Shown in pieces: positions 1-32,054 of a stretch of DNA of 32,054 bases. Source of the stretch: Candidatus Gastranaerophilales bacterium (lineage in GTDB: Bacteria; Cyanobacteriota; Vampirovibrionia; Gastranaerophilales; Gastranaerophilaceae); NCBI GenBank assembly GCA_944325535.1, contig CALVAL010000017.1, positions 1-32,054 on the forward strand, written 5' to 3'. A model generated the notes under the pieces. That model saw only the letters and a list, made by a program, of their open reading frames with translations, was not told the origin of the DNA and searched no databases. A program made the translations under genes and the position numbers. How positions within the stretch are numbered: the first letter of the stretch is position 1; every line of letters starts with the position of its first letter.

Positions 1-201
1 ATTTGCAATATTATCACCTGTAAATACTACAAACTCTATCCCATTTTGTTTATTTATTTCATTAACTAATCTTTCAAGAGAATTATTTTCATCTACTGCA
101 GAAAATCTAACATCAGATACTTGAACAAAACGCATATCTTTTGCAAATACAAGACCAGATGATACCCAAAATAGAAAAAATAAAACTAAAAATCTTCTCA
201 T
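1..201 (-). CDS. Exported calcineurin-like metallophosphoesterase, N-terminal part (cut by window edge)
   Basis: Only the first 67 codons are present; the gene runs off the left edge. The protein starts with a clear signal peptide (MRRF, a hydrophobic run, then a cleavage site after VFA near residue 20), so it should act outside the cytoplasmic membrane. The mature part begins FVQVSDVRFS and later reads FVVFTGDNIAN. These match the first two metal-binding blocks (D-x-H and GD) of calcineurin-type phosphoesterases. The His of the first block is replaced by Arg (DVR), so metal binding may differ from the classic enzymes. The start is supported by GAGG at 207-210 (complement) and by an extended -10 further upstream. 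The substrate cannot be told. Confidence 0.72.
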   Translation of the reverse strand, partial: MRRFLVLFFLFWVSSGLVFAKDMRFVQVSDVRFSAVDENNSLERLVNEINKQNGIEFVVFTGDNIAN

Positions 202-219
202 TAATACCTCAATAATATG

Positions 220-230
220 ATTTTAGCATA
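220..230 (-). promoter_or_regulatory. Extended -10 promoter of the metallophosphoesterase gene
   Basis: Read on the minus strand this is TATGCTAAAAT, an extended -10 (TGn plus TAAAAT). It is the same 11-mer found before yidD at 4465-4475. It lies 18 nt before the ATG, leaving a short leader that contains a GAGG ribosome binding site. Confidence 0.55.
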
Positions 231-259
231 AAAAATATAGAATTTTTTATAAAATAGGT

Positions 260-265
260 TATAAT
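260..265 (+). promoter_or_regulatory. -10 box (TATAAT) upstream of the 86-aa gene
   Basis: A perfect TATAAT lies 30 nt before the ATG at 296. No good -35 is visible. The predicted leader of about 24 nt carries GGAG at 285-288. Confidence 0.45.
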
Positions 266-295
266 GTACATGCAAAGTACAATCGGAGCAAAAAT

Positions 296-556
296 ATGTC
301 TTTCGATTTCAATAATATCAACCCAATCAACAAGGCTCAAGCTACATACAAAGACGGTGGAGGTATGGGCGGTGGTGGAATGTATATGCGCCAAAATAAA
401 AAACGCAAAGAGGAGCCAGATGATGATATTTTTGAAAGAAAAGAAGAAAAAGATGCTAATGAAATAGAAATAGATCCAGAGCTTGATGAAAGCGAAATTC
501 CCAAAGATAATCTATTCAACAAGTTTGTAAATTGGTTTAGAATCAATAACGACTAA
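296..556 (+). CDS. Small acidic protein with a Gly/Met-rich segment, function unknown
   Basis: 86 aa, not recognised as a known family. It begins MSFDFNNINP and has a Gly/Met stretch (GGGMGGGGMYM, about residues 22-32). A strongly charged acidic/lysine region follows (about 35-70), then an aromatic C-terminal helix (FNKFVNWFRI). There is no signal peptide or membrane segment. The start is chosen from GGAG at 285-288, 7 nt before the ATG, with a TATAAT box upstream. The overlapping 67-aa reading frame from 264 has no ribosome binding site and low-complexity lysine content, so it is discarded. The gene converges on the minus-strand gene ending at 559, with only 2 bp between them. Confidence 0.6.
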   Translation: MSFDFNNINPINKAQATYKDGGGMGGGGMYMRQNKKRKEEPDDDIFERKEEKDANEIEIDPELDESEIPKDNLFNKFVNWFRINND

Positions 557-558
557 TT

Positions 559-993
559 CTATTTATTAAAATGAGCTTTTGCTTTGTCATAATATTTAAT
601 AAAAAAGTCTTTTATTTTGCAACAAGCATTATAGCAAGGCTCAGTTATTTTATTAGAATTTTTTAAAAAATCTTTTATTTTTTCATTCTTAATTTTACTT
701 ACAGCATTTGTTTTATGAGCATAACCAAGTCCTAATACTGTAGCAGCTGCTAGTAAAGTAAATTTAAATAATGTTCCGGCAAATGAAGAGCTATCGTCAT
801 CATCACGTCCTTTAAACGTCAAAGTATCTTTAGCTGGAGTCGTATCAATATTCTGCTTTGAAATACTGCCTGCAGTCTCTGCTCCCTGAGCGCGAAAGCT
901 GATTTTTGGCTCAATTATTGTTGTAGTAGAATCATTATTTAACTTTGCAACACTACCTGCGGTTTCACCGCCACAAAAACTTATGCTATTCAT
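559..993 (-). CDS. Lineage-specific membrane protein with two ETAGS motifs, function unknown
   Basis: 144 aa. The N-terminal half is a low-complexity, probably unstructured region with two near-copies of one motif: ISFCGGETAGSVAKLN (about 4-19) and ISFRAQGAETAGSISKQN (about 31-48). A third, shorter relative, LTFKGRDDDDSSS, sits near residues 58-70. One membrane segment follows (about 73-90, TLFKFTLLAAATVLGLGYA), then a lysine-rich tail that probably faces the cytoplasm. I know this type of ISF/FKG-tagged short membrane protein as typical of gut Melainabacteria, but not its role. The start is supported by GGAG at 1002-1005 (complement). Confidence 0.65.
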   Translation of the reverse strand: MNSISFCGGETAGSVAKLNNDSTTTIIEPKISFRAQGAETAGSISKQNIDTTPAKDTLTFKGRDDDDSSSFAGTLFKFTLLAAATVLGLGYAHKTNAVSKIKNEKIKDFLKNSNKITEPCYNACCKIKDFFIKYYDKAKAHFNK

Positions 994-1064
994 ACAATAG
1001 AATCTCCATTTTCACACACTTCTACTACATGAAAAACAAGTCTTATCCAAAAATTGCTTAATTA

Positions 1065-1694
1065 TTAAGAAAAATTTACATTATGACGTTTGTACTCTAA
1101 CTGCTTTTGTATACATTTTTGAGAAATTATATCAATCGAACTTTCAGACAAATTAATGAACTTAAAAGCAGCTTTTAAAATTCCATCTTCATTATCTTCT
1201 CTTATAAATTTCGCATTTGCCCTAACATTTTTGGGATCAAATAGCAAATCTACAGTTACTTCATCAACCTCTTCTAAATGTTCCGGAATAGTAAGTCTTA
1301 CACCACTCGCTGAAATATCATAAGTCTTACATGGCAAAACTTTATTACCATAACTCAAGATGGCATTTTCTTCCATTTTTATCCTAAAATATTCTCTGTT
1401 TTGTTGATATTCCAAGCCTTCCGGAGTTTTTAATGTAAAGAAAATATATGGTGGTTCACTTTCTATAAATTTTAAAGTTGTACTTGTTCTATAAAGACCA
1501 TTTACACATACAAAACTCAAAAAAACTTCTTGAGGAGTTTTAATATTTAATCCATCCTCAAATTTAGCACAAGCAAAAATTTCTCTTTCGCCAATTCTTT
1601 TTATTGCTGCTTTTGTACAAGCAGTAGTGTCATCTGCATTTTTATAAATTATTTTGAGATAATTAATATTGTCTAAATCAAGATTAAACTTCAT
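1065..1694 (-). CDS. YcgR-like PilZ domain protein (cyclic di-GMP receptor)
   Basis: 209 aa. The C-terminal half is a PilZ domain with both c-di-GMP-binding motifs intact: RxxxR (R100 and R104 in NREYFRI) and DxSxxG (D126 to G131 in DISASG). The N-terminal 95 residues look like the YcgR-type beta-barrel domain that precedes PilZ in flagellar-brake proteins. It should bind cyclic di-GMP in the cytoplasm and pass the signal to a motility or surface partner; the partner is unknown. It is the last gene of a minus-strand operon. Its ATG overlaps the stop of the 67-aa secreted protein by 4 bp (ATGA, 1691-1694), which implies translational coupling. Confidence 0.82.
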   Translation of the reverse strand: MKFNLDLDNINYLKIIYKNADDTTACTKAAIKRIGEREIFACAKFEDGLNIKTPQEVFLSFVCVNGLYRTSTTLKFIESEPPYIFFTLKTPEGLEYQQNREYFRIKMEENAILSYGNKVLPCKTYDISASGVRLTIPEHLEEVDEVTVDLLFDPKNVRANAKFIREDNEDGILKAAFKFINLSESSIDIISQKCIQKQLEYKRHNVNFS

Positions 1695-1894
1695 TTTACT
1701 TTTTTATACTCTCCATTAGAAAATTTATATGTGCCTATTTTTTTACCTTTACTATTATATTGAACAATCGTACCGTCTTTTTTCTTTTTAAATGTTCCTT
1801 GAGGCAGATTTTTTTTGTAAACAGTCTTAGGAACTTCTGCAAAAACAGGAGCTGATATCATTAAAAGTAAAAAAATTGCAATTACTCTTTTCAT
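1691..1894 (-). CDS. Tiny secreted basic protein, function unknown
   Basis: 67 aa. It has a textbook signal peptide (MKR, hydrophobic core, cleavage after PVFA near residue 19). A mature Lys/Gly/Tyr-rich region of about 48 residues follows, with two related segments (GTIVQYNSKGKKIG and GTYKFSNGEYKKV) like two beta-hairpin repeats. I do not recognise a family. It lies between the photolyase (8-bp spacing) and the PilZ gene (4-bp overlap), so the three are probably cotranscribed. It is expected to be periplasmic or extracellular. Confidence 0.62.
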   Translation of the reverse strand: MKRVIAIFLLLMISAPVFAEVPKTVYKKNLPQGTFKKKKDGTIVQYNSKGKKIGTYKFSNGEYKKVK

Positions 1895-1901
1895 AGACTC
1901 A

Positions 1902-3074
1902 TTATAACATATTTTTAAAAAATTTCTCGCCTATAACTCTTACTTTTCCTGTAACTAACCTATCTTTAAAAGCTCTGTCATGCAATCCCCCTATTGCCCA
2001 CAAAATTCCAGTATATCCGTTTGCAGAAGGAGCATCATATGCGTATTTATCGTTTAAATAAATTGCAACATCTAATGCATACTCAGGAGTTGGAGACCAT
2101 TCAAAGATTTTTTTAGCCCAATACATTCTTGTATATGGATGCATCTGCCCAGTACTCTCTAGCTCTTTTTGAATTTTATTCCAATTAATAGAAGCAGTTT
2201 TTCCACCTTCAAAATCTTCAATAGAATAATTATGAGTCCTTAAATCTTCTCTGTGAGAATCTATACTATTTTTTGCCCAAGTTGGAATACCAGTAAAATT
2301 TTTATAATTGCTCGTATAATAACAAAAATTATCACTCAGCTCTCGCCTTATAATTAATTCTTCTAAAAAAGCCTCTTTATCTATCGCAGGCGCAGAAGAT
2401 TTTACAACCTCTAATGTAACTTTTTGTGAGGATAAAAATCCCCAATTTAGATATTTAGAAAGATGAGATGTCACATCCTTAGCATTCCTATTTTGAGAAT
2501 ATGATTCTAAATTATTTTCCACAAAAGATTTTAAGGCTAATTCTCCTTCACTTTTAGGAACATTCATTTGAGGAAATTCTGTCAAAAATTCATTAATCAA
2601 TCTATATACTTTGTTTCTAAACGTCATTGCATTGTATTCCTGCTTATCACTCACATAAAAAGCAGGAATTATATTATTACAATCAATTTGTGGAATATTT
2701 AACTTGAGTAAAGGATTAAAATCCGTTAAAACTCCTCTATTCTCTTGGATAAAATCATCTAAATCTTTAGGTTTAATAATTGAATAATTAAGCCCAAAGT
2801 TTTTGAAGTTATTCAATGTAAAATCAAAATTTCTATTAAAAAATTCTTGTTTTTTTTCTACATCAAATCTTTGTTCTAAAAAAACAATATGAATATCATT
2901 TTTATCCCAATTTTCAAGAAGATAATTAATACCCCAATTATTTTCTAATCGATAATTTCTTGTAATTAAAAATATCGGCTTTTTAGGAGTTCCTTTGATC
3001 CTTTTTTGATTTACTTTATTTTCAACAACTAAAGGGAAATCTATAAATTTTAGTAAGTTATATTTTTTTATCAT
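1902..3074 (-). CDS. phr: Class II CPD photolyase (deoxyribodipyrimidine photolyase)
   Basis: 390 aa. It repairs cyclobutane pyrimidine dimers with FADH- and blue light. Class II signatures in the FAD domain are LSKYLNWG (205-212), EELIIRREL (238-246), MHPYTRMYWAKKIFEW (311-326) and NGYTGILWAIGGLHDR (352-367). The N-terminal antenna domain is recognisable (IFLITRNYRLENNWG, 34-48) but short and diverged; family members are usually about 450-500 aa. The ATG has no Shine-Dalgarno sequence; TATCAT lies 6 nt upstream, so the mRNA may be leaderless. It heads an operon with a small secreted protein and a PilZ protein. A light-dependent enzyme is unexpected if the host is a gut organism. Confidence 0.9.
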   Translation of the reverse strand: MIKKYNLLKFIDFPLVVENKVNQKRIKGTPKKPIFLITRNYRLENNWGINYLLENWDKNDIHIVFLEQRFDVEKKQEFFNRNFDFTLNNFKNFGLNYSIIKPKDLDDFIQENRGVLTDFNPLLKLNIPQIDCNNIIPAFYVSDKQEYNAMTFRNKVYRLINEFLTEFPQMNVPKSEGELALKSFVENNLESYSQNRNAKDVTSHLSKYLNWGFLSSQKVTLEVVKSSAPAIDKEAFLEELIIRRELSDNFCYYTSNYKNFTGIPTWAKNSIDSHREDLRTHNYSIEDFEGGKTASINWNKIQKELESTGQMHPYTRMYWAKKIFEWSPTPEYALDVAIYLNDKYAYDAPSANGYTGILWAIGGLHDRAFKDRLVTGKVRVIGEKFFKNML

Positions 3075-3080
3075 AATAAA

Positions 3081-3086
3081 ATGATA
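3081..3086 (-). promoter_or_regulatory. -10 box (TATCAT) placed 6 nt before the photolyase ATG
   Basis: Minus-strand TATCAT-TTTATT-ATG. There is no ribosome binding site between the box and the start. Transcription would begin at or next to the start codon. It is divergent from the HAD gene promoter 35 bp away. Confidence 0.45.
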
Positions 3087-3120
3087 AAAAATAATTTTTT
3101 TATTACATTCGATTTTTGGG

Positions 3121-3126
3121 TATAAT
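3121..3126 (+). promoter_or_regulatory. -10 box (TATAAT) 8 nt before the HAD hydrolase ATG
   Basis: A perfect TATAAT with 8 nt to the ATG at 3135. The intervening bases (ATTTTATT) cannot serve as a ribosome binding site, so a leaderless or near-leaderless transcript is predicted. Confidence 0.5.
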
Positions 3127-3134
3127 ATTTTATT

Positions 3135-3821
3135 ATGAAGGGAATTATTTTTGATTTTAACGGAACATTATATTGGGACTCCCAATTACACTATGATGCT
3201 TGGAAGGATTTTTCTAAAGTATTAAGAGGATATGAATTCACAGTTGATGAAATGCGTGAAAAAATGTTCGGACATACAAATGAAGATATCATTGAATACG
3301 CTATAGGCAAAAAACCAACAAAAGAAATGGTAGAAAAATACGGTAAAGAAAAAGAAGCCCTATATCGGAAACGTTGTCTGATGGACAAAGAAAATTTTAA
3401 ATTAGCACCTGGAGCTATAGAATTTTTGGATTTCCTTAAAGAAAATAATATCCCTCGAACAATTGCTACAATGTCAGAATGGGACAATGTTGAATTCTAC
3501 ATCAAAGAATTTCATTTAGAGAAATGGTTTGATCTTGATAAAATTGTATATTCAGATGGAACAATTCCAGGGAAGCCAGCTCCTGACATATTCTTAATTG
3601 CAGCTAAAAAAATCGGATTAGATCCTAAAGATTGTGTTGTAATTGAAGATGCTCTTGCAGGAATTAATGCAGCAAAAAGTGCAGGTATTGGCAAAATTAT
3701 TGCAATAGACTCTCTCGAGCCAATCGAGTTTTATCACAAAATTGAAGGACTCTCTGGCATAATCAAGAATTTTAACGAAATAGATAGAACAATCTTTGAC
3801 TGTCCTATCCATTCAATTTAA
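3135..3821 (+). CDS. HAD-superfamily hydrolase of the beta-phosphoglucomutase type with a DFNGT motif
   Basis: 228 aa with all four HAD motifs. Motif I is DFNGTL (D7, N9), motif II lies in IATMS (about 110-114), motif III is GKPAPD (K147) and motif IV is EDALAG (E171, D172). The helical cap between residues 15 and 85 places it with beta-phosphoglucomutase-like phosphatases. The usual second Asp of motif I (D-x-D), the general acid/base, is Asn here. I recall DFNGTL as a conserved variant in a subgroup of gut bacterial HADs, so it is probably not a decay mutation. The substrate is a small phosphorylated metabolite that cannot be specified. It is transcribed alone, divergently from the photolyase operon. 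Confidence 0.82.
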   Translation: MKGIIFDFNGTLYWDSQLHYDAWKDFSKVLRGYEFTVDEMREKMFGHTNEDIIEYAIGKKPTKEMVEKYGKEKEALYRKRCLMDKENFKLAPGAIEFLDFLKENNIPRTIATMSEWDNVEFYIKEFHLEKWFDLDKIVYSDGTIPGKPAPDIFLIAAKKIGLDPKDCVVIEDALAGINAAKSAGIGKIIAIDSLEPIEFYHKIEGLSGIIKNFNEIDRTIFDCPIHSI

Positions 3822-3845
3822 CTGATTAAAACTTATTATTAATAT

Positions 3846-4340
3846 TTAAGCTGCTTCGCTTTTAGTTTGAGTTTTGTTTTCAGTCTTAGCTTCAGCGACC
3901 TTTGTTTCAGAAGTTTTTTCTACCTCTGCTTTATCTTTTTTATGAAACATCTTATTCCAAAGGTTTTTGACTCCATTACCTATCCATTGTCCCGCAGGTT
4001 TAATAGCTTTATTCCATAACCAAGTACAGCCTTGTCCAATGCCCTTGAACATAGGTTGTAATGCGTTATTCCAGAGCCAAGTACAGCCTTTGCCAATACC
4101 TTTAAAAATCGAAGGTACTAGCGGCACCAATGCCATGCCAGCTGCAAAACCGACTCCAACTCCAGCCCCTAGGGCAAATGGATTTGCAGAACAAGTAGGA
4201 GCAAACCCAAAGCCAAAACACCCTGGCGAAAATCCACCGAAGCCAACACATCCGAATGGAGCCAGACTATTGTAATGACTAAAGCCTGCGCATCTACCAT
4301 TTATATTCACAGTAGTATTGCATATTGTTCCAAAATTCAT
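3846..4340 (-). CDS. Gly/Cys-rich membrane protein with three 19-residue Trp repeats, function unknown
   Basis: 164 aa, not matched to any family I know. The first 55 residues are Gly/Phe/Cys-rich, with six cysteines. A hydrophobic Gly/Ala segment (about 56-77) could cross or insert in the membrane. Three tandem repeats of exactly 19 residues start at 79, 98 and 117. The first two share FKGIGxGCTWLWNxA, and the third is diverged (GQWIGNGVKNLWNKMF). The tail is Lys/Glu/Thr-rich (133-164). The repeat is visible in the DNA as a 57-bp period. A ribosome binding site AGGAAG precedes the ATG. The role could be membrane-associated or structural; this is inference only. Confidence 0.6.
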   Translation of the reverse strand: MNFGTICNTTVNINGRCAGFSHYNSLAPFGCVGFGGFSPGCFGFGFAPTCSANPFALGAGVGVGFAAGMALVPLVPSIFKGIGKGCTWLWNNALQPMFKGIGQGCTWLWNKAIKPAGQWIGNGVKNLWNKMFHKKDKAEVEKTSETKVAEAKTENKTQTKSEAA

Positions 4341-4407
4341 TTTTTCTTCCTCGTGTTATATATAAAAAGTAAATATCTTTAAAATAATTGCTATACAAAA
4401 ATATATC

Positions 4408-4428
4408 TTGTTACAAATATTTACAAAT
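4408..4428. promoter_or_regulatory. Putative operator, copy 1 (18-mer shared with 19054-19071)
   Basis: The reverse complement contains TGTAAATATTTGTAACAA, identical over 18 nt to 19054-19071. It holds two tandem ATTTGTAA(A/C) units at 9-nt spacing and the palindrome TTGTNACAA. It lies between the divergent Trp-repeat gene and yidD. Confidence 0.4.
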
Positions 4429-4466
4429 TTAGTTAAAAAAGTTATTTTTATTGCGTTATCAATTTA

Positions 4467-4475
4467 TGCTAAAAT
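4467..4475 (+). promoter_or_regulatory. Extended -10 (TGCTAAAAT) 6 nt before the yidD ATG
   Basis: TGCTAAAAT-ACAGTT-ATG. With normal spacing, transcription would start on the A of the ATG, and no ribosome binding site is present. The gene is predicted to be leaderless. Confidence 0.55.
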
Positions 4476-4481
4476 ACAGTT

Positions 4482-4700
4482 ATGCTCAAAAAAATTGTAT
4501 TAAGTTTTATATGGATATATCAACAAATTTCTAAGTATACACCAGCAAGGTGCAGATTTTATCCAACTTGCTCTGAATACACTAAACAAGCAATTGAGCA
4601 TTATGGATTAGTAAAAGGCGGAATTTTAGGGATTAAAAGGATCTGTAAATGTCATCCGCTTAATGAAGGTGGATATGATCCGCTTCCTTTGGAGAAATAA
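4482..4700 (+). CDS. yidD: YidD, membrane protein insertion efficiency factor
   Basis: 72 aa, normal for the family. It starts with a hydrophobic/amphipathic helix ([15 protein letters not shown]) and carries the YidD signature: [19 protein letters not shown], then KGG-xxGI-RI-CKCHP and GGYDP. It is thought to help YidC-dependent insertion of inner-membrane proteins. In most bacteria it sits in rnpA-yidD-yidC. Here it is separated from that cluster and translationally coupled to a P-loop kinase: its TAA overlaps the next ATG by one base, and GGAG at 4691-4694 serves that gene. Its own start has no Shine-Dalgarno sequence and an extended -10 sits 6 nt upstream. Confidence 0.92.
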
Positions 4701-5215
4701 TGGCTGATAAAATTATTATATTTTCAGGAAAACAATATTCAGGCAAAGATACTGCAGCAAAGATTTTAATGGAAGAAATGCCTAGCTTTAAGCGTTGTGC
4801 AATGGGCGATATTATAAAAATTGAATATGGAAAAATTCATAATCTCACTTATGAAGAAATTGAAAAAAACAAAGCTCAATATCGCCAGGGACTAATTGAC
4901 CTAGGAAATTGGGGACGAGCTCAGAGTCCTGATTTTTGGATAGAAAAAATTATCTCACAAGAGGGTAACATCGTAGTAACAGATGTAAGGATTAAACATG
5001 AATATGAAGTCTTTAAACAAGCAGGAGCAATATCAATAAGAGTCGAAGCTAATCGTGAAATTCGAGAAGCTCGCGGAGGAAAATTAGTCGGCGAAGATGA
5101 TATTACTGAAGTTGATTTAGATAATATTCAGGATTGGGATTTTCTAATCGACAATAACAAGGATTATGAAACATTAAAGAAAAATGTTTTAGAAATAGTT
5201 CACAAATTAAATTAA
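4700..5215 (+). CDS. P-loop kinase resembling animal-type phosphomevalonate kinase / nucleoside monophosphate kinases
   Basis: 171 aa. The N-terminal P-loop is FSGKQYSGKD (G10-x4-G15-K16-D17). As remembered, the arrangement follows human phosphomevalonate kinase: FSGK-xxSGKD, then an R-x-x-L-I-x-x-G segment with SPDFWIEKI (76-84), then VVTDVR (92-97), then an acidic GEDD and a DN-x-x-DWDFLI-DNN block (131-153). Family members phosphorylate phosphomevalonate or, in related bacterial and phage enzymes, deoxynucleoside monophosphates. No mevalonate gene is nearby, so a nucleotide kinase role is equally possible. It is coupled to yidD (1-bp overlap) and converges on the 511-aa gene with a 4-bp overlap of the 3' ends. 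Confidence 0.65.
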   Translation: MADKIIIFSGKQYSGKDTAAKILMEEMPSFKRCAMGDIIKIEYGKIHNLTYEEIEKNKAQYRQGLIDLGNWGRAQSPDFWIEKIISQEGNIVVTDVRIKHEYEVFKQAGAISIRVEANREIREARGGKLVGEDDITEVDLDNIQDWDFLIDNNKDYETLKKNVLEIVHKLN

Positions 5216-6747
5216 GCATTTTTTACGACCTCCTGTTGTTGATTGATTTGCGGCATAGCAGTAGTTTTGGTTGGATTTGTAGCATTAGTTTGATTTTTTG
5301 CAAGATTATTTTTTTTAGGATTTAAATATTTATCAGCGGTATTTCCAAGCATACTAAGCCCGATTGAAGAAGCAAAGCCAATTCCAAGGCTCTTTGCACC
5401 AGATACTAACATTGCTGTAAGTGCTGTAGAGACTCCTAAACCGGCAATAGCAGGAAATGCAACGGTAATAGCTCTTGAAATTCTATCCTCTTTTGTATCA
5501 GCAGTACCTATTGCGACACCGCTCATTCCGATACCAAATAATGCAGTTAGAACATCTGTAGGAGCACCACCTAACATCAAATCACGTTTTTTATCAAAAT
5601 ACTCTATAGTTTCACTAAAATTAGCTTTTCTTAGAGATTTACCAGAAGTTTTTAATGTACTCTCAAGTGCTACTTTCTCTTCTTTTGAAATAAATGGTGA
5701 AAGCATATCAATTACTTCATTATATTTTCCCTGTTGAGACTTTCCATCGCCTATAATACTATTCACGATATCTTTACCATTTTGTTCAAGACGATTTCTA
5801 TCAGGCATCATAATATCTTCTGCCCAATATGACATATTTTCTCTAAAGTTTTGATAATTATGGCTTGATTTTTCTTTGAATGTACCTTCTGCCTTGAACC
5901 ATTTGAAATTTTTACGATATTCTTGGAATTTAGCTCGAAAATCTTTTTCTAAGTTGGACATTAATTTTTCTTGTTCTTGTAAACGTGAATCTACTTGAGT
6001 TTTTGAAAAATATTCACGAGCTTTTGATATCTCTTTCAATTTACTCTCAAGTTCTAATTGTTTAGACTGTGGTAGTTTTGATTTATAACTTTGAATTAAA
6101 TTCTCTAATTCGTTAAGTTTTTTCGCTGCACCATCATATTTAGAATGGACAGTATGTTTACTTATTGCATCAAAACCATTTGTAATAGCAGTATGTGGCT
6201 TACTCATTACAGTTGTAAATCCATCATCAATTTTTCTTAGAATATTATTGGCTGTTTCATTTTTTACACAACTAAAAGATTTTTTATCTGCACAGAACCA
6301 TTTAAACGCCTGATCCTTCCAAGCGTTGATAGTATTTGTAAATTGAAGACAATCAGCTCCAAATGATAAAAAATCTGATTTGAATTGGTTGAATTGATTT
6401 TTAAAAGATGCTTTATTACCCTTTACAGCTTCTGCATTAGCTTTAGAAGCGTTTTTTCGCATTTTATTAATTAATTTCCCAGAGAATTTTGGGTTTAATA
6501 ATGCCATTAAACTGCCAATTACTAATACTGTACTACCTACAGTGATAGCAGTTCTATGACTTTTTTTCTGTTCTTCATTTTCCTCCGTTTTTACAAATGT
6601 ATCAACAGTTTTATTGATTACATTTTCAACCTTTTCCACAGGTTTTTTTATAATCAAGCTTTTGTCTTTTTCTTGATTATTTTTAAAGCCAATATTATTT
6701 TGAGAATAATACTGATTATAATAACTATTGAAACCTTCAATTGTCAT
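5212..6747 (-). CDS. Large membrane and coiled-coil protein, lineage-specific, function unknown
   Basis: 511 aa, not recognised. The N-terminus is Asn/Tyr/Gln-rich and includes NNIGFKNN (about 17-24), reminiscent of the ISF/FKG tags of the protein at 559-993. A first membrane segment (about 67-84) is followed by a roughly 300-residue charged, helical region with likely coiled coil (about 205-285). A hydrophobic Gly/Ala-rich C-terminal part (about 397-415, 427-450, 452-468) could form two or three membrane segments. The Asn/Thr/Gln-rich tail is probably disordered. The upstream ribosome binding site is weak (AAGG, 12 nt before the ATG). It probably acts at the cell membrane; no enzymatic motif is seen. 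Confidence 0.62.
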   Translation of the reverse strand: MTIEGFNSYYNQYYSQNNIGFKNNQEKDKSLIIKKPVEKVENVINKTVDTFVKTEENEEQKKSHRTAITVGSTVLVIGSLMALLNPKFSGKLINKMRKNASKANAEAVKGNKASFKNQFNQFKSDFLSFGADCLQFTNTINAWKDQAFKWFCADKKSFSCVKNETANNILRKIDDGFTTVMSKPHTAITNGFDAISKHTVHSKYDGAAKKLNELENLIQSYKSKLPQSKQLELESKLKEISKAREYFSKTQVDSRLQEQEKLMSNLEKDFRAKFQEYRKNFKWFKAEGTFKEKSSHNYQNFRENMSYWAEDIMMPDRNRLEQNGKDIVNSIIGDGKSQQGKYNEVIDMLSPFISKEEKVALESTLKTSGKSLRKANFSETIEYFDKKRDLMLGGAPTDVLTALFGIGMSGVAIGTADTKEDRISRAITVAFPAIAGLGVSTALTAMLVSGAKSLGIGFASSIGLSMLGNTADKYLNPKKNNLAKNQTNATNPTKTTAMPQINQQQEVVKNA

Positions 6748-6827
6748 TGCAAAACTAAACCTTTTAAACCTGCTACATGAATATAAAGTCTAAAAACATT
6801 GAAAAATTGCGTTTTCGTAAACAAATA

Positions 6828-6986
6828 TTAATTTCTGTAACTTTGTTCTATTTTTGATTTCAAAAGTTTCATTTCTTCTCTTGTTAAAAATGCAGAAAAT
6901 CTCATAAATTCATAAATTGCATCATCATATGAGTACTGCCTTCTTTCAACTTTTTGTAGCCATTCACGAACTTCTTTTGTAATCAT
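6828..6986 (-). CDS. 52-aa small protein coupled to the DUF1653 gene
   Basis: A short ORF whose ATG overlaps the stop of the DUF1653 gene (ATGA, 6983-6986), with GGAG in the end of that gene as ribosome binding site. It begins MITKEVREWLQKVERRQYSY and ends KSKIEQSYRN. The product is predicted to be a helical, charged soluble protein with no membrane segment or signal peptide. I know no family for it. The precise overlap and ribosome binding site argue that it is translated. Confidence 0.6.
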   Translation of the reverse strand: MITKEVREWLQKVERRQYSYDDAIYEFMRFSAFLTREEMKLLKSKIEQSYRN

Positions 6987-7195
6987 TCTATCTCCAATAG
7001 GGTAAATCTTAGCGTACCTTTATCATCTACGACTTCATTCCACATAGTTTTCGGACGAGTCCAAATATCGCCTTTTTCAACATTTTGATAAACAATCATA
7101 TCTTCACTTGTCTCAGAATGCTTTGCTAAAGCAATAATCTTGTAAATATTGCCTTTATAATGTCGATAAATTTTTCCAACTGAAATTTCTTGCAT
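6983..7195 (-). CDS. DUF1653 family small protein
   Basis: 70 aa. The sequence GKIYRHYKGNIYKIIALAKHSET, then MIVYQNVEKGDIWTRPKTMWNE, matches the DUF1653 pattern (YRHYKG, A-x-HSET, VVY, W-x-RP-x-x-M). The family is widespread and small, and its biochemical role is unknown. The start has no Shine-Dalgarno sequence; TAAAAT lies 6 nt upstream, suggesting a leaderless mRNA. It is coupled by a 4-bp overlap to the 52-aa ORF downstream and is divergent from dnaK. Confidence 0.78.
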   Translation of the reverse strand: MQEISVGKIYRHYKGNIYKIIALAKHSETSEDMIVYQNVEKGDIWTRPKTMWNEVVDDKGTLRFTLLEIE

Positions 7196-7201
7196 AAGTT
7201 A

Positions 7202-7207
7202 ATTTTA
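7202..7207 (-). promoter_or_regulatory. -10 box (TAAAAT) 6 nt before the DUF1653 ATG
   Basis: Minus strand TATAC-TAAAAT-TAACTT-ATG with no ribosome binding site between box and start. TATACT 5 nt further upstream is an alternative -10 that would give a leader of about 5 nt. Confidence 0.4.
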
Positions 7208-7286
7208 GTATAAAATCCAAAATCTTAAAATATTAATTTTTTGTTTATTTTTTAATATTTTCAAGAAAATAGTGGTTTAATGATAC

Positions 7287-7361
7287 TAGTGAATGGTGAC
7301 TAGTGGTTAGCGAAGGGAAAATTTAAAATATCTATTCACTAATCACTATTCACCACTCACT
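7287..7361. repeat. Inverted array of heptamers forming a 28-bp imperfect stem upstream of dnaK
   Basis: The left arm (7287-7314) reads as four heptamers: TAGTGAA, TGGTGAC, TAGTGGT, TAGCGAA. The right arm (7333-7361) reads TATTCAC, TAATCAC, TATTCAC, CACTCAC and one more T. The arms pair over 28 positions with four mismatches, one of which would be a G-U pair in RNA. The loop is 18 nt. It ends 32 nt before the dnaK ATG, so if transcribed it lies in the 5' untranslated region. Heptamer repeats of this kind resemble the short tandemly repeated elements of cyanobacteria. Confidence 0.75.
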
Positions 7362-7390
7362 AAAATAAAAATTAATAGAAAGGAAAATAA

Positions 7391-9235
<1,845 letters not shown>

Positions 9236-9253
9236 TAATTAGTAAAAATAAAT

Positions 9254-9288
9254 AACAAAAAGCCCGATTTAAAATCGGGCTTTTTGTT
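9254..9288. terminator. Bidirectional rho-independent terminator between dnaK and the AbrB-like gene
   Basis: Two 17-nt arms match perfectly as an inverted repeat around one central base, with core AGCCCGATTT/AAATCGGGCT. They are flanked by A5 on the left and T5 on the right, so the structure works in both directions. Confidence 0.9.
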
Positions 9289-9297
9289 TAATAATAA

Positions 9298-9450
9298 TTA
9301 TTTTAAATTTTTCTCTATAATTAATATATTATTTGAAAAAGAGACTTTTATAGAGCCGTTATTATCTATACCCATTACCTTTAAGATAGGCTTTGGAATA
9401 ATTATCCCCCAACTATTTTTACCAACTTTTACCAATTTTTTTATAAGCAT
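9298..9450 (-). CDS. AbrB/MazE-type (SpoVT-AbrB fold) small DNA-binding protein
   Basis: 50 aa. It starts MLIKKLVKVGKNSWGIIIPK and continues PILKVMGIDNNGSIKVSF, then ILIIEK. This is the swapped-hairpin AbrB pattern: K-x-x-K-VG-NSWG-III-PKPILK, a helix, a turn, then LIIEK. Such proteins are antitoxins or transition-state regulators that dimerise and bind AT-rich operators. The start has GGAG at 9456-9459 (complement). No toxin gene is adjacent. It shares a terminator with dnaK and is divergent from an HTH-XRE pair. A 14-bp inverted repeat in the shared upstream region could be the operator. The antisense frame of 75 aa is rejected. Confidence 0.8.
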   Translation of the reverse strand: MLIKKLVKVGKNSWGIIIPKPILKVMGIDNNGSIKVSFSNNILIIEKNLK

Positions 9451-9468
9451 AGTTTCTCCATATTTAAT

Positions 9469-9514
9469 AATTTATCTTATATATAAATATATCTTTTTAA
9501 ATATAAGATAAATT
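9469..9514. repeat. Perfect 14-bp inverted repeat between divergent regulator genes
   Basis: AATTTATCTTATAT (9469-9482) and its exact reverse complement (9501-9514) are separated by 18 nt. The element lies 18 bp upstream of the AbrB-like start and 54 bp upstream of the 68-aa HTH gene. It may be a dimer-binding operator. A terminator role is unlikely because no gene ends here. Confidence 0.6.
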
Positions 9515-9568
9515 TTAATCTTTTTTATTTATTCTGTCAATCTTTTAAAATATACACAAGAGGTTGAC

Positions 9569-9775
9569 ATGAATTCAAAGGAACAAATAAAAGTTATTAT
9601 TGCACGTGAAGGGCTCACTGCAAAACGTTTAGCCGAAATGCTTACACAAAAAACAGGTAAAAAATATACTCAAAGCAGTATAAATAACAAAATCTTTTTA
9701 AGCTCATTTAGATATGATGAGGTGAAGGCTATTGTTGAAATGTTAGGGTATAAAATTAAAATTGAAAAAGACTAA
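9569..9775 (+). CDS. Small helix-turn-helix protein (DUF6471/Cro-like)
   Basis: 68 aa, almost entirely helical. The segment TAKRLAEMLTQKTGKKYTQSS, then INNKIFLSSFRYDEVKAIVEMLGYKI, has the layout of small phage-type HTH regulators. It has a first helix pair, a recognition helix with SSINNKI, then a C-terminal helix and the strand GYKIKI. I recall similar proteins under DUF6471, but the family name is uncertain. The start has AGAGG at 9559-9563, 5 nt before the ATG. The gene is followed after 21 bp by an XRE gene on the same strand, probably one transcript. It may regulate the divergent AbrB-like gene. Confidence 0.65.
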   Translation: MNSKEQIKVIIAREGLTAKRLAEMLTQKTGKKYTQSSINNKIFLSSFRYDEVKAIVEMLGYKIKIEKD

Positions 9776-9796
9776 AGAATATAAAGGTTAAATATT

Positions 9797-10012
9797 TTGA
9801 TAACCTATAATGACGTTTATAAAACTATCGGTAAAAATATCAAAAAATATAGAAATCAACTGGGGCTGACACAACAGCAACTGGCTGATAAATTGGGTAT
9901 GTCATTAAATTTTATAGGGAAAATTGAAGTTGGATATGATCATCCATCATTATACACATTAGTGGATATTTCTAATAGTTTAGAAGTTCCGCTTAAAAAC
10001 TTTTTTGAATAA
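9797..10012 (+). CDS. XRE-family transcriptional regulator (single HTH)
   Basis: 71 aa with one HTH_3 domain covering nearly the whole protein: IGKNIKKYRNQLGLTQQQLADKLGMSLNFIGKIE then VPLKNFF. It binds DNA as a dimer; the target is unknown. The start is TTG at 9797 with AAGG at 9785-9788. The next ATG is far inside the frame, and the HTH needs the residues before it, so TTG is favoured. It follows the 68-aa HTH gene by 21 bp and ends at a bidirectional terminator shared with adk. Confidence 0.8.
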   Translation: MITYNDVYKTIGKNIKKYRNQLGLTQQQLADKLGMSLNFIGKIEVGYDHPSLYTLVDISNSLEVPLKNFFE

Positions 10013-10040
10013 AAAAATCGGGTTATAAAACCCGATTTTT
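10013..10040. terminator. Bidirectional terminator between the XRE gene and adk
   Basis: AAAAATCGGGTT, loop ATAA, AACCCGATTTTT: a 12-bp perfect stem with A and T runs on both sides. It overlaps the adk stop codon by two bases. Confidence 0.88.
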
Positions 10041-10698
10041 AAGCATTTACGATTTTTAAAAGTCTATCCCAAACTTCATCAATTGAACCGTTTGCATCTA
10101 TTTTATGAAGCACTCCTTTTTTCTCATAAAATTCGATTAGTGGAGCTGTTTCTCTAAAATATGTTTCAAAACGAGCTTTTGCAACCTCTTCATTGTCATC
10201 TGCTCTTGTTTTTAATGTTTCACCGCATTTATCGCATACATTTTCAACTTTTGAAGGTTTGAATTTTTTGTTATAAATTTCGCCACATTTAGGGCAAGAT
10301 TGACGATAAATAATTCTTTCAATAAGAATTTGAGTATCGATATCAAAATAAATAGCTTTAAAAGATGCTTCAGTATTTTTATCAACATCTTTATTAATTT
10401 CCTCAAGCATTCTTGCTTGCTCTAAGCTACGTGGATAACCATCAAGAACATATCCGTTTTTGCAATCATCTGATGCTAATTTTTTTGCAATAATTTTACC
10501 AACTAACTCTGCAGGAACTAGCTGACCTTTATCAATAAAACCTTTTGCAATTTTACCTTCTTCAGATTCTTTTGCAATTTCTGCTCTCAATAATGAGCCG
10601 GTATCAACGTGCGGTAAATTTAAAAATTCTGATAAATGATTTGTTTGAGTCCCTTTTCCGCAAGCAGGAGGCCCTAAAAAAATTAATTCTTTTTTCAT
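10039..10698 (-). CDS. adk: Adenylate kinase, zinc-LID type
   Basis: 219 aa. It catalyses AMP + ATP to 2 ADP. The P-loop is GPPACGKGT (9-17), which differs from the common GPPGAGKGT at two positions. The NMP-binding motifs (DTGSLLR and DGYPRS) are present. The LID carries a structural zinc site C135-x2-C138 and C155-x2-C158 (CPKCG...CDKCG), as in Gram-positive-type enzymes. A strong AAGGAG ribosome binding site sits before the ATG (complement of 10706-10711). It is not in the usual secY ribosomal-protein context. It is either a relocated or a second copy; the window cannot tell. Confidence 0.95.
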   Translation of the reverse strand: MKKELIFLGPPACGKGTQTNHLSEFLNLPHVDTGSLLRAEIAKESEEGKIAKGFIDKGQLVPAELVGKIIAKKLASDDCKNGYVLDGYPRSLEQARMLEEINKDVDKNTEASFKAIYFDIDTQILIERIIYRQSCPKCGEIYNKKFKPSKVENVCDKCGETLKTRADDNEEVAKARFETYFRETAPLIEFYEKKGVLHKIDANGSIDEVWDRLLKIVNA

Positions 10699-10754
10699 AA
10701 TTTTCTCCTTCTTAACTAAATTATAGAACTAAAAAAGAAAATGTATAGTTAATT

Positions 10755-13118
10755 TTATCCAGCACCAAATAAATCACCATCATAATTAAGACTTTTTGCT
10801 TCTTTTAATCTTGGATAATCTTCAATATTATAGTTTTTGACAAAATTAATCGCTTCCGCTCTAGCCAATTCCAAAACTTTCGCATCATTAACAATATCAG
10901 CAATAATCATATCAGGAAGTCCGCTTTGTCTTGTACCTAAAAATTCTCCAGGGCCTCGAAGCTGTAAATCTTTTTCTGCGATTACGAAGCCATCATTCGT
11001 TTGAGTCATTATATTCAAACGGGCTTTTGTCTCTTGTGATTTTGTATTTGATGATAAAATACAATAAGATTGCAAATCACTTCTTCCTACCCTGCCTCTT
11101 AGCTGATGAAGCTGAGATAAGCCAAAACGTTCTGCATTTTCAATTACTATTACTGTCGCATTTGGAACATCAACTCCTACTTCTACGACAGTAGTAGAAA
11201 CTAAAATATCATACTCTTTGTTTTTGAATTTCTCCATTACATCGTCTTTTTCATCATTTTTTAGCTTTCCATGTAAAAGTCCGATTTTATATTCAGGAAA
11301 TACATCATTTTGCCATTTTTCTTTTTCTATAGTTGCAGCCTTAGCTGATAGAGTCTCACTTTCTTCTATCAAAGGATAGACTATATAAGCTTGACGACCT
11401 GCTTCAACTTCTTTTCTTATAAGATCAGAGATTTGTCGTCTTGAATTAGCAAGTGTTGTAATAATTGGTTTTCTCCCCTTTGGAAGCTCATCAATTATAG
11501 TCAAATCCAAATCCCCATTCATTGTAATTGCAAGCGTTCTTGGAATAGGAGTCGCTGTCATTGTTAAAATTTGAGGGTTTTGAGATTTTTTTCTTAAAGC
11601 TAGTCTTTGTTTTACACCAAATCTATGCTGTTCATCGATTACAACAGCACCTAAGTTCGCAAAATCCACCCCATCCTGAATTAGAGCGTGAGTTCCTACT
11701 GCAATATTTGCTTGCCCGTTTCTAAGATTAGTTTCAGACTCTCTGCGCTGTTTTTTTCCAATACTTCCTAATAACAATTCAACCTTAAGTCCTAAAGGAG
11801 TAAGCCATTTAATAAGATTGTTATAATGCTGTTGTGCAAGAATTTCTGTCGGAGCCATAATCGCAGCTTGGTAGCCATTTTCTACTGCTGCAAGCAACAT
11901 AATTGTTGCAACGACAGTTTTTCCACTACCTACATCACCTTGCAAGAGTCTTTGCATAGGCTTATTGGAATGCAAATCGTTCAGAATTTCATTTACTGCA
12001 CGTTTTTGTGCCTGAGTAAGCTCAAAAGGCAAAGAATTAATAAATCTCATTACTAGTCCGTCTTGTTTAATTTCAAGCGGAATAGATAAAATATTTTTGC
12101 TATTTTCTTCTCTTAAAATAGCAAGTCTTAGCTGGATTAGAAAGAATTCCTCAAATACAAGACTAAATCTCGCTTTTTGCAAGGATTCATTATCTTTTGG
12201 AAAATGGATTTGCTCTAGCGCTTCTTTTTTTTCAAATAAATTATATTTTTCTAAAATATAAGTAGGTAAAATTGTCTCAATTTCATCCTTAAAAATTTGA
12301 ATTACATTAAAAATAGCTTTTCTAAGAGTCTTTATATTTAGATTTTCACTTAAGGAGTAAATTGGAACAATCCTTGCAAGATTTAAATTAGATGGGTTTA
12401 AAATATCCTCGTCCATAATTGAATATGTTGGCTTATCTAAAGTAAGCATTCCATCATAAGAATTTAATTTGACAGTACCTGAGACCATAATTCCTGAACC
12501 TTTTGGGAATTGAGATTTCATTCTTTCTAAAATATGTTTGCTACTCCTTGCAGAAAAAAAGTTCAGTCCAATATTTCCTGTACCATCATTAATTTTGACC
12601 TTAATAACTCCAAGATTATTTTTTGTTGTGAATGCTTCAACAGAGCGAATGACACCAAAAATTGTCGTATTTTCCCCAACCTCTAAATCTCGGATTTTTG
12701 TTCTTGTCGAGTAATCGACGTGTTTACGAGGAAAATAATATAATAAATCAGATACAGTATAAATCCCGAGCTTATTCAAAATATAAGCAATTTTAGGACC
12801 AATTCCTTTAAGATACATTACATCTGATTTGAGAGTCAAATTGTTATCTCTTATTGTTTCTTTTTCAGGATTTAGTTCAGATTTTATTACATTTATGAGT
12901 CTTTCCAAGGATTTTTTTCTTTGAGGCAGAGTATCCATTGAATACCGTTCAAAATGTTCAAGAAGCACTTTCCACTTTGGATTTTGAGAAGTTTTTATTT
13001 CTCGTTTCAATTCAGAACAAATAAACGATGAAAAACTACGACTTTTCCCGTTAATATTAATGTATTTATACTTAACCTCAATTTCGATAGCTTTTTTAAT
13101 CTGCTCAAGATTTTCCAT
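10755..13118 (-). CDS. recG: ATP-dependent DNA helicase RecG
   Basis: 787 aa, longer than the roughly 690 aa of E. coli RecG. An N-terminal helical extension of about 95 residues precedes the wedge, as in cyanobacterial RecG. A helix-hairpin-helix (LKGIGPKIAYILNKLGI, 103-119) and an OB-fold wedge (about 145-235) are followed by the helicase core: GDVGSGKT (394-401), DEQHRFG (495-501), TATPIPRT (521-528) and GRVGRSD late in the protein. It remodels stalled forks and Holliday junctions. The ATG has no Shine-Dalgarno sequence; TATAAT lies 6 nt upstream, predicting a leaderless mRNA. It is divergent from a helical protein gene. Confidence 0.96.
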   Translation of the reverse strand: MENLEQIKKAIEIEVKYKYININGKSRSFSSFICSELKREIKTSQNPKWKVLLEHFERYSMDTLPQRKKSLERLINVIKSELNPEKETIRDNNLTLKSDVMYLKGIGPKIAYILNKLGIYTVSDLLYYFPRKHVDYSTRTKIRDLEVGENTTIFGVIRSVEAFTTKNNLGVIKVKINDGTGNIGLNFFSARSSKHILERMKSQFPKGSGIMVSGTVKLNSYDGMLTLDKPTYSIMDEDILNPSNLNLARIVPIYSLSENLNIKTLRKAIFNVIQIFKDEIETILPTYILEKYNLFEKKEALEQIHFPKDNESLQKARFSLVFEEFFLIQLRLAILREENSKNILSIPLEIKQDGLVMRFINSLPFELTQAQKRAVNEILNDLHSNKPMQRLLQGDVGSGKTVVATIMLLAAVENGYQAAIMAPTEILAQQHYNNLIKWLTPLGLKVELLLGSIGKKQRRESETNLRNGQANIAVGTHALIQDGVDFANLGAVVIDEQHRFGVKQRLALRKKSQNPQILTMTATPIPRTLAITMNGDLDLTIIDELPKGRKPIITTLANSRRQISDLIRKEVEAGRQAYIVYPLIEESETLSAKAATIEKEKWQNDVFPEYKIGLLHGKLKNDEKDDVMEKFKNKEYDILVSTTVVEVGVDVPNATVIVIENAERFGLSQLHQLRGRVGRSDLQSYCILSSNTKSQETKARLNIMTQTNDGFVIAEKDLQLRGPGEFLGTRQSGLPDMIIADIVNDAKVLELARAEAINFVKNYNIEDYPRLKEAKSLNYDGDLFGAG

Positions 13119-13124
13119 GAATAA

Positions 13125-13130
13125 ATTATA
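13125..13130 (-). promoter_or_regulatory. -10 box (TATAAT) 6 nt before the recG ATG
   Basis: Minus strand TATAAT-TTATTC-ATG. It is a consensus -10 with no ribosome binding site between it and the start codon. Confidence 0.55.
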
Positions 13131-13179
13131 CTATAAATTTCGATAGCAATTTTTTTCTTGTTCTTTACTTTATAAATAT

Positions 13180-13884
13180 ATGAAATTTTTAGCAAAATTG
13201 GGGCCTCAACAAAACTTTATAAAAAACGCATACGCTGATTTTAGTAAGCGTTGTTTCTCACCAAGCCAAGATTATCGTACAGCAAAAGCTGAGTTTAAAA
13301 ATCTTGGAGATATGTTCCTAAGAGAAAGACAAATCGAAGAGTTTTGTGAAAAAACACTGGATTTATCAAAACAACTAAATGAAAACGGAAAGTCAGGCCT
13401 CGGAGCTTTATTTATAAATGAGCTGAGTAAACTTTGTGTTAATCTGAGACATCCAAACGCAGAAGAATATTTAAGATTAGCACTTGAGACCAATCGAAAA
13501 AAGAAAGACGGTTTTCATGAACTTGCAAGACTTACAGATTTAGAATATTTATATAGAAATACAAATAACAGAAGAGGGCTATTTAATGTTTTAAGGCAAA
13601 AAAAATCCTGTTGTAAAAATATTATAGCAAACTATGATGAGCATCTAAAAAATTATGAAAGCATTCATAGAGCACCTACATCTAAATCTGGAGTAAAAAC
13701 TCAACTTGCATTCACATATTCTGATATTGCAGGAATGATAGAAAGAAGAAGCCCGGAAGATGCAATAAATCTATATGAAAAATCTAAAAATATCTACATT
13801 GAACTAGGACAGCAACGAGAAACTGATTACTTAAAAGAAAGAATTAGAAGAATAACCGCAAGACTAAACAAAAGTCAGGAATAA
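13180..13884 (+). CDS. Helical TPR-like protein, function unknown
   Basis: 234 aa, predicted nearly all alpha-helical, basic, with no signal peptide or membrane segment. Repeated helix pairs such as PNAEEYLRLALETNRK (about 97-113) and PEDAINLYEKSKNIYIELG (about 194-212) look like TPR units, so it may be a protein-binding scaffold. I do not recognise a specific family. The start has no Shine-Dalgarno sequence; TATAAA ends only 3 nt before the ATG, so transcription might start just at or inside the first codons. It is divergent from recG with 61 bp between the two starts. Confidence 0.62.
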   Translation: MKFLAKLGPQQNFIKNAYADFSKRCFSPSQDYRTAKAEFKNLGDMFLRERQIEEFCEKTLDLSKQLNENGKSGLGALFINELSKLCVNLRHPNAEEYLRLALETNRKKKDGFHELARLTDLEYLYRNTNNRRGLFNVLRQKKSCCKNIIANYDEHLKNYESIHRAPTSKSGVKTQLAFTYSDIAGMIERRSPEDAINLYEKSKNIYIELGQQRETDYLKERIRRITARLNKSQE

Positions 13885-13918
13885 TTTTTAAATTTAAAAA
13901 ATGTATAATACTTTTTTG

Positions 13919-13927
13919 TGCTAAAAT
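13919..13927 (+). promoter_or_regulatory. Extended -10 (TGCTAAAAT) 6 nt before the 109-aa secreted protein ATG
   Basis: TGCTAAAAT-TTAGCT-ATG. The box and the spacing are the same as at yidD (4467-4475). There is no ribosome binding site. Confidence 0.55.
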
Positions 13928-13933
13928 TTAGCT

Positions 13934-14263
13934 ATGAGAGTAATCGCAAAAATACTTTTTATCTTTTTATTTTTGATTTTTGGATTAACAAATTTTGTTG
14001 ATGCAAATGATTTTTGCTCTCAAGCTAATATTTCTACTCAACAAGATGAAATGCATTGCGATATTTCTGCCACCTTAGATACTGAAAGTTATATAATCAT
14101 TCCAACTAATAATAATGATAGTAGTGGCTTAAGCGGAAATATCGGACTCAAAAATTTTAATCATTCTGAGTTCGATTCATTTTTTAGTGAAAAATACATA
14201 AATAAAAATTTTAATAATATTGCTTTCTTATTCAAAACTGAAGTATTTCCTAATGCACCATAG
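13934..14263 (+). CDS. Small secreted protein, function unknown
   Basis: 109 aa with a signal peptide (MRVIAKILFIFLFLIFGL..., cleavage after VDA near residue 24). The mature part is about 85 residues, rich in Asn, Ser, Asp and Phe, with two cysteines (FCSQ and MHCD) that could form one disulfide. No family is recognised. It is likely periplasmic or secreted. An extended -10 sits 6 nt before the ATG, so it probably has its own leaderless mRNA. The transporter gene follows 50 bp later with its own AAGGAG. Confidence 0.6.
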   Translation: MRVIAKILFIFLFLIFGLTNFVDANDFCSQANISTQQDEMHCDISATLDTESYIIIPTNNNDSSGLSGNIGLKNFNHSEFDSFFSEKYINKNFNNIAFLFKTEVFPNAP

Positions 14264-14313
14264 AAAATATTCATAAATCAATGTTTTAGAAATTTAGTTA
14301 AAAAGGAGAAAGT

Positions 14314-15636
14314 ATGGAATTAATTCACAGTTTTGTCTCAGCACATAATGTGTTGATTTCAGCAGGAATTTTAATTCTCGCTTATATCTTCATAGCGACA
14401 GAAAAAATTCCTAAAGTTACAATCGCTCTTTTAGGAGCAGGTATTACAATTTTATTAGGCTTAGTAAGCCAAGCAAAAAGTATTGATGGAGTTTTAAATC
14501 CACACTACTTTATCAATTTTGTTGATTTTAACGTAATTTTCTTATTAGTATCAATGATGATTATTGTTAGTATTTCAACAAGAAGCGGTGTATTCAACTA
14601 CATTGCAAATGAATTATTAAAAATGACAAAAGGACATCCTATCGCAATTTTAGTTGCTCTTGGTCTTTTCACAGCTGTAACAAGTGCATTTTTAGATAAT
14701 GTTACTACAGTAATCCTAATTATGCCTGTTACATTCTTTATTGCAAGACAATTAGAAATCGATCCGATTCCTTATTTACTAACTGAAGTATTTGCATCAA
14801 ATATCGGTGGTACTGCAACATTAATTGGTGATCCTCCTAATATCATTATCGGAAGTGCTGCAGGATTCTCATTCATGGATTTTATTAATAACTTAACTCC
14901 TGTAATCGCAATAATTATTTTAGTAACACTTGCACTACTTGCATTGGTATTCAAAAAGAAATTGCACGCAACTGCTGAAAAAATGCAAGAAGTTGCAAAT
15001 ATTGATAACTCAAAAACAATCACTGATAAAAATTTAATGATAAGATCAATGATTGTATTAGCTCTTGTAATTATAGGATTTGTAACACATGATATTACTC
15101 ATATTGAGACTTGTGTTGCTGCAATGCTAGGTGCGAGCTTCTTGCTATTATTTGAAAAACCTACTGATATCTTAAGAGATGTTGAATGGAATACTATATT
15201 CTTCTTTATCGGCCTATTCATTATAATCGGTGGTGTAGAAGCATCAGGCGGTATCAAATTAATGGCTGAATGGATTTTGAAAGTTACTCAAGGTTCTCAA
15301 GAAGCAGCTTCTATGCTTATTCTTTGGGCATCAGGTGTAATTTCAGGTATCATTGATAACATCCCTTATACTGCTACAATGTCACCTATGCTTGTAGAAA
15401 TCCAAAAGACTATGGGAGCTGAATATACAGCTCCTCTATGGTGGTGCTTATCATTAGGAGCTTGTCTTGGTGGAAATATGACTATGATTGGTGCAGCTGC
15501 AAACGTTATCGTATCAGAAAACGCTGCAAAAGAAGGACACCCAATGTTCTTCATGAGATTTATGAAATATGGTGTTGCAGTTGTATTTGTATCATTATTG
15601 ATAAGTTCAATTTATGTAAATCTTAAATTTATGTAA
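14314..15636 (+). CDS. Ion transporter of the ArsB/NhaD/CitMHS superfamily
   Basis: 440 aa with about 11 hydrophobic membrane segments. Ion-transporter-superfamily signatures occur in two inverted halves: a first-half loop SNIGGTATLIGDPPNIIIGSAAG (about 157-179) and a second-half segment SGVISGIIDNIPYTATMSPM (about 338-357) followed by GGNMTMIGAAANVIVSE. NhaD-type Na+/H+ antiporters, ArsB arsenite pumps and anion permeases share these, so the substrate cannot be fixed. No arsenic resistance gene is adjacent, which makes a sodium/proton or organic anion role likely. AAGGAGAAAGT precedes the ATG. A strong GC-rich terminator follows. Confidence 0.88.
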   Translation: MELIHSFVSAHNVLISAGILILAYIFIATEKIPKVTIALLGAGITILLGLVSQAKSIDGVLNPHYFINFVDFNVIFLLVSMMIIVSISTRSGVFNYIANELLKMTKGHPIAILVALGLFTAVTSAFLDNVTTVILIMPVTFFIARQLEIDPIPYLLTEVFASNIGGTATLIGDPPNIIIGSAAGFSFMDFINNLTPVIAIIILVTLALLALVFKKKLHATAEKMQEVANIDNSKTITDKNLMIRSMIVLALVIIGFVTHDITHIETCVAAMLGASFLLLFEKPTDILRDVEWNTIFFFIGLFIIIGGVEASGGIKLMAEWILKVTQGSQEAASMLILWASGVISGIIDNIPYTATMSPMLVEIQKTMGAEYTAPLWWCLSLGACLGGNMTMIGAAANVIVSENAAKEGHPMFFMRFMKYGVAVVFVSLLISSIYVNLKFM

Positions 15637-15660
15637 TTTGAAAATTATACTATAATAAGA

Positions 15661-15691
15661 AGGGCGGGTTTGGTAAAACCAAACCCGCCCT
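15661..15691. terminator. GC-rich bidirectional terminator
   Basis: AGGGCGGGTTTGG, loop TAAAA, CCAAACCCGCCCT: a 13-bp perfect stem, by far the most GC-rich element nearby, followed by a T-rich stretch. It sits between the convergent transporter and zinc-ribbon genes. Confidence 0.9.
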
Positions 15692-15703
15692 CTACTTTTT
15701 CAC

Positions 15704-16219
15704 TTATTTCATTAAGTATGCTTTTACTAAATTTTCAAAAAATTGACGTCTTGGAGAAGGTTTTGCCTTCTTCATGTTTTCTTCTCCAACTATGCTTTTT
15801 AAATTATCTTTATACAAATTATCAAGTAGAGAATCAAGATGAGAATAATCTTCAGCTACGCCTTCACGAATTCTTTTTAACTCATTATTATCCAAAAACT
15901 TTGCACCGCATACATTACAATTATCAATTTCTACACCTGCAATTCCTGCACCCATTTTTACCATAGGAACATTACATATTGGACATTTTCTTACTGCATT
16001 AGTATCCACTTCTTTAAAAGTTCTATTTTCAATTTCTTTAAAAATAGAATCTGCTTTTTCTCCCTTTTCATCAAATTTATTCAACTCTCGATTATCAAAG
16101 AGGATACCACCGCATCCGTTTAGACAAATATCTAAATTGATATTCTTTTCTGAATCATATATTTTGACCAATTCTTCGCCACATGCTGGACAAATTAAGT
16201 TCTTTTTAGAATCTGCCAT
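15704..16219 (-). CDS. Protein with two TFIIB-type zinc ribbons
   Basis: 171 aa. Two copies of a short zinc ribbon are present: C10-x2-C13 with C32 and C36 (CPACG...CLNGCGG), and C79-x2-C82 with C101 and C104 (CPICN...CNVCGAKF). Each is followed by the typical FDNRELNK / LDNNELKR segment. This is the zf-TFIIB family (PF13453), found in bacteria with no settled role. The C-terminal third is helical and charged. It lies about 11 bp behind leuD on the same strand with its own AGGAGAT, so it is probably cotranscribed with leuD. Confidence 0.82.
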   Translation of the reverse strand: MADSKKNLICPACGEELVKIYDSEKNINLDICLNGCGGILFDNRELNKFDEKGEKADSIFKEIENRTFKEVDTNAVRKCPICNVPMVKMGAGIAGVEIDNCNVCGAKFLDNNELKRIREGVAEDYSHLDSLLDNLYKDNLKSIVGEENMKKAKPSPRRQFFENLVKAYLMK

Positions 16220-16230
16220 ATTATCTCCTA

Positions 16231-16725
16231 TTATCCTAAAACTAAATCACCATTCTTTTTAATATGTTCAATTAATCCGCCATCTTCTAATAGCTTTATC
16301 ATAACATCAGGCAATGGCTCAATTGTAGTAATCGTACCTTTTGTAAGATTTTTTAGAGTACCTGCTTTTATATCCAAATCTAATTCATCACCGGCATCGA
16401 TACTATCAGTATCACATTCTATTGCAAGTAGACCGATATTAATAGCATTTCTATAAAAAATTCTAGCAAATGATTTTGCAATTACAGCCCCTACTCCTGC
16501 TATTTTAATAATCTGAGGAGCGTGCTCTCTTGATGAGCCTAGACCGAAATTATTTCCAGCTACAACAAAATCACCTTTAGACATATTCTTTGCAAAATTT
16601 TCATCAGCATCTTCTAAAACGTGTTTTGCAAACTCATTCAAATCAGAGCGCAAATGAAACAATCTTCCTGGTGCTATATGGTCTGTAGAAATATTATCTC
16701 CGAATTTAAAAGCTTTTCCCTTCAC
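16231..16725 (-). CDS. leuD: 3-isopropylmalate dehydratase small subunit (LeuD)
   Basis: The chosen GTG start gives 164 aa beginning (M)KGKAFKFGDNISTDHI, which fits the family's usual N-terminus. GAGG lies 6 nt upstream of it. A GTG 12 nt earlier (16737) would add four residues but has no ribosome binding site. The swivel-domain signature GNNFGLGSSREHAP is intact. With LeuC it isomerises 2-isopropylmalate to 3-isopropylmalate in leucine synthesis. The length of about 165 aa matches the short form also used by homoaconitase-like enzymes, so the substrate could be a related 2-alkylmalate. leuC is not adjacent. A zinc-ribbon gene follows. Confidence 0.9.
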   Translation of the reverse strand: MKGKAFKFGDNISTDHIAPGRLFHLRSDLNEFAKHVLEDADENFAKNMSKGDFVVAGNNFGLGSSREHAPQIIKIAGVGAVIAKSFARIFYRNAINIGLLAIECDTDSIDAGDELDLDIKAGTLKNLTKGTITTIEPLPDVMIKLLEDGGLIEHIKKNGDLVLG

Positions 16726-16869
16726 AATATACCTCACAATCTTTTATATGAGTTAATTCTACTACACTTTTTAAGCGAGTTCAATCTTTTGATTCGTAAA
16801 ATAAATTTTAAGTCTATATTTTTTCCCAATCAGGACATTATGGAAAATACTCAAAGACTGTATATAATT

Positions 16870-17664
16870 TTATTTAATATTAAAGGTTGTTAAAAGATTT
16901 TTAGCATACAAATTATTCTTTAAAATCTCTTGTTTTTCTTGTATATATTTTTTCATATTTTCAGGTTCAATTAACTCTCTTAATGTTCCTTTTGGACACC
17001 AACGGAAAACCTCCCCATAAGCTTTTCTACCATTTTCTTCATAATACATTGCTTTTTTATATAAATCAGGATGATATTTGTACAAATTTATCCAATCAGA
17101 AGCTTTTTGATAAAAACAGAAATAACAACCATTTCTAGCTCTCCACTTATAATAATCAGGGTAATTTATTCCACTTTTTACTAAAATATTTTCTACATCA
17201 TTTTGGTAAATACTATATTCAATAAACGGATAAATACCTTTCATTATATTTCGATTTTTTAATGTGGTAGGAGTAACACCTTTCCGATTTCTTTCATCAG
17301 CTCTTAGACCTATATAAAAATAAAAAAATCCATCCCCTTCTTTTTCAATTTTTTTTTGAATATATTTTAAAGAAGGTTCTACTTTTAATAATACTGTACA
17401 ATATCTTCTATGAGGAGCAGGAATAAGTAAGCTGGTATCGAAAATATGATCAAAACTCTTTTCAGGAATGACTTTTGTTATTTTTTTATTTAGAAAAACT
17501 TCTATCTTATTTAAATAATCATATGTTTCAGGAAGGTCACATCCTGTATCATAAAAAACAAATTCTAATTTTTCAAAAATATCAGGCATATTTTCTTTCA
17601 TGAAAAAGGCTAATGCTGTTGAGTCTTTGCCGCCTGAAAGCGATAGAATATGGTATTCTTTCAT
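16870..17664 (-). CDS. PAPS reductase / DndC-like PP-loop ATPase family protein
   Basis: 264 aa. The N-terminal PP-loop SGGKDSTAL (10-18) binds ATP. FVFYDTGCDLPETYDYL (36-51), RRYCT (86-90), YIGLRADERNR (117-127) and WRARNGCYFCFYQ (174-186) follow the layout of PAPS-reductase-like proteins of the DndC type. C89, C180, C183 and C223 could hold an Fe-S cluster. True PAPS reductases carry a C-terminal ECGLH-like motif, not seen here, so it is more likely a sulfur-transfer or AMP-activating enzyme acting on nucleic acid or another substrate. It stands alone, with no dnd/ssp partner genes next to it. AT content is high and it may have been acquired. AGGAGAAAA precedes the ATG. Confidence 0.78.
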   Translation of the reverse strand: MKEYHILSLSGGKDSTALAFFMKENMPDIFEKLEFVFYDTGCDLPETYDYLNKIEVFLNKKITKVIPEKSFDHIFDTSLLIPAPHRRYCTVLLKVEPSLKYIQKKIEKEGDGFFYFYIGLRADERNRKGVTPTTLKNRNIMKGIYPFIEYSIYQNDVENILVKSGINYPDYYKWRARNGCYFCFYQKASDWINLYKYHPDLYKKAMYYEENGRKAYGEVFRWCPKGTLRELIEPENMKKYIQEKQEILKNNLYAKNLLTTFNIK

Positions 17665-17765
17665 TTTTCTCCTTAAAATTTTTTATTAAAACTATCAATA
17701 CACAATATAAATATTTATCCGGCTTTTAGGAGAATCTAGGGTAAAATTCATAAAACTACAAAACT

Positions 17766-17795
17766 AAAAGCGTTAATAATATTATTAACGCTTTT
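17766..17795. terminator. Perfect palindromic terminator downstream of dnaN
   Basis: A 30-nt perfect palindrome: AAAAGCGTTAATAAT followed directly by its reverse complement. The GCGTTA/TAACGC base and flanking A/T runs suit termination of dnaN transcription on the minus strand. No gene on the plus strand ends here. Confidence 0.75.
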
Positions 17796-17832
17796 TATAT
17801 TAATATTACTATTATTAATTATTTTTTAATTT

Positions 17833-18954
17833 TTAGCTTCTTAACTGAACAGGCATTACCAAGTAAATATAATCTTCATCAGATAATGGTGCAAATACTG
17901 TTGCTGATAATGGTGAATTCAATTTTACACTTATTTCTTCTGATTCAGCTATTTTTAAGAATTCTAAAATGAATTTATAATTAAACGCAATCGCTAAAGG
18001 TTCTCCCATATAATTGATATCAATTTCATCTTGAGAGTTACCAGCATCAGGAGTATCTCCTGATAGCTTTAGAGTATTATCTATAAATTCAAATTTAACA
18101 ATACTATTTTTTTCATTAACCATAACTGCAACTCTTTCAAGAGCTGAAATCAAGTTGTTTTTATTAACCTTTGCTTCCTTAGGAAATGTCTGAGGAATCA
18201 ATTGGTTATATTTAGGGAACTGTCCTTGCATTAGACGAGTAACAATTTTTGTTTTATCAATTGTAATCACAATCTTTTTCATCTCTTTGCAAATTCTAAT
18301 ATTCTCTGCATCTACTAATAAAGAGATTTTTGATAATTCTGATAAAACTTTTGAAGATAAAAGCATTTCAAAAGGATTTTCACCATCAGATGATGTATTT
18401 TTAACAACCTCTCTTACTCTTGCAAGTCTATTACCATCTGTCGCAGCCATTTCTAGAATGTTTTTATTAACCTCACATACAACACCTGAAAGCAGATTAT
18501 TTGTTTCATATCCTGCAGCAGCTGATACAACCTCTCTTATGGCTTTTATGAAAGGTTTTGTCTCAATTTCCATGCAATCAGTCTCTGCAATATTTTCTTC
18601 TACTTGAGGGAATTCATTTGCTGAGATACCGATTATATCAAATTTTGAATTTCTACAGGTAATTGTTGCTGTAGAGCCGTTCAATTCTAAATTAACAAGC
18701 TCATCATTTAATCTTGCTAGAATTTCACTCAATTTCTTTGCAGGTAGTGTAATTTTACCCTCTGCCTCAATATTTGCATCAATTAACGTAATAATGGATA
18801 AATCAAAATCTGTTGCAGTAAGCTTAATCTGATTATCACCTACTGTTTCTATCAAAACATTCGCTAGTACAGGCTGCAAGCCTTTTACTACAGTAGCACG
18901 CTCTACAATTTTTATACCGTTTAATAAATCATCCTTATTAGCAACAAATTTCAT
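17833..18954 (-). CDS. dnaN: DNA polymerase III beta subunit (sliding clamp)
   Basis: 373 aa, full length, three tandem clamp domains. The N-terminus MKFVANKDDLLNGIKIVERA, the internal LTATDFDLSI and the C-terminal YLVMPVQLRS are typical. It forms the dimeric ring that tethers polymerase III and other clamp-binding proteins to DNA. dnaA and recF are not beside it, as in cyanobacteria where the origin cluster is broken up. I saw no DnaA box (TTATNCACA) upstream. GAGGGG lies about 8 nt before the ATG. A promoter, TTTACT-N17-TAGAAT, is seen upstream. Confidence 0.97.
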   Translation of the reverse strand: MKFVANKDDLLNGIKIVERATVVKGLQPVLANVLIETVGDNQIKLTATDFDLSIITLIDANIEAEGKITLPAKKLSEILARLNDELVNLELNGSTATITCRNSKFDIIGISANEFPQVEENIAETDCMEIETKPFIKAIREVVSAAAGYETNNLLSGVVCEVNKNILEMAATDGNRLARVREVVKNTSSDGENPFEMLLSSKVLSELSKISLLVDAENIRICKEMKKIVITIDKTKIVTRLMQGQFPKYNQLIPQTFPKEAKVNKNNLISALERVAVMVNEKNSIVKFEFIDNTLKLSGDTPDAGNSQDEIDINYMGEPLAIAFNYKFILEFLKIAESEEISVKLNSPLSATVFAPLSDEDYIYLVMPVQLRS

Positions 18955-18989
18955 TTAATACACCCCTCAATATGTCTATTTGTATGCTA

Positions 18990-19018
18990 ATTCTAATACA
19001 AAGATAGTCTTAAGTAAA
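18990..19018 (-). promoter_or_regulatory. Candidate dnaN promoter, TTTACT-N17-TAGAAT
   Basis: On the minus strand, TTTACT (19013-19018) and TAGAAT (18990-18995) are separated by exactly 17 nt. The -10 lies 35 nt before the dnaN ATG, leaving a leader that contains GAGGGG. Confidence 0.5.
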
Positions 19019-19053
19019 CATTGACTATCAAAAAAATATCATTAAAAACAATA

Positions 19054-19071
19054 TGTAAATATTTGTAACAA
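19054..19071. promoter_or_regulatory. Putative operator, copy 2 (18-mer shared with 4408-4425)
   Basis: TGTAAATATTTGTAACAA is identical to the complement of 4408-4425. It lies in the 225-bp gap between divergent dnaN and the 53-aa ORF, which otherwise shows only AT-rich sequence and the dnaN promoter. Confidence 0.4.
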
Positions 19072-19179
19072 TATAAATAAAAATCCTAAAGTTTTCAAAA
19101 AAAATGCCGATATAAAAAATGTAAGCAAACAGAAAGTAAACACCCCAGAGAATTATTTAGGAAAGGATTAGAAAAGAAT

Positions 19180-19341
19180 ATGCGTATCGAAAATGAAATG
19201 TTATCAAGATTTAACAAGACTGAAGATTTAAGAATGAATACAATTGATATGTCATTGTCACAAGAATTGGACTTCTTCTTTGATAATGTGCTAGACACCG
19301 TCGTCGATTATTTCAAAGAAGAAGTCACTGTAAAATCTTAA
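19180..19341 (+). CDS. 53-aa acidic small protein
   Basis: The ORF begins MRIENEMLSRFNKTEDLRMN and ends DVVDYFKEEVTVKS-like (…TVVDYFKEEVTVKS). It is acidic and helical, with no signal peptide. AAAGGA at 19163-19168 and an AGAAAAGA stretch upstream can act as ribosome binding site, although the spacing to the ATG is longish (about 11 nt). Codon use looks protein-like (gat, gaa, gtc) and a hairpin follows the stop at once. No family is known. It fills what would otherwise be a 518-bp gap between dnaN and the deaminase gene. An antisense 67-aa frame is rejected as Ser/Phe-rich shadow. Confidence 0.5.
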   Translation: MRIENEMLSRFNKTEDLRMNTIDMSLSQELDFFFDNVLDTVVDYFKEEVTVKS

Positions 19342-19374
19342 ACACTTAGTACTTACATCGAATCTCTAAGTGTT
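19341..19374 (+). terminator. Hairpin after the 53-aa ORF, possible terminator
   Basis: AACACTTAG (19341-19349) pairs with CTAAGTGTT (19366-19374) across a 16-nt loop. The stem starts on the last base of the stop codon. The following T-run is weak (ACTATTTACC), so it may be a transcript-stabilising or regulatory hairpin instead. Confidence 0.45.
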
Positions 19375-19472
19375 ACTATTTACCCCTACACTTTACTAAA
19401 TTCAATCTTCCTGCTGCAAACTACACTTGCAGCTTTTTTATTGTATAATTTAGAAAAATAGGGGAATATGTT

Positions 19473-19943
19473 ATGGCAATAAAATCTTGGACAGAATATT
19501 TTTTGGATATGGCAAAGACTTGCTCATCACGCTCAAATTGTCTAAGAGCACAAGTAGGAGCAGTAATTGTTGGACAAGATAAAAAAATAAAAGCTACCGG
19601 ATACAATGGCACACCATCAGGAGTTGAGTCTTGCTATGAAAGAGGTGAATGTTATCGTATAAAAAATAATATTCCATCAGGTACTTGCTATGAGACTTGC
19701 AGATCAATTCATGCTGAGCAAAATGCAATCATTCAAGCTGGTCAAGACCGTTCTATGGGTGCTACGATGTACATTTATGGCCACAATTTTATATGTATTC
19801 TTTGCAAAAGATTTATAGTACAGGCTGGAATCGTTGATGTTTACTTAAAAAAAGATGATAATTCACCTGTCATTCACGTCTCTGTCGAGGACATCAAAAG
19901 AGAATTAGAAAATCCTGAACTAACTTTTGCAGCTACAAAATAA
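19473..19943 (+). CDS. dCMP deaminase (deoxycytidylate deaminase)
   Basis: 156 aa. It deaminates dCMP to dUMP for dTTP synthesis. The zinc site is HAE (H80, E82) and C-x2-C (C108, C111 in ICILCKRF). The usual PC of the second motif is IC here. An insert with CYERGECYRI and GTCYETC holds further Cys residues and H80, as in the allosteric dCMP deaminases of the ComEB type. The start at 19473 has AGGGGA at 19460-19465, and TATAAT lies at 19444-19449, giving a short leader. The histidine kinase gene follows 53 bp later with its own promoter. Confidence 0.92.
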   Translation: MAIKSWTEYFLDMAKTCSSRSNCLRAQVGAVIVGQDKKIKATGYNGTPSGVESCYERGECYRIKNNIPSGTCYETCRSIHAEQNAIIQAGQDRSMGATMYIYGHNFICILCKRFIVQAGIVDVYLKKDDNSPVIHVSVEDIKRELENPELTFAATK

Positions 19944-19981
19944 TTATTAAGAATCATTACATTGCCTAGAAATAGTTTGCA

Positions 19982-19990
19982 TGATATAAT
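19982..19990 (+). promoter_or_regulatory. Extended -10 (TGATATAAT) 6 nt before the histidine kinase ATG
   Basis: TGATATAAT-TTCGGT-ATG: a consensus extended -10, with no ribosome binding site between it and the start. A leaderless mRNA is predicted. Confidence 0.6.
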
Positions 19991-19996
19991 TTCGGT

Positions 19997-21862
19997 ATGG
20001 AGAAAGCTGCTGAAATAGAGAAAACAAAGACTAATAAAAAAAAGGGTATGACTGCTCAGACTCGTTTAATTCTTGCGGGCTTGAGTGTTAGTACAGCTTT
20101 TATTTTTCTTGCAGCAGGCTTTGCTACATACAGTATCAGCCAAAATATGAATACTGCTTATAAGAATTTTGCCCAAGTCTTATCCAAGACATTAGCTATT
20201 GAAGGAGTTGAAATTACTAAGGAAGTTCCTGAATTAGCTAAGTATGATGCTCTACGTTCAAATTCAGCCTCTGTGCTTAAAAGTAATAATGATATTGCTT
20301 TTATAATTTTTAGAGATAATAAATCTAAAATCATATATTCAAGCAAAGATGACTATTCTGAGCAAGCTGAAAAGGCAAGAATTATAGTAAGTTCTCCAAT
20401 GGAGGTAAAAAATCTTGGCAACTCATCTGTAGTAGGTTCTGTAGAAGTAGGGTTAAGCGGAAACATAATTGATAGAGTATCTGCAACATCTAAGCTATCT
20501 CTTGCAACAGTTTTCTTACTTGCTTGGCTTGTAATCGTCGGAATTATTTATATGAACTCATCTATTATTACAAGAGAATTAAGAAAGCTTCATCAAGGGG
20601 TTAAAAAGATTTCTTCCGGTGAATTCGGATATATGATTAATGACAAGGATGTTGATAATGAAGTAAAAGAATTGTATTCAGCATTCAATGATATGTCCGA
20701 AAGGCTTAGCAGATACAATGAACAGACCATAGAAAGCTTGACTTTTGAAAGAAATAAGCTTGAATCAGTGCTTATGAGTATTGTAAACGGTGTTGTTGTA
20801 TGTGATAACCACGATAAAGTCATAATGGTAAATAATTATGCAAAACGCCTTTTAGAAGTCGAAGAAGAAGATATAATAAATACGCAAATTCAACAATTCT
20901 GTGATTCTAGCGGAGAATTTTGTTTTGCAAAAAAAATTACTCAGTTTAAAGATACTCCATTAGATGATGATGGAGCTCCTGTACCTTTCAATATCGAAAT
21001 AGACCAAAGAATTTTGAAATGTTTAATTTCTCCAATGTTTACCCGTTCAAATTCTTATGTCGGATATATAATCGTTTTAATTGACGTAACAAAAGATGTT
21101 GAAATGGATCAGCTTAGATCTAATTTTATTTCTAATGTATCACATGAATTAAGAACTCCTGTTACCGTATTAAGAAGTTATATCGATACTTTGTATAACT
21201 TTGGTAATGATTTTGATTTTAATACCCAAAGAGAGTTTATTGGGGTAATGAATCAAGAAATTATTCGTTTAAATCGAATGGTAAATGATATTTTGGATTT
21301 TTCAAGATACGAAGCTCAGAATGTTAAATTAGAAAAAACAAAACAAGATATTGTAGAAATCGTAGAAGACGCTATAAATCAAGTGCAAGTATTAGCTAAG
21401 GAACATGATTTAACAATTTCTATTATGAGAGAACCTGACTTGCCACAAATTTATATCAATGTCGATAGCATTTCAAGAGCGTTCATGAATATTTTATCTA
21501 ATGCTATCAAGTATTCACCTGATGGCAAACGTATAAAAGTTAGAATAGAGCAATCAAGAGATGGTGAATATATTGAAGTAAGTGTCGAAGATCAAGGTCC
21601 TGGAATTCCAGAAAAAGATCTTAAAAAAGTATTCGATAGATTCTATAGATGTGAAAATGCGACTCATACTGTTAAAGGAACCGGTCTTGGGCTGCATTTG
21701 GTAAAAGTGACTGTAGAAAAACATCACCACGGACAAGTGTTTGTAAACTCTAAAGAAGGAGAAGGCTCTACTTTCGGATTTAGACTACCAATTAAGCCTG
21801 TAGAAGAAGAAATAGAAGAATATATTCCTAAAAATCAACTCCCTGCTGAAAGTGAAGCTTAA
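19997..21862 (+). CDS. Membrane sensor histidine kinase (WalK/NblS-like)
   Basis: 621 aa. Order: TM1 (about 24-46), an extracytoplasmic sensor of about 120 residues, TM2 (about 168-186), HAMP (about 187-240), PAS (about 250-365), HisKA with H383 in SNVSHELRTP, and HATPase with N502 (NILSNAIKYSPDG), DQGPGI (532-537), FDRFYR (546-551) and GTGLGL (561-566). All catalytic boxes are intact. The TM-HAMP-PAS-kinase plan matches WalK/VicK of Firmicutes and NblS/Hik33 of cyanobacteria, which sense envelope or light stress. No response regulator is adjacent. An extended -10 directly before the ATG suggests leaderless expression. An ORF6N gene follows after 12 bp. Confidence 0.92.
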   Translation: MEKAAEIEKTKTNKKKGMTAQTRLILAGLSVSTAFIFLAAGFATYSISQNMNTAYKNFAQVLSKTLAIEGVEITKEVPELAKYDALRSNSASVLKSNNDIAFIIFRDNKSKIIYSSKDDYSEQAEKARIIVSSPMEVKNLGNSSVVGSVEVGLSGNIIDRVSATSKLSLATVFLLAWLVIVGIIYMNSSIITRELRKLHQGVKKISSGEFGYMINDKDVDNEVKELYSAFNDMSERLSRYNEQTIESLTFERNKLESVLMSIVNGVVVCDNHDKVIMVNNYAKRLLEVEEEDIINTQIQQFCDSSGEFCFAKKITQFKDTPLDDDGAPVPFNIEIDQRILKCLISPMFTRSNSYVGYIIVLIDVTKDVEMDQLRSNFISNVSHELRTPVTVLRSYIDTLYNFGNDFDFNTQREFIGVMNQEIIRLNRMVNDILDFSRYEAQNVKLEKTKQDIVEIVEDAINQVQVLAKEHDLTISIMREPDLPQIYINVDSISRAFMNILSNAIKYSPDGKRIKVRIEQSRDGEYIEVSVEDQGPGIPEKDLKKVFDRFYRCENATHTVKGTGLGLHLVKVTVEKHHHGQVFVNSKEGEGSTFGFRLPIKPVEEEIEEYIPKNQLPAESEA

Positions 21863-21874
21863 AAAGGATTAAAT

Positions 21875-22399
21875 ATGAAAAATAATTTAGTTTCTTTCGA
21901 TGTATTACAGGAAAAAATTTTTACAATTAGAAATAAGCGTATTATGATTGATAGAGATTTGGCTGAATTATATGGAATTGAAACTAAAAAGCTAAATCAA
22001 GCAGTCAAAAGAAATCTAAGTAGATTTCCAGATGATTTCATGTTTCAGCTTACTGATGAAGAACAAAAGGAGCTGGTCACAAATTGTGACCGCCTCAAGC
22101 GATTAAAATTCAGTACAAGTAATGCATATGCATTTACTGAACATGGAGTTACAATGCTTTCTAGCGTTTTAAACAGCAAACAGGCTATCGAAATAAATGT
22201 TCAAGTAGTAAGGGCTTTTATACAATTACGCCAATTTGCGTTAGAAAATAAAGATTTAGCAAAAAGAGTTGCAGAGCTTGAACATTATTTCATCCAACAT
22301 TGCAAAGATTACAAAACAGATATAGAAGACATAAGAGAAGCTATAGACCTGTTAATGGATAGAACGAAATCTACAAAAATTGGATTTAAAGTTGAATAG
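21875..22399 (+). CDS. ORF6N domain DNA-binding protein (phage-type)
   Basis: 174 aa. The N-terminal ORF6N domain (about 10-100) shows KIFTIRNKRIMIDRDLAELYG, KKLNQAVKRNLSRFP-DDFMFQLT and YAFTEHGVTMLSSVL. The C-terminal part is a helical coiled region (about 105-165). ORF6N proteins come from phages and integrated elements and are thought to bind DNA as antirepressors or regulators. No other phage gene is nearby, so this is an isolated, apparently intact acquisition now placed 12 bp after a histidine kinase (AAGGAT ribosome binding site). Its role in that transcript is unknown. Confidence 0.88.
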   Translation: MKNNLVSFDVLQEKIFTIRNKRIMIDRDLAELYGIETKKLNQAVKRNLSRFPDDFMFQLTDEEQKELVTNCDRLKRLKFSTSNAYAFTEHGVTMLSSVLNSKQAIEINVQVVRAFIQLRQFALENKDLAKRVAELEHYFIQHCKDYKTDIEDIREAIDLLMDRTKSTKIGFKVE

Positions 22400-22419
22400 T
22401 TTATTAGAGTATAAATATA

Positions 22420-23586
22420 ATGTATAAAAAAGCTATTAAAATATTAACTAGTAAAGGTAATTTTCATATTGATTTAGGATTAGATAGAATCTCTAAAATT
22501 CTTAGCTTATTTGACAATCCGCAAGATAAGCTTAATTGTATTCATGTTGCAGGAACTAACGGTAAAGGCTCAGTTTGCACTATTTTAGCATCAATTTTAA
22601 AAGAAGCAGGATATCGAGTCGGACTCTATACCAGTCCCCATATTTGGGAATATACCGAAAGAATTAGAATAAATGGTGAAAATATTCCCAAAGAAGAGTT
22701 CAGCGACCTTATATTTGATGTTACAAATAAAGCTAAAAATAATAATATTCATCTTACTGAATTTGAAATACTAACAGTAGTTATGTTTTTGTATTTTCAA
22801 AAAAATAATGTTGATATTGTTATTCTAGAAACAGGACTTGGCGGTAGATTAGATGCTACAAATGTTATCAAAAAAAATCTTTGTTCAATTATCACGCAAA
22901 TAGACTTAGACCATACTGAAAGACTTGGTAATACTAAAGATGAAATAGCTTATGAAAAAGCCGGAATAATTAAAAAAGATTGTCCTGTAATCACAAGTGT
23001 GGGATATGAGGCTATAAGGGATAAAGCTGATAAAGAAAATTCAATGTTTATTCTAGCAACACCTTTTGTTAATCCAATGTTTATAGAAGCCTGCTCATTA
23101 AAAGGAATGCATCAGGTAGAAAATTTAGCTTTAGCTATCAATGCGATTCAGTATTTATTCAAAGATATTTCTGATGAGACTATTATTGAAGGACTTAAAA
23201 AAGTTAAAAATCCTTGTAGATTTCAATACATTCCTGAAAAAAATCTTATAATTGATGCTTCACATAATCCTAATGGAGTAAAAGCTTTAAGAGAAAATTT
23301 AGATTATTATTTTCCAAATGAAAAAAGAAGATTTATTTTTGGATGTCTTAGAACAAAGGATTATGAAAAAATGATGAATATTTTATTTAAAGATGATGAT
23401 GAAATATTCCTAAATGAATTTGATTATCCTAATGCTGCTACATACAATGAGCTTAAAGCAAAATGTCCTATAAATTCTAAGAAATACAACAATATTCTAG
23501 AACTAGATTTTAACAAACTTACAATTATTTGCGGCTCATTTTATATGATTGGTAATATGAATGAATTAAGAGAATTTATTAATTAA
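22420..23586 (+). CDS. folC: Bifunctional folylpolyglutamate synthase / dihydrofolate synthase
   Basis: 388 aa, slightly short of the usual 420-440. It adds glutamate to dihydropteroate and to folates with ATP. Mur-ligase features are the P-loop HVAGTNGKGS (42-51), YTSPHIWEYTERIRING, ETGLGGRLDATN, the ITQIDLDHTERLG magnesium-binding region, and DASHNPNGVKALREN in the C-terminal domain. The C-terminal domain is trimmed relative to E. coli. There is no clear ribosome binding site; TATAAA lies 4 nt before the ATG, so it may be leaderless or translated by read-through from the ORF6N gene 20 bp upstream. Confidence 0.93.
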   Translation: MYKKAIKILTSKGNFHIDLGLDRISKILSLFDNPQDKLNCIHVAGTNGKGSVCTILASILKEAGYRVGLYTSPHIWEYTERIRINGENIPKEEFSDLIFDVTNKAKNNNIHLTEFEILTVVMFLYFQKNNVDIVILETGLGGRLDATNVIKKNLCSIITQIDLDHTERLGNTKDEIAYEKAGIIKKDCPVITSVGYEAIRDKADKENSMFILATPFVNPMFIEACSLKGMHQVENLALAINAIQYLFKDISDETIIEGLKKVKNPCRFQYIPEKNLIIDASHNPNGVKALRENLDYYFPNEKRRFIFGCLRTKDYEKMMNILFKDDDEIFLNEFDYPNAATYNELKAKCPINSKKYNNILELDFNKLTIICGSFYMIGNMNELREFIN

Positions 23587-23599
23587 AAATATTTCAAAA

Positions 23600-23626
23600 C
23601 AGGATTGAGTTTTTAGCTCAATCCTG
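23600..23626 (-). terminator. Terminator of hsp20
   Basis: CAGGATTGAG and CTCAATCCTG form a 10-bp stem around a 7-nt loop. On the minus strand the stem is followed by TTTTGAAATATTTTT, fitting termination of hsp20. It may also end folC transcription less well. Confidence 0.75.
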
Positions 23627-23647
23627 CGATTATCTGAATTACTTAAA

Positions 23648-24103
23648 TTATTCTACTGTAAGTTTTTTAATATTATCTTTTTTATATTCAAGTTTTGGAG
23701 CGATAATACTTAAAATACCATGTTCCAATTTAGCATTAGTTTTTTCAACATCAATCTCTTGAGGGAAGTATACTGTTCTTGAAAATTCACCATATCTAAA
23801 TTCTGATTTTCTATAACCCTTAGTATCTTCTTTGTGTTCTTCTTCTTTTTTAGCATTAATTGTTATATGGTTTTTATCAATATCAATATCTAAGTCTTCC
23901 TTTTTAACTCCAGGAAGTTCTGCTTTTACACTATATTCATTGTCTTTCTCATGCAATTCTACAGGCATTGCAAACTTATCAACTTCCTCATTATAAATGT
24001 ATTCAGGGAAAAAGCTGTCAAAATTTCTGTTTAAAATAGAACTAATTTCATCATTTACGGATTTTATGAACCCATCTGGTGATTTTTTAATTAAGAATTT
24101 CAT
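23648..24103 (-). CDS. Hsp20 family small heat shock protein
   Basis: 151 aa. The alpha-crystallin domain spans about residues 45-140, with ELPGVKKEDLDIDID, a central ESTR-like YRKSEFRYGEFSRTVYFPQEID and the GIL motif in LEHGILSIIAPK (A-x-x-x-x-G-I-L). It is an ATP-independent holdase that binds unfolding proteins in oligomers. AGGAGAACATC precedes the ATG. It is monocistronic, with its own terminator. No HSE or CIRCE operator was noticed. Confidence 0.94.
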   Translation of the reverse strand: MKFLIKKSPDGFIKSVNDEISSILNRNFDSFFPEYIYNEEVDKFAMPVELHEKDNEYSVKAELPGVKKEDLDIDIDKNHITINAKKEEEHKEDTKGYRKSEFRYGEFSRTVYFPQEIDVEKTNAKLEHGILSIIAPKLEYKKDNIKKLTVE

Positions 24104-24253
24104 GATGTTCTCCTTTCATATTCAACAAGTGTTTCTTTCAACACTTTTATTATTACTCTCATTTGCAAAAATCTCGTATTTTTAACCAAAAATTAACATT
24201 TCCCAATTCTATATTGATATGTTAATATTTAAAATAGCCAAGAGGAATAAGAA

Positions 24254-25195
24254 ATGAGTGTAGGTTTTTTACAAAATTTTAGAAGCAAATTAGATGCCAT
24301 ATTTTCTATAAGAGTAGTTGATGAACATATAGTTATGCGATTATTTACAATGAAATTTTGTAAAAAATTCAAATATAAATACAATTTCCAAGAAATAAAT
24401 GAAATTGGAATAAATATCGAGACAAGAAGTCCAAGAATAATAGTTTCATTAACAACATTTCCTGCAAGAATTGAAATTGTTTATAAAACTATTACAACAC
24501 TTCTTCAACAAAGCCTCAAACCGGATTTAGTTGTACTTTGGCTAGCTGAAGAACAATTTCCAGATAAAAAATTACCGGATAATTTAGTTACTCTAGAAAA
24601 GTATGGTCTTAAAATTAAATGGTTTAGCGATATTCGCTCTTATAAAAAGCTCATACCAGCATTAAAAGAGTATCCAAATGATATTATAATTACAGTGGAT
24701 GATGATTATTATTATGATAAAGATTTGGTAAAAAATCTTATAGAAGAACATCAAAAATATCCAAAATGTGTAATAGCAAATAGAGCTATGCGCTTAGTAC
24801 CAGCTATGAATGGTAAATTTAAACTAAATCGCAGAAATTATATCTATAATGATACATATCTTCCAAGTTATTTAAATTTCCCTATAGGATTTGGAGGCGT
24901 ACTTTATCCACCTCATTGTTTTCATAAAAATGTAGAAAATCAATCAGAATTCATGGAAATAATTCCAACAAATGATGATGCTTGGTTCTGGCTGCATGAG
25001 GTAAGAAATGAGACTAAAATAGTAGCCGCAAAGAATGGATATAAATTAAAATTGTATCCTATTGAAAATTCTCAAGAAATAGGCTTATACAAACTCAACT
25101 GCAACCAATCAGTCCAAGGCATTACTAGTGAAGTAACTACTAACCAATTCAGAGAAAAATATCCTGATTTAAAATCAATTATGGACAATGAATAA
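24254..25195 (+). CDS. Glycosyltransferase (GT2-like, DXD type)
   Basis: 313 aa. The GT-A fold start is RIIVSLTTFPARIEIVYKTI (61-80), then LLQQSLKPDLVVLWLAEEQFP, and a metal-binding DDD in ITVDDDYYYD (D149-D151). The C-terminal part has NDDAWFW, a likely acceptor or catalytic acidic site. Such enzymes add sugars to surface polysaccharide or lipid acceptors; no other glycan genes are adjacent, so the acceptor is unknown. There is no signal peptide. GAGGAATAAGAA precedes the ATG. The gene ends 3 bp from the convergent xer stop with no terminator between. Confidence 0.85.
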   Translation: MSVGFLQNFRSKLDAIFSIRVVDEHIVMRLFTMKFCKKFKYKYNFQEINEIGINIETRSPRIIVSLTTFPARIEIVYKTITTLLQQSLKPDLVVLWLAEEQFPDKKLPDNLVTLEKYGLKIKWFSDIRSYKKLIPALKEYPNDIIITVDDDYYYDKDLVKNLIEEHQKYPKCVIANRAMRLVPAMNGKFKLNRRNYIYNDTYLPSYLNFPIGFGGVLYPPHCFHKNVENQSEFMEIIPTNDDAWFWLHEVRNETKIVAAKNGYKLKLYPIENSQEIGLYKLNCNQSVQGITSEVTTNQFREKYPDLKSIMDNE

Positions 25196-25198
25196 AAT

Positions 25199-26110
25199 TT
25201 AGCCGCCATGAGGATGAGCTGTTTCATATACATCTTTCATATGTTTCATTGAAATATGTGTATAAATTTGTGTATTAGAAATACCGGCATGACCCAATAA
25301 TTCTTGAACAACTCTCAAATCAGCCCCATTTTCAATCAATTTTGTAGCAAAGCTGTGTCTAAATACGTGAGGTGTAACTTTTTTAGGCAGTTCAATTTTC
25401 TCTACTGTTTCATTTATTACTTTTCTAATCGTCTTATTTTGAAGTCTATATCCTGTATTATTTATAAATAAAGGAGTATCATCATTTATTTCACCAGTAT
25501 CATAATCAGGCGCAATTAAATTTCTTGCAGAATTAATATATTGAATCAAATATTTTTTAGCCCTATCAGACATAAGTACAATTCTTTCCTTTGCACCTTT
25601 ACCGAATACTCTTATTTCATTTTCTTCAATATTCAAATCTCCGAAATTCAAATTACTAAGCTCAGATACACGCATGCCTGTAGCCCATAATAGTTCTAGA
25701 ATAACCCTGTTTCTAAATCCTGCAGGAGTATCAATTCTTACATTATTCAAAATTTGCTCTACCTCTTCCGGAGTCAAAAATTTTGGTAATGATTTAGGTC
25801 TTTTAGGTGCAGAAAGAGATATTGCCGGATTTGAATCTATATATCTTTCTCTAAATAAAAATTTATAAAAAGTTCTAATAGAAGCAACCTTCCTTGCTAT
25901 AGTTGTCTTTTTATAATCAAACCTTTGAATAAAATGCAAATATTCTCTCAATTTATTAAAGTCAGCATCTATACAACTTGTATTATCAAGCCAAAGAATA
26001 AAACTAACTATATCTGAACAATAAGCACTAAGTGTGTGTTCAGAAAAATTTTTTTCAACGCTCAAATACGTTTTAAATCCGTCTATGTACTCTTTTTCTC
26101 TATCTTTCAT
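25199..26110 (-). CDS. XerC/XerD-family tyrosine recombinase
   Basis: 303 aa, the normal size of Xer proteins. An N-terminal SAM-like core-binding domain (about 5-92) is followed by the catalytic domain. Catalytic residues are R147 (GMRVSEL), K171 (FGKGAKER), H248 and R251 (HVFRHSFAT), H274 (LLGHAGIS) and Y283 (IYTH). It probably resolves chromosome dimers at a dif site. Size, housekeeping neighbours and lack of attachment repeats argue against a mobile-element integrase. XerC and XerD cannot be separated by reading. It is divergent from the engB operon. Confidence 0.93.
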   Translation of the reverse strand: MKDREKEYIDGFKTYLSVEKNFSEHTLSAYCSDIVSFILWLDNTSCIDADFNKLREYLHFIQRFDYKKTTIARKVASIRTFYKFLFRERYIDSNPAISLSAPKRPKSLPKFLTPEEVEQILNNVRIDTPAGFRNRVILELLWATGMRVSELSNLNFGDLNIEENEIRVFGKGAKERIVLMSDRAKKYLIQYINSARNLIAPDYDTGEINDDTPLFINNTGYRLQNKTIRKVINETVEKIELPKKVTPHVFRHSFATKLIENGADLRVVQELLGHAGISNTQIYTHISMKHMKDVYETAHPHGG

Positions 26111-26167
26111 GCGTTTACTTTTCTTTCTATCTATTATACAATATTTATACTAAACTTGGAAGTAAAG

Positions 26168-26422
26168 ATGAATATATTTAAGACATTTGAAACATTTTTA
26201 AAAGAACCCCTTAGTATCTTAAGGGATAATTTTATCCAAATTGTCAGTATTCAAACAGAAAATATTTTCGAACAAAAACCTTCAATTGATGTTAGTTTAC
26301 TAAAAAATAAAGCACAACTTACAGTTGTGAACAACGAAAAATTATACAAATTATTATCAATAGTAAATCATAGAGAAAAACAAAGACAAGAAAAAAGGGA
26401 AAAAGAAAATGAAACAGCTTAA
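26168..26422 (+). CDS. 84-aa charged protein heading the engB operon, function unknown
   Basis: The likely start is the ATG at 26168 (MNIFKTFETF), with GGAAG at 26158-26162 and TATACT at 26146-26151. A longer frame from 26036 would run into the xer coding region and is rejected. The protein has a helical N-terminal half (FLKEPLSILRDNF), a possible beta segment, and an extremely charged C-terminus (HREKQRQEKREKENETA). No family is recognised. It overlaps engB by 14 bp, so the two are translationally linked. Confidence 0.6.
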   Translation: MNIFKTFETFLKEPLSILRDNFIQIVSIQTENIFEQKPSIDVSLLKNKAQLTVVNNEKLYKLLSIVNHREKQRQEKREKENETA

Positions 26423-26981
26423 TGCAAATTTTATAGTAAGTGCAGAAAAGCTCTCTCAATGTCCTGATTTTAGCCTTCCTGAATTTCCGCTTTTAGGACG
26501 TTCTAATGTCGGAAAATCGTCTTTTATAAATGCTATATGTAATAACAAAAGATTAGCTAAAACATCAAATACTCCGGGAAAGACAAGACTTATTAATTTT
26601 TTCAATTTTTCAGATTTGTTTACTGTTGCAGATTTACCTGGATATGGCTATGCAAAAGTTTCAAAAGAAGCACAAGCAAGATGGCAAAAATATTTAGAAG
26701 AATATTTGCTTAATCGTTCTCAAATAAAATCATTAATTCAATTTATTGATGCAAGGCATGAAATCCAAAAAAATGATTTTCAAATGCGAGAATGGGTGGA
26801 AAATTATAATTTACCTATTTTTACGATAGTTACAAAAATAGATTATATTCCAAGAAGTAAGCAGCTTGGAGTTATATCTAAAATCAAAAAGAGCTTTTCT
26901 GGAGATGTTTTACCATTCAGTGCAACAGATAGAAGATATTGCGAAAATGTAATTGAATACTTAATTAATTTATGCAAATAG
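26409..26981 (+). CDS. engB: Ribosome biogenesis GTPase EngB (YsxC/YihA)
   Basis: 190 aa. GTPase motifs are G1 GRSNVGKSS (30-38), G2 TPGKTRLINFF, G3 DLPGYGYAKV, G4 TKID and G5 FSATD. It acts in late assembly of the 50S ribosomal subunit. The start lies inside the preceding 84-aa gene with AAAAGGGAAAAAG as ribosome binding site. It is the second gene of an apparent five-gene operon ending in coaX. Confidence 0.95.
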   Translation: MKQLNANFIVSAEKLSQCPDFSLPEFPLLGRSNVGKSSFINAICNNKRLAKTSNTPGKTRLINFFNFSDLFTVADLPGYGYAKVSKEAQARWQKYLEEYLLNRSQIKSLIQFIDARHEIQKNDFQMREWVENYNLPIFTIVTKIDYIPRSKQLGVISKIKKSFSGDVLPFSATDRRYCENVIEYLINLCK

Positions 26982-27003
26982 TGATTAAGTGAGGGATATT
27001 TTT

Positions 27004-27933
27004 GTGCATAGAATAGTTGAAAAAACTGAATTAAATCAGATATCGCTAACAGGCATGAGAGCATTAGTACTTGTAGGTTTGCTTATACAAGCACCTCGTT
27101 CATTAGAAGAAATTAAAGAAGCATTTATTAACTATAACATAATGGAACGTAGCCATTCTAATGATATTATAAGAATCGATTTGAATACCCTTCGTGCTAT
27201 GGGCTGTGAAATATCAAGAGCAACTTCAAAAACTAATCATAAATATGTTCTTACTAAACATCCATTTGAGCTAATTATTAATAATGACGATATTGAAATT
27301 CTTAATAAAGCTTATAAAAAAATAAAAGGAAAATGTAGTATTCAACTTTTATTGGATTATGATAACTTATTCAAAAAGCTTGCTGAATTTACAAGTAATA
27401 AAGAAATTAAAGAAAAATTATATGGAATTTCTATTCTAAAAGATTTTTCTATAGAATTAATAAAAACCTTAATTGAAGATTGTAAAAGAAAAAACAGACT
27501 AAAAATTGTATATCAAAAAACTTCCGATGATGAAAAATCTATAAAAGAAATAATTGCCCAAAAATTAGTATTTCAAAATGATAAAATATATCTACATGGA
27601 TTTAATATAGAAAAACAAGCACCAATTGTTTTACATATAAAAAGAATTAAAGATATCATTTTTAGAATTGCTGAAAATAATCAAGTAAACTTTCAGACTA
27701 CAAAAATTAAATTTCATTTGAAGAGTTTTGGAGTATTAGAATTAAATGAGGATGAAAATATAATACAAGCTGATGAAAATGGTTATATAATTGAAGGAGA
27801 ATATCATAATGATTTTATAGCTATTCAAAGAATTTTATCATTCGGAGCAGATTGTACGGTATTAGAACCTGAAGATTTTAAGAAAAAAATCATTGAAAAA
27901 CTAAAAAGTATAAGGAGAGAATATAATGACTAA
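27004..27933 (+). CDS. WYL-domain transcriptional regulator, first of a tandem pair
   Basis: 309 aa from the GTG at 27004. GAGGG (26991-26995) sits 8 nt upstream of it, while the GTG at 26989, which would add five residues, lacks one. The N-terminal part (about 10-80) is a winged-helix-like region (LTGMRALVLVGLL...SLEEIKEAF...LNTLRAMGCEISR). A diverged WYL domain (about 160-220) reads RLKIVYQK..., then QKLVFQNDKIYLHGFN and HIKRIKDI. A C-terminal WCX-like extension follows. WYL proteins sense nucleic acid or small ligands and control transcription. It overlaps the second WYL gene by 8 bp. The pair is placed between engB and coaX. Confidence 0.78.
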   Translation: MHRIVEKTELNQISLTGMRALVLVGLLIQAPRSLEEIKEAFINYNIMERSHSNDIIRIDLNTLRAMGCEISRATSKTNHKYVLTKHPFELIINNDDIEILNKAYKKIKGKCSIQLLLDYDNLFKKLAEFTSNKEIKEKLYGISILKDFSIELIKTLIEDCKRKNRLKIVYQKTSDDEKSIKEIIAQKLVFQNDKIYLHGFNIEKQAPIVLHIKRIKDIIFRIAENNQVNFQTTKIKFHLKSFGVLELNEDENIIQADENGYIIEGEYHNDFIAIQRILSFGADCTVLEPEDFKKKIIEKLKSIRREYND

Positions 27934-28798
27934 AGTATCCATTAAAAAAAATCTCTCTTCTATGCAAGTAATTAAAACATTACAAGTCTTATTACAAGGC
28001 AATTTTACTATGAATGAACTTGTTGATAGACTAAACCTTCAAGAAAATGAAGCTATATTCAATAACAGTGTTGTTTGTAAATATATAAATACTTGTAGAT
28101 TTTGTGGTATAGAAATTCCTAAAATACAAAACAAATATTTCATCACTAAAATGCCTTTTGGATTAGATTTAAATTCTAGTGAAATAAAATTACTTGATAA
28201 TCTTCAAATAGCCGTAAAAGAGAATATGACTAAAAAAAATTGTCAATTATGTGATAATTTAATAGATAAACTCAATAAATACACAAACAAAAAAATTATA
28301 AGAGTAAGCAAAAATACTTATAAAATTACAGCCGAACTTTTTGATAATGCTATTAGTGAAAACAGAAAAGTTAAATTTTTGCTCAAAAATGGAACAGAAC
28401 AAATTTGTACCCCTATAAAGGCAATAGAAAACGGAGATCAATTATTTTTTAGTGTTTTATATAAAAACAAAGAAAAAGTTTTAAAAAGCAGTAGAATTTC
28501 AGGTATTGAAGTCTTAAGTGATAAATATGTACCAAGAAAAAATTCTGATATTACTGTTACTTATAAAATGAAAGCACAACTTGCTAAAAGATATTCATTA
28601 AGAGAAAATGAAAATATTTTACAAACTCATGATAATGGTGATATTGTCGTATCCAATTATGGAGAAGTAAAAGAGATTCTATTTTCACGACTTTTAAGAT
28701 ATGCTGATTTGTGCGAGATACTAACACCTAAAATTTATAGAGAAGAAATTAAATTGTTACTTGATAATACATTGAGTAATTATGGAGAAAAAATATAA
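27926..28798 (+). CDS. WYL-domain-like regulator, second of a tandem pair
   Basis: 290 aa, a diverged paralogue of the preceding gene with the same plan. It has an N-terminal HTH-like half (VIKTLQVLLQGNFTMNELVDRLN...), the shared phrase ITKMPFGLDLNSSEIKLLD (compare LTKHPFELIINNDDIEILN upstream), a WYL-like region (about 140-190, KVKFLLKNGTEQICTPI...LFFSVLYKN) and a C-terminal extension. The WYL core is more degenerate than in its partner. AAGGAGAG precedes the ATG. Two adjacent, unequal WYL proteins recall PafB/PafC, which act as a heterodimer in actinobacteria. Its stop overlaps the coaX start by one base. Confidence 0.68.
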   Translation: MTKVSIKKNLSSMQVIKTLQVLLQGNFTMNELVDRLNLQENEAIFNNSVVCKYINTCRFCGIEIPKIQNKYFITKMPFGLDLNSSEIKLLDNLQIAVKENMTKKNCQLCDNLIDKLNKYTNKKIIRVSKNTYKITAELFDNAISENRKVKFLLKNGTEQICTPIKAIENGDQLFFSVLYKNKEKVLKSSRISGIEVLSDKYVPRKNSDITVTYKMKAQLAKRYSLRENENILQTHDNGDIVVSNYGEVKEILFSRLLRYADLCEILTPKIYREEIKLLLDNTLSNYGEKI

Positions 28799-29553
28799 TG
28801 TTATTAGCAATTGATATAGGAAATACTAATATTACTTTAGGAGTTTTTGAGAATGAAAGTATTCTAGAGACTTTCAGACTTGCATCTGATAAAGAATTAC
28901 CTCAAGAGGAATACGAGATTCTTTTACATTCATTATTCAAAAAATATAGTATTGCTGGATGTATTATTGCTTCAGTAGTAAATGAATTGAGTAAAAAAAT
29001 AAAACACGCATGCGATAATGTTTTTCATTTAAACTCAATTTTACTAGATTCAAAATCAAACTTAGGTTTGAAAATTCAATTAAAAAATCCAAAAGAGCTT
29101 GGAGCTGATAGAATAGCTAACGCTTGTGGTGCTTATATGCTTTATTCAAAGCCTATTATAGTAGTAGATTTAGGCACTGCAACAACTTTTGACATTGTTG
29201 ATAAAAATGGAAACTTTTTAGGCGGTGTCATAATGCCTGGAGTAAAATTACAACTAAATGCTCTTAATTTAAATACTTCTAAACTTCCTAAAATTGAACC
29301 TGATAAATCAGAAATAGCTATAGGAAATGATACTGAAAGTGCAATTTTGTCAGGAGTAATAAGAGGTTCTGCTTGCGCTATTGAAGGATTAATTTCTCAA
29401 TGTGAGGAAGAATTAGGTGAAAAAGCAACAGTAATAGCTACTGGCGGATATTGTGGACTTGTTTCTAAATATATGACAAGAAAATTTGATTTTGTTAATC
29501 CTTGTCTAACATTAGAAGGATTGCGATTTTTATATGAATTAAATAAAGTCTAA
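28798..29553 (+). CDS. coaX: Type III pantothenate kinase
   Basis: 251 aa. It phosphorylates pantothenate, the first step of coenzyme A synthesis. ASKHA-fold motifs are DIGNTN (D6), KELGADRIANACGAY, VVDLGTATTFDIVD, FLGGVIMPGVKL and VIATGGYCGLV. Type III enzymes are not inhibited by CoA and need a monovalent cation. The start overlaps the previous stop by one base (TAATG), so expression is coupled to the WYL pair. It is the last gene of the operon. Confidence 0.95.
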   Translation: MLLAIDIGNTNITLGVFENESILETFRLASDKELPQEEYEILLHSLFKKYSIAGCIIASVVNELSKKIKHACDNVFHLNSILLDSKSNLGLKIQLKNPKELGADRIANACGAYMLYSKPIIVVDLGTATTFDIVDKNGNFLGGVIMPGVKLQLNALNLNTSKLPKIEPDKSEIAIGNDTESAILSGVIRGSACAIEGLISQCEEELGEKATVIATGGYCGLVSKYMTRKFDFVNPCLTLEGLRFLYELNKV

Positions 29554-29613
29554 ATAGCAAAAAATTTTTTTCCTGTTTTTATTATACTGTGTGTGAATAA
29601 TCGGAGAAAATTT

Positions 29614-30420
29614 ATGATTGAAGCTTCTCAATTTAAAATAGGATATAAAACCTATAAGAATTTATTAAAACAAACCAGTACAGAAATTAGTAAAAATATT
29701 GGTACTAAAGTAGAAATAATTCCTACATCAAAAAAAATATGTAAAACTAATGGAATAGAAAAAGAAGCTGCAAATAGTATAAATACCGCAAGTTTTTTGG
29801 AGAAAGTTTATCTTTTATTAAAAAATAAAGGATATAATTTGCCTAAAATATATTTAGATGAAGAACAATTACCAAGAAAATATAACATTGCAGGCTGCCA
29901 AATGGGGAATTTTAATATTTTTGGACCTGCAAGATTAGATGTTTCTAATCCATCACTTGTAATACATGAAGAAGGACATTTTTTACATAAAAAGAATATG
30001 AAATATAATCAGCCACTATATGCAATGTTTTGTGCTTTTAGAAGTCTGTTTAGACCTTTTCTTAATAAAAAAGAAAAACAAATTTTAACAAATGATTTTA
30101 AAAGAGCATATGATGAAGGCTATTTTAGAAATTTACAAATGGATAAATGCGTAAAAAAAGGTTATATTACAAAAGAAACTTCAGAGAAGTTTAAACAAAC
30201 TCCGGAAAAATTTTTAGTAAGAAATGCTCTTACAAATGTCAGTGAATTTATAGCAGAGTATTTTACTCTTGCTTCACAAGGTTTTAAGTTCTCACCTGAG
30301 ATTGAAAAACGATATAAAGCATTTCATGGCCCAGAAATAAAAGAATTGATTACAAAAGATGAAATTGATGAGTTGATGAAATACAAAAATATGCTTGAAA
30401 ACAGAAAAATATATGTTTAG
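29614..30420 (+). CDS. Putative zinc metalloprotease-like protein with an HEEGH motif, function unknown
   Basis: 268 aa from the ATG at 29614, which has GGAG at 29603-29606. The GTG at 29593 lies right behind a TATACT box (29583-29588) and is less likely. The key motif is VIHEEGHFLHKK with H118, E119 and H122 (HExxH). About 90 residues later NVSEFIAEYFTLASQG offers E211 or E215 as third zinc ligand, a spacing seen in several zincin families. There is no signal peptide or membrane segment, so it may be cytoplasmic or exported by an unusual route. I cannot name the family. The Lys/Asn-rich composition suits the neighbours. Confidence 0.62.
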   Translation: MIEASQFKIGYKTYKNLLKQTSTEISKNIGTKVEIIPTSKKICKTNGIEKEAANSINTASFLEKVYLLLKNKGYNLPKIYLDEEQLPRKYNIAGCQMGNFNIFGPARLDVSNPSLVIHEEGHFLHKKNMKYNQPLYAMFCAFRSLFRPFLNKKEKQILTNDFKRAYDEGYFRNLQMDKCVKKGYITKETSEKFKQTPEKFLVRNALTNVSEFIAEYFTLASQGFKFSPEIEKRYKAFHGPEIKELITKDEIDELMKYKNMLENRKIYV

Positions 30421-30430
30421 TTTTCAAAAT

Positions 30431-30464
30431 AAAAATTGGCAACATTATTATGCTGCCAATTTTT
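30431..30464. terminator. Bidirectional terminator between the HEEGH gene and glnA
   Basis: AAAAATTGGCA (30431-30441) and TGCCAATTTTT (30454-30464) form an 11-bp stem with A/T runs on both sides, between two convergent genes. Confidence 0.82.
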
Positions 30465-30481
30465 AATAATTTAATTTCAAA

Positions 30482-31843
30482 TTAATATCTAGCTAAATAT
30501 CTATCAATCTCCCATTGAGAAACATATGTTCTAAAATCATCCCATTCAATATTTTTAGCTGTCATAAATTCATCTAAAATATGTGGTCCTAAAGCAGTTT
30601 TTGCTATTAATGATTTTTCCATATAGTACAAAGCTTCTTTTAAACTACCAGGTAATGATTCTATTTTCATTTTTTTACGTTCTCTATCAGATAATTTATA
30701 AATATTTGCATCAACAGGTTTTGGCGGCTCAATTTTATTTCTTACACCATCAAGACAAGCTGCAAGAATTGTCGCAAATGCTAAATATGGGTTACAGCTT
30801 GGATCTGGAGAACGCAATTCTACACGAGTAGAAATCCCGCGTTTTGCAGGAACACGAAGCAACGCACTTCTATTAGCAAGTGACCAAGCCATATAAACCG
30901 GTGCTTCATATCCCGGAACAAGTCTTTTATAACTATTTACTGTAGGATTCAAAATACCGGTAATACTTTTGATATGTTTTAATAATCCACCAATTGAATA
31001 TTTTGCAATATCAGATAATTGATATTCAGCTTTTTCATCATAAAAAGCATTTTTACCATCTTTGAATAATGAAATATTACAGTGCATACCAGAACCATTT
31101 ATTCCATAAACAGGCTTTGGCATAAATGTTGCATGCAAACCATATTGAGCAGCAATAGCTTTTACTGCTATTCTAAATGTAGCAACATTATCAGCTGTTG
31201 TTAAAATATCAGAATATTTGAAATCAACTTCATGCTGCCCATCAGCAACTTCATGGTGAGATGCTTCTATATCAAAATCCATTTCTTGTAATGTGCTGAC
31301 AATATCAGCCCTTACAGCTTCACCTAAATCATCAGGACCTACATCATAATATCCTGCTCTATCATGAGTTTTTGTTGTTATATGATCTTCTTCATCTTTT
31401 TCAAATAAGAAAAACTCAGCTTCAGGACCTATATTCATTGAAAGACCTAATTTTTGAGCTTCTGCCATAAGTCTTTTTAAATTACATCGTGGACAACCTT
31501 CAAAAGGAGTTCCATCAGCATTATAAATATCACAAATTAATCTTGCAGAATTTCTACCATCGCGTTCTTGCCAAGGTAGAATTTGGAAAGTGTTTTTATC
31601 AGGATAAAAGAACATATCAGAAGTTTCAATATTTCTAAACCCTTTTATTGATGAGCCATCAAGCATAATATCATTATTAAGTACTCTATCAATATGCTCA
31701 GAAGGTATAGCTAAATTCTTTACCTGTCCATTTATATCTACGAATTGCAATTTTATAAATTGCACATTATATTCTGCAATTAATCTTTTTATATCAGCAT
31801 CAGTATACTTAGTTCCACTTAAAGTTTGGTGTTGAAAATCCAT
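30482..31843 (-). CDS. glnA: Glutamine synthetase type I (GSI-alpha-like)
   Basis: 453 aa. It makes glutamine from glutamate, ammonia and ATP, as a dodecamer. Conserved blocks are DGSSIKGFRNIETSDM (substrate loop), GPEAEFFLF (metal), HHEVADGQHEVDFKY, NGSGMHCNISLFKDGKNAF, VNSYKRLVPGYEAPVY and RVELRSPDPSCNPYLAF. The C-terminal NIYKLSDRERKKM-x-x-ESLPGSLKEAL resembles Bacillus/Thermotoga enzymes and not the adenylylation loop of proteobacterial GSI. The length also fits GSI-alpha better than the roughly 473-aa cyanobacterial GlnA. Strong GGAGG precedes the ATG. A promoter and palindromes lie upstream. Confidence 0.96.
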   Translation of the reverse strand: MDFQHQTLSGTKYTDADIKRLIAEYNVQFIKLQFVDINGQVKNLAIPSEHIDRVLNNDIMLDGSSIKGFRNIETSDMFFYPDKNTFQILPWQERDGRNSARLICDIYNADGTPFEGCPRCNLKRLMAEAQKLGLSMNIGPEAEFFLFEKDEEDHITTKTHDRAGYYDVGPDDLGEAVRADIVSTLQEMDFDIEASHHEVADGQHEVDFKYSDILTTADNVATFRIAVKAIAAQYGLHATFMPKPVYGINGSGMHCNISLFKDGKNAFYDEKAEYQLSDIAKYSIGGLLKHIKSITGILNPTVNSYKRLVPGYEAPVYMAWSLANRSALLRVPAKRGISTRVELRSPDPSCNPYLAFATILAACLDGVRNKIEPPKPVDANIYKLSDRERKKMKIESLPGSLKEALYYMEKSLIAKTALGPHILDEFMTAKNIEWDDFRTYVSQWEIDRYLARY

Positions 31844-31866
31844 GCAATACCTCCATTCAAAATAAC

Positions 31867-31879
31867 GTCTATTATAGAC
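31867..31879. promoter_or_regulatory. 13-bp palindrome in the glnA leader
   Basis: GTCTATTATAGAC is a perfect palindrome around one base. On the minus strand it also contains a TATAAT. It lies 24 nt upstream of the glnA ATG, downstream of the main predicted promoter, so a bound protein could block transcription. Confidence 0.45.
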
Positions 31880-31896
31880 TCAAAACCATGTTATAA

Positions 31897-31925
31897 ATGA
31901 TATATTTTTTTGAAAAGAAGGTCAA
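31897..31925 (-). promoter_or_regulatory. Candidate glnA promoter, TTGACC-N17-TATCAT
   Basis: On the minus strand, TTGACC (31920-31925) and TATCAT (31897-31902) are exactly 17 nt apart, the best sigma-70-type pair in the window. The predicted leader is about 47 nt. Confidence 0.6.
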
Positions 31926-31959
31926 TAGTTTTGATATTAAGAATTTGTAAAGTGTTATT

Positions 31960-31980
31960 TACTAATTGTAACAATTAGTA
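31960..31980. promoter_or_regulatory. 21-bp perfect palindrome between glnA and the next gene
   Basis: Arms TACTAATTGT and ACAATTAGTA flank one central A. It contains TTGTAACAA, also found at the two putative operators (4408 and 19054 regions). TGTA-N8-TAGA at 31967-31982 differs by one base from the NtcA pattern TGTA-N8-TACA. It lies 35 bp upstream of the glnA -35 and about 60 bp before the rightward gene. Confidence 0.5.
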
Positions 31981-32042
31981 GAAATAATTTTTTTTATTGA
32001 TTAGAATATCTATTGGGTATAGAAAGAGGGGAATTTATTAAA

Positions 32043-32054
32043 ATGAATGCTAAT
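32043..32054 (+). CDS. Start of a further gene, cut by the window end
   Basis: Only MNAN can be read. GAGGGG at 32026-32031 lies 11 nt before the ATG, and TATAGA or TAGAAT stand further upstream. It is divergent from glnA across a 199-bp gap that holds the palindromes. The product cannot be told. Confidence 0.4.

Follow-up and report, generated by a model that had tools for sequence, protein, structure and literature searches.

Three short genes for DNA-binding proteins lie side by side in a genome of Candidatus Gastranaerophilales, one of them facing away from the other two across a perfect inverted repeat. Do they form a single regulatory module, and which of the proteins would act on the repeat? 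The window, that is, the whole stretch of DNA analysed here, is contig C17 (CALVAL010000017.1 of GenBank assembly GCA_944325535.1; 32,054 nucleotides), part of the metagenome-assembled genome of a gut bacterium (1.99 Mb, 114 contigs). Gastranaerophilales and Cyanobacteria belong to the same wider group. Most genomes compared below are metagenome-assembled, and the named relatives of the window's AbrB-like proteins are nearly all from metagenome assemblies of Candidatus Gastranaerophilales. A preliminary description had treated the three genes as an isolated module inserted between dnaK and adk, possibly a compact bistable switch or an antitoxin-type set that had lost its toxin.

The locus and its three proteins

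All three small open reading frames were found where they had been reported, and the block is indeed bounded by perfect hairpins with T tracts:

9254–9288: terminator hairpin in the dnaK/abrB50 gap, 17-nt perfect arms, T tract
9298–9450, minus strand: abrB50, ORF for a putative DNA-binding protein of 50 aa, AbrB/MazE-like and with a single domain; probably the unit's target gene
9569–9775, plus strand: hth68, ORF for a 68-aa HTH protein, putatively lambda-repressor-like; probably the unit's regulator
9797–10012, plus strand: xre71, ORF for a 71-aa XRE-family HTH protein, TTG start; neighbour outside the divergent unit
10013–10040: terminator hairpin in the xre71/adk gap, 12-nt perfect arms, T tract

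No adjacent toxin gene was found among the neighbours in the window, as had also been described. Elsewhere in the window, an ORF6N-domain gene of the phage antirepressor type lies at 21875–22399 between histidine kinase and folylpolyglutamate synthase-like genes. Stretches of the type ISFCG, ISFRA, LTFKG or IGFKN recur near the N-termini of hypothetical proteins (559–993 and 5212–6747); a simple regex over 436 long ORFs revealed no N-terminal enrichment of them.

By Pfam, XRE71 belongs clearly to HTH_3 (E 1e-15). AbrB50 of the window scores 16 bits against MazE_antitoxin (PF04014), below the 24.7 cut-off; a related AbrB50 reaches 31.5 bits, and profile A1 recovers the window protein at E 5.5e-18. 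Against structures of MazE and AbrB, the AbrB50 profile aligns with the DNA-binding part (E 0.001–0.1). At 50 aa in all, the protein stops where the DNA-binding domain stops and has no C-terminal toxin-binding extension; of the 82 residues of MazE, the alignment reaches only as far as about residue 50. For HTH68, the Pfam match to DUF6471 (22.3 bits) likewise lies below its cut-off (26.8). A four-helix fold is predicted (single-sequence model, pLDDT 74), with structural matches to the 434, P22 c2 and TP901-1 CI repressors; repressor N-domains and POU domains are among the top matches, all of them weak (E >0.4). HTH68 may thus be a lambda-repressor-like DNA-binding protein, a weak fold assignment taken from the model. 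Compared with a 96% identical orthologue, hth68 has a dN/dS of about 0.03. A viral origin of the unit was considered and rejected: IMG/VR holds no relative of AbrB50 or hth68, and HTH68 has one phage match at 34% and one plasmid match at 29%.

Synteny separates xre71 from the abrB50–hth68 pair

In a sample of 65 genomes of the genus, gene order around dnaK and adk is strongly shuffled. Among 30 adk loci fetched, dnaK stands beside adk only in the window's own genome (G000), and across 30 dnaK loci the gene after dnaK differs in nearly every species. There is therefore no ancestral interval into which a block could have been inserted, and with no empty dnaK–adk interval among the loci fetched the proposed insertion is not supported. 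The order dnaK–abrB–hth68 recurs in a second species (G061), in the same orientation and with inverted arms of 13 bp at the corresponding position; G064, apparently close to G061, has a different gene at that place beside dnaK. Three further genomes (G043, G051, G063) carry a 96% identical hth68 with neither abrB50 nor the inverted repeat.

The third gene has a different history. Orthologues of xre71 lie elsewhere: the one in G055 faces recG, and those of G037 and G042 are close to adk. Several of them combine a TACGTG..CACGTA inverted repeat directly upstream with an ATG start. A conserved operator-like repeat, TTACGTG-N8-CACGTA, overlaps TTGTCA directly upstream of the orthologues in L101, L103, L105 and L106 and is missing in the window. 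There, hth68 occupies the place of the orthologues' upstream region, and xre71 starts with TTG one codon before an ATA at the position of the orthologues' ATG. The location of the orthologues, the replacement of the operator by hth68 and the altered start together indicate that xre71 is, by sequence comparison, a neighbour from another syntenic block, stripped of its own control region. The protein still appears constrained, and the gene may be co-transcribed by read-through from hth68. Of the three-protein cluster around a repeat that had been described, abrB50, hth68 and the repeat stand as a recurrent divergent unit (in G061, and with repeats enriched order-wide), xre71 drops out, and an isolated three-gene module is not supported.

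XRE71-like genes in L103, L105, L110, L111 and L114 are divergent from small helical or small 'ILIDLDGVLN' HAD-like proteins, and XRE71 would therefore seem to make up a third class of regulator alongside the two considered next.

AbrB50 and HTH68 in divergent pairs across the order

Searched with a profile of 13 sequences, 175 of 286 genomes of the order, from 35 of 50 genera, contain AbrB50; matches in other members of the phylum are weaker. For 105 of 131 catalogued AbrB50 genes, a divergent ORF starts 65–135 bp away (median 97). When only ATG starts are counted, the share with a divergent ORF at 75–130 bp is 68%, compared with 17% in a set of control genes among which some of the partners are still present. 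Among the partners, 84 are small proteins (about 14 of them XRE proteins), 15 are prepilin-like and 6 are of other kinds; one helical family is predicted to form a two-helix hairpin. Inverted repeats with arms of at least 12 are abundant in AbrB50 upstreams (17 seen, 0.14 expected). Partner types map onto the AbrB50 tree with few changes (11, compared with 28.9 when shuffled), so the pairs have mostly been inherited together, with several swaps.

HTH68 genes are arranged in a similar manner. At 41 of 52 hth68 loci a divergent ATG ORF begins 80–150 bp away, with distances clustered at about 127–145 bp. As with AbrB50, the partners comprise small proteins (small helical ones included), XRE proteins and prepilins. 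The two families draw on the same pool of small helical, XRE and prepilin-like partners. AbrB50 itself is the partner only in the window and G061. Inverted repeats with arms of at least 12 occur 7 times in 46 hth68 upstream regions (0.2 expected), and at the sequence level the HTH68 family has palindromic operator-like sites near its own promoter. Close hth68 relatives share a layout with which the window aligns: an hth68 promoter of the form TTGTCA-18-TATAAT, overlapped by a TTGACA promoter that serves the partner, with palindromic sites in tandem.

Prepilin-like genes (FTLAEVLITLGIIGVVAAMTLP...) are divergent from AbrB50 in L204, L208, L211, L215, L236, L240, L242, L250, L251, L254, L256, L258 and L268, and from hth68 in L312–L314, L323, L328 and L332–L335. 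This suggests that in many Gastranaerophilales individual pilin-like genes each have a private mini-regulator.

These surveys bear on the proposal that the locus is an antitoxin set, a MazE without its MazF. AbrB50 does resemble the DNA-binding half of MazE, and XRE71 resembles HipB-type antitoxins at the family level. Yet Pfam and PADLOC give no toxin-family match among 30 representative partners, no AbrB50 orthologue was seen beside a MazF, PIN or Doc gene that it neutralises, AbrB50 is too short for a toxin-binding tail, and the order-wide arrangement is divergent, not co-directional. We give the loss of a toxin next to no credence. Chance proximity of three unrelated genes, with the repeat as a by-product of AT-rich sequence, fares scarcely better and is very improbable: gene order in the genus is strongly shuffled and xre71 is indeed an unrelated neighbour, but dnaK–abrB50–hth68 recurs in G061, and spacing and repeats are conserved across the order.

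The inverted repeat and the promoters

The abrB50–hth68 intergenic region (9451–9568) is 118 bp long with 16% GC and contains the following elements:

9469–9482: left arm of the inverted repeat, with half-site TTATCTTATAT at 9472–9482; same core upstream of hth68 in L312, L313, L314 and L049
9501–9514: right arm of the inverted repeat, with half-site ATATAAGATAA at 9501–9511; overlaps the abrB50 -10 and predicted start
9512–9540, minus strand: abrB50 promoter, TTGACA (9540–9535), 17-bp spacer, TAAAAT (9517–9512); 11/12 match
9529–9539: third half-site-like TTATTC, then CTGTCA; matches the TTATTCnTATTTGTCAA element of other hth68 upstreams by alignment and half-site positions

The 14-bp repeat is exact, as first described, and extends to 19-nt arms at 95%. 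Perfect 14-bp arms were reached in 5 of 5000 dinucleotide-preserving shuffles of the region, and the repeat is unlikely to be a chance product of an AT-rich stretch. The strong abrB50 promoter, counterpart of the partner-strand promoter in other hth68 units, runs through the repeat with its -10 on the right arm. An RNA hairpin in the abrB50 leader was rejected as fitting less well than a DNA operator, since a transcript from the predicted start near 9505 would lack most of the right arm; no Rfam family matched.

All 13 close relatives, and G061 as well, have the family-type hth68 promoter with an 11/12 match. In the window it is not intact, the best match being 8/12 and at another position; hth68 may therefore be weakly expressed here. 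At 9534–9568 the hth68 promoter region is about 16–17 nt shorter than in relatives, with an unrecognisable -10, and the abrB promoter is intact.

Probable assignment of the repeat to HTH68

The repeat had at first been read as travelling with abrB50 as its operator, since a repeat also stands there in G061 but not beside the abrB-less hth68 orthologues. That reading was dropped because hth68 units without AbrB50 carry the same half-sites and the window has no AbrB50 words. The words that recur in AbrB50 upstreams (GTTATAAC, TGTAAAGT and ACATTGTT) occur in 81 of 114 other AbrB50 upstreams and are absent from those of the window and G061. The half-site core ATCTTATAT, by comparison, is found in the window and in 4 of 13 close hth68 upstreams, in none of 37 distant hth68 upstreams and in none of the 114 other AbrB50 upstreams. 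The predicted recognition helix has Asn-Lys in the window and in each of these four carriers but in none of the remaining nine close relatives, which have mostly His-Lys and mostly TTATTC-type sites (core in 5/5 vs 0/9, p 0.0005, a value that ignores relatedness, three of the four carriers being related). Overall, the window HTH68 is closer to L046 and L047 than to the carriers.

The broader half-site pattern TTAT(TC/CT/CC) averages 3.15 per upstream in the 13 close hth68 relatives, compared with 0.76 in shuffles, and is not enriched in AbrB50 upstreams (0.39 vs 0.41). The window has three, a count that is by itself marginal (276 of 5000 shuffles), and a profile HMM built on the hth68 operator region could not tell this AT-rich window from shuffles. 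In two relatives the arms change in concert: the L313 palindrome TTATCTTA-AATA-TAAGATAA corresponds to TTAGCTTA-AATA-TAAGCTAA in L314. The matched change lies about 115–90 bp upstream of hth68 (TTATCTT..AAGATAA vs TTAGCTT..AAGCTAA).

From the restriction of the core to hth68 upstreams, the Asn-Lys association and the missing AbrB50 words, the repeat is best read as a candidate HTH68 operator with AbrB50 as the target; since the abrB promoter runs through it, HTH68 probably represses abrB50. Ownership by AbrB50, which would then repress its own promoter and perhaps hth68 as target, seems unlikely, albeit with several observations in its favour: the wealth of inverted repeats in AbrB50 upstreams order-wide, the similar position of the repeat in the window and G061 (18–64 and 19–57 bp upstream of abrB50), and its absence beside the abrB50-less 96% orthologues. 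Weighing against it, besides the missing words and the distribution of the core, is the place of these two AbrB50 proteins on the longest branches of the AbrB50 tree. The two HTH68-paired proteins may or may not form one clade there (AU p 0.31).

If the two proteins repressed each other through overlapping sites, as lambda CI and Cro do, the pair would be the compact bistable switch initially suggested. The presence of several operator-like sites where the promoters of two divergent regulators stand back to back is compatible with this, and the HTH68-type sites are there; but no AbrB50 site was recognised in the shared region, the hth68 promoter appears degraded and most relatives of either gene face a non-regulator. 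A switch is, in our view, improbable.

Discussion

From recurrence, spacing, repeat enrichment, promoter position and half-site sharing with hth68 relatives, we infer a two-gene divergent unit in which control probably runs from HTH68 to AbrB50. HTH68 would bind palindromic half-sites (ATCTTATAT) within the 118 bp between the genes, two of which form the inverted repeat where the abrB50 promoter has its -10 and start; by covering that region it would repress abrB50, and probably its own gene too. AbrB50, a bare AbrB DNA-binding domain, would be the output, acting on other sites. Against this reading stand the 96% hth68 orthologues that lack abrB50 and the repeat, and the apparently degraded hth68 promoter of the window. 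Modules in which HTH68, AbrB50 or an XRE protein faces a small helical, XRE or prepilin-like protein are common in Gastranaerophilales, and the pair would be their regulator-facing-regulator form. As judged from sequence, this order-wide kind of divergent unit is real, and the window is an unusual example of it.

Parallels exist with several known systems. Lambda-type repressors (CI/Cro, P22 c2, 434, TP901-1 CI) also pair a small HTH protein, here with a weakly matching predicted fold, with palindromic operators between back-to-back promoters, the sites here being candidates. HTH68 differs in lacking a CI-type C-terminal domain and phage genes, and its units differ in operator sequence and in the divergent partner, which is AbrB50, a helical protein or a prepilin. 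With MazE/AbrB antitoxins (PF04014), AbrB50 shares an AbrB-type DNA-binding domain, as its profile suggests, and autoregulation through inverted repeats is likely in related loci; it differ​s in having neither toxin gene nor toxin-binding tail, and in a divergent orientation with partners that include prepilins and HTH proteins. The same type of domain is found in Bacillus AbrB and cyanobacterial cyAbrB, but AbrB50 would consist of it alone and is paired locally with one divergent gene. As in autoregulated LysR or MarR pairs, a regulator would diverge from its target across a shared operator; here, however, several unrelated single-domain regulators draw on one partner pool, and a regulator can occupy the target's place.

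More tentatively, and with rather less confidence than in the pair itself, these loci may be lineage-wide combinatorial cassettes, each a single-domain regulator (AbrB50, HTH68 or XRE71-like) with its own palindromic operator, divergent from a pooled small partner, the HTH68–AbrB50 pair linking classes. If so, one cassette class would control another in this pair, giving wired cascades or switches. No description of such units was found in open-licence papers, where a two-gene regulatory unit that recurs through the order with different partners is a previously unremarked feature. The link between Asn-Lys and ATCTTATAT offers a direct and cheap prediction of DNA-binding specificity. Gastranaerophilales are common gut bacteria known mostly from metagenomes, and a recurring cassette logic, its operators recognisable and its partners interchangeable and in part prepilin-like surface proteins, would give a first handle on how they regulate small proteins and pili.
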